Shown piece after piece: positions 1 through 64,000 of a DNA stretch of 64,000 bases (within the stretch, counting starts at the first letter, position 1; each line of letters begins with the position of its first letter). This DNA comes from Alphaproteobacteria bacterium (GTDB lineage: Bacteria > Pseudomonadota > Alphaproteobacteria > TMED109): positions 1-64,000 of the forward strand of contig JAJDZX010000113.1 in assembly GCA_022824395.1 (NCBI GenBank). The letters are read 5' to 3'. The translations under genes were made by a program, and so were the position numbers. Under the pieces are notes generated by a model. It saw only the letters and a list, made by a program, of their open reading frames with translations, did not search any database and was not told the origin of the DNA.

Positions 1-1
1 G

Positions 2-100
2 CTCAATCTCCACCAGGCACGCCTGATCGAACGCGTCCCCGGCGAGCCACGGAGCATCCGCGTTCTCGTCGATCCCGAACAGCTCCCCAAACTGAAATGA
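2..100 (+). CDS. C-terminal end of a LexA-type winged-helix DNA-binding protein (5' end outside window)
   Basis: Only the last 32 codons lie in the window, reading through to a TGA at 98-100. The peptide contains ARLIERVPGEPRSIRVLV, which resembles the end of a LexA-type winged helix-turn-helix domain, where a basic GxxRxIRVL strand closes the wing. It stops soon after that strand, so no LexA autoprotease domain follows. Small stand-alone LexA-like HTH proteins of this kind occur in alphaproteobacteria. The assignment rests on this short tail alone, so the family is plausible but not certain and the regulated genes cannot be guessed. Confidence 0.45.
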   Translation, partial: LNLHQARLIERVPGEPRSIRVLVDPEQLPKLK

Positions 101-138
101 ACGCGCCTCAAACTGTCAAAATCTCTGTGACACGACAC

Positions 139-378
139 TAGCCGCGGATGTGCACCTGCCAGAATCTGAGCCAGAAACGCCCCGACATCATGCGCGACCA
201 GGGTGAACCGGCGGGTCCAGCGCGCCCCTTCGGGCCTGCGGCCCAGATGGTCCGCGAGCGCCAGCAAGTCTTCCGCGTAGGTCTTCGGCGCCGCCACGCG
301 ATCGGGTTTCGAGCTGCGGCCGAACCCCCGGAGATCGGGCGCGACGACGTCGTAGTGATCGGTCAGAGCGCAGCGCCG
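139..378 (-). pseudogene. Internal fragment of an alpha/beta-hydrolase
   Basis: Read on the minus strand directly after the stop codon of the prolyl aminopeptidase gene, in the same frame, the translation gives DHYDVVAPDLRGFGRSS, then YAEDLLALADHLG and FTLVAHDVGAFLAQ, ending near HPRL. This is the central part of an epoxide hydrolase or haloalkane dehalogenase-like fold: the strand leading to the oxyanion region, the following helix and the nucleophile elbow with Asp. The N-terminal third, the lid and the C-terminal His are missing, and no start codon or ribosome binding site serves it. I read it as the relic of a second hydrolase gene. The motif match is clear, but where the relic ends is not. 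Confidence 0.55.
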
Positions 379-1332
379 TTATTTGTGCCCCGTTCCAAGC
401 TGCCGAACGGCCGCCGTCAGCGCATTCCGGATCGGCGGTTCCGTGCCGGCGTGTCCGGTGCCCGGCACGATGGTGAGTTGTGCATCGGGCCAGGCCCGTG
501 CAATGGCGGAAGCGGCGGTGGGCGGGCACAGCAAGTCGTACCGGCCCTGCACGATTCGCCCGGGAATGCCCCGGAGACGGTCAGCATTCCGCAGCAGCTG
601 CTCCGGTTCCAGAAAGAAATCATTCTTGATGTAGTGCCATTCGACGTACGGGGTATTTGGCCCCTTCCCGTCGTCCGACCGCGGCCCTCGGTCGAGCCGG
701 GCCGGAAGTTTCGGTTCGGGCGGCGCGATCGTCGAGAGGGTTCCCTCGTACGTCGCCCAGGCCTCGGCGGCCGGCAGGTGAATCCTTGGGTCCGGATCCT
801 CGAGCCGCCGCCCGTAGGCCGGGATGGGATCATCCCGCTCAGATTCGGGCAAGAGGTCGCGAAATGCTTCCCACAATTCGGGGCGGAACGTCTCGGCGGC
901 ACCGCGAAATGCCCACTCGCACTCCCTGCGGGTTCCCAGGAAGACGGCTCGGAGCACGATCCCGCGTACCTGCGCGGGATTGGCCTGCGCATAGGCGAGC
1001 GCCAGGGTGCTTCCCCACGAGCCCCCGACGACCAGCCATCGGTCGATGTCCAGATGCCTGCGAACCCGCTCCAGATCGGCGACCAGGTGTGCTGTGGTGT
1101 TCGCAGAGAGTCCACGTTTCGGGCGCGACCGGCCGGCACCGCGCTGGTCGAACAACACGATTCGAAAACGGGCGGCATCGAACAGGCGCGCGTGCGCGGG
1201 CTGGCACCCACTGCCGGGTCCCCCGTGCAGATACACCGCAGGGATGCCCCGTTCGTTCCCGTATGTCCGCACGTGCAGGACGTGCCCGTCACCGACCCCG
1301 AGGTCCGTCTGCTGGCTGTGATTGCTGTCCAC
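379..1332 (-). CDS. pip: Prolyl aminopeptidase (proline iminopeptidase), alpha/beta-hydrolase, S33 family
   Basis: This 317-residue cytoplasmic exopeptidase removes N-terminal proline from peptides. It has the family's HGGPG oxyanion motif (residues 36-40), DQRG at 62-65 and the nucleophile elbow GGSWGS with Ser105. Asp266 and His294 lie at the right spacing to complete the triad. Length matches characterised prolyl aminopeptidases of about 310-320 residues. It is transcribed away from rpmE. Immediately downstream, in the same frame after the TAA, lies a fragment of another alpha/beta-hydrolase, suggesting rearrangement at its 3' side, but the enzyme itself looks intact. Function is well supported by motifs; substrate range beyond proline is unknown. 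Confidence 0.88.
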   Translation of the reverse strand: MDSNHSQQTDLGVGDGHVLHVRTYGNERGIPAVYLHGGPGSGCQPAHARLFDAARFRIVLFDQRGAGRSRPKRGLSANTTAHLVADLERVRRHLDIDRWLVVGGSWGSTLALAYAQANPAQVRGIVLRAVFLGTRRECEWAFRGAAETFRPELWEAFRDLLPESERDDPIPAYGRRLEDPDPRIHLPAAEAWATYEGTLSTIAPPEPKLPARLDRGPRSDDGKGPNTPYVEWHYIKNDFFLEPEQLLRNADRLRGIPGRIVQGRYDLLCPPTAASAIARAWPDAQLTIVPGTGHAGTEPPIRNALTAAVRQLGTGHK

Positions 1333-1394
1333 GACCGCACCCTACGCCAAAACCCGCGACCGTGCGGGCGCCAGCTGCCACGCCCGCGTGCGGG

Positions 1395-1423
1395 TTGTCG
1401 GGGCGGCGCCGATCCGGTATGTA
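1395..1423 (+). promoter_or_regulatory. Possible sigma70-type promoter for rpmE
   Basis: TTGTCG (1395-1400) and TATGTA (1418-1423) are separated by 17 bp and lie about 40 bp before the rpmE start codon. The -35 matches the consensus at four of six positions and the -10 at three, so this is only a weak candidate. Confidence 0.3.
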
Positions 1424-1463
1424 GGCCCAGATTCCCCTGTCCGCAGCCGCAACGGTCGAGACC

Positions 1464-1685
1464 ATGAAGAAGGACATCCACCCCGAATATCACGAGATCA
1501 CGGTGGTCATGACCGACGGGACCGAGTTCACGACGCGCTCGACGTGGGGCAAAGCCGGGGACACGCTCAAGCTCGACGTGGACCCCCTGACCCACCCCGC
1601 CTGGACCGGTGGCCCGGTGCAGCTCCGTGAGAGCGGAGGTCAGGTGGCGCGATTCAACCGGCGGTTTGCCGGCCTGAAACTGTAG
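1464..1685 (+). CDS. rpmE: 50S ribosomal protein L31, Zn-free type
   Basis: This 73-residue protein begins [19 protein letters not shown] and carries the [15 protein letters not shown] and HPAWTGG blocks typical of alphaproteobacterial L31, a component of the large ribosomal subunit near the central protuberance. It contains no cysteine, so it is the form that does not bind zinc. It is a monocistronic gene: the aminopeptidase diverges from it and the thioesterase converges on it from the other strand 9 bp downstream. The start is fixed by the conserved N-terminus. Confidence 0.93.
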
Positions 1686-1694
1686 GCCCGGCGC

Positions 1695-2165
1695 TCAGCC
1701 CTTACCCGACTCATCGACTCCGGCCATCATGCGCCGGACCGCGGCCAGGATGCCGGGGGGCACCGGCACCGTCTGCTGCTGACACGCCCTGGCCACGAAC
1801 ACGTGGACGAAATGACCGATCGCGGCGGGATCGGAATCGCCCTGTCGAAACAGGCCGATGTCGAAGACGAGGCTCTTCCGCCCGACGTGGGCCGCCCGGA
1901 CACCGGCGTCAACGGGATCCGGGTAGCGGAGCTGCTTGAAATACCGGCACCGCGTCTCCGGCGTGATGCCGATCGCCTCCGACGTCGCGGGATCCCAGCC
2001 GGCATCCTCCGCGTAGAAGCGATTCACGACGGTATCAAACAGCTGATAATGAACCACATTGTTCATATGGCCGTAGATGTCGTTGTCCCCCCAGCGGGTC
2101 TGCAGTTGTCGCCAGTACGGATAGTGGGTCCGCAGCGCTTGCGGTTCCGGCACAGTCGCATTCAT
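1695..2165 (-). CDS. Acyl-CoA thioesterase, 4HBT (hot-dog) family
   Basis: A 156-residue single hot-dog domain protein with the motif TRWGDNDIYGHMNN, in which the Asp is the catalytic residue of 4-hydroxybenzoyl-CoA thioesterase-like enzymes. It probably hydrolyses a short or medium acyl-CoA in the cytoplasm. I chose the ATG at 2165 because it overlaps the stop of the upstream hydrolase gene by four bases (ATGA) and is followed by the conserved domain; an upstream in-frame start would run deep into the hydrolase gene. It is the third gene of an operon with metY and the hydrolase. The substrate cannot be inferred. Confidence 0.82.
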   Translation of the reverse strand: MNATVPEPQALRTHYPYWRQLQTRWGDNDIYGHMNNVVHYQLFDTVVNRFYAEDAGWDPATSEAIGITPETRCRYFKQLRYPDPVDAGVRAAHVGRKSLVFDIGLFRQGDSDPAAIGHFVHVFVARACQQQTVPVPPGILAAVRRMMAGVDESGKG

Positions 2166-2962
2166 GGCTGGCTTGCGAAGGCGGCCCGGAGCGCCCGGAG
2201 GGTTTGCTCGGGCGCCTCGGTCATCATCATGTGTCCGCAATCCGGGATTTCCTCGAACACGGCGCCCGTGATGGCGTGGCTCAGCTTCCGCCCGGCCCGC
2301 GCCGGCGTCATGCGATCATCCGATCCGCTGACCACCCGAGTCGGCGCCGAAACGCCGGCAGCGGCAACCAACCCTTCAGCGTACGCATTGCAGAGTGCCA
2401 GCGCCGCGTGCAGCGTCCCGGCCGGGGCCCGGGCAAGCAGACGGTGCGCACCGCCCGTCATCCACATTCCCGGATTGCGGCCGCCGCCCAAGCGCGCGGC
2501 GGCGGCGTGTCCCCATTCTGTCATCATCGCGGCCGCCGCGGTTGGTTGCTCAGCCGCAGCCTGCAAGAGTCCGGGGTGCACAGGCATCTCCGGCGCCGCC
2601 CCGAACAGGGCCAGCGCGCCGACCCGCTCCGGCCACCGGCGGGCACATTCAAGTGCGACCAAGGCGCCCATGCTGTGGCCGGCAACGCGGGCGGGACCGG
2701 CACCAAGTTCCGACAGGACGGCCATCGACCATTCGGCAAGCTCTGCCACGGTCGCGGCCGGCGGTCCCTCGCTGCGACCGTGGCCCGGAAAGTCGGGCGC
2801 GCACACGGCATAACCGTGATGGGCCAGCCACCGCGCCGGCAGGCTCCACACGCTGTGATCCATCCCCGCGCCGTGCAGCAGGATGACGGCCGGTCGTTCG
2901 GGTTCGAACGGGCGGCCGCCGTCCGCGAGGTAGACCGCGCGCCCGGCCACCTGGATCTTCAT
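2162..2962 (-). CDS. Alpha/beta-fold hydrolase of unknown substrate
   Basis: This 266-residue protein has an alpha/beta-hydrolase core: LLHGAGMDHSVW near residue 30 (oxyanion region), DFPGHGRS, the nucleophile elbow GHSMGA near residue 95 and a C-terminal DCGHMMM containing the catalytic His. It resembles non-haem esterases and meta-cleavage hydrolases, but the family is too broad to name a substrate. It overlaps the metY stop by four bases at its start and the thioesterase start by four bases at its end, so the three genes are translationally coupled. Coupling with a thioesterase hints at acyl ester or thioester chemistry, which is only an inference. Confidence 0.8.
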   Translation of the reverse strand: MKIQVAGRAVYLADGGRPFEPERPAVILLHGAGMDHSVWSLPARWLAHHGYAVCAPDFPGHGRSEGPPAATVAELAEWSMAVLSELGAGPARVAGHSMGALVALECARRWPERVGALALFGAAPEMPVHPGLLQAAAEQPTAAAAMMTEWGHAAAARLGGGRNPGMWMTGGAHRLLARAPAGTLHAALALCNAYAEGLVAAAGVSAPTRVVSGSDDRMTPARAGRKLSHAITGAVFEEIPDCGHMMMTEAPEQTLRALRAAFASQP

Positions 2963-4254
2963 GCGCGGGCCGCGGCTTCCAATCCGCGCTTGAGATCGGC
3001 CAGCAGGTCGTCGATGTGCTCGAGACCTACGGACAGCCGCACCAGCCCCTCATCCACGCCGGCCTCGCGCAGCCCTGCCTCGTCGAGCTGGGCGTGGGTG
3101 GTACTGGCCGGGTGAATGACCAGCGACTTGGCGTCGCCCACGTTCGCGAGGTGCGAAAAGACGGTCAGCTTGGCGATCAGCGCCCGCCCGCCGTCACGGC
3201 CCCCGGGGGCGCCGAACGAAATGATCGCACCGGGTCCGCGCGGCAACAGCCGCTCCGCCAACGCGTGGTCGGGATGTGATTCGAGACCCGGCCACGCAAC
3301 CCACGGCACATCCTCGCGGTCTTCCAACATCTCCGCCACGGCTCGGGCGTTGGCGACATGGCGGTCCATGCGTGGCCCCAGCGTCTCGACTCCCAGCATG
3401 ATGTAGAAGGCATGCTGCGGACTCATGCAGGCTCCGAAGTCGCGGAGCCCTTCAGCGCGGGCGCGGGCCGCAAAAGCAGCGGGCCCGAACTCCTCGGCGA
3501 AGCGGATGCCATGGTATCCGGCGTAGGGCTCGGTGATCGTCGGAAACCGGCCGCTGGCGGCCCAATCGAACGTTCCGCCGTCGATCAGCGCACCGCCAAT
3601 GGCCACGCCGTGCCCGCCAAGGAACTTGGTCGCCGAATGCATGACGAGATCCGCGCCATGCTCGATCGGACGCAGCAAGTGCGGAGTGGCAAACGTGTTA
3701 TCGACCAGCAACGGTATTCCCGCGCCGTGGGCGATCGCGGCCACCGCCTCCAGGTCCAGCACTTCCAGGCCCGGGTTGCCGAGCGTCTCGGCGAAGAGAA
3801 GGCGGGTCTCGGGCCGGATCGCCTTCTGCATCGCAGCGTGATCCCGCGGATCGACGAAGGTGGTGGTGATCCCGAAGCGCGGAAGGGTCAGGTCCAGCAG
3901 GTTGCGGCTGCCGCCGTAGAGGGCACCAGACGAGACCACGTGATCGCCGGCGGACAGCAGCGTCGCGATGGCGAGGTGCAGGGCCGCTTGGCCGCTCGCA
4001 GTGCAGATGCCGGCCACGCCGCCTTCGAGGGCCGCGAGGCGTTCTTCCAGAGCCGCGACCGTCGGGTTGGAAATCCGGCTGTAGACATGGCCGGCGCGTT
4101 CCAGATTGAACAGCGAAGCCGCATGGTCGGCGTCCTCGAAGACGTAGCTGGTCGTCTGGTAGACCGGCTGGGCGCGGGCCCCGTGCTGCGGGTCCGGGCG
4201 CTGGCCCGCATGGACGGCGAGCGTGTCCAGGTGGTAGTCACCGGTTCGGGACAT
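2959..4254 (-). CDS. metY: O-acetylhomoserine sulfhydrylase, PLP-dependent Cys/Met metabolism enzyme
   Basis: A 431-residue enzyme of the Cys/Met metabolism PLP family. It joins O-acetylhomoserine with sulfide to give homocysteine, the substrate of MetH encoded further along this window. The PLP-binding lysine is Lys210 in HSATKFLGGHG, with TASGQAALHLAI around residue 90 and SRISNPT near residue 60. The extended insert near residues 240-280 and the length favour the OAH sulfhydrylase (MetY) branch over the roughly 390-residue cystathionine enzymes. It is the first gene of a three-gene operon and lies 49 bp downstream of the DUF1192 gene on the same strand. Confidence 0.9.
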   Translation of the reverse strand: MSRTGDYHLDTLAVHAGQRPDPQHGARAQPVYQTTSYVFEDADHAASLFNLERAGHVYSRISNPTVAALEERLAALEGGVAGICTASGQAALHLAIATLLSAGDHVVSSGALYGGSRNLLDLTLPRFGITTTFVDPRDHAAMQKAIRPETRLLFAETLGNPGLEVLDLEAVAAIAHGAGIPLLVDNTFATPHLLRPIEHGADLVMHSATKFLGGHGVAIGGALIDGGTFDWAASGRFPTITEPYAGYHGIRFAEEFGPAAFAARARAEGLRDFGACMSPQHAFYIMLGVETLGPRMDRHVANARAVAEMLEDREDVPWVAWPGLESHPDHALAERLLPRGPGAIISFGAPGGRDGGRALIAKLTVFSHLANVGDAKSLVIHPASTTHAQLDEAGLREAGVDEGLVRLSVGLEHIDDLLADLKRGLEAAARA

Positions 4255-4303
4255 CGAAAACTCGGGTCAGCAGTAGAAGCAGGGCATGCCGAGGCGGCGG
4301 CCG

Positions 4304-4492
4304 TCAGGACCGGAACACCTGCTCGGCGGCGGCGGTGGCCTGCTGTTTTCGCTCCAGCTCCTGCTGCGTGCGCGCACGTTCCCGGTCGAGTTCGACCAAG
4401 TACTGCTGCAGTGCGTCGACTGATAGCGGTTCCAGGTTGCGCGGGAAATTGGCCGCGGGCTTGGGAACCAGGACGTCGTCTTCCATCGCCAT
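4304..4492 (-). CDS. DUF1192 family small protein
   Basis: A 62-residue protein with the alphaproteobacterial DUF1192 pattern: an acidic N-terminus (MAMEDDVLVPK), the block LEPLSVDALQQYLVELDRE, then a short Arg/Glu/Gln-rich coiled-coil helix with ERARTQQELERKQ. The function is not known. It has no signal peptide or membrane segment. It lies between metY and the divergent quinone reductase gene and may share the metY transcript. Family membership is confident because length and motif order fit; nothing can be said about its role. Confidence 0.75.
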   Translation of the reverse strand: MAMEDDVLVPKPAANFPRNLEPLSVDALQQYLVELDRERARTQQELERKQQATAAAEQVFRS

Positions 4493-4595
4493 GGGCGCAC
4501 TTTACCCCCAGCTGCGGATCGCCGCCAGAACGCCGGCAACAGGATGGGGGCGTCTGGCATACTGCCCGTTCCGTCAGCCGTTTCGGACGAATTGA

Positions 4596-5594
4596 ATGCC
4601 GCTGCCCGCCCAGATGCATGCCGTTGAGATCGCCACCGCCGGAGGCCCGGAGGTACTGGTCCCGTGCCAGCGGCCCGTCCCTGAACCCGGTCACGACGAG
4701 ATCCTGATCCAGGTCCGGGCAGCCGGGATCAACCGCCCGGATGTCATGCAACGCCAGGGCCTGTATCCGCCGCCTCCCGGGACCAGCGACCTGCCCGGCC
4801 TCGAGGTCGCCGGCGAGATCGTCAAGGTCGGATCCGGTGTCGACCGGTTCGTCGAAGGGGAGGCGGTCACAGCGCTGGTCGCGGGCGGCGGCTACGCCGA
4901 ATATTGCGTGGCCCCCGACGCACAGGTCCTGCCCATCCCGGAAGGCGTGTCGGTCGTGGATGCAGCCGGACTGCCCGAGACCTTCTTCACCGTCTGGACC
5001 AATGTGTTCGAGCGCGGCCGCCTGCGGGCCGGCGAGACGCTGTTGGTGCACGGCGGCGCCTCGGGGATCGGCACCACCGCCATCCAGCTCGCCACGGCAC
5101 GCGGCGCGCGGGTGTTCGCGACAGCCGGCAGCGACGACCGGGCGCGGGCCTGCGAGCAGCTGGGCGCCGAACGCGGGATCAACTACCGGATGGAGGAGTT
5201 CGTCGCGGTCGTGCGGGACGGGACGGACGGCGCCGGCGTCGATCTGATCCTGGACATGGTGGGCGGCGCATACTTCGCCAGGAATCTGGATGCGCTCAAA
5301 GTCGAGGGGCGGCTGGCGATCATCGCCTTTCTCGGCGGCGCCAAGGTGGAGGCGAACCTGCTCCCGCTCCTGCAGAAGCGCCTCACCGTGACCGCCTCAA
5401 CCCTTCGTCCCCGCAGTGTCGCCGAAAAGGGACGCCTCCGGGACGCCCTGCTTGAGCAGGTCTGGCCGTTGTTCGCCACGCAGCGTGTCCGGCCGGTGAC
5501 CGCCTGCACCTTCCCGCTCGAGCAAGCGGCAGCCGCCCACCGGGAAATGGAGGCCGGGAGCAGCGTCGGGAAAATCCTGCTGACGACCGGATAA
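4596..5594 (+). CDS. NAD(P)H quinone oxidoreductase, PIG3-like zinc-free medium-chain dehydrogenase
   Basis: This 332-residue protein has the MDR two-domain layout: a GroES-like N-terminal domain containing AAGINRPDVMQRQGLYPPPPG and LPGLEVAGEIVKVG, and a Rossmann domain with HGGASGIGTTAIQLA. Zinc-binding residues of alcohol dehydrogenases are absent, as expected for quinone reductases. The TP53I3/PIG3 branch is favoured by the GTSDLPGLE block. It likely reduces quinones or electrophilic carbonyls with NADPH. It stands alone and converges on the DsbA-like gene. A second, distinct quinone reductase occurs at 42919-43896. Confidence 0.85.
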   Translation: MPLPAQMHAVEIATAGGPEVLVPCQRPVPEPGHDEILIQVRAAGINRPDVMQRQGLYPPPPGTSDLPGLEVAGEIVKVGSGVDRFVEGEAVTALVAGGGYAEYCVAPDAQVLPIPEGVSVVDAAGLPETFFTVWTNVFERGRLRAGETLLVHGGASGIGTTAIQLATARGARVFATAGSDDRARACEQLGAERGINYRMEEFVAVVRDGTDGAGVDLILDMVGGAYFARNLDALKVEGRLAIIAFLGGAKVEANLLPLLQKRLTVTASTLRPRSVAEKGRLRDALLEQVWPLFATQRVRPVTACTFPLEQAAAAHREMEAGSSVGKILLTTG

Positions 5595-5634
5595 GGACGG
5601 GCCCCTGCCCGCCGCGCTGGAGACCCGCGCGGCC

Positions 5635-5659
5635 CGGCGGCAGACCGGGCCTGCCGCCG
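5635..5659. terminator. GC-rich hairpin between convergent genes, possible bidirectional terminator
   Basis: A 9-bp perfect stem (CGGCGGCAG pairing with CTGCCGCCG) encloses a 7-nt loop. A second stem, CCGCGC with GCGCGG, lies just before it at 5612-5632. There is no T-run on either side, so intrinsic termination is uncertain, but the position between two convergent genes fits a terminator. Confidence 0.4.
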
Positions 5660-5670
5660 TCCGCCGCCGT

Positions 5671-6396
5671 TCAGCCGGATCGGGCCTCCGTGATGGCGCT
5701 CCGAAGCGCCTCCTCGTCGAGCCAGCCCGGATAGGCTTTCTGGTTGACCAGGAAGAACGGCGTCCCCTGAACGCCAACGGCCTCGCCGACCGCGGCATTG
5801 CGTTCAAGCGCGGCCACGACTTCGGCGTCCTCCATGTCCTGCGCCAGCCGTGCCATGTCCAGGGCGATTTCCTGGGCGATCTCCATGACCCGGGTGTCCG
5901 TCAGCGCGCCGCGATGCTGCATCAGCGCACGGTGGAATGCGAAATAGGCACCCTGCCGGTCCGCCGCCAGGGCCGCCAGCGCCGCGGTTCGGGAACTCGG
6001 GGCCAGGATCGGAAACTCCACGAAGACGAAGCGCACATCGGCCTCGCTTTCCAGGACCTGGACGATGGCATCCAACGAGCGCTTGCAGTAGCCGCAGTTG
6101 TAGTCGAAGAACTCCACCACGGTGATGGCGCCCGCCGCCGTGGCGCCGACCGCCGGCGCTCCCTCCACGAGCGCGGCGTAATTGGCCGCGAGCGCGGCAT
6201 CCTGCTGGCGCTTGGCCTCTTCCGCCAGCTGCCTCTGGTGCTTCTCGACAGCCTCGTAGATGACGTTGGGATTCTCGTTCAGGTACTCGCGGATGATGGT
6301 CTCCACGTCTGACCGGTCCAGCTCGGCGGCCATGACGGGGCCCGCCAGGAACGCTGCCAGCGCGAGCGCGCCGAGCGTCGCAAATGTTCTCACCAT
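5671..6396 (-). CDS. Periplasmic DsbA-family thiol:disulfide oxidoreductase
   Basis: A 241-residue secreted protein. Residues 1-23 form a signal peptide ending in VMAA before a helical linker of about 60 residues rich in Glu and Gln (residues 25-78), typical of Com1/ScsC-like DsbA proteins where this segment mediates oligomerisation. The thioredoxin fold follows, with FFDYNCGYCKRS (active-site Cys101 and Cys104) and the cis-proline loop in GVQGTPFFLVN near residue 215. It probably forms or isomerises disulfides in periplasmic proteins. It lies 33 bp downstream of the M48 peptidase gene on the same strand, consistent with joint envelope quality control. Confidence 0.87.
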   Translation of the reverse strand: MVRTFATLGALALAAFLAGPVMAAELDRSDVETIIREYLNENPNVIYEAVEKHQRQLAEEAKRQQDAALAANYAALVEGAPAVGATAAGAITVVEFFDYNCGYCKRSLDAIVQVLESEADVRFVFVEFPILAPSSRTAALAALAADRQGAYFAFHRALMQHRGALTDTRVMEIAQEIALDMARLAQDMEDAEVVAALERNAAVGEAVGVQGTPFFLVNQKAYPGWLDEEALRSAITEARSG

Positions 6397-6429
6397 GAAT
6401 GTTTCTCCGAACAGTTCCAGGACGACAAT

Positions 6430-7836
6430 CTAGCGCCGGGCACCACCCGAAGTTTCCCGCAGCAGCTGGCCGATGTCCTCGGCGCGCTGGAAGGCAGGGG
6501 ACCCTGGTGGCAGATTCTTGAGTGCCCGCTCAGCAAACCGCCGGGCATCGGCAGCACGGCCGCGCAGGAGAGCGAGTTCCGCCGTCGCGAGCATGGCCAG
6601 TCCGTCCTTCCCGGCGCGGCCGTGGGCGACGGCGAGCAGCCGCCAAGCCTTCGCATTCGCCGGTTCCAAGTCAAGCACGCGCTCGAGTACGGCTGTCACC
6701 TCCGCGAGGCTGGAGTCATTCCCGGTCTCTAGCTCGGCCTGCGCGAAGCCCACGAGGATCAGAGCCGCCTCCGGAGCCAGGGCGGCAGCCCGCCGATAGC
6801 TCTCGGAAGCCTCGGCGACGCGACCGTTCTCGAGCAGGATCTGGCCGCGCAGCTCGTGGAAGTAGTGATCGTCGGGGCTCTGGGCGAGGAGGCTGTCAAG
6901 CCCCGCCAGCGCCGCCGGCAGGTCGGACTTGCGGTATTGCGCGATGGCGCGCGCGTACCGTCCGGCGATGCTGTCATCGGCCCGGTAGCGCCGCAGCGTC
7001 TGTTCGGGCGGGTCAGTAAAGGCAACGATCTTGGCAACGATGCGATCGTAGGTGGCTTGCTCGGCGGCGCGGGCTGCCGAAGCCGGCACCGCCTCGCCAC
7101 GCGTCCAGTCCAGGATCTGCTGGATTCGCTCCTGGGTCAGCGGATGGGTCCGGGCGTACGGATCCAGATTTTCCAGCGTCTGCTCCTTCGCCTGCAGCGC
7201 CATCAGCAGTTCGACCAACGGGCGGGCGGGGCGCCCCACCGCCGCCAAGTACTGCAGGGACGCGATATCCGCCGCGTACTCGGCGGTCCGCGAATGCTGC
7301 AGGTACACCCTGGTGGCAATGTTCTCGCCCAGCGAGATGCCGGCGGCCCCCAGCGACAGCGCGTCGTCGCCACCGCCAAGGGCGCCTGCGCCAATCGCGA
7401 TCAATGTGGTAGCCAGACCGGTGATCATCGCCTTTTCCGCCGCCTCGCGGGTCCGGACGAGATGTCCGGCGGCGATGTGCCCGGCCTCGTGGGCAATGAC
7501 GCCAATCAGTGCGTCCGGGCTGCCCGCCCGGACGATCAGGCCCGTGTGAATGAAGATGTTCTGGCCGGCGGCCACGAACGCGTTGATGGTCGGCTCGTTC
7601 ACGAGGTACAGCTCGACCGAGCGTGCGTCCAGGCCGGCTGCCGCAAACACGGGGTCTGACCAGGCACGGACGTGGAATTCGATTTCCGCATCCCGCACCA
7701 GCGGTATCCCCTGTGCAGATGCCCGGGTGGTGGTCGTGGCGAGCGCGCAAGCGACCAGGAGAGCCGCGCCCAGGCACCATGCGCGGTGGAGGGCCGGTTC
7801 TGCCGCCCGGCGACCGCTGGATATCAGGAACAGCAT
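6430..7836 (-). CDS. M48-family zinc metalloprotease with C-terminal TPR repeats, BepA-like
   Basis: The protein is 468 residues from the ATG at 7836, chosen because it begins a signal peptide (hydrophobic LGAALLVACALA, cleavage near ASA-QG); the frame is open further upstream but gives no sensible export signal. The zinc site HEAGH is at residues 116-120 and the third ligand lies in the following helical domain. Tetratricopeptide repeats occupy roughly residues 290-460. This layout matches BepA/YfgC, a periplasmic protease and chaperone that supervises outer-membrane protein and LPS assembly. It sits directly upstream of the DsbA-like gene, echoing the link between BepA substrates such as LptD and disulfide formation. 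Confidence 0.85.
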   Translation of the reverse strand: MLFLISSGRRAAEPALHRAWCLGAALLVACALATTTTRASAQGIPLVRDAEIEFHVRAWSDPVFAAAGLDARSVELYLVNEPTINAFVAAGQNIFIHTGLIVRAGSPDALIGVIAHEAGHIAAGHLVRTREAAEKAMITGLATTLIAIGAGALGGGDDALSLGAAGISLGENIATRVYLQHSRTAEYAADIASLQYLAAVGRPARPLVELLMALQAKEQTLENLDPYARTHPLTQERIQQILDWTRGEAVPASAARAAEQATYDRIVAKIVAFTDPPEQTLRRYRADDSIAGRYARAIAQYRKSDLPAALAGLDSLLAQSPDDHYFHELRGQILLENGRVAEASESYRRAAALAPEAALILVGFAQAELETGNDSSLAEVTAVLERVLDLEPANAKAWRLLAVAHGRAGKDGLAMLATAELALLRGRAADARRFAERALKNLPPGSPAFQRAEDIGQLLRETSGGARR

Positions 7837-7957
7837 GCGGTCCGCCGGGTGCGGCCGCTGCCGCCCCGGCGCAGCCGGCAACTCCAAACCCGCGAATACC
7901 CCGTCGGACCTGTGGCCGCGGGCGCTCGACGGGGACGACCGCACACCCGGCACGACG

Positions 7958-9154
7958 TCACTCCGGTGCTCCGGTCAGGCTTCTTCCATCGCGCACCATG
8001 TCAAGCAGCGTGATGGCTGCCGCCGCGGGTGCCATTCGGCCCGCGCGAACTTCGGACTCCCAGCCGGCCGCGGGCGACTGCGGTTCCGCGCGCACCTCCT
8101 GGAGGGATTCCCGCAGCGCCAGATTCACGTAGCCCCAGACGGCGTCCGCGGCTTGCCGGGCACGGGTGCTGTCTCGGGTCCCGTCCTTCGTCGTGGCGGC
8201 ATCGAACGCCGCGATGCGGGCCCACGCGTGGTCGATCCCCGTTCCTTCGACGGCTGAGCATGCGAACACCTCGGGCCGCCAGCTCTCCGAGGGCGGCGAC
8301 ATCAGCCGCAGGGCCCGCTTGTACTCGCCGACCGTGAGCTCTGCCGGCCGTTTCAGATCGCCGTCCGCCTTGTTGACCAGGACGAAGTCCGCAATCTCCA
8401 CGATGCCTCGCTTGATGCCCTGCAGGTTGTCACCGGCACCGGGTTGCACCAAGAGGGCAACCAGGTCGACGACCTCGCGGACGGCGAGTTCTGCCTGGCC
8501 GACCCCCATGGTCTCGATCAGTACAACGTCGAAGCCGGCTGCCTCGCAAAGCGTAACCGATTCGCGCACGCCCCGCGCAATCCCGCCGTGCAGCCCGCCC
8601 GAAGGGCTTGGCCGGATGTAGGCGCTGTCGGAGCGGCCAAGGCGCTCCATCCGCGTCTTGTCGCCAAGAATGGAGCCGCCGGAAATCGTGCTGGAAGGAT
8701 CCACCGCGAGCACTGCGACCCGTTTCCCCTGCGCGATGGCGTGGAGCCCGATCGCCTCGGCAAAGGTCGACTTCCCAACCCCCGGCGGCCCGGAAATACC
8801 GATCCGGATGGCTCCGCCGGCGTCGGCAAAGACAGCCTGCACCAACTCGGCCGCCGCCGCCCGGTCCCGCGGATGACCGGATTCAACCAGGGTGATCCCG
8901 CGGGACAGCGCGCGTCGCTGGCCGCTGAGAATGGCGTCCGCGAGCTCCCGAACCGGTGATGCGGCGGCGGCCGGCAAGGAGGCATTGGCTTCGCACCCGG
9001 CCGCCGCGCCGTTCGCAGCAGGCTTTGCCGCCGGGGCAGTGGCGGGGGCAGCGCCTCGGGCGGCCAGCCGGCGCCCGTAGATGATCCACCCGATCGCGCA
9101 CGCCAGCGCGAGCGGTACGAAGATGGCGATTACCACCTGCAGGTCGTGCGCCAC
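7958..9154 (-). CDS. meaB: MeaB-type GTPase chaperone of methylmalonyl-CoA mutase, with N-terminal membrane helix
   Basis: MeaB loads and protects the B12 cofactor of methylmalonyl-CoA mutase, whose gene ends 13 bp upstream. The G domain has Walker A GPPGVGKST (122-130), VDPSS, an ETMGVGQ switch and NKADGD for guanine recognition. The core begins near residue 67. Before it lies a predicted transmembrane helix (about residues 5-26, VVIAIFVPLALACAIGWIIY) followed by a 40-residue Ala/Pro linker, which is not usual for the family. The GTG start at 9154 follows a purine-rich stretch (AGGCGG) at suitable spacing and leaves a normal operon gap; a start near the core would leave about 200 bp of open frame unexplained. 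Confidence 0.88.
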   Translation of the reverse strand: MAHDLQVVIAIFVPLALACAIGWIIYGRRLAARGAAPATAPAAKPAANGAAAGCEANASLPAAAASPVRELADAILSGQRRALSRGITLVESGHPRDRAAAAELVQAVFADAGGAIRIGISGPPGVGKSTFAEAIGLHAIAQGKRVAVLAVDPSSTISGGSILGDKTRMERLGRSDSAYIRPSPSGGLHGGIARGVRESVTLCEAAGFDVVLIETMGVGQAELAVREVVDLVALLVQPGAGDNLQGIKRGIVEIADFVLVNKADGDLKRPAELTVGEYKRALRLMSPPSESWRPEVFACSAVEGTGIDHAWARIAAFDAATTKDGTRDSTRARQAADAVWGYVNLALRESLQEVRAEPQSPAAGWESEVRAGRMAPAAAAITLLDMVRDGRSLTGAPE

Positions 9155-9167
9155 CTCCGCCCGCCTC

Positions 9168-11318
<2,151 letters not shown>

Positions 11319-11396
11319 GGCATAGGTCGGGGTACGGGTGGACAGGAACGGAGATAGCACTCGGGGCCGGTTCCACGCGCCAGCCCCGCGCGTAGG

Positions 11397-11813
11397 TCAG
11401 TGATCGGCCCGGTCGATCCAAGGAAGCGGGCAAACCGGCACACCCTCTTCACGCAGTTCCCGGGCCTCCTCGGAGGTGGCCTCGCCGTAAATGCTGTTCT
11501 CTTTGCATTCACCCGCATGCATCGCCCGCGCCTCAGCCGGAAACCGGTCCCCGACGTAGGTGCTGTTCTTCTCGACGGCTTGGCGAAGCTTCCGCAGGGC
11601 CCGAAGCATCGCCGCCTGCTCGTGCTTGGGGCGCCGCTCCGCCGGTTGCCCGCGAGTCGCCCGCGGCGCCATCGGCGCCTTCTTCACGTTCGCCGTTTCG
11701 CACACCGGACAGAGGATTTGGCCCTTGGTCGCCTGCTGGTCGTAGTCCGCACCGCTCGGAAACCAGCCTTCGAACACGTGCCCGCTCTCGCACTCGAGGT
11801 CGAAAAGGATCAC
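11397..11813 (-). CDS. DUF1178 family protein
   Basis: A 138-residue protein with the DUF1178 signature: N-terminal ILFDLECESGHVFEGWF, then CPVCET, and a C-terminal half with the STYVGDRFPAEARAMHAGE block and the EEARELREEGVPVCPLPW ending. Two Cys pairs suggest a small zinc ribbon, but no function is established. The start is GTG at 11813; no convincing Shine-Dalgarno sequence precedes it, and the conserved domain begins at the second residue. It diverges from the methyltransferase gene at 11875. In many alphaproteobacteria this family lies near grxC and a nitrilase gene, as it does here. Confidence 0.82.
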   Translation of the reverse strand: MILFDLECESGHVFEGWFPSGADYDQQATKGQILCPVCETANVKKAPMAPRATRGQPAERRPKHEQAAMLRALRKLRQAVEKNSTYVGDRFPAEARAMHAGECKENSIYGEATSEEARELREEGVPVCPLPWIDRADH

Positions 11814-11874
11814 TGGAAGCGTTCGCCAAGTTGCCGGAGTCTGGCATTCTAGACCAATTGGCAGGGACAGGGCC

Positions 11875-12450
11875 ATGCAGGCGTCGGACCCCAATCGCAG
11901 CGCGCAATCCGATCCGCCGGCCGCCGCGCCGTCAGCGTGGATCGTTCGCCACGGACGAGGCCTCGGTGACGGCTGTACCGTCCTCGACGTCGCCTGCGGC
12001 AGCGGTCGCCATGTGCGGCATTTCCTGAAACTGGGCTGTCGTGTTACCGGAGTTGACCGGGACCCCGGCGCCGGGGCCGTCATCGGCAGCGACCGGTTCG
12101 AATTCATCGCGCAGGATCTGGAGGACGGCAGCCCCTGGCCGCTTGCGCAGCGCACGTTCGATGCAGTCATCGTGACCAACTACCTGCACCGGCCGCTGCT
12201 CCCGCGCGTCGTGTCCGCCGTCGCTCCCGGCGGCCGTCTGCTCTACGAGACCTTTGCCGTGGGCAACGAGCGGTTCGGCCGGCCGCGCAACCCCCGGTTC
12301 CTGCTGCGGCGCTGCGAACTGCTGGCCGCGGTCGCGGGCTCGCTGCACGTCCTGGAGTATGAAGATCTGGAGACGCCGAGGCCCGCCCGCGTCCAGCGCC
12401 TCGCCGCAACTCGGGACCCGGCCAGCAAGGTTCCCGTCCTGCCGCCCTGA
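11875..12450 (+). CDS. Class I SAM-dependent methyltransferase
   Basis: A 191-residue Rossmann-fold methyltransferase with motif I in LDVACGSGRHVRHFLKLG near residue 40, the acidic end of strand beta2 in VTGVDRD, and a later FDAVIVTNYLHRPLLP motif in the strand 4 region. It looks like the TehB/UbiE-like group of small-molecule methyltransferases. The N-terminal 25 residues are low in complexity and the exact start is uncertain. It is a single gene divergent from DUF1178 and converging on the nitrilase gene. The substrate cannot be named. Confidence 0.8.
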   Translation: MQASDPNRSAQSDPPAAAPSAWIVRHGRGLGDGCTVLDVACGSGRHVRHFLKLGCRVTGVDRDPGAGAVIGSDRFEFIAQDLEDGSPWPLAQRTFDAVIVTNYLHRPLLPRVVSAVAPGGRLLYETFAVGNERFGRPRNPRFLLRRCELLAAVAGSLHVLEYEDLETPRPARVQRLAATRDPASKVPVLPP

Positions 12451-12475
12451 GACGGCCCCCGCCGCCGGCCCGCGG

Positions 12476-13321
12476 TTAGCGGGCGGCCGGTTCGCACCAC
12501 TGGCGCCGCGCCGCCAGGCTGGGAACCATGTCCCGGGCCTCGGTGACGGCGTTGGGGGCCAGATCGGCGAACAACAGTTCAGGCCCGTCTCCGGCCTCTG
12601 CCACCACTCGGCCCCAGGGGCTCACGACCATCGAGTGTCCCCACGTCAGCCGGCGCCCGTAGTGGACGCCGCACTGCGCCGGCGCGAAGACCCAGCACCC
12701 CGTCTCAATCGCCCGGGCGCGCAGCAACGTCTCCCAGTGGGCCTGCCCGGTCGGGCGCGTGAATGCCGACGGGACGGCGAGAAACCACGCGCCGGCTTTC
12801 GCCAGCGACCGATAGAGTTCCGGGAACCGGAGGTCGTAGCAGACCGTCATGCCGAGCAGCCCCCAGGGAGTCCGGGCAGTAACGGCCTGAGCGCCGGGAC
12901 GGTAGCGTTCCGACTCCCGGTAGCTCTCGCCGGAGCCCGGGTCGGCATCAAACATGTGAATCTTGTCGTACCGGCAGGTCACCGTCCCGGCGGCGTCAAT
13001 CAACAGCGACCGGTTGGCCAGCCTGCCATCCGGGGTGTCGGGCTTGACCGCGAGTGAACCCAGCAGCACCCAGATCCCCGCCTCCCGTGCGGTCGCGCAC
13101 ACTGCCTGCGTCGCAGCATGGATTTCCTCTGGTGCCGCGGCTGCCTGCATCGCGCTTGCCGGCGCGAGCAACGGTGCGTTCTCGGGGAAAGCCACCAAGT
13201 CCGCGCCGCCAGCCTGGGCTGCGCGGACCTGCTGTTCGATGATGCGCAGGTTCGCGTCGAGATCCGGCGTGCTGGTGAGCTGCGCGCACGCCAGTCGGAG
13301 ACACTTGGCGTCCTCAGTCAT
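12476..13321 (-). CDS. Carbon-nitrogen hydrolase, Nit2-like omega-amidase or deaminated-glutathione amidase
   Basis: A 281-residue nitrilase-superfamily enzyme with the complete Glu-Lys-Cys triad: Glu47 in AFPENAP, Lys120 in YDKIHMFD and Cys161 in VCYDLRFPE. The VCYDLRFPELYR motif is typical of the Nit1/Nit2 branch, whose members hydrolyse deaminated glutathione or omega-amides of 2-oxoglutaramate. The ATG at 13321 overlaps the grxC stop by eight bases (ATGACTGA), so the two are translationally coupled. The pairing with glutaredoxin supports a role in glutathione-related repair, an inference from context. Confidence 0.88.
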   Translation of the reverse strand: MTEDAKCLRLACAQLTSTPDLDANLRIIEQQVRAAQAGGADLVAFPENAPLLAPASAMQAAAAPEEIHAATQAVCATAREAGIWVLLGSLAVKPDTPDGRLANRSLLIDAAGTVTCRYDKIHMFDADPGSGESYRESERYRPGAQAVTARTPWGLLGMTVCYDLRFPELYRSLAKAGAWFLAVPSAFTRPTGQAHWETLLRARAIETGCWVFAPAQCGVHYGRRLTWGHSMVVSPWGRVVAEAGDGPELLFADLAPNAVTEARDMVPSLAARRQWCEPAAR

Positions 13322-13583
13322 CCCCGAGCAGCTGGTCAAGCTCCCCCGAGGTGGCCGCGGCAGCCAGGTCGTCGGAACCACCGACATGGATCCCGTCGAT
13401 GAAGATTTGGGGAACCGTTCCCGCGCCGCCAGCCGCCGCTGCCATTTCCGCCCGGAGGCCCGGATTACCAGTGACGTCGATTTCCCGGTAGACGACACCG
13501 CGGCCGTCGAGCAGCCGCTTCGCCTGGTAACAGAACCCGCAGAGCATCTGCGTGTACACAACGACGTCGGGAGCCGTGCCCAT
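13314..13583 (-). CDS. grxC: Glutaredoxin 3
   Basis: An 89-residue glutaredoxin: VVVYTQMLCGFCYQAKRLL places the dithiol active site at Cys15-Gly-Phe-Cys18, followed by the GTVPQIFIDG cis-proline segment and a C-terminal VGGSDDL glutathione-binding block. The usual glutaredoxin centre is CPYC; CGFC is an uncommon variant that still keeps both cysteines. It acts in glutathione-dependent reduction of protein disulfides in the cytoplasm. It lies 8 bp downstream of the gamma-glutamyltransferase gene and is coupled to the nitrilase gene, making a small glutathione-themed operon. Confidence 0.92.
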   Translation of the reverse strand: MGTAPDVVVYTQMLCGFCYQAKRLLDGRGVVYREIDVTGNPGLRAEMAAAAGGAGTVPQIFIDGIHVGGSDDLAAAATSGELDQLLGDD

Positions 13584-13591
13584 GGTACCTC

Positions 13592-15181
13592 CTACGTGCC
13601 GATCGCCGCCCCGTCCTTGCGAGGATCGGATCCAGCCGACAGCACCCCGCTGGCGGGATCGATCGCAATGGCCTGACCGCCGCCGAGCGGCAGGTCGGGC
13701 ACCACAACCTCGTGCCCGAGCCGCTCCAAGGCGTCTCGCGTGGGTTGGGGCACGCCCCGCTCGCAGTTCAACACGCCGTCGAAATGGAAGGCCCGGGGGC
13801 AGTCGAGTGCCTCCTGCACATCCATGCCAAAGTCCACGACGTTGGTCAAAAAGTGTACCTGCCCGACCGGCTGGAAATGGCCGCCCATCACGCCGAACGG
13901 CATCCAGGCTCGGCCGTCACGCACGGCCATCGCGGGAATAATGGTATGCATCGGGCGCTTACCCGGCATGAGCTCGTTCGGATGGCCCGGGTCCAGCACG
14001 AAGCCTGCTCCGCGATTGTGAAGCATGACGCCGGATTCGGGCGCCAGGATCCCGCTTCCGAACGAATGGAACAGAGAATTGATAAACGACACCGCGTTGC
14101 CGGCGCCGTCCACCACGGCCAGGTAGACCGTGTCCCGGTGTTCGGGCAGGGCGGACGGCGCGAGGCCCGGCGTCATCCGCTGCCGGTCGATCCGTGCACG
14201 AAGCGCCTCGGCGTGCGCCTCGCCGAGCAGTGCCGCCACGGGGACCTCGACGTGCTCCGGGTCCGCCAAGCGGGCTGCCCGCTCAGCGTACGCGAGACGG
14301 GTCGCTTCGGCTTCGAGATGGAAGCGGTCCGGGCCCAGGGGATCCAGTTCCGCGAGATCGAACCCGGCCAGCAGGTTCAGCATCAGGAGGGCAATGATGC
14401 CCTGACCGTTGGGCGGGCACTCGTACACGTCCACGCCGCGATACCGGGCCCGGATGGGCGTCACGTAGTCGACAGCGGCGGCGGCAAAATCGTCCTCCGA
14501 GTGCACGCCGCCCACCCGGCGCAACTTGGCAACGATGTCCCGCGCCACGGGTCCTTCATAGAAGGCGGCAGCCCCCTGAGCCGCAATGGCCTGCATCGTC
14601 TCGCCGAGACGCGGTTGGCGATGCACGTGCCCCGCACGAGGCGGACGTCCCTGCGGGAGAAACACGGCCGCGGCATCCCGGTCCGCCTGCAACTTGTCGT
14701 GCTCGCGGCGCCAGGCGTCCGCGACCACGTCGGCAACCGGGTACCCGTCGGTGGCATAGGCGATCGCCGGCGCGAGCGCGCGCGCGAGGTCCAGACGGCC
14801 ATGATCCGCCAGCAGGCGCTCCCAAGCGCGCACGGCGCCGGGAACGCTCACGGCGTGCGGGCTGGTGAACGGAATTGCGGCCATGCCGGCATCACGCAAT
14901 GCGGCCGCCGACGCCGACGCCGGTGCCCGACCCGAACCGTTGAGGGCGATGACTTCGGAGCCACCGGCCGGTGCATACAGGCAGAACACGTCGCCGCCGA
15001 TTCCCGTCGATTGGGGCTCCACCACGGCCAGCACCGCCGCCGCGGTCACCGCTGCGTCGACCGCATTGCCGCCTTCGCGCAGCGCGTCGACAGCAGCCAG
15101 GGTGGCCAATGGATGGGACGTCGCCGCGGCGGCGCGGGTTCCGCGTACCGGAGAACGGCCGGGCAGGTGAATGTCACGCAT
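13592..15181 (-). CDS. ggt: Gamma-glutamyltransferase family protein
   Basis: A 529-residue Ntn-hydrolase-type precursor with the family's HPLATLAAVDALREGGNAVDAAV block near the N-terminus, the GDVFCLYA strand, and a central EHRDTVYLAVVD where the Thr after Asp is the expected autocleavage nucleophile. MHTIIPAM and the GVMGGHFQPVGQ block follow in the small subunit. No signal peptide is evident from the ATG at 15181, where the conserved MRDIHLPGRSPVRGT sequence begins, although an upstream GTG at 15223 is possible. It may cleave gamma-glutamyl bonds of glutathione or related compounds, which fits the grxC-nitrilase neighbours. Family members vary in substrate, so the activity is inferred. Confidence 0.85.
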   Translation of the reverse strand: MRDIHLPGRSPVRGTRAAAATSHPLATLAAVDALREGGNAVDAAVTAAAVLAVVEPQSTGIGGDVFCLYAPAGGSEVIALNGSGRAPASASAAALRDAGMAAIPFTSPHAVSVPGAVRAWERLLADHGRLDLARALAPAIAYATDGYPVADVVADAWRREHDKLQADRDAAAVFLPQGRPPRAGHVHRQPRLGETMQAIAAQGAAAFYEGPVARDIVAKLRRVGGVHSEDDFAAAAVDYVTPIRARYRGVDVYECPPNGQGIIALLMLNLLAGFDLAELDPLGPDRFHLEAEATRLAYAERAARLADPEHVEVPVAALLGEAHAEALRARIDRQRMTPGLAPSALPEHRDTVYLAVVDGAGNAVSFINSLFHSFGSGILAPESGVMLHNRGAGFVLDPGHPNELMPGKRPMHTIIPAMAVRDGRAWMPFGVMGGHFQPVGQVHFLTNVVDFGMDVQEALDCPRAFHFDGVLNCERGVPQPTRDALERLGHEVVVPDLPLGGGQAIAIDPASGVLSAGSDPRKDGAAIGT

Positions 15182-15365
15182 GGGAGTCTCGGTCCAGGTC
15201 CAGTCGAGAGACAGGTCGGGCACGTACGCCGGGAACGGCCCCGTCGCATTCTATTGGCAACGCGCGTGAACGGGCACACAGCGCCGTCGCGGACCGGTGC
15301 CGCCGAACCTGCACCACGCGGCCGAAGACCCGCTGGCAGACAGGGCCCGACCGGCGGTTCGCGCC
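15182..15365. other. Intergenic segment upstream of the met promoter
   Basis: Together with the leader that follows, this makes a gap of about 350 bp between the divergent ggt and the first met-operon start codon. I see no convincing ORF, RNA gene or repeat in this part. It must hold the ggt promoter, but no clear -35/-10 pair stands out on the minus strand. Confidence 0.5.
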
Positions 15366-15394
15366 TTGACCGGCTAAATCCCCGTCTCTACAGT
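15366..15394 (+). promoter_or_regulatory. Sigma70-type promoter of the met operon
   Basis: TTGACC (15366-15371) and TACAGT (15389-15394) are separated by exactly 17 bp, matching the consensus at five and four of six positions. Transcription would start near 15401, immediately before the structured leader described next. It is the best promoter-like sequence in the gap between ggt and metF. Confidence 0.55.
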
Positions 15395-15400
15395 CGTCAC

Positions 15401-15527
15401 TGCATCCTGAGGGGTTGACGCACCCCACCAACCTGCAGCCCGTGCAAGGTGGTTTCCCGGCAGGGAGATGTGGCCAGACGGCAATCACGGGCGTCAGCCT
15501 CCTCAGCGTGCGCCGAAGGAGGTTGTC
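15401..15527 (+). promoter_or_regulatory. Structured 5' leader with a Shine-Dalgarno-sequestering hairpin (candidate riboswitch or other cis-regulatory RNA)
   Basis: Four hairpins follow one another: GGGGT/ACCCC (15411-15426), a bulged stem of about ten base pairs (15427-15453), TCCC/GGGA (near 15455-15466), and a 9-bp stem pairing CAGCCTCCT (15495-15503) with AGGAGGTTG (15517-15525). The last one buries a perfect Shine-Dalgarno sequence, GAAGGAGG, five bases before an ATG at 15528. The segment GAGGGGTTG at 15409-15417 can also pair with CAGCCTCCTC (15495-15504) with one bulged base, which would free the Shine-Dalgarno sequence. Two mutually exclusive folds are the mark of a translational switch. 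It does not match SAM-I, SAM-II, SAH or cobalamin riboswitch cores as I know them. The structure is read by eye. Confidence 0.5.
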
Positions 15528-15704
15528 ATGCTGCACGGCTCCGGGTCCACTTCTCCGGGTGAGTGTTCGGCCGCGCCACGGCGCGGCTTGCCCACAGCAG
15601 GACCGTCGATCCCCGACCGGTGCGTCGGTGACCACCCGCCAGGTGCCGCCGCCCGGCTCCCCACGGACGCCGCCGTGGCTGCCGTCGCGGCCGGGTCGTC
15701 ATGA
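15528..15704 (+). CDS. Small ORF coupled to metF, function unknown
   Basis: A 58-codon frame starting at an ATG five bases after a perfect Shine-Dalgarno sequence (GAAGGAGG at 15515-15522). Its TGA overlaps the metF ATG by the four-base ATGA arrangement seen elsewhere in this genome. The peptide starts MLHGSGSTSPGECSAAPRRG and ends in an Ala-rich stretch; it contains two cysteines, no signal peptide and no motif I recognise. The strong initiation site and coupling suggest it is translated, perhaps so that control of this start sets metF expression. The sequence is low in complexity and may not make a stable protein. No homologue comes to mind. Confidence 0.4.
   Translation: MLHGSGSTSPGECSAAPRRGLPTAGPSIPDRCVGDHPPGAAARLPTDAAVAAVAAGSS
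15570..15587 (+). other. Perfect hairpin within the small ORF upstream of metF
   Basis: A 7-bp inverted repeat, GCCGCGC and GCGCGGC, with a 4-nt loop. No T-run follows, so it is not a classic terminator. It could slow ribosomes or polymerase between the leader switch and metF, or be incidental in GC-rich DNA. Confidence 0.3.
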
Positions 15705-16587
15705 CACAACCGACCGTCAGCTTCGAGTTCTTCCCACCCGCGGATGACGCGGCCGTGCAGCGCCTCCAGCGGGTCATGCGTCGACTGGTCCGGCTCGGGC
15801 CCGCGTTCTTCTCCGTCACGTACGGCGCCGACGGCTCCACGCGCTCGCGAACCGAAGGGCTTGTGTGCTGGATTCGCCAGGACCTCCCCGTGCCGCCGGC
15901 GGCCCACCTCACCTGCGTCGGGTCGACCCGAGCCCAGACGGATGCCCTCGCCCTACGCTGGTGGGCCCTGGGAATCCGTCACATCGTGGCCCTCCGCGGC
16001 GACCCGCCGAAGGGCGCCGACCGGTATCGCCCCGAACCCGGCGGCTACGGCCATGCCGCCGATCTGGTGCGCGGGATCCGGGCCGCCGCGGCGTTCGAGA
16101 TTTCGGTCGCAGGCTATCCGGAACCGCATCCGGAATCACCCTCACCGGCGGCCGACATCGACAACCTGAAAGCCAAGGTGGACGCCGGCGCCGACCGGGT
16201 TCTCACGCAGTACTTCTTCGACAACGCGTGTTTCCTGCGCTTCCGCGACCGGTGCCGCGCCGCCGGCATTACGGCACCGATCGTGCCGGGGATCCTGCCG
16301 GTCACCGACTTTCGGCGGGTCGCAGAATTCAGCCGACGCTGCGGCGTCACGATCCCGCCGCGGATAACCGCGATCTTCGAACCCCTGGACGCCGACGCCC
16401 GCACCCGCGAAATGATTGCCGCGGGCGCTGCGGTGTCGCAGTGCGAGGATCTCCGGCGCGAGGGCGTGAACGCCTTCCACTTCTACACCCTGAACCGCGC
16501 TCGCCTCAGTTACGCCATCTGCTGGTGGCTGGGACTCCGGGGGGCCGCTGACCCGGGAACAGCGCGGGCGGCTGCGGAGCCCGGCAC

Positions 16588-16591
<4 letters not shown>
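15701..16591 (+). CDS. metF: 5,10-methylenetetrahydrofolate reductase
   Basis: A 296-residue TIM-barrel flavoprotein that makes the 5-methyl-THF used by MetH. The N-terminal [10 protein letters not shown] carries the catalytic Glu of the family, [11 protein letters not shown] and LRGDPPKG follow, then the TQYFFDN and PGILPVTDF blocks that bind folate and FAD, and a C-terminal [12 protein letters not shown]. Length agrees with E. coli MetF (296). It is coupled at its start to a small ORF and at its end to metH by a GTGA overlap, so expression probably depends on the leader at 15401-15527. Confidence 0.95.
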
Positions 16592-20280
<3,689 letters not shown>

Positions 20281-20408
20281 GCGCGAGAACCCCCAACTGA
20301 CCGGCGCGTTCGGTGCGGCCATCAAGGCCGGTGCGGGCACTGCATCCCGGGCCCACGCCGACCCGGGGAGCCGCTGCGAACAACGGCCAAGCGTGGCCGC
20401 GTGCCGGC

Positions 20409-20437
20409 TTGACGATTCCCCGAGGGGCAGTTAGCGT
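20409..20437 (+). promoter_or_regulatory. Possible promoter of the atp operon
   Basis: TTGACG (20409-20414) and TAGCGT (20432-20437) are separated by 17 bp. The -35 is good and the -10 is weak (three of six). It lies about 47 bp before the proposed atpI start in the only sizeable gap between metH and atpI. Confidence 0.35.
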
Positions 20438-20441
20438 CAGA

Positions 20442-20463
20442 AACGCCCGTTCCCACGGGCGTT
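20442..20463 (+). other. Perfect hairpin in the atpI leader
   Basis: AACGCCCG and CGGGCGTT form an 8-bp stem with a 6-nt loop, ending 20 bp before the atpI start codon. It lacks a T-tract. It may terminate metH transcription weakly or shape the 5' end of the atp transcript. Confidence 0.4.
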
Positions 20464-20483
20464 GGCGCGGGAATCAGCAGATC

Positions 20484-20849
20484 GTGGCGGACGACACGCC
20501 CAACGACCGCGAGGTTCCGCCGGATATTTCTCGTCTCGCGGATCGCTTGGCCGATGACAGGTCGTCTTCGCCCGGCAGGGTTCGGTCGCGCCGAGGCGCT
20601 CACGGTAAGGCTCTCGGCGGAGCGCTTAAGGTATCTTCCGAAATGATTGCGGGTATTGCCGTGGGTGGAGGGGCCGGCTGGCTGCTCGACGAGTGGCTGG
20701 ACACGTCGCCAGCGTTGTTGATCGTCTGCGTCGGCCTCGGGTTCGCCGCCGGTCTTCGCAACGTGTTTCGCACCGCCCAGGGTTTCGGCCGACGCCCGCC
20801 AAACCCCGAATCCGATTCACGACCACAAGATCCGCCCTCCGGGACCTGA
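20484..20849 (+). CDS. atpI: ATP synthase protein I
   Basis: A 121-residue membrane protein with two hydrophobic segments (about 65-82, EMIAGIAVGGGAGWLLDEWL, and 88-106, PALLIVCVGLGFAAGLRNV) after a charged N-terminus, the AtpI/AtpZ layout of alphaproteobacteria. AtpI aids assembly of the c-ring or its cation supply; it is not part of the finished enzyme. I chose GTG at 20484 because an upstream start would add residues unlike the family, but no strong Shine-Dalgarno sequence decides it. It is the first gene of atpI-B-E-b'-b. Confidence 0.8.
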   Translation: MADDTPNDREVPPDISRLADRLADDRSSSPGRVRSRRGAHGKALGGALKVSSEMIAGIAVGGGAGWLLDEWLDTSPALLIVCVGLGFAAGLRNVFRTAQGFGRRPPNPESDSRPQDPPSGT

Positions 20850-20855
20850 CGCTCG

Positions 20856-21629
20856 ATGGCAACCGACAACAGTGCGAATGGTGACGCGGCCCACGGGCCA
20901 CTCGAGCAGTTCGAGATCGTCACCCTCGAATCCATTCAGATCGGGGGGCTCGACCTCTCATTCACGAACTCGGCCCTGTGGATGCTGATCGCAGTCGCGA
21001 CCATCGCGGTGGTCTTCGGCGGCGGCATGCGCCGTCGCGCCATCATCCCGGGGCGCTGGCAGGCAGCCGTCGAACTGACCTACCAGTTCGTGGCCAACAT
21101 GCTGCAGGACAACGTCGGGCCGCAGGGCGCCCGCTACTTTCCTTTCATTTTCACGTTGTTCCTGTTCATCCTGTTCGGCAACCTGCTCGGGATGATCCCC
21201 TACAGCTTCACCTACACCAGCCATATCGCCGTGACGTTCGCCATGGCGGCCGTGGTCTTCGTCGGTGTCACCGTCATCGGACTGGCACGGCACGGGGTCC
21301 GGTTCCTGTCGCTCTTTGTCCCGTCCGGCGTGCCGGTCGTACTCATCCCCCTAATGGTGCCAATCGAAATCATCAGCTATTTCGTCCGGCCGGTCAGTCT
21401 GTCTTTGCGGCTGTTCGCCAACATGATGGCCGGGCACACGATGCTCAAGGTGTTCGGAGGCTTTGCCGGCCTCTTGCTGTCTGCCGGCCTCGGTTTCCTG
21501 GCGCCCGTCTCCGTCATCCTGATCGTGGCTCTCACCGGCTTCGAACTTCTGGTGGCGGCCATTCAGGCGTATGTCTTCGCGGTTCTGAGCTGCCTGTACC
21601 TGAGTGACGCGCTGGACCTGCACCACTAG
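20856..21629 (+). CDS. atpB: ATP synthase F0 subunit a
   Basis: A 257-residue integral membrane protein forming the proton half-channels against the c-ring. The essential Arg lies at residue 185 in [12 protein letters not shown], and the final helix holds [14 protein letters not shown]. Several further hydrophobic helices precede these. It starts six bases after atpI and is followed by atpE. Length fits alphaproteobacterial subunit a. There is nothing unusual in the channel residues. Confidence 0.95.
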
Positions 21630-21678
21630 GTTCCTCGCCTCGTTCCACTTTCACCCTCACCTCCGAAAGGATCTTCCC

Positions 21679-21906
21679 GTGGAAACAGAAGCTGCCAGGC
21701 TGATCGGCGCCGGTCTCGCTACCATCGCACTCGCCGGAGCCGGTATCGGCATCGGCAATATTTTCGGAAACTACGTTTCTGCCGCTATCCGGAATCCCTC
21801 CGCCGCGCCCAAGGTCTTCGGCAACGTGCTGCTGGGTTTCGCATTGACGGAGGCGATCGCGCTGTTTGCGCTTCTGATTGCGTTCCTGATTCTATTCGCG
21901 GTCTAA
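21679..21906 (+). CDS. atpE: ATP synthase F0 subunit c
   Basis: A 75-residue hairpin of two transmembrane helices joined by the polar loop RNPSA. The proton-carrying carboxylate is Glu58 in [12 protein letters not shown] GxGxGxG-type packing motif ([11 protein letters not shown]) lies in helix 1. The start is GTG at 21679, placed by a good GAAAGGA Shine-Dalgarno sequence eight bases upstream; an earlier in-frame ATG at 21604 lies inside atpB. The residues around Glu58 indicate a proton-type rather than a sodium-type ring. Confidence 0.95.
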
Positions 21907-21922
21907 GTCCGAATTGCTGCAC

Positions 21923-22495
21923 ATGGCTCGCCATTTCGCCATTGCCTGCGGCCTCGCGGGCGCCGCGCTGATTCCTGCGGCGGCGTTCGCAGAGAGCAAC
22001 ATGCCGCAGCTGCGCGTGGAGACGTTTGCCTCCCAGGTGTTCTGGTTGGTGGTGACGTTCTCGGCTCTCTACGTCGTGATCAGCCAAGTCGTGCTGCCGC
22101 AGGTGCGGACCACCCTGCGGGCCCGCGAAACGCGCATCGGGGTCGACCGGGAACAGGCGGACGAGCTTCGAAAGGAAGCGGAGGCCGCCCATCTCCGAGC
22201 CAGCGAGGCGCTGGCTGCGGCCCGGGCCGACAATGACCGGCTGCTCCGGGAGGCGCACGAACGGGCGGCGGCCGCATTCCGGGCCGAAACCCAGCGCCTG
22301 CAAGCGGCACTGGACAACGAACGGGTGGAGGCGGAGGCGCGCATCCAGGCGAGTCGCATGGCGGCACTGCAGAACGCCGAAGCCGCGGCAGCGGAGCTGG
22401 TGCGGTCGCTCACCACCACCTTGACATCCGTGCAAATTGACGACGCCGCACTGTCCGGCGCAGTGGCACAGGCCGCTCGGGAGAACGCGACATGA
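21923..22495 (+). CDS. atpG: ATP synthase F0 subunit b'
   Basis: A 190-residue peripheral-stalk subunit. An N-terminal hydrophobic stretch (about 5-20) resembles a signal sequence, as in many b' subunits of photosynthetic-lineage alphaproteobacteria. A membrane anchor follows near residues 33-52 (FWLVVTFSALYVVISQ), then a long Ala/Glu/Arg-rich coiled coil. It pairs with the b subunit encoded next, with which it overlaps by four bases. The ATG at 21923 is preferred to a TTG nine bases upstream. Confidence 0.88.
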   Translation: MARHFAIACGLAGAALIPAAAFAESNMPQLRVETFASQVFWLVVTFSALYVVISQVVLPQVRTTLRARETRIGVDREQADELRKEAEAAHLRASEALAAARADNDRLLREAHERAAAAFRAETQRLQAALDNERVEAEARIQASRMAALQNAEAAAAELVRSLTTTLTSVQIDDAALSGAVAQAARENAT

Positions 22496-23001
22496 CGTGG
22501 TCCGAGCTGTCGCAGGATCCGTCATTTTGGGTCGCGGTCTCCTTCGTCGTGTTCGTGGGTGGCTTCGGTCGCCTGCTGCTGCGAAGGCTGGCCGGCGTGC
22601 TGGACGCCCATCGGACCGCAGTCCGTGACGAATTGGACAGCGCTGCCGCGCTTCACGCCGAGGCACAATCCCTTCGCGACCGCTACACCGACGAGGCTGC
22701 AGTCGCCGAGAAGACAGCCGGCGAGATCCGGGCTCGGGCGCAAGAAGCTGCCGGGCAAATTGCTGCCGATTCAGATGTGCGCCTGCAGGCACATTTGTCG
22801 CGGATGCGCGCGCGTGCCGCGGAAGAAATCGCCCGTTCGGAGGAAGCCGCAAGGCAGATGTACCGCGAGCGCGTGGCCGATCTCGTGCTGGCAGCGTCGA
22901 CTCGCCTCCTGCGCGAGCGCATCGACCCCCAAATGCAGGTCGTGTTGATCCAACAGACCGTGGACGGCCTCGGGCAATCACTGCGGCAGCGGCAAGCATG
23001 A
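22492..23001 (+). CDS. atpF: ATP synthase F0 subunit b
   Basis: A 169-residue peripheral-stalk subunit with one N-terminal membrane helix (about 10-28, FWVAVSFVVFVGGFGRLLL) and a long helical, charged region rich in Ala, Glu and Arg that dimerises with b' and reaches the F1 head. It overlaps the b' gene by ATGA. It is the last gene of the F0 cluster; the F1 genes are not in the window, the split usual for alphaproteobacteria. Confidence 0.9.
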   Translation: MTWSELSQDPSFWVAVSFVVFVGGFGRLLLRRLAGVLDAHRTAVRDELDSAAALHAEAQSLRDRYTDEAAVAEKTAGEIRARAQEAAGQIAADSDVRLQAHLSRMRARAAEEIARSEEAARQMYRERVADLVLAASTRLLRERIDPQMQVVLIQQTVDGLGQSLRQRQA

Positions 23002-23040
23002 CGCCATGGCGATGGTGACGATGCCCGTTCCCCGCCCCAA

Positions 23041-23610
23041 ATGATGCCCATGCCCAGGACACCAGACGACAGGCCGCCCTGGCACGGCACGACGGTGCTG
23101 TCGGTCCGGCGGGCCGGGGCCGTGGTGATCGCCGGGGACGGGCAGGTCACGCAGGGTGACACGGTCATCAAGGCCAATGCCCGCAAGGTGCGACGTCTCG
23201 CGGGCGGGACCGTGCTGGCCGGATTTGCCGGCGCAACCGCCGACGCGTTCACCCTCTTCGACCGGCTGGACGCGAAGCTTGAGCGGCATCCAAGCCAGTT
23301 GATGCGGGCATGCGTCGAACTGGCACGCGACTGGCGAACCGATCGGTACCTTCGCCGTCTCGAAGCCGTCATGGCGGTTGCGGACCGGGAAGTGTCTTTG
23401 CTCGTCTCCGGCGTGGGTGACGTCGTGGAACCCTCGGACGGTCTGATCGGGATCGGGTCGGGGGGAGGCTTTGCCTTGGCCGCGGCGCGCGCGCTGAGCG
23501 AGGTCGACGGGCTGTCCGCCGAGGACATTGCCCGCCGGTCACTGGCGGTCGCCGCCGATCTCTGCATCTACACGAACGCCCAGATTTCCGTTGAAGTCAT
23601 TCGCCAATGA
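23041..23610 (+). CDS. hslV: ATP-dependent protease subunit HslV
   Basis: A 189-residue proteasome-like peptidase. A 16-residue propeptide ending in WHG precedes the N-terminal threonine nucleophile (Thr17 in the TTVLSVRR block). The [25 protein letters not shown] and [13 protein letters not shown] blocks are all typical. It forms two hexameric rings capped by HslU for unfolding-coupled proteolysis in the cytoplasm. The gene overlaps hslU by ATGA, and starts 39 bp after atpF. Confidence 0.96.
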
Positions 23611-24914
23611 CCGCTTTCACACCACGCGAGATTGTCGCCGAGCTGGACCGTTTCATCATCGGGCAGCGCGCGGCCAAACGGTCCGTGGCCATCGCGTTGC
23701 GGAACCGCTGGCGCCGGCAGCAGCTTGAATCACCGCTACGCGACGAAATCCTGCCCAAGAACATCCTGATGATGGGGCCGACCGGTGTCGGCAAGACCGA
23801 AATCGCGCGGCGCCTTGCGAAGCTGGCGCAGGCTCCGTTCATCAAGGTGGAAGCGACGAAGTTCACGGAGGTGGGATACGTCGGCCGTGATGTCGAGTCG
23901 ATCATCCGTGACCTGGTTGAAAGCGCGATCATGATCACGCGGACACGGCTGCAGCATGAGGTCGCGACACGGGCCGAAGCGGCGGCCGAAAAGCGCGTCC
24001 TCGATGTGCTTGCCGGATCGTCGGCTTCCCGCGACACCCGCCAGAAGATGCGCGAGAAGCTTCGGTCCGGTCAGCTTGATGAGCAGGAAATTGAAATCGA
24101 AGTCAGCGAGAGCCCCGGCGGCCTGCCATCGTTCGAACTGCCCGGCGTGCCGGGAACCCACGTTGGCATGGTCAACCTCGGCGAGCTCCTCGGCAAGTCG
24201 TTCGGCAATGTCAAGCAGAAGCGTCGCATGAGCGTGGCCGAGAGCCATCACGTCCTGGTCGAGGAAGAAAGCAACCGCCTCATCGATGACGATGAATTGC
24301 ACCGCACGGCGATCGAGGCGGTCGAACAGAACGGCATCGTGTTCCTGGACGAAATCGACAAGATTACGCGCGCCGAGGACCGGGCCGGGGCCGACGTGAG
24401 CCGCGAGGGCGTGCAACGCGATCTCCTGCCCCTGATCGAGGGCACGGTGGTGCCGACCAAGCACGGTCAGGTGCGAACCGGCCACATCCTGTTCATCGCC
24501 TCCGGGGCCTTTCACCTTGCCAAGCCGTCGGACCTGCTGCCCGAACTGCAGGGCCGCCTTCCCATCAGGGTGAGCCTCGACGCTTTAACTGAAGCTGATC
24601 TGGTCCGCATTCTGACCGAGCCGGAGAACAGCTTGACGCGGCAGTACGAGGCGCTGCTCGCGACCGACGGCGTCAAACTGGAGTTCCGGGAAGACGGCAT
24701 CAAGGCCTTGGCAAAACTGGCGGCGGAAGCCAATCACACCGTGGAAAATATTGGTGCGCGCCGGCTCCATACCATCTGCGAGCGGCTGCTGGAAGACGTG
24801 AGTTTCTCGGCGACCGATCGGTCAGATGAGGTGGTCACCATCGACGAGCCGTTCGTGCTCGAGACCCTGAGCGACGAAATCGACCAGAGTGATTTGAACC
24901 GGTTCATCCTGTAA
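23607..24914 (+). CDS. hslU: ATP-dependent protease ATPase subunit HslU
   Basis: A 435-residue AAA+ unfoldase: Walker A GPTGVGKT at 57-64, pore motif in [13 protein letters not shown], the intermediate I domain from about 110 to 230, Walker B FLDEIDK, and sensor motifs in RIVS-like LPIRVSLD and GARRLHT. It ends in DLNRFIL, the C-terminal tail inserted into HslV for activation. Translationally coupled to hslV. Confidence 0.97.
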
Positions 24915-25017
24915 CCGGTTGATCCTTGCACGCCGCAAGTTCCGTGTCGGGGGCAACCTCCGTCACGGCAGCATCCGCGGCACCTGTCAGGTCGCCTCCA
25001 CCGGCTTGATGTTCAAG

Positions 25018-25045
25018 TTCCGTCCGAAGGCCCGGACAATATAGT
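25018..25045 (+). promoter_or_regulatory. Possible promoter for the DUF3422 gene
   Basis: TTCCGT (25018-25023) and TATAGT (25040-25045) are separated by 16 bp. The -10 matches five of six consensus positions. It lies 31 bp before the start codon in the 160-bp gap after hslU. Confidence 0.4.
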
Positions 25046-25075
25046 GTTTCCTGACGCAGAAGAAGGGCACGCCGG

Positions 25076-26383
25076 ATGACGGAAGCGAGGCTGGAAGACC
25101 ACCCGCAGCGCTACGCGCTGTCAAACGAGTTGCACGCCCGTCCTTTCCCCGAATTGCACGCCCCGTGCCACGCTGTCGTGCTGGCCATCAAACAGCCTGA
25201 CCAGGCCGAAAATCGGGACCCGGAAGCAGACCGCGCGCATCTTCACGATCTGCTTGATCGTCACGGCGCGGCCCATCCTCCCCCCGGCGGCAGTCATTTC
25301 TCGGGGCGACTGGGTCGCAGCCTGCTGAAGTGGGAACGACACACCGAGTTTGTGAGCTACACCATTTACGCCGAGGGCGTAGCCGGCGTGCCGTTTACCG
25401 GCTCCGTCGCAACGACATTTCCGGCTGACTGGCTCAACCAGGCTCCCGGAAAGGTGCTCACATCGGTGCTGGTCAGGGTCGAGCGGGGCAAAACGGTGCC
25501 GACATTGGCGGAAGCGGACTATGCGCGCATGCGGGACTGGTTCGTGCCCGAAAGCCTCGCCATGTCCAGCGTCATTGACGGCCAGGCCATCGCCGCAAGC
25601 GACTTCCGCATCGATCCGGCAGGGCATGTTCGATTCGCACTGCTTGTGCGATCGGATATTGGTCCGCGACGCTTGGGACGCATCGTCCAGCGTGTGGTGG
25701 AAATCGAGACCTACAAGTCGATCGCGATGCTGACCTTGCCGGTGGCACGTCAGGTGGCCGCCCGCGTGGCCGAACTCGATGGAGAAATGTCCTCACTGAT
25801 CCAGACCATGGTGACGTCTGGAGGAGGGGAGTCGCAAACACTCGATCGGCTGCTCGAAATGTCCGCAGAAATCGAGGCCCTGTCTTCCTCCTCGGCATTT
25901 CGTTTCGGCGCCGCCGAGGCCTATGCGGCCATCGTCCACGAGAGGATCAGTGCGCTGCGCGAAGAACGAGTCATGGGGCGGCAAACTCTCGCGGAGTTCA
26001 TGTTGCGGCGCTTCGACCCGGCGATGCGAACCTGCCGCTCCGCAAAGGGTCGGTTGGACGAACTCTCCCAGCGGGCGACCCGGGCAGCCACCCTGCTGCG
26101 CACACGCGTCGAGGTGAATATCGCAGCACAAAATCGTGGGCTTCTCGAAAGCATGAATCGACGAGCTGCCCTGCAACTTCGGCTGCAACAAATGGTTGAG
26201 GGGCTGTCGGTCGTTGCGATCAGCTACTACGCCGTCAGTCTTCTGGGGTACATCCTGGCTCCGATTTCCCGGCAACTGAACGCCGACGAGGCACTAATTC
26301 AGGCCGTAGTTGCGGTCCCGGTCATTGGCGTTGTCTGGTGGATGGTCCGGCGACTACGAATGCGGGTCTCGGAACGCAGGTGA
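25076..26383 (+). CDS. DUF3422 family membrane-anchored protein
   Basis: A 435-residue protein beginning RYALSNELHARPFPEL, the hallmark opening of DUF3422, followed by LLKWERHTEFVSYTIY near residue 95. The middle part (about 220-370) is helical and rich in Arg and Glu and may form a coiled coil. Two hydrophobic segments near the C-terminus (about 380-400 and 413-425) suggest membrane anchoring with the bulk of the protein in the cytoplasm. No biochemical function is known for the family, which is widespread in alpha- and betaproteobacteria. It stands alone. Confidence 0.82.
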   Translation: MTEARLEDHPQRYALSNELHARPFPELHAPCHAVVLAIKQPDQAENRDPEADRAHLHDLLDRHGAAHPPPGGSHFSGRLGRSLLKWERHTEFVSYTIYAEGVAGVPFTGSVATTFPADWLNQAPGKVLTSVLVRVERGKTVPTLAEADYARMRDWFVPESLAMSSVIDGQAIAASDFRIDPAGHVRFALLVRSDIGPRRLGRIVQRVVEIETYKSIAMLTLPVARQVAARVAELDGEMSSLIQTMVTSGGGESQTLDRLLEMSAEIEALSSSSAFRFGAAEAYAAIVHERISALREERVMGRQTLAEFMLRRFDPAMRTCRSAKGRLDELSQRATRAATLLRTRVEVNIAAQNRGLLESMNRRAALQLRLQQMVEGLSVVAISYYAVSLLGYILAPISRQLNADEALIQAVVAVPVIGVVWWMVRRLRMRVSERR

Positions 26384-26537
26384 CCCAATATGGCTGCAAA
26401 CGCAATGATCCAGAGATAGACCCTATTAGTTCATGTCATGATCACTCCAACAGGCTGAGAAGCGCCTTCATCGCGCTCGCCCGTCCGAGCAGTCCACGGC
26501 CAGCTGCAATCAAGCACGAACCACCGGAAGAAAACGC

Positions 26538-27224
26538 ATGACATCGAGCCAGATCCCCTGTTCCCTCTTCGATTTCCTGCGTGAGCTCAAGGCCAACAAC
26601 GATCGCTCATGGTTTGAGGCAAACAAGGAACGCTACCACTCCGAAGTGCGTGACCCGATGCTCGCCTTCATCGGTGCATTTGCAGGTCCGCTCTCCGAAA
26701 TCAGCGAGCATTTCCGCGCCGATCCGCGCCCACATGGCGGGTCGCTGTTCCGGATCTACCGGGACACGCGTTTCTCCAAAGACAAGACGCCCTACAAGAC
26801 CAATGTTGGTGCGCACTTTCGTCACGTCGCCGGCAAGGATGCCCACGCACCCGGCTTCTACCTCCATCTGGAGCCCGGGGTGTGCTTCGCCGGCGGCGGC
26901 CTTTGGCGTCCCGACAGTCGCACCCTTGGTAGCGTTCGGGATGCAATCGTCGACCGGACCGACGATTGGAAGTCCGTCAAGGCAGACCCCTCCTTCCAGG
27001 AAACCTTTGAACTCTCGGGCCAATCGCTCAAACGACCGCCGCGAGGCTACGACCCTGAACATCCATTGATCGACGACATCAAGCGCAAGGACTTCGTGGC
27101 CATTGCCAGCTTCACCGAGAGCTTCGCTGTTCAGCCCGAGTTCTTCCAGCGCTTTGTCGCTATCGTGCAAACGGGCTCCGACTTCGTTCGATTTCTGTCG
27201 CGGGCCGTCGGCGTCCCGTACTAG
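26538..27224 (+). CDS. DUF2461 / TIGR02453 family protein
   Basis: A 228-residue protein with the family's FDFLRELKANNDRSWFEANKERY-like opening (split here as FLRELKANNDRSWFEANK), a central RIYRDTRFSKDKTPYKTN block and GFYLHLEP. The family is common in bacteria and some fungi but has no assigned activity. It starts at the ATG at 26538, after a GGAAG purine stretch. The C-terminal 25 residues, after the RFVAIVQTGSDFVRF segment, diverge from what I expect of the family. A metallo-beta-lactamase gene follows 34 bp downstream on the same strand. Confidence 0.8.
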   Translation: MTSSQIPCSLFDFLRELKANNDRSWFEANKERYHSEVRDPMLAFIGAFAGPLSEISEHFRADPRPHGGSLFRIYRDTRFSKDKTPYKTNVGAHFRHVAGKDAHAPGFYLHLEPGVCFAGGGLWRPDSRTLGSVRDAIVDRTDDWKSVKADPSFQETFELSGQSLKRPPRGYDPEHPLIDDIKRKDFVAIASFTESFAVQPEFFQRFVAIVQTGSDFVRFLSRAVGVPY

Positions 27225-27258
27225 GGCCGTCGCAGCCGAACTTTCGGGAACATTGACC

Positions 27259-28059
27259 ATGGGCGACATCTGGGAAGTCACCGCGATCCGGTACGGAACA
27301 CATGCACAACGGAAACGCCACGAGAACTTCATCGGGGCGGATCCTCACGATGGAGACATGCCGCTCGATTATTTCGTCTGGCTCATACGGAACGAGGAAC
27401 GCTCAATTGTGGTGGACGTCGGCTTTGACGAGGCCGAAGGCAGGCGACGCCACCGGACCGTGGACAGGGCGCCCCGGGACGGACTGGCAATGCTCGGGGT
27501 CGACAGTGCCAAGGTTCGCGACGTCATCATCACACACCTTCATTACGACCATGCCGGCACGATCGAACATTTCGGCGAGGCCGACTTCCACCTGCAGGAG
27601 CGCGAGATGCGCTTTGCAACGGGCCCGCACATGGCACGTCCGACGTTCGCTACGCCATACACTCCAGACCACGTGTGCAACCTCGTCCGAAAGGCATTCC
27701 AAGGAAGAGTTGTGTTTCATGACGGCGATCGGGAAATCGCCCCTGGTGTCTCCGTGCACCTGCTCGGCGGCCACACGATGGGACTTCAATGCGTTCGTGT
27801 ACGAACGCGGAGAGGATGGATCGTACTCGCGTCCGACGCCGCGCATTTCTTTGAAAACATGGAACGTTCGGCGCCTTTCCCGATCGTTTTTTCCGTCGCT
27901 GACATGCTGGCGGGACACGATCGGATTGCGAGTCTCGCCGACAGCTCCGATCACATTATTCCAGGCCATGATCCTCTGGTGACAAAGATCTATCCGGCCT
28001 ACAACGACACCCTGAACGGCATCGTTTCCCGGCTAGACGCCGATCCCAGCCCGCGGTAG
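27259..28059 (+). CDS. Metallo-beta-lactamase fold hydrolase, N-acyl homoserine lactonase-like
   Basis: A 266-residue MBL-fold protein with the dinuclear metal motif HLHYDHAG near residue 95, an intermediate His in GGHTMG, the bridging Asp in LASDAAHF and a final His in IIPGHDP. The spacing and the opening WEVTAIRYGTH resemble AHL lactonase-type proteins of the AttM/AiiA branch, but many members cleave other lactones or esters, so quorum quenching is only one possibility. The ATG at 27259 is chosen because the family begins there. The gene ends 12 bp before the parS palindrome and converges on mnmG. Confidence 0.82.
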   Translation: MGDIWEVTAIRYGTHAQRKRHENFIGADPHDGDMPLDYFVWLIRNEERSIVVDVGFDEAEGRRRHRTVDRAPRDGLAMLGVDSAKVRDVIITHLHYDHAGTIEHFGEADFHLQEREMRFATGPHMARPTFATPYTPDHVCNLVRKAFQGRVVFHDGDREIAPGVSVHLLGGHTMGLQCVRVRTRRGWIVLASDAAHFFENMERSAPFPIVFSVADMLAGHDRIASLADSSDHIIPGHDPLVTKIYPAYNDTLNGIVSRLDADPSPR

Positions 28060-28071
28060 GCCGCTGTGCGG

Positions 28072-28099
28072 GCCGGATGTTTCACGTGAAACATCCGGC
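28072..28099. promoter_or_regulatory. parS: parS site at the 3' side of mnmG
   Basis: The 16-mer TGTTTCACGTGAAACA at 28078-28093 is an exact match to the ParB-binding parS consensus. Flanking bases extend it into a 28-bp perfect palindrome (28072-28099). It sits between two convergent genes, so the palindrome could also act as a transcription terminator. ParB loading here would organise the origin region for segregation by ParA. The parAB genes themselves are not in the window. Confidence 0.88.
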
Positions 28100-28118
28100 G
28101 GCTCAGGGGGGCCGCCGC

Positions 28119-29984
28119 TCAGGCGCGGGCGGATATTTTCTTCAAGTGTGCCACAACCGCTGTCAAGGCTGCCGGCGTCACTCCGGGCAGGCGGGCGGCT
28201 GATGCCAGCGTCGACGGACGGCTCGCTTCCAACGCCTCGGTCGCTTCAGCGGAGAGTCCCCCTACCGAACCGTAGTCAATGATAGCCGGCAATCGCACCG
28301 CGGCGTCGCGGCGGTAGGCGCGAATATCTTCGTCCTGGCGGGCCTTGTAGGGAGCGTACAGAGCATCGGCTTCCAGAATGCCGTGCAGTGACGCGTCAAT
28401 GGCATCAAGTCGCGGGCAGATTTCCGAGAGCTTGGCGAGGGTGACATTGGCGTACCCCAGGAACTGCATGGCAGATCGACGCCCCCCATCGTCGGAAGCG
28501 GCAATGCCGTGTCGCCGCGCCGACGACGCACTCACCGGCGTTTCCTCCAGCAACCGGCGCGCTGCCGCCAGTTTTGCCGACTTTTCGGCGAACGCGCAGG
28601 CTCGCTGGGTTCCGACCACGCCGGCCACCTCCCCCTTCGGCGTCAAGCGCCCATCGGCGTTGTCGGCCCGCAAATGCAAGCGGTATTCCGAACGGGATGT
28701 CAGCATGCGGTACGGCTCGGGCGCTCCTCTAGTGGTGAGATCGTCGATCAAGACACCGATGTAGGCCTCGGCACGATCAAGCGTGAACGCCGGTTTGCCG
28801 CCTACCTGACCCGCCGCATTGATGCCCGCGACCACACCCTGGGCGGCCGCCTCTTCGTACCCCGTCGTGCCATTGATCTGGCCGGCAAAGAACAATCCTC
28901 GGAGTCGCTTGGTCTCCAATGTCGGCAGGAGTTCTCGGGGATCGACGTAGTCGTATTCGATTGCATACCCCGGGCGAACCATCCGCACGGTTTCAAGCCC
29001 CTTGATCAGAGAGAGCATGTCTTCCTGGACCGAGGCCGGCAACGATGTGGAGATTCCGTTCGGGTAAACAGTGGAATCATCGTAGCCTTCCGGCTCGAGG
29101 AAGACTTGGTGCCGCGGACGCGAGGCAAAGCGGACAACCTTGTCCTCGATGGAAGGGCAGTACCTTGGCCCGCTTCCCTCAATCCGGCCAGCGTGCATCG
29201 GGGTCCGATGCAAGTTGGAGCGGACCAATCGGTGCATGGCCTCGTTGGTCCAGGTGATATGGCACGGCACCTGCGGTCGCTCGATCCGCTCCGTGAGGAG
29301 CGACAGCGGTTCCGGAACAGCGTCTCCCTCCTGTATCTCGAGTTCGCCCCAGCGTATTGTCGCGCCGTCCAAGCGCGGCGGCGTACCGGTTTTCAGTCGG
29401 CCCAATCGAAATCCAGACAGGGCCAACCGTTCTGCCAGCCGGGTGGCCGGTGCCTCGCCAGCACGGCCCGCCGGCGTCTGCGATTCCCCAACGTGGATCA
29501 TGCCTCGCAGAAAGGTCCCGGTCGCAATGACCACGGAGCCCGCCCGGAGCTCACGGCCATCACCTAATACAATCCCGCTCACCCGCCGGTCCTGATCCTC
29601 CAGCAGGTCTTCCACGGATCCTTCCACAATCGCAAGATTCGGCTGTTTCCGAAGCAGTTCCTGCATGGCGGCTCGATAAAGCTTCCGGTCCGCTTGGCAC
29701 CTAGGTCCATGCACGGCCGGCCCGCGACTGCGATTGAGAACGCGGAATTGCATGCCGGCCTGATCCGCTGCACGAGCAATCAATCCATCCAATGCGTCCA
29801 CTTCCCGCATGAGATGCCCTTTTCCGACACCGCCGAATGCCGGGTTACAGGACATCGCGCCAACAGTGGAAAATGTGTGAGTCACCAAGCCCGTTCGGGC
29901 TCCCATGCGCGCAGCCGCCGCGGCTGCTTCGCAGCCGGCGTGCCCGCCACCGACAACCAAGACGTCGTATCCCCGTGAGCGCAT
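28119..29984 (-). CDS. mnmG: tRNA uridine-34 modification enzyme MnmG
   Basis: A 621-residue FAD-dependent enzyme that, with MnmE, installs carboxymethylaminomethyl groups on wobble uridine 34. FAD-binding [10 protein letters not shown] occupies residues 12-21; [21 protein letters not shown] and [12 protein letters not shown] are classic GidA blocks; the C-terminal helical domain binds tRNA. Length is standard. The gene is flanked by parS sites on both sides. It is separated from mnmE by nearly 8 kb of metabolic and transport genes, and rsmG-parA-parB do not follow it. Confidence 0.96.
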
Positions 29985-29991
29985 CGCCTTC

Positions 29992-30100
29992 CTACCTGTT
30001 GATCAGTCGCCTACCAAAGCGACCGTTCTCGCATTCCGTACACGGGTCAAGTCGTTCCAATGTTTCACGTGAAACATCTTCACGGCTGGCCGACCGGCCA
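29992..30100 (-). pseudogene. Possible relic of the rsmG 5' end around the second parS site
   Basis: Minus-strand translation across the second parS reads SREDVSRETLERLDP and then [13 protein letters not shown] before a stop 8 bp from the mnmG start. RsmG proteins of alphaproteobacteria typically open with VSRETLxRL-xx-Y-xx-LL-xx-W-xx-RIN. The VSRET part follows automatically from parS in this frame; only LERL and the loose RRLIN resemblance are independent evidence. No complete methyltransferase gene follows. Confidence 0.25.
30060..30077. promoter_or_regulatory. parS: parS site upstream of mnmG
   Basis: TGTTTCACGTGAAACA at 30061-30076 is an exact parS 16-mer, with one more paired base on each side. 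It lies 76 bp upstream of the mnmG start codon, so ParB bound here could also touch mnmG transcription. It is about 2 kb from the other exact parS copy. Confidence 0.88.
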
Positions 30101-30197
30101 CCCTTCCCGAACTGTGGCAGCAGTTTGGACAAGCACAATGCACTTCGAGGATATCCGGGAGCATCTCCCAAGCTGTCGCGGGCTTGCCGGGCGGCTC

Positions 30198-31208
30198 CTA
30201 CGCCGCAGCGACCTGTTCCCACACACCGGTCCGCGAGGATCTAAACAGGGCATCCAAGACCCTCATGTTGGCCACGGCGGTTTCAATCGGATACGGCACT
30301 GGGTGACCGTTGAGTAGACAACGGGAAACGGCGTCGCCCTGGCAAGTGTACTGGTCGACCGGAGGAATTTCGATGACTTCATCAGGGATCGGTCCTGGAT
30401 AGTCACCGCCGCCAATGAAGAGCCGACAGACCCGGCCCGGCTCCATGACAAATGGAAATTCTGCTCGTAGCCATGCGTCCGTGCCAAGAATCGCGAGGCT
30501 CTGATGGCGCGCAACCTGAGTGGAGCAAATAAAGCTGGCTTGGCCGTCGGGAAATTCCAGAATGGCGGTCGCCAGTCGATCCGTGCCAAAAGTAGGATCA
30601 TGTTCCATCAGAGCATTGACGCGGGTCGGCTCTGAATCAAAGACAAACCTTGAAATAACAGTAGGGTAGCAGCCAATGTCATAGACGCCGCCGCCACCGA
30701 TGTCTCGCTGGTTACGAATGTCCAAGGGATTGTGATTGGAATACGCGAAGATACCTTGAACAGCGCGCACCCGACCCAGACGCCCGGACGCGACGAGTTC
30801 TCGAACCCTGAGCCACTGCGGATGATGGCGCACCATAAAGGCTTCCTGGACCTGCATGCCGCTACGGTCTCGGACCTGGATTAGTGTCGCCACCTCGGCA
30901 GCCGTCAACGCAATCGGTTTTTCACAAAGAACGTGCTTGCCAGCCTCAAGCGTCCGGATGGTCCATGGCACGTGCAAATGATTGGGCAAAGGAATGTACA
31001 CCGCATCAATTGCTCGATCATCGAGTAGCTCCTGGTAACTGCCGTAACTCCGAGGAATACCCAGAGAGACGGCCGCTGCCTGCGCCCGGGCGGGATCGCG
31101 CGAGGCAATGGCCTCGACCGAGCAATGCTCGCCCGCCTGCATGGCCGGGATCACCTTCTCCGTCGCGATTCGCGCAACGCCCAGAACTCCCCAGCGAATC
31201 GATGCCAT
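30198..31208 (-). CDS. Gfo/Idh/MocA family NAD(P)-dependent dehydrogenase
   Basis: A 336-residue oxidoreductase with a Rossmann domain (WGVLGVARIATEKVIPAM, residues 6-23), the family's EKP motif at 96-98 (CEKPIALTA) and a C-terminal beta-sheet domain opening with the IGGGGVYDIGCYP block. It resembles sugar dehydrogenases such as xylose dehydrogenase or 1,5-anhydrofructose reductase. The ATG at 31208 begins the conserved domain. It diverges from the enolase-superfamily gene, with 95 bp between them, and the pair plausibly acts in one sugar or sugar-acid catabolic route. The substrate is not known. Confidence 0.85.
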   Translation of the reverse strand: MASIRWGVLGVARIATEKVIPAMQAGEHCSVEAIASRDPARAQAAAVSLGIPRSYGSYQELLDDRAIDAVYIPLPNHLHVPWTIRTLEAGKHVLCEKPIALTAAEVATLIQVRDRSGMQVQEAFMVRHHPQWLRVRELVASGRLGRVRAVQGIFAYSNHNPLDIRNQRDIGGGGVYDIGCYPTVISRFVFDSEPTRVNALMEHDPTFGTDRLATAILEFPDGQASFICSTQVARHQSLAILGTDAWLRAEFPFVMEPGRVCRLFIGGGDYPGPIPDEVIEIPPVDQYTCQGDAVSRCLLNGHPVPYPIETAVANMRVLDALFRSSRTGVWEQVAAA

Positions 31209-31303
31209 GGTCAAATCCCGCCGAACCTGTCGCATTCAGCGTGGCAGAGTTACAGTCCGGTTTCCAGCTGGAAGCGCCTCCGTTGGATCTTGCGAGCAGG
31301 CTT

Positions 31304-32470
31304 ATGAGAATCAACAAGATTTCCGCTGACTGGCTGCACGTGCCGATCGCCAAGGAACGCCAGCATCGCTCAGACTTTGGAGTCGTGAATTCGTTCGATT
31401 CCGCCCTCGTCAGGGTCGAAACCGAGGACGGCGTGACAGGTTTTGGAGAAGCCAAGGCTGAAGTGGGTAGCGTTGCCAATTGCCAGGCTCTGTGCTCGCT
31501 CGTCGAGGCGGAGCTCGGCCCCCTGCTCGTCGGCGAAGATGCCCGCGACATCTCCCGCCTGTGGGACGTTATGTACAACGGTTCACGGGCCCACTACGCC
31601 ATCGAGCGAGGGCATGTGTTTCCGATCATGGGCCGCAGAGGCCTCACCATGGCGGCGCTCAGCGGCATTGATCTCGCATTGTGGGACATTCTCGGAAAGT
31701 CCCTTGGCGTGCCTGTCTGGCGCTTACTGGGCGGGCGACGCCAGAAGCGGATGCCAGCCTATGCTTCCGGGGGCTGGGCCCCTGTGGATCAGATTGCGGG
31801 CGAACTTCAAAGGTTTATCGACCGGGGCAACTTCCCGGCAGTAAAGATGCGAGTCGGCGCCGGAGACGGCACCCTCACCCACTCAATTGCCCGTGTACAT
31901 GCCGCCCGCGAAGGCCTCGGTCCTTCGGTCGGCATCATGTGCGACGCGCATGGCACGTGGACGTCAGCCGAAGCAAAACGCTTCTGCCGCGCCGTGGCAG
32001 AATGCCACATCGACTGGCTCGAAGAACCGGTAACAGCGGATGACAAAGCCGGGCTCGCAGAAGTCAAAGCGACCACTGACATACCGATCGCGACAGGAGA
32101 GTCAGAATTCACCCGGTTCGCCTTTCGCGACCTGGCCCTGCTTCGAGCGGCCGATGTTTTCCAGCCCGACCCATCCATCGCTGGGGGCATCACTGAATTG
32201 CTGCGCATCGAAGCTTTGGCGAGCGCGCACCAGATCCGGTTTGCGCCTCACATGTGGGGCGGGGCACTGACGTTTGCGGCGGGCATGCATGTCGCGGCTG
32301 CGGCGAGCAGCGGGTTCATTCTGGAGTACTCGCTTGGCACCAATCCGCTCCTGCATGAGCTAGCGGTCGAGGACTTTACTGTTGTGGATGGAATGATCGA
32401 AATCCCGGAACGACCAGGACTGGGAGTCACGATCGATGAGGAATTTGTCGCCCGCTATCGCGTGAACTGA
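31304..32470 (+). CDS. Enolase-superfamily dehydratase or racemase, mandelate racemase/muconate lactonising group
   Basis: A 388-residue enzyme with the MR-type catalytic set: Lys181 in AVKMRVG, metal ligands Asp214 (CDAHGTW), Glu240 (LEEPV) and Glu266 (ATGESEF), and His316 in FAPHMWG. The Lys plus His arrangement is that of mandelate racemase and acid-sugar dehydratases. The start ATG at 31304 follows AGCAGG at a short distance. An upstream in-frame run overlaps the divergent dehydrogenase and is rejected. Neighbouring Gfo/Idh and MaoC genes and the downstream LIV transporter make a catabolic cluster likely, but its substrate is unknown. Confidence 0.88.
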   Translation: MRINKISADWLHVPIAKERQHRSDFGVVNSFDSALVRVETEDGVTGFGEAKAEVGSVANCQALCSLVEAELGPLLVGEDARDISRLWDVMYNGSRAHYAIERGHVFPIMGRRGLTMAALSGIDLALWDILGKSLGVPVWRLLGGRRQKRMPAYASGGWAPVDQIAGELQRFIDRGNFPAVKMRVGAGDGTLTHSIARVHAAREGLGPSVGIMCDAHGTWTSAEAKRFCRAVAECHIDWLEEPVTADDKAGLAEVKATTDIPIATGESEFTRFAFRDLALLRAADVFQPDPSIAGGITELLRIEALASAHQIRFAPHMWGGALTFAAGMHVAAAASSGFILEYSLGTNPLLHELAVEDFTVVDGMIEIPERPGLGVTIDEEFVARYRVN

Positions 32471-32549
32471 CAGCCTCCGGCCCCACGTTCAATCCAGCCC
32501 GGCGCTCCCGAAGCACTCGACTACAGATGCCACCCAGGACACTCCGCCC

Positions 32550-32990
32550 ATGCGCTATCTCGAGGACTTTGTTCCAGGTCAGGAGTTTGATCTTGGATGG
32601 TCCCGGATCACTAAAGAGGAAATCGTCGCGTTCGCAAGGGAATTCGATCCGCAGCCATTTCACGTCGATGAGCACGCTGCGGCGGACTCGATCTACGGTG
32701 GGATCATCGCCAGCGGATGGCACACCATCTCGCTGTTTATGCGCCTGTTTGTGGATGGGCTGTTGCGCGACGCAGCCAGCCTTGGCTCGCCCGGCGTGGA
32801 CAAAGTCCGTTGGCGACATCCGGTTCGCCCTGGCGACATCCTGCAAGCCCTGGCCGCCGTGCAGGAGGTCGTGCCTTCTCGCAGCAAGCCTGATCGCGGG
32901 ATCGTCCGGTGGGCCTACGAGATGCGCAACCAAGACGGGGTTGTCGTCATGACGATGGAGGGCGTGGGCATGTTCAGTCGGCAACCCTGA
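32550..32990 (+). CDS. MaoC-type (R)-specific enoyl-CoA hydratase
   Basis: A 146-residue hot-dog protein with the hydratase-2 motif FAREFDPQPFHVDEHAA, containing the catalytic Asp and His, and SGWHT next to the active site. Such stand-alone MaoC proteins hydrate acyl-CoA or related thioesters. It is 79 bp downstream of the enolase-superfamily gene on the same strand, so the two may be co-transcribed. It converges on livF. Confidence 0.85.
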   Translation: MRYLEDFVPGQEFDLGWSRITKEEIVAFAREFDPQPFHVDEHAAADSIYGGIIASGWHTISLFMRLFVDGLLRDAASLGSPGVDKVRWRHPVRPGDILQALAAVQEVVPSRSKPDRGIVRWAYEMRNQDGVVVMTMEGVGMFSRQP

Positions 32991-33033
32991 CCAGCCTAGC
33001 ATCGCCTTGATCTGCGAGGTAACAGGCGGGCAA

Positions 33034-33729
33034 TCAAACTTCAAGCCACTCCTTGCGAACCTGGGTGTTCGATCGAAATTCGCTGACCGTGCCTTCAAAC
33101 ACGATCCTTCCGTGCCCCATGACGTGAACTCGATGAGAAATATCGAGCGCGATGTCAAGTTTCTGTTCAACCAGCAAGATGGCAACGCCCCGTTTCGCAA
33201 TCTCTGCGAGCAGACCCGACACCTGCTCGACGAGTTTCGGCGCCAGGCCTTCCGTCGGTTCGTCGATCATGATGAGATCGGGATCGCCCATGAGAGTGCG
33301 GCAAATCGTCAGCATCTGCTGTTCACCGCCTGAAATCACCGAACCCAGCGCATCGGCACGTTCCGCCAAATTGGGAAACATTTCGAACATATCGCCAATC
33401 GACCAGCGCCCCTGATCCCGCATGTTCTTGATTCCCAGGATCAGGTTCTGGCGAACCGTCAACGTTGGGAAAATATTCCGGTTCTCGGGCACGTATCCGA
33501 TTCCCCGGCGGGCGATTTCGTGCATCTTCCTGCCCGCGATGGGCTCGCCCTTGAAGTTGATGGTGCCAACAGGCTCTACCTCACCTGTGATGGCCTTCAG
33601 CGTTGTCGACCTCCCCACGCCGTTGCGTCCCAACAAACTGACGATTTCACCGGCACCCACGTCGAAATTAACGCCTTGTATGATATGGCTTTTTCCATAG
33701 TAGGCGTGCAAGTCCCGGACTTCCAGCAC
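33034..33729 (-). CDS. livF: Branched-chain amino acid type ABC transporter, ATPase LivF, with altered Walker A
   Basis: A 231-residue ATPase, the last gene of a livK-H-M-G-F operon. It has the ABC signature ISGGEQQML and Walker B LIMIDEPTEGLAP. The Walker A reads LLGRNGVGRST: the invariant lysine is replaced by arginine at residue 40 (AGG codon; the complement CCT is at 33610-33612). In most ABC proteins this change abolishes or strongly lowers ATP hydrolysis. The rest of the protein is intact. The start is GTG, overlapping the livG stop by one base. Confidence 0.9.
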   Translation of the reverse strand: MLEVRDLHAYYGKSHIIQGVNFDVGAGEIVSLLGRNGVGRSTTLKAITGEVEPVGTINFKGEPIAGRKMHEIARRGIGYVPENRNIFPTLTVRQNLILGIKNMRDQGRWSIGDMFEMFPNLAERADALGSVISGGEQQMLTICRTLMGDPDLIMIDEPTEGLAPKLVEQVSGLLAEIAKRGVAILLVEQKLDIALDISHRVHVMGHGRIVFEGTVSEFRSNTQVRKEWLEV

Positions 33730-34478
33730 TAGCTAGCTCCCGTGCCGAGGTAGGCTTCCTGCACGGCCGTGGAGGCGCGAATCTCGCCGGGCGTGCCGGT
33801 CGCAATGATCTCCCCATACACCAGAACGGAGATCCGGTCCGCCAAATCGAACACCACCCCCATATCGTGCTCCACGATCACGAGAGTCTTGCCTTCCGAA
33901 ATGCGGCGAATCAGTGACACCGCTTGCTCGACCTCCGAGTGGCTCATGCCCGCCGTTGGCTCGTCCAGGAGGATCACGTTGGCGCCGCCAGCGATGGCGA
34001 TTCCGAGCTCGAGGGCGCGCTGATCAGCGTACGATAGCAGCCCCGCCGGAAGTTCCCGCTTCTCCCAGAGCCCGATATCCCGAAGGATCGAGGCCGTCTG
34101 CTCGTTCACGTCCTGCAGGCGCCCCACGAGTTTCCACCACGCGTAACGGTGGCCCAGGGCGTACAGGCAGCCGCAACGGACATTGTCCAGCACGCTCAGC
34201 CGCGCAAAGATGTTCGTGACCTGAAATGATCGGGTCAATCCCAGCCGGTTGATGTCAAAAGCTTTTTTTCCGGTGATATCAGTGTCATACAAGTGGATGC
34301 GGCCGGCCGAGGGAGGGAACCGCCCGCTGATCAGGTTGTAGAGTGTCGACTTGCCTGCCCCGTTGGGCCCGATGATCGCGTGCCGTTCTCCGTCCTCGAC
34401 CGCAAGATCGACCCCGCGAATGATCTCCGCCGCCCCAAAGCTCTTCCGAAGGCCAGCGAGTGTAAGCGCGCTGCTCAT
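33729..34478 (-). CDS. livG: Branched-chain amino acid type ABC transporter, ATPase LivG
   Basis: A 249-residue ATPase with canonical Walker A GPNGAGKST (37-45), the LivG-specific LTRSFQVTNIF block, and Walker B VILLDEPTAGM. The signature region reads LLSYADQRALELG, slightly different from the usual LSYGEQR. The ATG at 34478 overlaps the livM stop by ATGA. It pairs with LivF on the cytoplasmic face of the LivHM permease; since LivF has lost the Walker A lysine, this subunit may carry most of the ATPase activity. Confidence 0.92.
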   Translation of the reverse strand: MSSALTLAGLRKSFGAAEIIRGVDLAVEDGERHAIIGPNGAGKSTLYNLISGRFPPSAGRIHLYDTDITGKKAFDINRLGLTRSFQVTNIFARLSVLDNVRCGCLYALGHRYAWWKLVGRLQDVNEQTASILRDIGLWEKRELPAGLLSYADQRALELGIAIAGGANVILLDEPTAGMSHSEVEQAVSLIRRISEGKTLVIVEHDMGVVFDLADRISVLVYGEIIATGTPGEIRASTAVQEAYLGTGAS

Positions 34479-35740
34479 CCGAGAGGCCTTGCGCGGGCGT
34501 CGGCGATGGCGGTGTTCCAGGCTGACACTGCACCGGGGTAGGTCTTGCGAATCGCGAAGGCTCCAAGCCCAGCGGCGGCAGCGAAGATGAGCCAAGGCCC
34601 GGCAGAAAACGGATCACTTTCAACGCCGTAAATGACCAACTCCGTTTCCGTACTGAGCCGCGAGCTACGGAAATAGAGCATCTCGATCAAGCCGATACAT
34701 CCCAGAACACAAACGATCAGGGCGGCGAGAAACCGCGAATACGGAACCAGCAGGGGAGCCAGAAGTCGCGCGCGCGCGCGCCAAATGGGTTGATGCATGG
34801 AGATCAACCCCGCGAGGCCGCCGGGGAAGAACATGATCACGCCGACGAACAGGACCCCGAGATACAGGACCCACGCTTCGGTGACGCCGGTGAGTGTGCT
34901 TTGCAGGAAGTAGAGCAGGGTGGCACCGATAATCGGGCCCACAAAAGTGGCGGCGCCGCCGATGTACACCATGAACAGCACCAAGCCCGACTGAATGACG
35001 CTTACCTGCTCGAAACCGACATGCTCAATATTCACAGCGTGCAGGGCACCGGCGATACCCGCAAAAAATGAAGACAGCGAGAATGCCAGCCAGCGAATGC
35101 GCTGGCTGGAGTACCCAATGAACTCCACACGCTCCGGATTGTCCCGGACCGCATTCGAGATGCGCCCAAACGGGGTTCGTGTCAGCAGGAACATGGCCAG
35201 CGTGCAGACCAGGCACCATCCTGCAATCAGGTAGTAGACCTCGATGTTGGGCCCATAAGTAATCCCGAACAGCTCTTCTCCGAGCACCCGGTCGGTCTGG
35301 ATCCCGTCCTCGCCGTTGAAAATGGCTACCAGCACCAAGGTGAGGGCGGTCACCATTTCGCCAAACCCAAGCGAAATCATCGCGAACGTGGTCCCGGCCC
35401 GACGGGTGGAGACGTAACCGATGAGGATTCCGAAGAACAGGCCGACGAGGCCGCCGAGGAGCGGGATCAGCGTGACCGGGATGTAGGGAACCTGCTCCTC
35501 GTAAATGAAGTTCAGATAGTGAATCGTGAAGTAGCCCGCGAGCCCGAAATACACCGCGTGGCCGAACGACAGCATGCCTCCCTGGCCCAGCAGCATGTTG
35601 TAGGCCAGCGCAAAAACGATCAGCAAGCCGATCTGGCTCATCAGGGTGAGCGCGAAGCCAGACGTAAAGACGTGCGGCAGGGCGATCAATGCCGCCGCGC
35701 CGGCAATCCACGGAGTCAACCTGCCGAGCAACGTGCTCAT
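34475..35740 (-). CDS. livM: Branched-chain amino acid type ABC transporter, permease LivM
   Basis: A 421-residue permease with about nine hydrophobic segments. The family block AYNMLLGQGGMLSFGHAVYFG lies near residues 45-65, GxxxRAG-type FGxxxGYVSTRRAGTTFAMISLGFGEM near 110, and IGAT plus GLVLFMVYIGGAAT later. The C-terminal 100 residues form an extra segment with two further hydrophobic stretches, longer than the average LivM. It overlaps livH and livG by four bases each. Confidence 0.9.
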   Translation of the reverse strand: MSTLLGRLTPWIAGAAALIALPHVFTSGFALTLMSQIGLLIVFALAYNMLLGQGGMLSFGHAVYFGLAGYFTIHYLNFIYEEQVPYIPVTLIPLLGGLVGLFFGILIGYVSTRRAGTTFAMISLGFGEMVTALTLVLVAIFNGEDGIQTDRVLGEELFGITYGPNIEVYYLIAGWCLVCTLAMFLLTRTPFGRISNAVRDNPERVEFIGYSSQRIRWLAFSLSSFFAGIAGALHAVNIEHVGFEQVSVIQSGLVLFMVYIGGAATFVGPIIGATLLYFLQSTLTGVTEAWVLYLGVLFVGVIMFFPGGLAGLISMHQPIWRARARLLAPLLVPYSRFLAALIVCVLGCIGLIEMLYFRSSRLSTETELVIYGVESDPFSAGPWLIFAAAAGLGAFAIRKTYPGAVSAWNTAIADARARPLG

Positions 35741-36684
35741 ACGTCTCGGGTGCCGAACAGACCGCGTGGTTTGAAGATCAGCATCAGTACGAGCATCAGA
35801 TAGGGAAGCACAGGGGCAACTTGCGCGGTCGTGATCCGTGTGAAGTCCCTAAGTAGCCCCGCGGTGTCGATCTCGAGCCCCAGCGAGAGAAACAGGCTCC
35901 CCAGCCCATAGTCGTAGAAGATCGCAAGCCTGGTGACGACTCCGATGATCAGCGCGGCCACCAGCGCGCCACCGAGTGATCCCAGGCCGCCGATGACGAT
36001 GACCACGAAGACAATCGGCCCAAGCTGAATCGCCATCGCCGGCTCAGTGCCCAACACGTTCCCGCCAACCACGCCGGCCACGCCGGCCAGGGCGCAGCCA
36101 AAACCGAACGTCCACATGAAGATGCGGGGAATGTCGTGCCCGAGCGTCGCGACGTGGACCGGATCAGACACTGCCGCACGGATGATCAGGCCGATGCGGG
36201 TGTAAGTCAGCAGCGCGAACAGAGCAACGAAAATGACCACCGACACGACCAGCATGAAGACACGGTAGATCGAGTAGTCAAATCCCTGCCACGTAAACAG
36301 GGCGCCCGACATCAATTCAGGAATTTCGTAAGGGACCGGCACGCGTCCCCATATCATCTGCACCAGTTCTTCGATCACATACGCCACGCCGAACGTAAAG
36401 AGGAGTTCAGCGACGTGGCCGTATCGATGTACGGGTCGTAAGCCCCAGCGCTCGACTCCCGCTCCCACCAGACCGACGATCACGGGCGCGACAAACAGTG
36501 CCGCCCAGAAGTTCAGCCCCTCACTGATCTGGTAGGCAAAGTACGCACCCAGCATGAAGAAGCTGGCATGGGCAAAATTCAGCACCCCCATCATGCTGAA
36601 GATCAGCGTGAGCCCGCTCGCGAGGAGGAACAGCAGCATGCCGTACAGCACGCCGTTGAACATCGCGAATATGATGCTTTCCAC
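35737..36684 (-). CDS. livH: Branched-chain amino acid type ABC transporter, permease LivH
   Basis: A 315-residue permease with about eight transmembrane segments, opening with the LASGLTLIFSMMGVLNFAHA block typical of LivH, and carrying GLIIRAAVSDP in the cytoplasmic loop that contacts the ATPases. The start codon is GTG at 36684 and lies inside a partly palindromic CACGTG-containing sequence resembling half a parS site. It is 62 bp downstream of livK and coupled to livM. Confidence 0.9.
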   Translation of the reverse strand: MESIIFAMFNGVLYGMLLFLLASGLTLIFSMMGVLNFAHASFFMLGAYFAYQISEGLNFWAALFVAPVIVGLVGAGVERWGLRPVHRYGHVAELLFTFGVAYVIEELVQMIWGRVPVPYEIPELMSGALFTWQGFDYSIYRVFMLVVSVVIFVALFALLTYTRIGLIIRAAVSDPVHVATLGHDIPRIFMWTFGFGCALAGVAGVVGGNVLGTEPAMAIQLGPIVFVVIVIGGLGSLGGALVAALIIGVVTRLAIFYDYGLGSLFLSLGLEIDTAGLLRDFTRITTAQVAPVLPYLMLVLMLIFKPRGLFGTRDV

Positions 36685-36746
36685 GTGAAACCGTCCCGCG
36701 CGCGCTACCTGGCACCCGGCCAGCCGCCCGGACGCGTGTCAATCGG

Positions 36747-38015
36747 TCACGGACGCTTCATCTCGCACGTGGTCGGAAGCTCGATTGCGTCCGACATGAT
36801 CCAGCCGTCCGTGGCAAACGCCACCCCATAATCTTCGCCATCGTAGATGAACGGCCGTCCGGCATCCTCGGTCATTGTGCTGATGACCATTGGGAAGATG
36901 ATCTGATGATCAGCGGCGCGCATGGCCATGGGGCCAGCCGGGCCTTCCATCGCCATGCCTTCCATCGCCGCCGCGACCAGCGCGGGGTCGTCACTCCCGG
37001 CCTTGTCCAGCGCCGCGGCGAAGTACTCGATCGTCCAGCGCATGCGCTCGGAATAGACACTCTTGCCGGTCTGTTGACGCCACCGTTCGTACGTATCCAG
37101 GAGATCCGCAGGCTGCTGGTCGTACAACGGATCATTCTCATGCATTTCCGTAACCTGCTTCAGCCGCGTCGCGATACCGTCCTTGGCACCGATGCCTGCA
37201 ACCGAACTCGGTATGCCCGCGTAGATCGTGTAGAAGGCGACGTTCAGGTTGGCCTCGGCCGCCGCCTTGACAAATCGCACCAGGTCGGGGCCCCAGTTAC
37301 CGGTCAACACCGTGTCGGCGCCGGAAGCCTTGATCTTCGCGATGTACGGGGTGAAATCGAGCACCTTGCCGAACGGGACAATGAGTTCGTCGCCCACCAG
37401 TTCAGCGTCGGGCGCGCGCTCGGCCAGCAGGCGCTGTGCCGCCGCCTGAAATGCCTGGCCGTACGCATAGTTCTGGTTGAGCATGTAGAGCTTGCGGGCA
37501 GAAGGGTCGCGACCGATCTGCGTTACCAGTGCCGCTACTTTCATGTCCACGTTCGCGTCGAACCGAAAATGCCAAAACGAGCAGAGCTCGTTCGTGAACG
37601 ACGTCGTCACCGCGGAATGATTGAGATACAGGATCGCCTGATCCGGATTCCGGCGGTTATGTCGCGTCAGGAACTTGATGATGTTGAGGGCGTGGTTCGA
37701 ACCGACGCCCTGGCTCACGAAGCGAATGTCGTCGTCGATGACCTTGCGGAGCTGCTGGGTGGTCTTTTCCGCGTTCATCGCATTGTCGAGCGGCACGATC
37801 TCGATGTGCCGGCCGCCCAGCACGCCGCCCCTCTGATTCACCTCGTGCGCGAAGAATTCAAAGATTTCCAGCGTGTCACGGCCCACGGCGGCGATCGGGC
37901 CGGAGAACGGCTCGATCAACCCGAGCTTGACCGTGTCCGCCCCACGGGCCGAGAACGCAGCGAGGACAATCGGCAACGTGATCCCGAGCGTGCGGAGCCA
38001 CTTCAATACGGCCAT
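36747..38015 (-). CDS. livK: Periplasmic substrate-binding protein of the LIV-type transporter
   Basis: A 422-residue type I periplasmic binding protein. Residues 1-26 form a signal peptide (hydrophobic LGITLPIVLAAFSA, cleavage near ARG-AD). The mature protein begins VKLGLIEPFSGPIAAVG, the canonical ligand-lobe opening, and includes VPLDNAMNAEKTTQQLRK and LNQNYAYGQAFQ. Length exceeds classic LivK (about 345) and resembles binding proteins for amides, aromatic acids or other non-amino-acid ligands. The ATG at 38015 is fixed by the signal peptide. It heads the operon, next to catabolic genes that may act on the same compound. Confidence 0.88.
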   Translation of the reverse strand: MAVLKWLRTLGITLPIVLAAFSARGADTVKLGLIEPFSGPIAAVGRDTLEIFEFFAHEVNQRGGVLGGRHIEIVPLDNAMNAEKTTQQLRKVIDDDIRFVSQGVGSNHALNIIKFLTRHNRRNPDQAILYLNHSAVTTSFTNELCSFWHFRFDANVDMKVAALVTQIGRDPSARKLYMLNQNYAYGQAFQAAAQRLLAERAPDAELVGDELIVPFGKVLDFTPYIAKIKASGADTVLTGNWGPDLVRFVKAAAEANLNVAFYTIYAGIPSSVAGIGAKDGIATRLKQVTEMHENDPLYDQQPADLLDTYERWRQQTGKSVYSERMRWTIEYFAAALDKAGSDDPALVAAAMEGMAMEGPAGPMAMRAADHQIIFPMVISTMTEDAGRPFIYDGEDYGVAFATDGWIMSDAIELPTTCEMKRP

Positions 38016-38215
38016 GGTCGTTCTCCCGATCCGTCCAAGCTGTCTTCCCAGCATCAGAGCAGACCATACCCAGACAGGGCTTTCAACGCACCCGATCGAT
38101 TGGCGGGCTGGAGCCGTGCTGCAGGCCACGTTGCTCCGAAATGCGGCCAGCGCTGGCTGAACCATGGCCGGGTTGGCGGTCGCCCGCACCGCCACGACGG
38201 CCGGGGAGCGCTTCC
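38016..38215. other. Intergenic region between mnmE and the liv operon
   Basis: About 200 bp upstream of livK and downstream of mnmE, both on the minus strand. It should hold the liv promoter. I see no clear consensus promoter, strong hairpin or repeat in it. Confidence 0.4.
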
Positions 38216-39535
38216 TTATTTGCCGATGCAGAAGCTGGAAAATACCTGGTCCAGCACGTCCTCCACGTCGACGCGGCCCGTGATCCGGCCCAGCGCATGG
38301 ACCGCGGCCCGCAACTCCTCAGCAGCCAGCTCCGTCGATTCGGCCTCCGCGGCGCTTCGTAGCGCCTCCGCGGCGCGTTTCAGCGCCTGCCGATGCCGTA
38401 CCCGCGTCAAGACCAAACCAATCTCCGGGTGACCGCCAACCGCTGCGATTGCGGACCGCAGGGCTTCGAGTAGCTCGTCGATGCCTTGGCCGGTCCGGCA
38501 GGAAATCACGACATCATCGTTCACGACGCGCGGGTCCCGTGCCGGCGAGCGCAGATCCGACTTGTTCCAGGCCCGCAGCGACCGCGCGGGCATCGATGTG
38601 ACAGACGCCTCCTCGTCCGTGGAAAGATCGCCCAGGAACACCGTTACATCCGCCTGCTTGGCCCAATTCAGTGCTCGACGGATGCCTTCGCGCTCGATCG
38701 AGTCCCCGGCTTCCCGGATGCCCGCGGTGTCGGCGAGCGTGACCGGCCACCCCCCCAGGTTCAGATGCACCTCGATGATGTCCCGGGTCGTGCCGGCGGT
38801 GGACGAGACGATCGCTGCTTCCCGTCGTGCCAGCAGGTTCACCAGGCTGGATTTCCCTGAGTTGGGGGGACCCAGCACGGCAACCCGAAACCCTTCACGC
38901 AACCGCTCGCCGCGCTGGTCGTCGTCGAGATGTGCCGCGATGTCTCGGGCCAGCAACCGAGGTTTCGCCGGATCCAGCGCGACTGAGCCCACGTCGGCTT
39001 CGTCGATGAAGTCAAGCGAAGCTTCGGCCTCGGCCAAACATGCGACGGCTCGGGAACGCCATGTGTCGTAGAGCTCACTGAGCCCGCCCTGCAGCTGCCG
39101 GATGGCCTGAATGCGCTGGAGACGTGTCTCCGCCGCCACAAGATCAGCAATGCCCTCGGCCTGGACGAGATCAAGTTTTCCGTTGGCAAAGGCCCGCCGG
39201 GAAAACTCGCCCGGGTCGGACGGACGGACATCGGGAAGCCGGCAAAGCTCATCGATCACGCCGTCGATGACAGCCCGGCTCCCGTGCACATGCAGTTCGC
39301 CGACATCCTCGCCGGTAAAGCTGTCAGGGCCCGGAAAATACACCGCCAGCCCCTCATCGAGAGGAACGGCCCGTTCCATTTCACGCAGCGTGACACGGAC
39401 CAGGCGGCGCGGGCGGAGCTGCGTTCCGCATAGTCGACCAAGTGCTTCCCTGGTCGCTGGCCCCGAAATCCGGATGACGCAGATGGCGCTTGGCGGCGGT
39501 CCGCTCGCCGGGGCGACAATCGTGTCTCCGGCCAA
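38216..39535 (-). CDS. mnmE: tRNA modification GTPase MnmE
   Basis: A 439-residue GTPase, partner of MnmG in uridine-34 modification. The N-terminal folate-binding domain begins DTIVAPASGPPPSAICVIRISG; the G domain, inserted in a helical domain, has GPPNSGKSS (Lys228), AGTTRD and DTAG; the protein ends in the catalytic C-I-G-K motif (Cys436). The only possible start in frame before an upstream stop codon is TTG at 39535, which also matches the family N-terminus, so translation should begin at TTG. It follows the ferredoxin gene by 18 bp. Confidence 0.95.
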   Translation of the reverse strand: MAGDTIVAPASGPPPSAICVIRISGPATREALGRLCGTQLRPRRLVRVTLREMERAVPLDEGLAVYFPGPDSFTGEDVGELHVHGSRAVIDGVIDELCRLPDVRPSDPGEFSRRAFANGKLDLVQAEGIADLVAAETRLQRIQAIRQLQGGLSELYDTWRSRAVACLAEAEASLDFIDEADVGSVALDPAKPRLLARDIAAHLDDDQRGERLREGFRVAVLGPPNSGKSSLVNLLARREAAIVSSTAGTTRDIIEVHLNLGGWPVTLADTAGIREAGDSIEREGIRRALNWAKQADVTVFLGDLSTDEEASVTSMPARSLRAWNKSDLRSPARDPRVVNDDVVISCRTGQGIDELLEALRSAIAAVGGHPEIGLVLTRVRHRQALKRAAEALRSAAEAESTELAAEELRAAVHALGRITGRVDVEDVLDQVFSSFCIGK

Positions 39536-39553
39536 GGGTCCGTTGGTCCGCGC

Positions 39554-39904
39554 TTAGCTTTGACTGTCTGCCGGGGGCAATTTGAGGCGTTGTACTTCCT
39601 TGCCTCCGCGCAGATGGGTTTCGATGACCTCGTCCACATCGCTTCGCGTCTTGCACGAATACCACACGCCTTCCGGGTAGATCACCATGACCGGTCCATG
39701 CTCGCATCGGTCGAGGCAGCCCGATGCATTGATCCGCACCCGTTCAAGCTTGAGTTGGCGCACCTTGGCCTTCATGTAGGTCCGCAGGTCCGTGCCGTCC
39801 CGGTCGTGACAACATCCCTTCGTATGCCCCGGGGCGCGCACATTCGTGCAACAGAACACGTGCGAACGGTAGTACAGCGGAACCGCGCTATCCTGACCTG
39901 TCAT
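39554..39904 (-). CDS. Thioredoxin-like [2Fe-2S] ferredoxin
   Basis: A 116-residue protein with the pattern of Aquifex-type thioredoxin-fold ferredoxins: YYRSHVFCCTNVR (Cys18/19), GCCHDRDG (Cys31/32), NASGCLDRCEHGP (Cys63 and Cys67) and a VMVIYPEGVWYSC strand. Four of these cysteines bind one [2Fe-2S] cluster. It is common in alphaproteobacteria as a stand-alone gene of unknown partner. It lies directly upstream of mnmE on the same strand, so the two may be co-transcribed. Confidence 0.85.
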   Translation of the reverse strand: MTGQDSAVPLYYRSHVFCCTNVRAPGHTKGCCHDRDGTDLRTYMKAKVRQLKLERVRINASGCLDRCEHGPVMVIYPEGVWYSCKTRSDVDEVIETHLRGGKEVQRLKLPPADSQS

Positions 39905-40063
39905 CCTCTTGCTCCGGCGGCAACCGTCTTTGACGCGTACAGGTTAGCCGAAATACAGGCCAGGTACCGCCGTTCGAATGCAGCCGGGAGTCGGCGGCAC
40001 CGAGCGGTCGTGCACCGTGGTCCATAATGCCGGCACGGCGCCACCGGCCTGGAGGCACTTCCG

Positions 40064-42085
40064 ATGAATCGCCTGGGCAGTGAAACCAGTCCTTACCTCC
40101 TCCAGCACCGCGACAATCCTGTCCACTGGTGGCCCTGGTGCGACGCCGCGTTCGAAGAGGCCCGGGTCTCCTCGAGACCCGTACTGCTGTCGATCGGTTA
40201 TGCCGCCTGTCACTGGTGCCACGTGATGGCGCACGAATCGTTCGAGGATGCAGCCATTGCGTCCGTCATGAACGACCGATTCGTCAGTATCAAGGTAGAC
40301 CGCGAAGAACGGCCGGACATCGACCACCTCTACATGTCGGCGCTGCATGCCCTGGGGCAGCGCGGTGGCTGGCCGCTGACCATGTTTCTGACACCTGAAC
40401 GTCTCCCGTTCTGGGGCGGAACCTACTTCCCGCCGGTCCCCCGGTACGGGCAGCCGGGATTTCCGGACCTGCTGGCGACGGTGGCTGACACCTACGCCCG
40501 CGACCCCGACCGCGTGACCACGAATACCCGGGCCCTCCACGCCAGCCTGGAAGGCCTCGCCACCGCGCATGCCGGTGACGTGCCCACGCCTTCGGACCTG
40601 GATGGCGCTGCGCGACAGGTGGCCGGTCAGCTGGACGCGAAGCTTGGCGGATTTGCCGGCGCACCGAAGTTCCCCAATTTTCCCGTTCTCGAGTTCGTCT
40701 GGCGCCGGGCCCGCAAGGACGACGTTGCCCGCCAACGCGTGGTCACGACACTGGAGCGCATGTCGGCGGGCGGCATCTTCGACCACCTGGCCGGAGGGCT
40801 TGCCCGGTACTCGGTCGACGAGCGGTGGCTCGTTCCGCACTTCGAGAAGATGCTCTACGACAATGCCAGCTATGTGCGGCTCCTGACCGCGGTCTGGAGA
40901 TCGACCCGCCACCCGACCTTCGCCCGGCGGGTTCGCGAGACCGTCCGCTGGATGCTCACCGACATGCGGGTGCCCGGAGGGGCGTTCGCAAGTTCGCTGG
41001 ACGCCGACAGCGAGGGGGAGGAAGGCCGCTACTACGTCTGGACGGCGTCGGAGATCGACGAGGTGCTCGGATCGGACGGACCGCGGTTCCGGAGCGCCTA
41101 CGGCGTGCGGGAGGAAGGGAACTGGGAAGGCAAGAACATCCTCCACCGATTGGATTCGCCCGCGGACGATGATGCGGACCTGGCCCCCCTGCGCCGGGCG
41201 CTGCTGGCCCGGCGGGCGGCCCGGGTGCCCCCTGCCTTCGACGACAAGGTACTGGCCGACTGGAACGGCCTCGTGATCGCGGCGCTTGCGGAGGCGGGGG
41301 CGGTTTTCGGGGAGCCGGCCTGGATCGCGGCCGCCCGCGAAGCTCTCGCCTTCATAGACAGGGAGATGACTGAAGCCAACGGGCGGCTCCTGCACAGCTG
41401 GCGGGCCGATCGCGCCCAGCACATGGGCATGCTGGACGACTATGCGTTCCTGGCTGACGGAGCCTTGGCCCTGTGGACGGCCGACGGCGATGACCGCTGG
41501 CGAATTCGCGCCGAGCAACTGATGGAAACCGTCCTTGTCCATTTCCGGGCGCAGGACGGCGGCCTGTGGCGGACGGCCGACGACGGCGAACAGCTGATCG
41601 CCCGCCCACGGTCGGGACACGACGATGCGACCCCCTCCGGTGCAGGCGTGGCTGCCGACGTCATGGCAAGACTGTGGCATCTGACGCTTGATGATCGCTG
41701 GAGAACCGCCGCGGAGCAGGCGCTTGCAGCCATGTCCGGAGCGGCCGTCAGGGCGCCCGCTGCCTACCCGTCGTTACTCGCCGCCGCGGATACGCTGATC
41801 GACAACGTGGATATTGTCGTCGAGGCTCCCGATGTCGATGCGCCGCGCGCCCAGGAGCTCCTGCGCGCTGCCTGGCGGGCGCCGCAGCCGGCACGAACGG
41901 TTCGATTCGTCACCCGCGGGGCCGAACTTCCGGCGGGCCACGCGGGCTCCGCCATCGAGGACGATGACGGACATCCGCGGGCCTACGCCTGTCATCGGCA
42001 CACCTGCTCGCTGCCGGTGGATGGTGGACCCGCGCTCACGCAGCTGCTGGAGCAACTGCAGGCAGACGCCTTTCCCCGAAGCTGA
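40064..42085 (+). CDS. DUF255 / YyaL family protein: thioredoxin-like plus six-hairpin glycosidase-like domain
   Basis: A 673-residue protein. The N-terminal thioredoxin-like domain opens [19 protein letters not shown] and has the motif C49-H-W-C52 ([16 protein letters not shown]); [14 protein letters not shown] follows. From about residue 190 an alpha/alpha-barrel like that of N-acylglucosamine 2-epimerases appears, with [11 protein letters not shown] and [10 protein letters not shown] segments. The family (human SPATA20, B. subtilis YyaL) is universal but not biochemically defined. A GGAGG sequence nine bases before the ATG supports the start. It is divergent from the ferredoxin gene. Confidence 0.88.
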
Positions 42086-42181
42086 GACTGACCGCACCGG
42101 CTGCCCGCTTCGCAAGATGCGGGCCCCGCGAATCTGCGGTAGGTTGCGCGCCCTTCTGGCTTCCCGATCAGGAAACCGTTC

Positions 42182-42922
42182 ATGCCTTCCCGCTACGTGC
42201 AAATTCCCTCCCGCGACGGCGAGGAATTCTCCGTTTACTTCACCGCGCCGCCCGGCAAAGTCTCGCCGGGAATCGTCGTCATCCAGGAAATCTTCGGCAT
42301 CAATCCGGTCATGCGGGCGGTCGCCGAGCAGTACGCCGCGCTCGGGTTCGCGGTGGCGGTGCCCGACCTCTTCTGGCGGCAGGAGCCGGGCATCGAGATC
42401 ACGGATCAATCAGACGAGGAATGGACGCGCGCGTTCGAACTCTTCAAGGGATTCGACGAGGCCAAGGGATTCGAGGACATCGCCATGACCCTCCGGTGGC
42501 TCCGGCACCAGGACGAGTGCACCGGGGCGACGGCGACCCTGGGCTTCTGTCTCGGCGGCAAGCTCTCCTATCTCGCGGCCTGCGGACTGGATATCGAAGC
42601 TGCGGTCGGCTACTACGGCGTCGGCATTGAAACGGCACTGGATCAGGCGCGCATGATCCGTGGCCCGCTGCTGCTCCACGTCGCCACCGAGGACGAGTAC
42701 TGCCCGCCCGCCGCCCAGAAGCAGATTCACGAGGCGCTCGACGGACATCCGAAGGTAACGATTGCAACCTACGCCGGCTGCAACCATGCATTCGCGCGTC
42801 CGGGTGGCGACCACTACAACCGTGAGGCGGCCATTCTGGCGGACGAGCGCACCCTGGCGCACCTGAATGCACATCTTCGACCCAAGCCGCGAATCTTTCC
42901 TAAACCGGAGAACTCCGCATGA
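42182..42922 (+). CDS. Dienelactone hydrolase family protein
   Basis: A 246-residue alpha/beta-hydrolase with the dienelactone hydrolase nucleophile Cys123 in LGFCLGGKL, the activating Glu36 in VIQEIFGIN, and the acid-base pair in the ATEDEYCPP and CNHAFARPG blocks. Carboxymethylenebutenolidase activity is the model reaction, but many such proteins act on other lactones or esters. It is coupled to the following quinone oxidoreductase by ATGA. The pair may detoxify reactive carbonyls. Confidence 0.87.
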   Translation: MPSRYVQIPSRDGEEFSVYFTAPPGKVSPGIVVIQEIFGINPVMRAVAEQYAALGFAVAVPDLFWRQEPGIEITDQSDEEWTRAFELFKGFDEAKGFEDIAMTLRWLRHQDECTGATATLGFCLGGKLSYLAACGLDIEAAVGYYGVGIETALDQARMIRGPLLLHVATEDEYCPPAAQKQIHEALDGHPKVTIATYAGCNHAFARPGGDHYNREAAILADERTLAHLNAHLRPKPRIFPKPENSA

Positions 42923-43896
42923 CCAACATGGCCGTTTGCATTCATCAACCGGGAGGACCGGAAGTTCTCCGATGGGAGGAGTACCCGGTCGGTGACCTGC
43001 AGGAGGGCGATATCCGGGTGCGGCACACTGCCGTAGGCCTCAACTTCATCGACACCTACATGCGCTCCGGCATCTACACGGTGCCGGACTTGCCGAGACC
43101 GATCGGACTCGAGGCCGCCGGCGTGGTCGAAGAGCTCGGTCCCGACGTATCGGGACTGAACGTGGGCGACCGGGTTGCCTACGCCTCGCCACCCCCCGGA
43201 GCCTACAGCCAGGCCCGCCGGATGCCGGCTGACCGCGTGGTCAAGGTACCGCAATCAGTCACCGACGAGCAGGCCGCCGCCATCATGCTGAAGGGGATGA
43301 CCGCTGAGTACCTGCTTCGACGGACATTTCGCGTGGAACCCGGCATGACGGTGCTGTTTCATTCTGCTGCCGGCGGCGTTGGCCTGATCGCCTGCCAGTG
43401 GCTGAAGGCGCTCGGCGCGACCGTGATCGGCACAGTCGGAACCGAGGAAAAGGCGGAGCTTGCGCGGGCCCACGGGTGCGACTACCCGATCTTGTTTGAC
43501 CAAGTGGACTGGGTTGAGCAAGTCAAGGACATCACGAACGGCGAAGGAGTTCCGGTCGTCTATGACAGCGTTGGCAAGACGACGTTCGCCAAGTCCGTCC
43601 AGTGTCTCGCCATGCATGGCATGGTTGTGCTGTTCGGGCAGTCCTCGGGCCCAATTGATCCGGTCGATCCGGCCGTTCTGGCCGCCGGATCCTATTATCT
43701 GACCCGTCCGACGTTGATGACCTATACGGCACAGCGAGAAGATCTGGAGGCCAGCGCCGCCGCGCTGTTCGATGTCGTGGGCAACGGTCAGGTTCGCATT
43801 GAAATCAACCAGCGTTATGCCCTGGCAGAGGCCGAGCAGGCCCATCGGGATCTCGAGGGAAGGAAGACGACAGGATCAACCCTGCTGATCCCGTAG
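42919..43896 (+). CDS. qor: NADPH:quinone oxidoreductase, Qor-like
   Basis: A 325-residue zinc-free MDR protein. The N-terminal domain has VGLNFIDTYMRSGIY, the classic E. coli Qor block, and IGLEAAGVVEELG; the Rossmann domain has HSAAGGVGLIACQ with the NADPH-binding glycines. It reduces quinones by one electron in related enzymes. It shares an operon with the dienelactone hydrolase gene and converges on rho, with a strong palindromic hairpin in between. Confidence 0.9.
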   Translation: MTNMAVCIHQPGGPEVLRWEEYPVGDLQEGDIRVRHTAVGLNFIDTYMRSGIYTVPDLPRPIGLEAAGVVEELGPDVSGLNVGDRVAYASPPPGAYSQARRMPADRVVKVPQSVTDEQAAAIMLKGMTAEYLLRRTFRVEPGMTVLFHSAAGGVGLIACQWLKALGATVIGTVGTEEKAELARAHGCDYPILFDQVDWVEQVKDITNGEGVPVVYDSVGKTTFAKSVQCLAMHGMVVLFGQSSGPIDPVDPAVLAAGSYYLTRPTLMTYTAQREDLEASAAALFDVVGNGQVRIEINQRYALAEAEQAHRDLEGRKTTGSTLLIP

Positions 43897-43909
43897 ATTT
43901 CGCAGCTCA

Positions 43910-43948
43910 GTGGCGCCGGGACGGGGACGACATCTGGACCGGCGCCAC
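43910..43948. terminator. Bidirectional terminator-like hairpin between the quinone reductase and rho genes
   Basis: A perfect 10-bp inverted repeat, GTGGCGCCGG at 43910-43919 and CCGGCGCCAC at 43939-43948, with a 19-nt loop. A short T-containing stretch follows on the plus strand. It lies exactly between two convergent genes, so it could end both transcripts. Confidence 0.55.
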
Positions 43949-43962
43949 GATTTCGTGTCGGG

Positions 43963-45222
43963 CTACTGATTCATCGTATCGAAGAACTCGGCGTTGTTCT
44001 TGGTCGGCCGAAGGCGTTCCAGCAGGAATTCCATCGCGTCGGATGTTCCCATCGGCGACAGGATCCGCCGCAATACCCACATCTTCGTAAGGTCTTCCGC
44101 TTCCACGAGGAGTTCTTCTTTCCGCGTTCCGGACTTGGCGATGTCGATCGCCGGGAACACGCGCTTGTCCGCCAGCTTTCGGTCGAGCACGATTTCCGAG
44201 TTGCCCGTGCCCTTGAACTCCTCGAAAATCACTTCGTCCATCCGCGATCCGGTCTCGATCAGTGCGGTCGCAATGATGGTCAGGGAGCCCCCGCCTTCGA
44301 TGTTCCGGGCAGCCCCGAAGAATCGTTTCGGACGCTGCAGTGCGTTCGAATCGACCCCGCCGGTCAGGACCTTGCCCGAACTCGGGACCACCGTGTTGTA
44401 GGCACGCGCTAGGCGGGTGATCGAATCCAGCAGGATCACCACGTCGTAACCATTCTCAACCAGCCGCTTCGCCTTCCGGTTCACCATCTCGGTTACCTGT
44501 ACGTGTCGCGTGGCCGGCTCGTCGAAAGTGGAGCTCACGACCTCCCCCCGAACCGAACGGCGCATGTCGGTGACTTCCTCCGGGCGTTCATCGATCAGCA
44601 GGACGATCAGATAGATTTCCGGGTGGTTCTCCTCGATCGCGTGGGCAATATTCTGAAGCACCACCGTCTTTCCGGTCCTGGGCGGCGCGACAATCAGGCC
44701 GCGCTGTCCTTTGCCCAAGGGTGCGACCAACTCAATCACCCGGCATGTGTTGTCCCCCGCCGGCAAGCCCGTTTCCACTTCCAGCTTGATCGCACTGTCC
44801 GGGTACAAAGGCGTGAGGTTGTCAAAATTGACGCGGCTCCGAACTTCTTCAGGCAGTCGAAAATTTATCTTCGTAGCTTTAAGCAGCGAGAAGTAACGCT
44901 CACCCTCGCCTGGCTGACTGATCTCTCCTTCGACGGTATCTCCAGTTCGAAGTCCGAGACGTTTAATTTGCGTCGGTGAGACATAGATGTCGTCCGATCC
45001 GGATAGGTAATTGGATTCTGGCGAGCGCAGAAATCCAAAGCCGTCCTGCATCACCTCGATCACACCCTCGCCGTAGATCGGCTCTTCCCGATCTGCCCTC
45101 GCCCGCAAGATCGCATACATGATGTCCTGCTTTCGCAGGTTGCCGGCGTTCTCGACGCCCTCTGTTTCGGCAAAGGCAAGAAGGTCGGCAGGCGATTTGC
45201 GTTTCAACTCCTGGAGATGCAT
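43963..45222 (-). CDS. rho: Transcription termination factor Rho
   Basis: A 419-residue hexameric RNA helicase. The N-terminal domain has the [19 protein letters not shown] start and the RNA-binding GFGFLRS cold-shock strand; the C-terminal ATPase has the [14 protein letters not shown]-loop, [13 protein letters not shown] (Walker B), and the [20 protein letters not shown] loop region. Length matches alphaproteobacterial Rho (about 420). It is transcribed away from the proposed oriC, in the usual alphaproteobacterial setting near mnmE and mnmG. Confidence 0.97.
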
Positions 45223-45909
45223 AAGAAAAATCCGTTGAGTAGCGATTTAACAGCGGAAGAGTGTTGCTGGCTGCAGGGGCAGAACATTCAACCCTGGAGC
45301 AGATAACCGGCCAGGCCGCCCTAAAATTCGGACGCGTCAATAGGGCCGATGTGCCGCGAGCCGGACCTAATCCGCGTTGCGGGATCCGGTCGAACAGCCG
45401 GTAACGCTACCAACGCACGGGTACGAGTCAACCTGTGCTGCCGAGTGCCAACGCAGATCACAATCCGAGAAGCTATACCAGTGAATGGGCCTAACGGTTC
45501 GTCCCCGCCCGCAAGAGGCAGGCATGCCGAACTCACGATATACGCATTCTCGATCCTGTCTGCAACTTAAAACATACATCTATTTATGTAAGTAGCTGAT
45601 AGCTGTTGACGTGTTGGTTATCGGAATTAGAAGCTTTTGCCGAACTTTTGCAAAGAACACGACTATGGCCATCAATGCCGATAAATGCGTTGAGAGGACT
45701 TGGAGAACATCATCAATATATTGTCTGATCAGGGGTTGATGCTGCAGTGATCAACTGTAGAGAGTTGTGGAAAATCGATCTGCGAGCCGTTTTCGTCGTT
45801 CTGGGGGTCGGCCGTCATTGTTTCGTATAACCTGTGCGCGGCCTCAGCGAGTTCGGGGCAGTAGCCAGCGGCAGGTTGACGCGAGGCCCGCGTCGGAATT
45901 TTTCCACAC
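45223..45909. other. oriC: Candidate chromosomal replication origin (oriC)
   Basis: This 687-bp gap between divergent rho and ppsR contains no gene. About 45540-45775 is rich in A and T compared with everything around it. DnaA-box-like 9-mers of the form TTTTCCACA occur at 45766-45774 (minus strand) and 45900-45908 (plus strand); a one-mismatch copy, CTTTCCACA, is at 45935-45943 inside ppsR. In Caulobacter and relatives the origin lies directly upstream of the ppsR (DUF299) gene that leads into aroE-coaE-dnaQ. Two parS sites lie 15-17 kb away. A GANTC site (possible CcrM target) is at 45425. The rho promoter must also be here. Activity is inferred, not shown. Confidence 0.62.
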
Positions 45910-46749
45910 ATGGATCAGGCGTTTTCCAGCAGGCCTTTCCACATTCATCTCGTTTCGGATTCAACCGGCGAGACAGTAAGTACGGTTGCCCGCGCTGCGG
46001 TCGCCTACTTCCGCGACGTCGAGACGGTTGAACACACTGCAATTCTGGTCCGTACGCGATCTCAGATGAACCGCGTCCTGAAGCAGATCGACCGGTATCG
46101 GGGAATCGCACTTTACACGCTGGCGGATGAGGAACTCCGCACCGTCTTCGAGACAGAGTGCCGCCGTCTGCGGGTGCCGACACTTGCGATTCTGGATCCC
46201 GTGGTGGCCGCCCTGTCCACGATTCTGGGGGTCGAACCTGCAGCGAGCCGGCCAGGTGCACAGCACCGGATCGATCGAGAGTATTTTCAGCGGATCCAGG
46301 CGATGGAATTTGCGCTGACCCATGACGATGGGCAGCTTGCCGCCGAAGCGGAGGACGCAGACGTGGTATTGGTGGGCGTTTCCAGGACCTCGAAGACGCC
46401 TACTGCAATGTATCTGGCCAATCGGGGTGTTCGGGTGGCGAACATACCGGTGGTTCCTGGCATCGAGCTTCCGCGCTGGATCGAGGAGGGCGCCGGGAGT
46501 GCGCTCATCGTGGCTCTGACCACATCGCCGGACCGCCTGTCGGTGCTACGGCGTGCGCGATTGTCATCGATCGGTGTAGGAGCCGATGCAGACTATTCGG
46601 ACCGCGTCCGGATTCGTGATGAAGTCGTCGATGCGAACCGGATGTACGCGCGCATGGGTTGGCCAACTATCGATGTGACCGGACGATCCATCGAGGAAAC
46701 GTCGGCGTCGGTCCTGGAACTGATGCGCAAGCGTCAGGACGCCAAGTGA
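45910..46749 (+). CDS. ppsR: Pyruvate, water dikinase regulatory protein (DUF299 / PPSR)
   Basis: A 279-residue bifunctional kinase/pyrophosphorylase of the PSRP family, controlling PEP synthase or pyruvate phosphate dikinase by threonine phosphorylation. It begins FHIHLVSDSTGETVSTVARA and has the P-loop-like GVSRTSKT at 156-163. The ATG at 45910 lies one base after a DnaA-box-like sequence; another such box falls within its first codons. It overlaps aroE by GTGA. In Caulobacter the same gene borders the origin. Confidence 0.93.
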   Translation: MDQAFSSRPFHIHLVSDSTGETVSTVARAAVAYFRDVETVEHTAILVRTRSQMNRVLKQIDRYRGIALYTLADEELRTVFETECRRLRVPTLAILDPVVAALSTILGVEPAASRPGAQHRIDREYFQRIQAMEFALTHDDGQLAAEAEDADVVLVGVSRTSKTPTAMYLANRGVRVANIPVVPGIELPRWIEEGAGSALIVALTTSPDRLSVLRRARLSSIGVGADADYSDRVRIRDEVVDANRMYARMGWPTIDVTGRSIEETSASVLELMRKRQDAK

Positions 46750-47609
46750 GGGAGGATGCGTCGACGAGGGCCTCGTCCGGAGTGACGCAGGTTGCCGGGA
46801 TCGTTGGCTGGCCCGTCGGGCACTCGCTGTCGCCATGGATTCACTCGTTCTGGATTCGCAAGTACCGGCTGGATGCAGCGTACGTGCCGTTGCCGGTGCA
46901 ACCCGGACATCTTGCGACAGCGCTCCGAGCACTGCCTGCCTTGGGATTTCGTGGCTGCAATGTGACGGTTCCGCACAAGGTGGAAGCGCGGACACTCGTC
47001 GATGAGGAAAGCACGCTGGCCAGCGTAGTGGGAGCAGTCAACACGATCTTTATCGAGGACGGTCGGTTACTGGGAAGGAACACCGATGTGGACGGTTTCC
47101 TTGAGGGGCTGCGCGAGCAGGCACCGGGATGGGGCCGGTCGGATCGGCGCGCGGTCGTAGTCGGCGCAGGCGGTGCCGCACGCGCCGTGGTAGCGGGACT
47201 TCGCGCCGAACTTGCTGGTGAAATCGTGATCGCCAACCGCACGCTGGCGAAGGCCGAAGCTATCGTCCAGCGGTTTGACAATGCGCGCGCGGTTGGCCTG
47301 CGCGAGCTCGAAGCAGAGCTTCAAGGGGCAGGCTTGCTGGTCAATGCGTCGACCCTCGGGATGACGGAGGGCCCGACGTTGGACCCCGACCTTGCAGGTC
47401 TGGCCGCTGATGCAGTCGTGGCGGATATCGTCTATGCGCCCCTCGAAACCGCATTGCTGCGGACGGCTTCGCGTCGCGGACTGGCCACGGTGGACGGTCT
47501 CGGAATGCTTCTGCATCAGGCGGTCCCGGGATTCGAAGGCTGGTTCGGCGTGCGGCCAAAAGTGGATCAAGAGCTTCGAAAGCACGTACTCGCAACGCTG
47601 GGCCGGTAG
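46746..47609 (+). CDS. aroE: Shikimate dehydrogenase
   Basis: A 287-residue NADPH-dependent enzyme of the chorismate pathway. Shikimate-binding residues appear in VGHSLSP (27-30) and CNVTVPHK (catalytic Lys78); the Rossmann domain has VVGAGGAARAVV, and NASTLGM and DIVYAPLET are characteristic. The GTG start at 46746 overlaps the ppsR stop; an upstream in-frame ATG lies inside ppsR. The maf gene that sits between ppsR and aroE in Caulobacter is absent here. Confidence 0.95.
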   Translation: MREDASTRASSGVTQVAGIVGWPVGHSLSPWIHSFWIRKYRLDAAYVPLPVQPGHLATALRALPALGFRGCNVTVPHKVEARTLVDEESTLASVVGAVNTIFIEDGRLLGRNTDVDGFLEGLREQAPGWGRSDRRAVVVGAGGAARAVVAGLRAELAGEIVIANRTLAKAEAIVQRFDNARAVGLRELEAELQGAGLLVNASTLGMTEGPTLDPDLAGLAADAVVADIVYAPLETALLRTASRRGLATVDGLGMLLHQAVPGFEGWFGVRPKVDQELRKHVLATLGR

Positions 47610-48226
47610 TGGTTGTTCTCGGGCTGACCGGTAGCGTTGCGATGGGCAAGAGCCGGACAGCCGAGCTATGTGCACGGCTCGGCGTGCCGGTGTTCGATTC
47701 CGACGCCGTCGCCCGACGCGTCACCGGTCCGGGCGGGGCGGCCACGGCGGCCGTGGTTGCCGCCTTTCCCGAGGCAGCGACCGGCGACGTCATCGACCGG
47801 GCAGCACTCGCGCGAACAGTGTTTTCGAACCGCGCCGCACTGCACCGGCTGGAAGCCATTGTGCATCCGTACGTGGCCCTGGCGCGGGACGCCTGGCTGC
47901 GCCGGCAGTCGCTGGCCCGGGCAGCTGTTGTGGTGCTCGACGTTCCGCTGCTCTTCGAGACCCGTGGTGATGCCCACTGTGACGCTGTGCTGGTAGTTTC
48001 GGCTCCTCGTTTCCTGCAGCGCCAGCGGGTCCTGCAGCGGCCGAACATGGATGAGCACCGGCTGCGCGGGATCCTGGCCCGGCAGATGCCGGCGGCGGAA
48101 CAGCGGCGCCGAGCCGATGTCGTCATCCCGACCGGACAGGGGCTCCGCGTCGCGTTGCGAATCCTCCGGCGGGCGCTCCGGCGGTACGGCCCGCGCCGGA
48201 GGGGTCGGCCCAGGCCACTCCGATAG
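47609..48226 (+). CDS. coaE: Dephospho-CoA kinase
   Basis: A 205-residue P-loop kinase for the last step of coenzyme A synthesis. GSVAMGKS occupies residues 8-15, FDSDAVARRV follows, then LDVPLLFET and a C-terminal lid with QRQRVLQRPNMDEHRL. The P-loop reads GSVAMGKS rather than the common GGIGSGKS, but keeps the Gly-Lys-Ser. The GTG start shares one base with the aroE stop. The C-terminal tail is Arg-rich. Confidence 0.94.
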   Translation: MVVLGLTGSVAMGKSRTAELCARLGVPVFDSDAVARRVTGPGGAATAAVVAAFPEAATGDVIDRAALARTVFSNRAALHRLEAIVHPYVALARDAWLRRQSLARAAVVVLDVPLLFETRGDAHCDAVLVVSAPRFLQRQRVLQRPNMDEHRLRGILARQMPAAEQRRRADVVIPTGQGLRVALRILRRALRRYGPRRRGRPRPLR

Positions 48227-48268
48227 GATCGCGCTCGGGCGGCGGGCTCGCTTCGGGAGACGTTGAGG

Positions 48269-48946
48269 ATGACGATCCGACTTGTGGCCGTGGATACCGA
48301 AACCACGGGCCTCCGTCCGGACGAAGGGCACCGGATCGTGGAAATCGGGTGTGTGGAACTCCGCAATAACGTGCCAAGCGGACGCACCTGGCACGCGTTC
48401 GTGAACCCAAGACGCGACATTCCCGAGAAAGCCCGGCAGGTTCACGGTCTTTCGGAAGAATTCCTGGCTGACAAGCCGACCTTCCCGGAGGTTGCCGACC
48501 GATTCCTGGAGTTCCTGGGGGAATCGCCCCTGCTCTTCCACAATGCCCCGTTCGATCTCGGGTTTCTCGACGCCGAACTGTCAAGGATGGGTCGCGACGG
48601 CGTATCGGCAGGCCGGGAAATCCTCGACACCATGGAGCTGGCTGGCGGGTTCGTGGCCCTGAACAATCTTTGCCGTCGGCATGGGATCGACCTCGCGGTG
48701 CGTCGGCATCGTCACGGGGCCTTGATCGACGCGCAGTTGCTTGCGGAGGTCTACATCGAAATGACGGGCGGGCGCCAAGGGTCGTTCCTGCTCGATACGG
48801 CGCCGGCCGCCGCGCGGCCGACGGCGGCCACCACCCCGTCGCACTGGCCCGAGCGGCGGTATGCACCCGACGAACATGAGGCGAAGGCCCATCGAGAGAT
48901 GCTTCAGGGCTTATCGAACCCTATCTGGAAAAGGTACCTCGACTGA
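48269..48946 (+). CDS. dnaQ: DNA polymerase III epsilon subunit, 3'-5' proofreading exonuclease
   Basis: A 225-residue DEDDh exonuclease. ExoI is VDTETTG (Asp9, Glu11), ExoII is FHNAPFDLGFL, and ExoIII is RHRHGALIDAQLLAEVY with the catalytic His and Asp. A flexible Ala/Pro/Thr-rich linker leads to a short tail that would bind the polymerase alpha subunit. The ATG at 48269 is chosen over a TTG six bases upstream. Proofreads the replicase. In related genomes secB follows; it does not here. Confidence 0.94.
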   Translation: MTIRLVAVDTETTGLRPDEGHRIVEIGCVELRNNVPSGRTWHAFVNPRRDIPEKARQVHGLSEEFLADKPTFPEVADRFLEFLGESPLLFHNAPFDLGFLDAELSRMGRDGVSAGREILDTMELAGGFVALNNLCRRHGIDLAVRRHRHGALIDAQLLAEVYIEMTGGRQGSFLLDTAPAAARPTAATTPSHWPERRYAPDEHEAKAHREMLQGLSNPIWKRYLD

Positions 48947-49076
48947 ATTCGTTGCTGAACTCTCGGGGAGCCGGGACTCCGCTGTTCGCATGCGTGGCGG
49001 GAGCCTTGTGTTACATTGATGCCCGTTGGCGGGGACTAACGCTGGACAGCTGGCCTCGAGGAATAACCGCGTTCCC

Positions 49077-49742
49077 ATGCAGTATTTCGACATCCTTCTG
49101 TTCGCGGTGATCACGGGCTTCCTGCTGATCCGCTTGCACCGGGTGCTGGGTCGACGCACTGGTCACGAAAGCCCGCCCCCGGAAGCAACGCCCAATTCCG
49201 AGTCCCAGAGCCAGGCTGATCCGCCCGTGGCGGCAGAGATCGAGGCCGAATCGGACCTGCCGGAGGCGTCGGATGACGGGCGCGCTCGCGCCGGCGGCCC
49301 CGCGACGGGCCTGGCGGCCGTCCAGGCTGCCGACCCGTCGTTCAGCCCGGAGCAATTCCTGGGCGGTGCCAGCCAGGCGTTCGCGATGATCGTTGGCGCC
49401 TTTGCTGCAGGCGAGCGCGAGCCTCTGCAACGGCTGCTCTCCGAATCGGTGTACCGCAGTTTCGAGGCATCCATTGCGGAGCGCGAGCGGGACGGCAAGG
49501 TCATGGAGGTGCGGGATATCAAGGTGGCCCACGCATCGATCGAGAGCGCATGGATGGAGGGCACGCACGCCGTGGTCCGCGTTGAATTCGAGAGCGAGAA
49601 AATCGAGGCGATCCGTGACTCCGCGGGCGTGGTCGTGGACGGAGACCCGGACATTCCAGCCCGTGCCAATGACCTGTGGACCTTCTCCAGGGACGTCAGC
49701 CAGGCGGACCCGAACTGGACGCTCATTCGCACAGGCGAATGA
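49077..49742 (+). CDS. Tim44-like domain protein (TimA type)
   Basis: A 221-residue membrane protein: one N-terminal helix (about residues 2-19, YFDILLFAVITGFLLIRL), an acidic disordered linker rich in Glu, Pro and Ala (30-90), and a Tim44-like domain (about 85-218) with FLGGASQAFAMIVGAFAAGER and ESVYRSFEASI. The bacterial protein resembles the mitochondrial import motor component Tim44; its bacterial role is unclear but may concern envelope assembly. The start follows a CTCGAGGAA purine stretch. It is coupled to mltA by ATGA, a pairing conserved in alphaproteobacteria. Confidence 0.88.
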   Translation: MQYFDILLFAVITGFLLIRLHRVLGRRTGHESPPPEATPNSESQSQADPPVAAEIEAESDLPEASDDGRARAGGPATGLAAVQAADPSFSPEQFLGGASQAFAMIVGAFAAGEREPLQRLLSESVYRSFEASIAERERDGKVMEVRDIKVAHASIESAWMEGTHAVVRVEFESEKIEAIRDSAGVVVDGDPDIPARANDLWTFSRDVSQADPNWTLIRTGE

Positions 49743-50968
49743 AGCTCCCCGCCGGACGAGGCCTCGGCCGATCACTGGCCGGCTGGGGCTGGTTCGCCGT
49801 AACCGTCCTGGCTGCCGGTTGTGCACCTGAATCGAAACTGTCGGCGACCGGCTTGCCGGCCCCGTCCGAACCGGCGGCAGTTGCTGCCTTCGCCGACCTA
49901 CCCGGGTGGTCAGACGATGATCAGGCCGAAGCACTGCCGGCTTTGGCCGGCAGTTGCACGAAGTTGGCGACGCTGCCGCCCGAGCACGATCTGGGCGGCG
50001 GTGGTACCGCGGGTCCGGCTCGCCACATGCAGCGCATTTGTGCAGCACTGGAACGGACGCCGATCACCGGTGCACAGGATGCGAGGGCGTTCCTCGAACG
50101 CTGGTTTGTCCCCGTGTCCGGCTCCGGGAGGCCGGCGGCGGACGGGCTGTTCACGGGTTATTTCGAACCGGAGGTGGCCGGTCGGCGGACGTCGGTTCCG
50201 GGTGCAGAGCCCCTGTATGTGCGGCCACCCGAACTGGTGGAAGTCGATCTCGGCAGCTTTCGCCCAGCACTCGACGGTATTCGGCTGGCGGGACGCGTCC
50301 AGGACGGAAAGCTGGTACCCATGCCTGATCGAGCCTCGATCCAGCAAGGCGCGCTCGCCGGCCGGAACCTCGAATTGGTCTGGATTCTCGATCCGGTGGA
50401 AGCGTTCTTCCTGCACATTCAGGGATCTGGGCGCGTTCGCCTGGCCGATGGCTCGGTCATGCATGTGGGCTACGCGGGCTTCAACGGCCATCCCTACTAT
50501 GCGATTGGCCGGACATTGCTACGGCGCGGCGCCATCGGCTTGCACGACATGTCCCTCCAGTCGATCGCTGCCTGGCTGCGGGCCCACCCGCAGGAGATGC
50601 GGGCGCTGATGGCGGAGAATGCCTCCTTCGTGTTCTTCGAGGAGCGCGAGGCATCCGCGCCGGTGGGCACGGCCGGCGTGCCCCTCACGCCGCGCCGTTC
50701 GATCGCCGTGGATCGGGAGTACATTCCCCTGCACCTGCCGGTCTGGGTCGAGACCCGAGTACCGGTTCCCGGCGGTGGCGGTGCTCCGCATGCCCGGCTC
50801 ATGCTGGCACAGGACACCGGGGCCGCCATTCGCGGACCCGCCCGCGGCGATCTGTTCTTCGGGCATGGTGCCTTGGCGCGGGAGCAGGCAGGACGGATGC
50901 GCGCGCCGGGCCGGATCTGGGTTCTCGTGCCACGGTCCCACGCCCACGAAGCACGGACGCCGGACTGA
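49739..50968 (+). CDS. mltA: Membrane-bound lytic murein transglycosylase A
   Basis: A 409-residue lipoprotein. The signal ends in the lipobox LAAGC with Cys28 as the lipidated residue. The MltA domain includes GLFTGYFEPEVAG, the IQGSGRVRLADGS block with the catalytic Asp region, and a 3D domain with LMLAQDTGAAIRGPARGDLFFG near the end. It cleaves peptidoglycan to 1,6-anhydro products at the outer membrane. It converges on corC with only 21 bp between stops. Confidence 0.94.
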   Translation: MKLPAGRGLGRSLAGWGWFAVTVLAAGCAPESKLSATGLPAPSEPAAVAAFADLPGWSDDDQAEALPALAGSCTKLATLPPEHDLGGGGTAGPARHMQRICAALERTPITGAQDARAFLERWFVPVSGSGRPAADGLFTGYFEPEVAGRRTSVPGAEPLYVRPPELVEVDLGSFRPALDGIRLAGRVQDGKLVPMPDRASIQQGALAGRNLELVWILDPVEAFFLHIQGSGRVRLADGSVMHVGYAGFNGHPYYAIGRTLLRRGAIGLHDMSLQSIAAWLRAHPQEMRALMAENASFVFFEEREASAPVGTAGVPLTPRRSIAVDREYIPLHLPVWVETRVPVPGGGGAPHARLMLAQDTGAAIRGPARGDLFFGHGALAREQAGRMRAPGRIWVLVPRSHAHEARTPD

Positions 50969-50989
50969 CCTGTTTGAAGAGCCGGGCTG

Positions 50990-51856
50990 CTACCCGGGCG
51001 CGCGGTGTCCCTTGGCGAGGACCTGCACTCTGAGCACCGCGCGGTGGCTGACGTCCACAGGCACGAGTTCAAGGCTGTTGTGTTCCAGCCGTTGGCCTTC
51101 CGCCGGAAACTCGCCGGCAATCGCGATCACCAGCCCGCCGATGCTCTCCACATCCTCGAACCGTCCGGTTCGCAAGTGGATCCCGACCTGCTCTTCGAAC
51201 TCCTTGAGAGGGTACCGCCCGTCGACTTCGTAGACCCCTTTGGTGATTTCCACGAGATCGGGTGGCGGGGTCTGGTCATGTTCGTCCTCGATCTCGCCGA
51301 CGATTTCCTCCAGCAGGTCCTCAATCGTGACCAGCCCGTCGGTGCCGCCGTGTTCGTCGGCAACGATCGCGATGTGGCATCGCTCGCTCTGCATCTGGCC
51401 AAGCAACTCCGTGACCGGGGTCGATGGCGCGACCGTGAGAATGGGGCGCGTGAACTCGGACAGCTGGAAGCCGTCGCTCTTGCCCCACCACGACAGCAAG
51501 TCCTTCATGTGAATCATGCCAATGATGTCATCGAGGTCGCGGCCGAACACCGGCAGGCGGGAGTGCCCGGCCTGGCTGCCAGTGTCGATCAGCTGCTGGA
51601 TCGACGCCGTGGCAGGAACCGCCACGATCTCGCTGCGCGTCACCATGACTTCTTCAACGTCAATGGTGTCGAGGCGGAGCAGCTGACGCAGAATCCCGGC
51701 CTGCTTCGGGGTCAGGTCGTGGGACTGACCAACCGTTTCGACGGTATGCCGGATGCGTCCATCCCGGCCGCTCGGCCGCCGGAGCTTTTTCCAGTACCGA
51801 TCGGCCAGCGACGTCCAGAACGGCGCCCTGGATTGCATATGGGCGGGCTCACTCAC
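50990..51856 (-). CDS. corC: CorC/HlyC family CBS-domain protein
   Basis: A 288-residue cytoplasmic protein: two CBS domains (about 65-185) starting at RLDTIDVEEVMVTRSEI, with HSRLPVFGRDLDDIIGMIH, EHGGTDGLVTIEDLLEEIVGEI (written in parts) and a C-terminal CorC_HlyC domain (about 200-280). It lacks the DUF21 membrane domain of larger relatives. Proposed roles involve magnesium/cobalt homeostasis, and in the YbeXYZ group ribosome maturation. The GTG start overlaps the ybeY stop by GTGA. It is the last gene of the seven-gene operon; lnt, often next, is absent. Confidence 0.93.
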   Translation of the reverse strand: MSEPAHMQSRAPFWTSLADRYWKKLRRPSGRDGRIRHTVETVGQSHDLTPKQAGILRQLLRLDTIDVEEVMVTRSEIVAVPATASIQQLIDTGSQAGHSRLPVFGRDLDDIIGMIHMKDLLSWWGKSDGFQLSEFTRPILTVAPSTPVTELLGQMQSERCHIAIVADEHGGTDGLVTIEDLLEEIVGEIEDEHDQTPPPDLVEITKGVYEVDGRYPLKEFEEQVGIHLRTGRFEDVESIGGLVIAIAGEFPAEGQRLEHNSLELVPVDVSHRAVLRVQVLAKGHRAPG

Positions 51857-52326
51857 TGCGAGGCAGCACCCCGGTGGCGATACGGATCGCCGACCCCGAA
51901 GTCAGCGAGCATCGAGCGTTCAAGATCTTCCATGCACTGTGCGGATGGATCGGTGTCGTGTCGGAATCCTACCAAGTGGAGCATGCCATGGACTGCGAGA
52001 TGCGCAAGGTGATGGCTCAGGGGCAGACCCCGTTCCCGCGCTTCGCGCTCCGTGGTTTCGAAGCCGATGGCAACATCCCCGAGTTCCGGGTCCGCCTCGT
52101 CCGGCGAAACGGTGTCCTCCTGCGGAAAGGAGAGAACATTGGTGGGCTGGTCGATGCTGCGCCAGCTCCGGTTTAGCGACCGCATTTCGGCGTCGCTGGT
52201 GAGGCGCAGGTTGGCACGTTCCGAACCATGGCCCTGAATGGCGCGGGCAGCGCAGGCGTGCGCCAGTTTCGTCAGTGCCGGGTCGTCCCAGCGCGGGTCG
52301 GCGATTTGCAGTACGACCCGGCTCAT
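51853..52326 (-). CDS. ybeY: Endoribonuclease YbeY
   Basis: A 157-residue single-strand-specific RNase that matures 16S rRNA 3' ends and takes part in ribosome quality control. The zinc triad is in HGMLHLVGFRHD, His113, His117 and His123. The family usually has GYDH at the end of this motif; here it is GFRH, so the third ligand is kept while the Asp moves. The PTNVLSFP motif is present. Coupled by ATGA to phoH upstream and by GTGA to corC downstream. Confidence 0.93.
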   Translation of the reverse strand: MSRVVLQIADPRWDDPALTKLAHACAARAIQGHGSERANLRLTSDAEMRSLNRSWRSIDQPTNVLSFPQEDTVSPDEADPELGDVAIGFETTEREARERGLPLSHHLAHLAVHGMLHLVGFRHDTDPSAQCMEDLERSMLADFGVGDPYRHRGAASQ

Positions 52327-53288
52327 GCGTTGGACGTCCTGGGCATGACCTTGCCGCGCATGGCGGCCCGCTCGTACGCACGGACGATCTCGGACACCAG
52401 GGGCGGGCGAATCACATCCCGGTCGCTGAAGTGTACCTGCGCCACGTCCTTGAGGTCCGAGGTGATCTGCAGCGCCTCGGCCAGGCCTGAGCGACTGCCG
52501 GGCGGGAGGTCGATCTGGGACAGGTCGCCGGTCACCGCCATTCTCGCGCCCTCGCCCAATCGCGTGAGAAACATCTTCATCTGGATGGTCGTGGCGTTCT
52601 GGGCCTCGTCAAGAATGATGAAGGCGTTGGTGAGCGTGCGACCGCGCATGAACCCGAGCGGCGCGATTTCGATGACGCCCTTTTCCATGCGCCGCGCCAG
52701 CCAGTCGCGGTGCAGCATGTCGCCCAGGGCGTCATGCAGGGGCCGTAGATACGGGTCGATTTTCTCGCGCAGGTCGCCGGGCAGGAAGCCCAGGCGCTCG
52801 CCGGCTTCGACGGCGGGGCGCGACAGCACGATCCGTTCGATCGCACCGCTCCGGAGCTCGGCGGCGGCGACCGCCACTGCTAGGTAGGTCTTGCCGGTGC
52901 CCGCGGCGCCGACGCCGAAGGTCAGCGGCTTGGTGCGGAGGGCCCGGATGTACTCCGTCTGGTGGACGGTGCGCGGATAGACGCTGCGCTTGGCGGTCTT
53001 GATCGTGTCTCCGGCGCGGGACTGCTGACCGGCCATGCGGAATGCGGCTTCGATTTCCGGCCGCCCCACCCGCTGGCCCATCTCCAGCAGGCGGTAGAGA
53101 TCGGCAAGCATGTCCCGGGCGCGCGTCGCCTCAGCTCCCGTGATCGACAGGGTGTTGCCGCGGCTCGACACCGTCACGTCGAACATCCGCTCGACCTGAT
53201 GGAGGTTGTCATCCTGCTCGCCGAAGAGCTCGGCGAGCAGGGCGTTGTCCTGGAACGAGACCTGGACGGCGTCGCTAGGCTTGCTCAT
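52323..53288 (-). CDS. phoH: PhoH-like ATPase (YbeZ)
   Basis: A 321-residue protein with an N-terminal KH-like RNA-binding region (about 1-80) and a helicase-like ATPase domain: Walker A GAAGTGKT near residue 128, LSRPAVEAGERLGFLPGD, Walker B IILDEAQNAT and TGDLSQIDLP. YbeZ partners YbeY in rRNA processing. The ATG at 53288 overlaps the miaB stop by ATGA; the longer reading frame upstream lies within miaB. Confidence 0.93.
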   Translation of the reverse strand: MSKPSDAVQVSFQDNALLAELFGEQDDNLHQVERMFDVTVSSRGNTLSITGAEATRARDMLADLYRLLEMGQRVGRPEIEAAFRMAGQQSRAGDTIKTAKRSVYPRTVHQTEYIRALRTKPLTFGVGAAGTGKTYLAVAVAAAELRSGAIERIVLSRPAVEAGERLGFLPGDLREKIDPYLRPLHDALGDMLHRDWLARRMEKGVIEIAPLGFMRGRTLTNAFIILDEAQNATTIQMKMFLTRLGEGARMAVTGDLSQIDLPPGSRSGLAEALQITSDLKDVAQVHFSDRDVIRPPLVSEIVRAYERAAMRGKVMPRTSNA

Positions 53289-54682
53289 CCTGCGGTGACT
53301 TCGGAATGGTTGGCCAAGACCCCGGTGAGCCCGTGCGGCCCCGCGCGGGTGACCCGCACGGGCTGGAGGGTGCCCAGGAAGGAGTCGTCTGCATCCGCAT
53401 GTACTGCGTGCATCCACGGGCTTCGTCCCGTGAGCTGTCCGGGGCGCCGGCCGCGGCGTTCGAACAGAACGGGCACGGCGACGTTCAGGAAACCGCGATT
53501 GAAGCTCTGTTGCTGGTCCGCGAGCAGCGCCTGCAGGATGGAGAGGCGACGGGCCTTTTCCGGTTCGGGCACCTGGTGCGCCAGGACCGCTGCCGGCGTG
53601 CCGGGCCGGCGGCTGTAACGGAACGAATAGGCGGCGGCGAACCCGGTTTCTTCGACCAGCTGCAAGGTCGCTTCGAAATCGCGTTCCTTCTCGCCGGGAA
53701 AGCCCACGATGAAGTCGGACGACAGCGCGAGATCGGGCCTGGCCCCCCGCAATGCGCGCACGGTGGCCTTGAAGGACTCGGCTGTATGGGCCCGGTTCAT
53801 CGCCCGCAGCACGCGATCGGACCCGGACTGGACGGGCAGATGCAGATACGGCATCAGGGCTTCGAGATCGCCGTGGGCGCGGATCAGTTCCTTCGTCATG
53901 TTGGCAGGGTGCGAAGTGGTGTACCGCAGTCGCGCCACACCGTCGATGCGCGCGAGCTCCCGCAGCAGGCCCGCCAGCGAGATTTCCCTGCCGCTCCGAT
54001 CCAGGCCATGGTAGGCGTTGACGTTCTGCCCGAGCAGGCACAGTTCGCGGGCGCCTTGCCCCACGAGCGCTTCCGCTTCCCGGACCACGTCGGCAACGGG
54101 CCTGGAGTACTCCGCCCCCCGCGTGTACGGGACCACGCAGAACGTGCAGAACCGGTCGCACCCTTCCTGAACCGAGAGAAACGCGGCTGGACCTGGACGG
54201 CTGCGGGACGGCAGCTCATCAAATTTGCGCTCCGCCGGAAAGTCCGTGCAAACGGTTGCGGTCGCGTTGGCCCGGTCGGCACGGGCCAGGAGCTCCGGCA
54301 GCCGGTGGTAGGTCTGGGGCCCCACCACGATGTCCACTTCGGGACGCCGGCGCCGGATCTCGGCCCCTTCCGCCTGTGCCACGCAGCCGGCCACGACGAG
54401 GCGCACCCGGCGCCCGTCGCGTCGCGCGGAGGTTCGGAGCGGCACCAGCCGTCCGAGGTCCGAGTACACCTTTTCCGCAGCCTTCTCGCGGATGTGGCAG
54501 GTATTCAGAACGATCAGGTCCGCTGCCTCGGGAACTTCGGTTCGGGCGTATCCGAGCGGCGCCAGCAGCTCCGCCATGCGCTCCGAATCGTAGACGTTCA
54601 TCTGGCACCCGTACGTCCTGATATAGACGCGGCGGGCAGCGGGAGATCCGGTCACCGGCCGGCCGGTCGAGACCGCCGTCAT
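53285..54682 (-). CDS. miaB: tRNA-2-methylthio-N6-dimethylallyladenosine synthase
   Basis: A 465-residue radical SAM methylthiotransferase acting on A37 of tRNAs. The N-terminal cluster is held by Cys26 (TYGCQMN), Cys62 (NTCHIR) and Cys100 (VAGCVAQ); the radical SAM cluster by Cys175, Cys179 and Cys182 (CDRFCTFC). A C-terminal TRAM domain binds tRNA. The ATG at 54682 overlaps the olsA stop by ATGA. Length is typical. Confidence 0.96.
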   Translation of the reverse strand: MTAVSTGRPVTGSPAARRVYIRTYGCQMNVYDSERMAELLAPLGYARTEVPEAADLIVLNTCHIREKAAEKVYSDLGRLVPLRTSARRDGRRVRLVVAGCVAQAEGAEIRRRRPEVDIVVGPQTYHRLPELLARADRANATATVCTDFPAERKFDELPSRSRPGPAAFLSVQEGCDRFCTFCVVPYTRGAEYSRPVADVVREAEALVGQGARELCLLGQNVNAYHGLDRSGREISLAGLLRELARIDGVARLRYTTSHPANMTKELIRAHGDLEALMPYLHLPVQSGSDRVLRAMNRAHTAESFKATVRALRGARPDLALSSDFIVGFPGEKERDFEATLQLVEETGFAAAYSFRYSRRPGTPAAVLAHQVPEPEKARRLSILQALLADQQQSFNRGFLNVAVPVLFERRGRRPGQLTGRSPWMHAVHADADDSFLGTLQPVRVTRAGPHGLTGVLANHSEVTAG

Positions 54683-55500
54683 CGGGTGGACGGGCGACTC
54701 CCGGCCGCGCTCCCCCGGGCGCGGCCGGCCAGCGCCAGCGCTAGTCCGTTGGCAACGCTCCGCTCGGCCAGCCGGGCTAGCTGCTTCCGGTCCGAAATCT
54801 CGGGCAGGGGAGGGTGGAAGCTCACCGTGACCTCCATGTGCCCCAGGCCCAGCAGCCGCCAGACGTGCGGCAACAGGTCCATGCCGCCGTACCAAGTGAT
54901 GAGCGGGCGATTTCGGCGGTCCATCGGCAGCCCGTTGAGCCCGCTGTAGCAGATCGACACCGGCTGCACGGTCAGGCCCCGAAGGGTATCCCGTTCGGCG
55001 AAATTGAAGAGTGCGGAACGGAAGCGATGGACGCGATTGCCGTCGCCGCTGGTGCCTTCGGGGAACAGGACGATGTTGTCGCTGCCGGCCAGTCGGCGCG
55101 CCAGTTCGCTCCCGTGCGCGACGGCCTGGCTCCGACGGCGGTCAATGAAGATGCTCCGCTGCAGCTTGGCCAGCCATCCGAAGAAGAACCAGCCCGCGAT
55201 CTCCGCCTTCGCGACGAAGGAGACGGGCGCGAGCGAGGAAAGTACGACGATGTCCAACCAGGAGGCGTGGTTGCTGGCAAAGAGGGTGGGATGCTTCTGG
55301 CTCGGGCGGCCGACGCGACGAACCCGGATCCCGAACAGGGAGAGGAGCCCGCGATGGAACACGACCGGTATCCGTCGCGACCAGCGGGATCCGCTAACGA
55401 GTGCCGCCACGTGCACGGGCAGGAGTAGCAGAAACCAGATCAAGAAAGCGACACTCCGAAACGTCGCGCGCGCATGCGATGGCGCGAGGTCGTCTGCCAT
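54679..55500 (-). CDS. olsA: 1-acyl-sn-glycerol-3-phosphate or lyso-ornithine lipid acyltransferase (PlsC/OlsA)
   Basis: A 273-residue membrane-associated acyltransferase with the catalytic NHASWLD motif (His78, Asp83), FPEGTS at 146-151 and an N-terminal hydrophobic helix (about 17-36). The PlsC family includes OlsA, which adds the second acyl chain of ornithine lipids. The gene follows an OlsB homologue by only 3 bp, so the OlsA role is favoured, although a general PlsC activity cannot be excluded. Coupled to miaB. Confidence 0.88.
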   Translation of the reverse strand: MADDLAPSHARATFRSVAFLIWFLLLLPVHVAALVSGSRWSRRIPVVFHRGLLSLFGIRVRRVGRPSQKHPTLFASNHASWLDIVVLSSLAPVSFVAKAEIAGWFFFGWLAKLQRSIFIDRRRSQAVAHGSELARRLAGSDNIVLFPEGTSGDGNRVHRFRSALFNFAERDTLRGLTVQPVSICYSGLNGLPMDRRNRPLITWYGGMDLLPHVWRLLGLGHMEVTVSFHPPLPEISDRKQLARLAERSVANGLALALAGRARGSAAGSRPSTR

Positions 55501-55503
55501 CGC

Positions 55504-56316
55504 CTAGTTGTACTCGCTTACCCCGGCTTCCCGCTCGTAGTGCTGGCGGTACCGTTTGCTGACCAGTTCGGTCTTGACCACCATGCAGACGTCGACCGTC
55601 CCGAACTGGCGGTCGATGACCGCGCCGTCGCCCACGAACCCGCCGAGCCGGATGTAGCCCTTGACCAGCCCAGGCAGGGCCTTGAGGCCGTCGCGTGACG
55701 TGAAGGCGTCGGGCGCCATGCGGTCCATCGGTACCCGGAGATTCTCGAGCGCCCTGGGCCGCAAATCCGGGGGCGCCAGATGGGCGTGGTACAGGTAGCT
55801 GAGCGGCAGCGCAAGCGCGTCCGGGTCGGTTCCGTTCAGGCTGGCGCACCCGAACATCAGCTGCACGTCGTGGTGGAACACATAGTGAGCGATGCCGCGC
55901 CAGAGCAACTGGGCGGTCGCCCCGGTCCGGTAGTTGGGGTGGATGCACATCCGGCCGAGCTCGACGAGCACCCCGGTTTGCTCGAGGATCGGCGCCACGT
56001 CGTACTCTGTATTGGTGTACAGCTCGCTTGACGGGGTCTCGGCACCGCATCGGTGCAGCCGGTAGGTGCCGATAACGGCGCCTCCCGTGCCATGGTCGAG
56101 TACGAGCAGGTGCTCCCACAGCGGGTCGTAGCGGTCAAAGTCACGCTGGCGCTTCCGCATCTCAGGCGATGGCGTGGCCGACATTTCCTCGTAGAAGATC
56201 CGGTAGCGCAGCGCCTGGGCGGCGTCCACCTCATGGGCCTGAGTGGCCAGGCGCACCTCGAGGTTGCCGGCGCGCGCGATCGGCACCGCGCTGTGGCGGG
56301 GAGCGCCAGCCGGCAT
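55504..56316 (-). CDS. olsB: L-ornithine N-alpha-acyltransferase, OlsB-like GNAT protein
   Basis: A 270-residue hemolysin-like GNAT acyltransferase. The ALRYRIFYEEMSA opening, RYDPLWEHLLVLD, the VLVELGRMCIHPNYRTG acyl-donor strand and LWRGIAHYVF helix are characteristic of OlsB, which uses acyl-ACP to acylate ornithine. The family block LMFGCASLNGTDPD follows. Placed between fur and olsA with 3-bp gaps on both sides, so the three are surely co-transcribed. Ornithine lipids are phosphorus-free membrane lipids. Confidence 0.88.
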   Translation of the reverse strand: MPAGAPRHSAVPIARAGNLEVRLATQAHEVDAAQALRYRIFYEEMSATPSPEMRKRQRDFDRYDPLWEHLLVLDHGTGGAVIGTYRLHRCGAETPSSELYTNTEYDVAPILEQTGVLVELGRMCIHPNYRTGATAQLLWRGIAHYVFHHDVQLMFGCASLNGTDPDALALPLSYLYHAHLAPPDLRPRALENLRVPMDRMAPDAFTSRDGLKALPGLVKGYIRLGGFVGDGAVIDRQFGTVDVCMVVKTELVSKRYRQHYEREAGVSEYN

Positions 56317-56319
56317 TTC

Positions 56320-56751
56320 TCAGTCTTGCTCCGGCTTGCGGATCCGGGTTCCGTACAACTCATGGCGATGGCCGGTCAGTTGGTACCCGAGCTCGCGGGC
56401 GACGGCCTCTTGCAGCGCCTCGATTTCCTCATTGACAAACTCGATGACTTCGCCGGTGTCGACATCGATGAGGTGGTCGTGGTGGGTGCGCTGGATCTCT
56501 TCGTAGCGGGCCCGCCCGTCGCCGAAGTCGTGCTTCTCCAGAATCCCCGCCTCCTCGAGCAGGCGGATGGTTCGGTATACGGTCGCGAGGCTGATGCGCC
56601 CCTCGATCCGCGACGCGCGGCGGTAGACATCTTCTGCCGCCGGATGGTCGTCCGAATCGGCCAGCACCTGCACGATGACCCGGCGCTGCGAGGTCATCTT
56701 GAGTCCCTTCTCGGTGCAGAGCTTTTCCAGGTCTGAAGCGGTGGAGGGCAA
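56320..56751 (-). CDS. fur: Fur-family transcriptional regulator
   Basis: A 143-residue winged-helix metalloregulator. The DNA-binding domain has LKMTSQRRVIVQVL and the ISLATVYRTIRLLEEAG recognition helix; the metal site includes HHDHLIDVDTGEVIEF from His90. The CxxC structural zinc motif of E. coli Fur is absent, as in alphaproteobacterial Fur/Mur proteins, so it may respond to iron or manganese. It is the first gene of a seven-gene operon, divergent from a TusA-like gene across 44 bp. I see no clear Fur box there. Confidence 0.93.
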   Translation of the reverse strand: MPSTASDLEKLCTEKGLKMTSQRRVIVQVLADSDDHPAAEDVYRRASRIEGRISLATVYRTIRLLEEAGILEKHDFGDGRARYEEIQRTHHDHLIDVDTGEVIEFVNEEIEALQEAVARELGYQLTGHRHELYGTRIRKPEQD

Positions 56752-56795
56752 GGTTCCTCTGGCGGTCCCGTTAGCGTCCCGGACCCGCAGTATAG

Positions 56796-57131
56796 ATGGG
56801 ACCGGACCCGGAGCAGAAAAACCTGGCGATATACTCGGGCGTTGTGCCTCTTTCTTCAGCCGCGCTGCCGGCGACCGTCTCGGTCGTGACCCTCGACATC
56901 ACCGACGAAGTGTGCCCGATGACATTCGTCCGGACCCGGATCGCGCTTGACCGGCTGCCCGCCGAGAGCGTGCTCGAAGTGCTGCTGAGCGGGGGCGAGC
57001 CTCTCGAAAACGTGCCGCGTTCGGCTGCGGAGCTTGGTTTCGAGGTTGACCCGCCCGAGCCTCATCCGTCGGCACCCGGAATCTGGCGGATCACCATCCG
57101 GCATCCGGGTCAGGCATTCTCCGGCGGCTGA
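56796..57131 (+). CDS. TusA-like sulfurtransferase family protein
   Basis: The conserved part, from ITDEVCPMTFVRTRIALDRL to the end, is a TusA-type alpha/beta sandwich of about 75 residues with the persulfide-bearing Cys40 in the CPM motif. Such proteins pass sulfur to tRNA modification or cofactor pathways. The start is uncertain: ATG at 56796 gives 111 residues, but the first 32 are not conserved in type, and GTG codons at 56844 or 56887 would leave only the domain. Its 3' end overlaps tsaB on the other strand by 22 bp. Confidence 0.8.
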   Translation: MGPDPEQKNLAIYSGVVPLSSAALPATVSVVTLDITDEVCPMTFVRTRIALDRLPAESVLEVLLSGGEPLENVPRSAAELGFEVDPPEPHPSAPGIWRITIRHPGQAFSGG

Positions 57132-57802
57132 CGCCACTCGGCAGGGGGCGTGGCGTCGGCGGGCCGGAGGTACAGCGGCTTTGGCCCGCTGACGTAACCC
57201 TGTCCCCGGCGCCCGCGCAGGGCCCGGTTGAGGGTCACCGCCAGGGCTCGGGGACTAGGTGCGCGGATGTCGGTGCGCGGAACGCCGCAGCCGAGGACGT
57301 CGCGGAGGATGCCCGCGCCGCTGCCGACCAGAAGACGGGTCCCCGGTGGGCAATGCGACTTGGCGGATACCGCCGGCGCGCGCAACGGCGCCCCCACGGG
57401 CGTGCCGTCCGGCCGGAAATGGCGGAAGTAGAGTTCGCCGCGGCGCGCGTCGATCACGGCCGTGACGGGAACCTTGGCGGGCTCTCCGCTGATCAGCGTG
57501 TGCGCGAGGGCATCGAGCGTGGTGACCCCGGTCGCGGGCAGGTTGGCGGCAAGTCCTAGCGCCCGCGCGGCTGCAATTCCGGAACGGATTCCGGTGAAGG
57601 TGCCGGGTCCGCGGGTGCAGCCGATGCCGTCGAGATCTCCGAACCCCAGGCCGGCAGCGGCCATGAGGTCGCGCAGCAAGGGGGCCAGTCGATCGGCATG
57701 CCCGCGCCGGCAATCCTCGCTGTGCTCGGCAATGATCTGTTCCTCGCGCGCCAGGCCCGCGGTCAGGCGATCCAGCGACGTGTCGAAGAACAGGAAGCGC
57801 AC
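57110..57802 (-). CDS. tsaB: tRNA threonylcarbamoyladenosine biosynthesis protein TsaB
   Basis: A 230-residue ASKHA-fold protein, partner of TsaD in t6A37 tRNA modification. It begins FLFFDTSLDRLTAGLA and has the CTRGPGTFTGIRSGI block diagnostic of TsaB/YeaZ. Length is typical. It is 9 bp downstream of the Nfu gene on the same strand. The rimI gene that often follows tsaB is missing here. Confidence 0.93.
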   Translation of the reverse strand: MRFLFFDTSLDRLTAGLAREEQIIAEHSEDCRRGHADRLAPLLRDLMAAAGLGFGDLDGIGCTRGPGTFTGIRSGIAAARALGLAANLPATGVTTLDALAHTLISGEPAKVPVTAVIDARRGELYFRHFRPDGTPVGAPLRAPAVSAKSHCPPGTRLLVGSGAGILRDVLGCGVPRTDIRAPSPRALAVTLNRALRGRRGQGYVSGPKPLYLRPADATPPAEWRQPPENA

Positions 57803-57811
57803 GGGCCCGGT

Positions 57812-58369
57812 TCAGGCGACTTCGCGAACCTCCTGCACGGCCGGAATGTAGTGGCGCAGCATGTTCTCGACGCCCATCTTCAGGGTCGTCATGGAGCTGG
57901 GGCAGCCGGAGCAGGCGCCGTGCAGCTCCAGCATCACGACCCCGTCGCGATACCCGTGAAAGACGATGTCGCCGCCGTGACCCGCCACCGCCGGACGAAC
58001 CCGCGTGTCGATCAGGTCGCGGATTTCCGCGACCACTTCCGCATCCTCCGGCCGCACGTCGGCTGCGGCCCCGGGCTCAACCGGCGCTGACACGGCAGGC
58101 TCGCCGGAAGCGTAGTGCTGCATGATGGCCGCGAGGAGCAATGGCTTGAGGGGCTGCCAATCGGTGTCGGGCGCGCGGGTGACCGTGATGAAGTCCCGTC
58201 CGAGAAACACACCCGCGACCCCCTCGACGGCGAAGATCCGGCCGGCCAGGGGGGACCGATCGGCTTCGTCCGGATGACTGAAGGAAGCGGTGCCTCGATC
58301 CAGCACGGCCTGGTCAGGCAGGAACTTGAGGGTTTCCGGATTCGGCGTGCTTTCGGTCTGGATGAACAT
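57812..58369 (-). CDS. NifU-like Fe-S scaffold/carrier protein (Nfu)
   Basis: A 185-residue protein with an N-terminal Nfu_N domain (MFIQTESTPNPETLKFLP) and a C-terminal NifU domain whose cluster-binding Cys153-x-x-Cys156 lies in HGACSGCPSS. It carries [4Fe-4S] clusters to target proteins; MiaB, encoded nearby, is the kind of client such proteins serve. The layout matches the mitochondrial NFU1 type found across alphaproteobacteria. First gene of the nfu-tsaB pair. Confidence 0.94.
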   Translation of the reverse strand: MFIQTESTPNPETLKFLPDQAVLDRGTASFSHPDEADRSPLAGRIFAVEGVAGVFLGRDFITVTRAPDTDWQPLKPLLLAAIMQHYASGEPAVSAPVEPGAAADVRPEDAEVVAEIRDLIDTRVRPAVAGHGGDIVFHGYRDGVVMLELHGACSGCPSSMTTLKMGVENMLRHYIPAVQEVREVA

Positions 58370-58622
58370 GGCGTCTTCCTCCTGGCGTGAACCGGGCGAG
58401 TGGTGGGCCCCAGACCGTGGCGTCTGCCACGTGCCGCCGCGGGCGGGCTCCGTAGGCTCAACAGAGCATAGGGGATTGGCCGCGGAGCCGGCGCTGGCCG
58501 TATCGAGAACGGCGCGAGCGGGGGTAATTCGTGCTCCAGCGATTTAGGGCAGCATCGCGCATGGTCCCGCAGGCCGCCGCCGGCTACAACCGGGGCCGCG
58601 CCACCTATATTCGTAGCGACGT
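58370..58622. other. Divergent promoter region between nfu and the TPR gene
   Basis: A 253-bp gap with both flanking genes reading outward. A TATATT hexamer lies shortly before the TPR gene start (near 58609), without a good -35. Nothing else stands out. Confidence 0.35.
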
Positions 58623-60443
58623 ATGGCAGAATGCCCCGTGCACAAACAGTCGGGAGGCCACAGTTTCGTGATCATCCGCGTTGTCGCTGCCATCGGCGCC
58701 ACGATGGTCCTGGGAACGGGCGGGCCTGCGGGCGCGACGGAGGATCGCCTGCTGCCGGCGTCGCCGTACGGCGCTTATCTCGCGGCCCAGCAGGCAGCGA
58801 AGTCCGGGGACTATGCAACCGCTTCCGCCTACTTCCATGCGCTGATCCGGAGCGACCAAAAGGCCGCAGTGGTCGCCGATGCCGTCAAGACCTTCGTCGC
58901 CAATGGCGAGGTCGGTACGGCCATTCAGCTTGTTCGAGACCTGATCCCGGCCGGAACCCGCATCTGGGGATTGGCGATTTTCCTGCAGCTGGCCGACGCG
59001 ATCCTCCGGGACGATCTGGCCGCGGCGGAATCGCTGCTGGACCAGATGGGCGCCGTGGGCGGCCTCGACGGATACTTGGTCCCGGTGCTGCGGGCCTGGA
59101 CCACCGGGGCCCAGGAGCCGCCGGACGCGGCCTTCCAGCAGATCGATCGCATGGTCGAGCGCGGCGTGCTCGTCTCGTTCTTCAATTACCACGCAGGCCG
59201 CATTCTCGATCACCGTGGCGAGCATGAAGCCGCCGGCCGGCGCTACCGCGCTGCAATCCGGGAAGAAGCCGTGCCGGACCGGACGGCGCTCGCGGCGCTG
59301 GCCCACTTCATGGCGACCGGACAGATCGATGACTCCCTTCAGGTACGGGCCCGGCTGGAACGGCGCCGGCCCCTGAGCGGCACGGTACTGGCGCTCCGGG
59401 AAGGGGTGGAACTCCGGCTTCCGAGCGGCCTGGTCACCTTTGCCGGCGCGCCGGCATCGGGTGCTCAGGGCGTACCCCCCGCCTCCCGGCCGGCTGAGCG
59501 CCTGAGTCGTGAAGCCGTGGCCTTTGGCGTCGCCGAAACGTTCTTTGACGGTGCCCGCTTTCTGTTCTCTCAACAGTTCTACCCAGGCGCCCTTGCGTAC
59601 GTGCAGATCGCGCTGTTCCTGCAGCCGGACTTCTTCACGGCGCGTCTTCTCGCCGGGCAGGTTCAGGAGAAATTGGCCGCGAACCAGGCGGCGCTCGCGT
59701 CCTACCGGAGCATTCCCTCGGATGTTCCCGAATCGTGGGATGCTGGCCTGGCACTGGGCGCATTGCTCGGCCGCCTCGAACGGATCGACGAGGCGCGTGA
59801 CGAGTTCCGCCAATTGGGCGACCGCTTTCCCGGTCGGGTGGGAGCTCTCAGCGCACTGGGTCAGTTGCTGGCCACCGCAAAGCGGTACGATGAGTCCGTC
59901 GCGGTCTATTCCGAGGCGCTCGGCCGCCTGGACCGGCTTGAAACCCACCACTGGCCCCTGCTCTACGGTCGCGGCGCAGCCCTCGAGCGGTCCGGCCAAT
60001 GGGAGCAGGCGGAGGACGACCTGCAACGGGCGCTGCAGCTGTCGCCGGACCAGCCCTTCATCCTGAACTACCTGGCGTACTCGTGGATCGAGCAGGGGCA
60101 GCGGCTGGAAGAGGCCCGCGCGATGGCGGCCCTGGCGGTCGAGCTCCGTCCCGACAACGGGTTCATCATCGACAGTCTCGGGTGGGCACATTACCGGTTG
60201 GGCGACTACAAGACCGCTGTCGAGACGCTGGAACGCGCCATGGCGGCCCAGCCCGGCGACCCCGTGATTACCAGCCATTACGGGGATGCACTGTGGCGTA
60301 CCGGGCGCAAACCGGAAGCCCGCATGCAATGGCGCAACGCCCTGCGGGCGGATCCCGACCCGGAACTTGCGGCCGAGATCGAACGGAAGCTTGAATACGG
60401 GTTCGACGAGGCCCCGCCAGCCGGCAAGGAGCACGAGATCTGA
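58623..60443 (+). CDS. Exported tetratricopeptide repeat protein
   Basis: A 606-residue protein with an N-terminal hydrophobic segment (about 15-38) ending in Ala-rich residues before ATEDRLL, probably a signal peptide. Most of the rest consists of helical repeats; recognisable TPR units occur in the last third, for example GRGAALERSGQWEQAEDDL, DSLGWAHYRLGDYKTAVETL and HYGDALWRTGRKPEA. Such proteins form periplasmic or outer-membrane scaffolds; no specific partner is evident. The gene ends in a four-base overlap with the ispE start and carries the ispE Shine-Dalgarno sequence in its last codons. Confidence 0.85.
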   Translation: MAECPVHKQSGGHSFVIIRVVAAIGATMVLGTGGPAGATEDRLLPASPYGAYLAAQQAAKSGDYATASAYFHALIRSDQKAAVVADAVKTFVANGEVGTAIQLVRDLIPAGTRIWGLAIFLQLADAILRDDLAAAESLLDQMGAVGGLDGYLVPVLRAWTTGAQEPPDAAFQQIDRMVERGVLVSFFNYHAGRILDHRGEHEAAGRRYRAAIREEAVPDRTALAALAHFMATGQIDDSLQVRARLERRRPLSGTVLALREGVELRLPSGLVTFAGAPASGAQGVPPASRPAERLSREAVAFGVAETFFDGARFLFSQQFYPGALAYVQIALFLQPDFFTARLLAGQVQEKLAANQAALASYRSIPSDVPESWDAGLALGALLGRLERIDEARDEFRQLGDRFPGRVGALSALGQLLATAKRYDESVAVYSEALGRLDRLETHHWPLLYGRGAALERSGQWEQAEDDLQRALQLSPDQPFILNYLAYSWIEQGQRLEEARAMAALAVELRPDNGFIIDSLGWAHYRLGDYKTAVETLERAMAAQPGDPVITSHYGDALWRTGRKPEARMQWRNALRADPDPELAAEIERKLEYGFDEAPPAGKEHEI

Positions 60444-61372
60444 TCGCTCCGCGCCCCGTTTCCGAAATCGAGTGTGCCCCGGCCAAGATCAACCTCCATC
60501 TTCACGTGCTCGGACGGACCGCATCCGGGCTGCATCGGATCGATTCGGCGCTGGCCTTCGTGAACCTCTGCGATGTCGTGCGGGCCACGCCCGCCCGCAG
60601 CCTGTCGCTGACCGTCTCGGGTCCGCTGGCCGGTGCGGTGCGTTCCCTGGGCCCAGCCAACTACGTGTTGCGGGCGGCGTCGGAACTGCGGGAACGCGCC
60701 GGCGTCACCGCCGGCGCGGCCCTGCATCTGGAGAAACACATTCCGCCTGGGGCGGGGCTGGCTGGCGGTACCGCCGACGGCGCCGCGGCCTTGCGGGCGC
60801 TGGGCCGGCTCTGGGGGATCAGCCCCCGGGCTGCGCCGATGCGGACCGCAGCCTCGGCGCTTGGCGCGGATGGGCCCGCGTGCCTGGAATCGCGATCCTG
60901 CTGGGCCGGCGGGTTCGGCGCTGACCTGACGCCGATGCCTGCGCCAGCGGGGCATGTGGTCCTCGTCTGGCCCGCGATCGAATTGGCGACGGCGCGCGTC
61001 TATGCCGGCTGGCGCGGGCCGGGTTCCCGCCCGGCGCCCAGGCGCGGCGCGTCGGTGCAGCAACACGTCGCCCGCACGACGAACGATCTAGAGCGCCCGG
61101 CCGCGGAGCTGGCGCCGGTGGTCCGCAGTGTTCTGCAGACCTTGGCCGCGGTGCCCGGCGCCCGGGCAGTGCGGATGACGGGCAGCGGAACCGCGGTGTT
61201 CGCAGCCTTCGCTCGCCAACGCGATGCCGAAGCGGCAGTTCGGCTGCTTCGCCGACGGCGACCCCGGTGGTGGGTCCGTGCGACTTCGTTCCTGCCGGCG
61301 GCGGGGGTCGCGGGCGCGATCAGGTGCGGAGGAGGCAAATCCGGGTCGCGCCGTACGTGCGTTCGTCGATGA
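60440..61372 (+). CDS. ispE: 4-diphosphocytidyl-2-C-methyl-D-erythritol kinase, apparent CTG start
   Basis: A GHMP kinase of the MEP isoprenoid pathway, 310 residues from the proposed start. The conserved N-terminal CAPAKINLHLHVLGR, the ATP loop GAGLAGGTADG (from 104) and TGSGTAVFA are present. The first ATG/GTG/TTG in frame is GTG at 60506, inside the conserved PAKINLHLHV motif, so it would remove essential residues. CTG at 60440 lies eight bases after a perfect AAGGAG (60426-60431) and overlaps the upstream TGA as CTGA, like the ATGA junctions elsewhere here. I therefore take CTG as the start. The 3' end overlaps rsmD by 53 bp. Confidence 0.88.
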   Translation: MIAPRPVSEIECAPAKINLHLHVLGRTASGLHRIDSALAFVNLCDVVRATPARSLSLTVSGPLAGAVRSLGPANYVLRAASELRERAGVTAGAALHLEKHIPPGAGLAGGTADGAAALRALGRLWGISPRAAPMRTAASALGADGPACLESRSCWAGGFGADLTPMPAPAGHVVLVWPAIELATARVYAGWRGPGSRPAPRRGASVQQHVARTTNDLERPAAELAPVVRSVLQTLAAVPGARAVRMTGSGTAVFAAFARQRDAEAAVRLLRRRRPRWWVRATSFLPAAGVAGAIRCGGGKSGSRRTCVRR

Positions 61373-61880
61373 GGCTAAAGCCGTCGGGAATCGTAAAGGC
61401 CTCGCGACGGCCGAGTTCTACGGCAGCGACCCCGGCCCCGGCCACCCATCCCGCCGCACGTGCCGCATCCAGAGCAGAACCTGCAAGCCCTTCCCCATAG
61501 GGAGCGTCCACGAACACGAAATCGGCGGCGAACCCCGAGGTCGGCAGGCGTAGCGAGTCGGCGCGCAGGATCCGGGCTCGATGCTGCTCGCCCAGCGCCG
61601 CGACGTTCCGGGCCAGTGCTGCGGCCGCGGCCGGATCCCGCTCGACGAACGTGGCCGCCGCCGCGCCTCGCGACAGCGCCTCCAGCCCGAGCGCTCCAGT
61701 ACCTGCAAACAGGTCGAGGACCGAGGCGCCGGAGAGTATTTGATCCACGCGTGGCGAATACTCGAGCAAGTCGAACAGGGACTTGCGGACCCGCGCCTGG
61801 GTGGGCCGCACGTGCGCGCCGGGCGGCACTTCGAGACGCCGTCCGCGGTGGCGGCCGGCAAGCACCGTGAGCCCGCTCAC
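61320..61880 (-). CDS. rsmD: 16S rRNA (guanine966-N2)-methyltransferase
   Basis: A 186-residue RsmD methyltransferase: it opens with LAGRHRGRRLEVPPG, then RPTQARVRKSLFDLL, SAM motif I VLDLFAGTGALGLEALSRGA and the FVDAPYG motif, where the usual DPPY has become DAPY. Methylates G966 of 16S rRNA in the assembling small subunit. It follows rluB with a four-base overlap and its 3' end overlaps the convergent ispE. Confidence 0.93.
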   Translation of the reverse strand: MSGLTVLAGRHRGRRLEVPPGAHVRPTQARVRKSLFDLLEYSPRVDQILSGASVLDLFAGTGALGLEALSRGAAAATFVERDPAAAAALARNVAALGEQHRARILRADSLRLPTSGFAADFVFVDAPYGEGLAGSALDAARAAGWVAGAGVAAVELGRREAFTIPDGFSLIDERTYGATRICLLRT

Positions 61881-62596
61881 AGCGCCTTGCCGAAGTGCTT
61901 GCGCAACGTTGCCGGCGGCACTTCAGCAAGGTCGCCGCGCGGCAGCGATCCGAGGTGGACCGGTCCGTAGGCCGTCCGGATCAGGCGGTTGACCTGCAGC
62001 CCGACGTGCTCCAGCACGCGCCGAACCTCGCGGTTCTTGCCCTCGCGCACGGTCACTTCCAGCCACCCGTTGGTCTTGCCGACACGCGTCACCTTGACCA
62101 CGACCGGTCCATACAGCACGCCGAGGATGCGCGTGCCGCTGGCCAGCGTCGCCAGGCGCGCCGGATCAATGCGGCCGTGCACGCGAACCCGATAGTGCCG
62201 CGGAAGGCCGGTCCGCGGCAACTCGAGCCATCGTTTCAGGGAGCCGTCGGTGGTCAGGAGCAGGAGGCCTTCCGAGGCGATGTCGAGGCGACCGACGGGA
62301 TGGAGATACGGGAGATGGCCCGGCAAGAGATCAAACACTGTCGGCCGGTTCGCCGGGTCGGCGCGTGCCGTCACCACCCCGGGTGGCTTGTGCAGCCGGA
62401 ACAGACGGGCCGGGCCCGGGACGGGCAGGAGGTCGCCGTCCACCGTCACCCGGTCTCCCGTGGCCACGGTGCGGCCTGGCTGCGTTACGCGTTCCCCGTT
62501 GACGTGGACGCGACCGGCTGCGACCCAGGCCTCGGCCATGCGACGGGAACAGAGCCCCGACCGCGCGATACGTCGTCCGATGCGCTCCCCGGTCAA
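61877..62596 (-). CDS. rluB: RluB-type 23S rRNA pseudouridine synthase
   Basis: A 239-residue RsuA/RluB-family enzyme: S4 RNA-binding domain (about 1-50, GERIGRRIARSGLCSRRMAE) and catalytic domain with Asp105 in VGRLDIASEGLLLLTTDG and EGKNREVRRVLEHVGL. The family modifies U2605 of 23S rRNA (RluB), though RluE/RsuA specificity cannot be fully excluded. Coupled to rsmD and to the amidotransferase gene by four-base overlaps. Confidence 0.9.
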   Translation of the reverse strand: MTGERIGRRIARSGLCSRRMAEAWVAAGRVHVNGERVTQPGRTVATGDRVTVDGDLLPVPGPARLFRLHKPPGVVTARADPANRPTVFDLLPGHLPYLHPVGRLDIASEGLLLLTTDGSLKRWLELPRTGLPRHYRVRVHGRIDPARLATLASGTRILGVLYGPVVVKVTRVGKTNGWLEVTVREGKNREVRRVLEHVGLQVNRLIRTAYGPVHLGSLPRGDLAEVPPATLRKHFGKAL

Positions 62597-63315
62597 GGGC
62601 GCCCGGCCGCCGCCACGAAGGCTCGGCCCAGACGGCGATCACCTTCCTGCAAGGTGAATTCGGGGTGCCACTGCACCCCGATGCAGAAGCGGTAACCCGG
62701 ATGTTCGATCCCCTCGATCACCCCGTCGGGCGCCACGGCGTTGACCATGACGCCGGTACCCAGGTCGTCGACGGCCTGATGATGTGCGCTGTTCACCTCC
62801 AGCCGAGCAGATCCCACGATGGTCGCCAGCCGGGTGCCGTGCACGAGGTCGACCGCGTGGCCAGGCTCGTCGCGCGGATTGGGCTGCTCGTGTTCCAGCG
62901 CCGCGGCCACCGCGCTCGGAATGTGCTGCAGCAGGGTGCCGCCCAGCACGACGTTGAGCAGTTGCTCACCCCCGCAGATTCCTAGGACCGGAAGATCCTG
63001 CGCGAGGGCCTGGCGCGTGATCGCGGCCTCAAATGCCGTCCGGCGGTCCTTCGTTGTCACGCTCGCATGGCGTTGGCGCGCGCCGAACAACGCCGGATCC
63101 ACGTCGAAGGCGCCGCCAGTCACGACCAGCCCATCCAGATGCCGCATCAGGTCCGCGACGAGGTCTGGCTCGTGCGGGAGTGCGACCGGGACGGCCCCGG
63201 ACGCGGTCATCCAGTCCACGTAGTTCTGTCGCAGCGCGTACCACGGGAATTTCGAGTACGTCTCGGCCGTTTCGTGGTCGAGGGTCAGGCCAATGAGCGG
63301 TCGGTCGGTCGGCAC
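62593..63315 (-). CDS. Class I glutamine amidotransferase-like hydrolase (peptidase C26, gamma-Glu-GABA hydrolase type)
   Basis: A 240-residue protein with the nucleophile Cys114 in GICGGEQLLN and the His-x-Glu pair in VQWHPEF, and LDGLVVTGGAFDVDPALFG near residue 60. These features place it with PuuD-like gamma-glutamyl-gamma-aminobutyrate hydrolases. A role in polyamine catabolism is possible, but no other puu gene is nearby. It is the first gene of a three-gene operon with rluB and rsmD. Confidence 0.88.
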   Translation of the reverse strand: MPTDRPLIGLTLDHETAETYSKFPWYALRQNYVDWMTASGAVPVALPHEPDLVADLMRHLDGLVVTGGAFDVDPALFGARQRHASVTTKDRRTAFEAAITRQALAQDLPVLGICGGEQLLNVVLGGTLLQHIPSAVAAALEHEQPNPRDEPGHAVDLVHGTRLATIVGSARLEVNSAHHQAVDDLGTGVMVNAVAPDGVIEGIEHPGYRFCIGVQWHPEFTLQEGDRRLGRAFVAAAGRP

Positions 63316-63589
63316 CGGGTGGATCTCCGCGCTGCGGAACGTCGCCGTCAGCGCAATGGCCGAGCGGGTTCGCTACTGAGTGACAGCCGGCACCGGCAGC
63401 ATGATCGAGACGGTCTCGGAGGTAAAGCCGTCCAGGCCCGGAGGTCCCGAAACGGGGGCAGGATCGCCCGGTCACGTTCGGGGTTGCCTCGTATGTTACC
63501 TTATATCTGGATATCTGGCGCTCGGAATGTCTGGCGCTCGGAGGCGCCACGAGTATCTTCGGTAGGCCTGCCGACGGAGAGAGCAAGCG
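63316..63589. repeat. Intergenic region with a 13-bp tandem direct repeat
   Basis: This 274-bp gap lies between divergent genes. TCTGGCGCTCGGA occurs twice in direct orientation at 63514-63526 and 63530-63542, with a 16-bp period, preceded by a TATATCTGGATATCTGG near-repeat. The position 50-75 bp before the next start codon suggests an operator, but the sequence matches no site I know. Confidence 0.4.
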
Positions 63590-63793
63590 ATGCCGCTCAC
63601 CAAGAACAATCCTGCGGTCCGGGCTGAAGCCAGCCGCAACCGCCGCGAGAAGACGCATGACGGGAAGCCCGTCAAACCGGTTCTCTACGTCGGCAAGTGG
63701 GTCGGGCACGGTCGCTACGTGGCCGCCCAGGACGAGGCTGGGACTCTGATCCGCGATTCCAACGGTCGGCCCGTTCCGTTTGCTTCGCTCTAG
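63590..63793 (+). CDS. Conserved small protein of unknown function
   Basis: A 67-residue basic protein without Cys, signal peptide or membrane segment. Its core, KPVLYVGKWVGHGRYVAAQDE, looks like a compact beta structure, and the NRREKTHDGKPVKP segment before it is strongly basic. I recognise the pattern of short alphaproteobacterial hypothetical proteins, but no function. It precedes the uracil-DNA glycosylase gene by 13 bp and is likely co-transcribed with it. A GGAGA-type purine stretch lies before the ATG. Confidence 0.7.
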   Translation: MPLTKNNPAVRAEASRNRREKTHDGKPVKPVLYVGKWVGHGRYVAAQDEAGTLIRDSNGRPVPFASL

Positions 63794-63806
63794 CCCGCAG
63801 ATCCGG

Positions 63807-64000
63807 ATGTCGACCGGCGACCGTGCGGCGGCGGCGCTGCTGAGTTGGTACGTGGACATGGGCGCGGACGAGGCGTTGGCCGCGGCCCCGCTCAATCGGT
63901 TTCAGGGCGGCTCGCCGCCACCTGAACCGGCCGGAGACGACGGTGGCCCGGCAGTGTCAGCGGCGACACTGGACGAACTCCGCTCGGCGGTCGAGAACTT
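63807..64000 (+). CDS. Start of a family 4-type uracil-DNA glycosylase (cut by window end)
   Basis: The first 64 codons are visible: AALLSWYVDMGADEALAAAP and LNRFQGG, then a Pro/Gly-rich linker and TLDELRSAVENF at the edge. This arrangement (a short helical N-terminus, variable linker, then LDELRxAxxxF) is how alphaproteobacterial family 4 uracil-DNA glycosylases begin before their Fe-S catalytic domain. The catalytic domain lies outside the window, so the assignment depends on the N-terminus alone. Confidence 0.65.
   Translation, partial: MSTGDRAAAALLSWYVDMGADEALAAAPLNRFQGGSPPPEPAGDDGGPAVSAATLDELRSAVEN

Follow-up and report, generated by a model that had tools for sequence, protein, structure and literature searches.

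The window, a 64,000-nucleotide stretch of DNA from a genome of 3.7 Mb in 133 contigs, carries metF and metH on its forward strand behind a promoter, a structured leader and a short leader ORF (Table 1). The start of metH overlaps the end of metF as GTGA, and a gamma-glutamyltranspeptidase gene (PF01019) lies divergently from the riboswitch operon at 13592-15223 on the minus strand. Downstream genes without a Pfam assignment were named by eye. The nearest titled relatives of metF, at 89-96% identity, come from Alphaproteobacteria MAGs, one of them labelled Rhodospirillales. The promoter that an earlier sequence-only reading of this DNA (hereafter the initial annotation) had claimed is present exactly as described and is kept in all seven genomes of the genus, with hexamers and spacing constant and the bases of the spacer variable. 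P1 of the aptamer begins after seven further bases 3' of the TACAGT hexamer, and transcription is predicted to start near position 15402, the first base of P1.

Table 1. Coordinates of the promoter, leader elements and genes at the metF-metH locus
Feature	Position	Strand	Basis or remark
Sigma-70-like promoter TTGACC-17-TACAGT	15366-15394	+	TTGACC 15366-15371, TACAGT 15389-15394, spacer 17 nt; same hexamers and spacing in 7/7 genus genomes
SAM-I/IV riboswitch aptamer (RF01725)	15397-15498	+	Rfam covariance model, model positions 1-99 of 99
P1, GCATC and GATGT	15402-15406 and 15467-15471	+	Rfam structure line
Strand A (anti-anti-SD), CTGAGGGGTTGACGC	15407-15421	+	Partner 15491-15506 when the aptamer is unformed; duplex -30.9 kcal/mol, swap tests
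P2 hairpin without internal loop, GGGGTTGACGCACCCC	15411-15426	+	Rfam structure line, folding
P3 hairpin region, core CCAACC and GGTGG	15428-15452	+	
PK-2 5' strand GCCCGTG	15438-15444	+	Perfect 7-bp complement of 15486-15492
P4-like hairpin TCCC-GGCA-GGGA, between P3 and P1	15455-15466	+	Predicted in a fold with P1 and P2 forced
P5 hairpin GGCC-AGAC-GGC, 3' of P1	15472-15482	+	Rfam structure line
PK-2 3' strand CACGGGC	15486-15492	+	Shares 15491-15492 with the strand-A partner
Strand B (anti-SD), CAGCCTCCTC	15495-15504	+	Two alternative partners: strand A and the SD
Strand C with Shine-Dalgarno (SD), AGGAGGTTG	15517-15525	+	9-bp hairpin with 15495-15503
Leader ORF, 58 codons	15528-15704	+	Stop TGA within the metF ATGA; SD and ATG in 7/7 genus genomes
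metF, methylenetetrahydrofolate reductase	15701-16591	+	PF02219, E 7.7e-89
metH, B12-dependent methionine synthase	16588-20280	+	PF02965, PF02574, PF00809, PF02607, PF02310

The initial annotation had proposed a candidate new RNA switch in front of metF-metH, unlike the SAM-I, SAM-II, SAH and B12 riboswitches, had called for an Rfam covariance-model search, and had itself named a clear hit to a known class as grounds for abandoning the idea. That search returned a known class: the leader matches the SAM-I/IV riboswitches (RF01725) over the full length of the model and at 55.1 bits against a gathering cut-off of 41.1, where SAM-I/IV, which shares a clan with SAM-I, is the best of the overlapping clan members and the only one that the scan retains. 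On the strength of this match we reject a new class; judged by its sequence, the metF-metH leader is a representative of a known one, and almost certainly a member of RF01725. SAM, which the initial annotation had rightly listed among the natural ligands, is the ligand that membership in this family would predict. The alternative of a new class sensing SAH, methionine, cobalamin or methyl-THF draws on the use of these metabolites by the products of the downstream genes and on a J1/2 segment that deviates from the SAM-I/IV consensus, but the full-length match includes CCAACC, GGTGG, P1, P2, P3, P5 and PK-2, and no other Rfam family exceeds its own cut-off in the window, so that we consider this alternative extremely improbable.

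Alignment to the model structure places P1, an undivided P2, P3 and, after P1, P5 in the leader, with the P2 helix GGGGU/ACCCC unbroken, and a P4 helix (UCCC-GGCA-GGGA) is predicted when P1 and P2 are forced. PK-2 connects the P3 loop to the 3' tail through the seven base pairs of GCCCGUG:CACGGGC, and both of its strands occur in 7/7 genus genomes. The core letters CAUc-AAGAG, CCAACC, GGUGG and AUGcGG are present save for the first two of J1/2, which reads CUGAG in place of AAGAG; this is the sole difference from SAM-I/IV that we found, and the same two letters also vary among the 33 group representatives introduced below. Across these 33 groups, the PK-2 strands of one leader pair in a mean run of 4.97, compared with 4.45 for swapped strands (15 of 20,000 permutations as good), in a test that scores the best run anywhere in both strands, so that the run of some groups lies off the PK-2 place. 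In the part of Weinberg et al. (2010; PMC2864571) available to us, an undivided P2 is the feature that separates the variant termed 'SAM-I-IV-variant', with which the aptamer shares the core, the undivided P2, P5, PK-2 and the P4-like hairpin. SAM-I/IV is likewise described, in an excerpt of a second report, as possessing P4, an undivided P2 and no PK-1, and as having a ligand pocket in common with SAM-I and SAM-IV (PMC6890682). From these two classes, which belong to the same clan, the leader differs by a P2 that lacks an internal loop.

The three strands on which the initial annotation built two exclusive folds were located as well. GAGGGGTTG at 15409-15417 is a competing strand exactly where it had been placed, and the buried SD hairpin was exact in its coordinates: CAGCCTCCT (15495-15503, or 15504 with one further C) pairs with strand C in 9 bp, including one G-U, at -16.5 kcal/mol for the hairpin by itself. 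Strand A takes in J1/2, the 5' half of P2 and the P2 loop; since its partner overlaps the 3' strand of PK-2, the aptamer and the A:B helix are mutually exclusive. The free minimum-energy fold is the long-range A:B alternative at -62.1 kcal/mol, compared with -53.9 kcal/mol when P1, P2 and the SD hairpin are forced, with pseudoknot and ligand uncounted. The A:B fold is thus better by 8.2 kcal/mol without ligand or pseudoknot, as would be expected if closure of this OFF switch required SAM; in this ligand-free fold a 3-bp hairpin still contacts three bases of the SD strand. Relative to shuffled sequences the whole leader is modestly more stable (z -1.97; 9/200 as good), so that folding energy alone is no proof and the case rests on the RF01725 match together with the swap tests.

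For the swap tests, 46 SAM-I/IV loci were sorted into 33 groups with one locus each, drawn by hand at about one per genus, of which 24 have a GC content of at least 0.5; some groups share one family and are therefore not fully independent. Covariation can come from other genera only, because the aptamers of the genus itself are nearly identical. Strands A and B from the same leader formed more stable duplexes than swapped strands across the 33 groups (mean -19.4 vs -15.8 kcal/mol; 0 of 5,000 permutations as good) and across the 24 GC-rich groups (-22.4 vs -19.3 kcal/mol; 0 of 20,000), and again in 0 of 20,000 permutations when the genus of the window was left out of the GC-rich set. Seven of the 33 groups ran the other way, with an own duplex weaker than both swapped means (L006, L012, L020, L107, L108, L116, L126), and results were mixed in L013 and L121. 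In 26/33 groups, strand B shares four or more bases with the 5' arm of a hairpin further downstream, and among these a loose motif match finds that 15 lead to an SD with start codon and nine to a U-run, some to both; in some groups the U-run lies between SD and start and need not be a terminator. Fewer than four bases are common to both helices in the other seven, three of them AT-rich (L006, L007, L121) and four with GC of at least 0.5 (L005, L103, L116, L126), and L006, another metF-metH switch, thus combines a weak own A:B duplex with few shared bases. The pair of exclusive folds proposed in the initial annotation is supported by the swap tests, although not in every group, and the data support the three-strand mechanism as a platform of the known riboswitch class: in many SAM-I/IV aptamers, a P2-side strand competes for an anti-SD or anti-terminator strand. 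Four small AT-rich genomes from the family to which the window belongs (L012, L013, L017, L020; ~1.2-1.6 Mb) have hairpin-forming sequence and a long U-run behind the aptamer, a platform suggestive of transcription termination rather than SD masking.

The initial annotation presented the masked SD as part of a switch in front of metF-metH, but this SD is not that of metF: it precedes the ATG at 15528 and opens the 58-codon leader ORF, with metF beginning 173 nt further on. At this distance we reject the idea that the masked SD controls metF directly. We also reject a longer metF whose N-terminus would extend to the SD: the metF frame has additional upstream starts at three loci (L011, L014, L015), none of them at the SD, and in L002 the start is listed at 15701. 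The 20 bases before metF (GCCGTCGCGGCCGGGTCGTC) contain no recognisable SD, and none was seen by eye at this place in the other six genus genomes. All seven genomes consequently combine a masked SD on an upstream ORF, an AUGA overlap that is in frame and a gene devoid of its own SD. The leader ORF spans 58-59 codons, or 49 in the one genome with a 10-codon deletion (L010), and its length varies by 3 or 30 nt, in both cases a multiple of three; its TGA is forced by a metF that starts Met-Thr. We conclude that metF-metH are probably controlled through translational coupling from the leader ORF.

This coupling step is weakened by the +1-frame control. Between the two clades of the genus the leader ORF has a pN/pS of 0.69-0.83, compared with 0.15-0.19 for metF, and the +1 frame gives 0.70-1.02, a range that overlaps the values of the leader ORF and is as low in the L009 comparisons; the +2 frame lies above 1. 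An open frame could not serve as proof of coding either, as column shuffles leave all seven leader ORFs without a stop in 3.7% of cases, and only one stop falls in the nearly as open +1 frame across the seven sequences. Such weak constraint, together with the lack of a Pfam match, would suit a metF that is translated independently, with the leader ORF incidental in GC-rich DNA and the SAM-I/IV switch acting via mRNA stability, Rho termination or a distant SD, and the metA leader of S. meliloti offers a precedent for a distant SD and a SAM effect on mRNA stability, as described in the portion of that report at hand (PMC9373788). We nevertheless hold this explanation to be unlikely, if a serious competitor, given that SD, ATG and in-frame ATGA are kept in 7/7 genomes, that lengths vary only by 3 and 30 nt, and that metF has no SD. 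Alternatively, the peptide encoded by the leader ORF of the switch might be functional and regulate MetF/MetH or act as their partner. Second codon positions do change least (39/161 changes; permutation P 0.0046), and the peptide retains HGSG near its N-terminus in 5/7 genus genomes and SPG in 6/7, but a pN/pS far above that of metF, the loss of ten codons in L010 and the absent Pfam match make a peptide function improbable in our estimation, well behind an incidental ORF.

SAM-sensing switches of the described family turn down methionine-making genes. Our preferred reading, to which we assign a probability of roughly 0.65, is that the SAM-I/IV riboswitch lowers translation when SAM is plentiful and that the leader ORF passes this effect to metF-metH by coupling; the aptamer membership, the competing strands, their better-than-swapped pairing and the conservation of leader ORF and ATGA in the genus are computed results, and SAM as the ligand, the OFF direction, the transcription start and the coupling to metF are inferred. 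Without SAM, strand A would pair with 15491-15506 and leave the SD (15517-15522) largely free, ribosomes would translate the 58-codon leader ORF and continue at the ATGA into metF and metH, and methyl-THF and methionine would be made. With SAM bound, P1, P2, P3 and PK-2 would retain strand A, strand B would be set free to cover the SD, and the whole operon would be translated less.

Rfam covariance searches found a single copy of RF01725 in the source genome and placed it before metF in 7/7 genomes of the genus. Matches above the cut-off were present in 12/28 genomes of the family, in 19/97 of a mixed set of relatives and, under stricter filters, in 35/385 sampled genomes of the class. A scan of 20 of 79 titled metF loci, hand-picked for spread and none from the genus itself, returned no match, and the switch is therefore no general feature of metF among the loci sampled. 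A second genus of the family (genome G009, locus L006) has RF01725 immediately ahead of metF, followed by the beginning of metH; Pfam confirms both genes, and no leader ORF intervenes. Because the switch adjoins metF directly in this one genome, the leader ORF may be a later addition, and we lean slightly towards the view that a 58-codon ORF dedicated to this relay was inserted between the SAM-I/IV switch and metF-metH after the split from the related genus.

Elsewhere in the class, SAM-I/IV riboswitches in four families (L005, L008, L110, L113, L114) precede small ORFs with the motif HR..xWTHLY, in which H, R, W, T, H, L and Y are invariant in 5/5 products. Pfam returned no match for the products of L008, L110, L113 and L114, and by their sequences these proteins possibly form a SAM-controlled orphan family. 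In a single genome (G311), RF01725 occurs four times, each time on a different contig (L102, L118, L119, L126); the ORFs behind L102 and L118 had no Pfam match.

At metF-metH, then, the riboswitch class is known and the output arrangement is of a published kind; less usual is the action via a short leading ORF. Among the matches listed in the literature on riboswitch uORFs, translational coupling, leader peptides and metF, the accessible text describes no SAM-I/IV uORF relay. The S. meliloti metA leader resembles our locus as an alphaproteobacterial SAM switch whose SD is distant from the start that is used, serving a start 74 nt downstream; it differs in its SAM-II class and in its in-frame AUG2 and terminator, and the part of the report consulted makes no mention of an overlapping leader ORF (PMC9373788). 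A closer likeness of output is found in ppe2 of M. tuberculosis, where, according to the available excerpt, a B12 riboswitch acts as a translational OFF switch on a uORF whose AUGA overlap hands translation to an SD-less gene (PMC11260477). Ligand and aptamer differ between the two systems, and coupling, established experimentally by reporter mutants in ppe2 (PMC11260477), is deduced here. If our preferred reading is true, the leader-ORF relay would be the SAM-sensing counterpart of the M. tuberculosis B12-uORF relay, and a testable case of riboswitch control forwarded by translational coupling.
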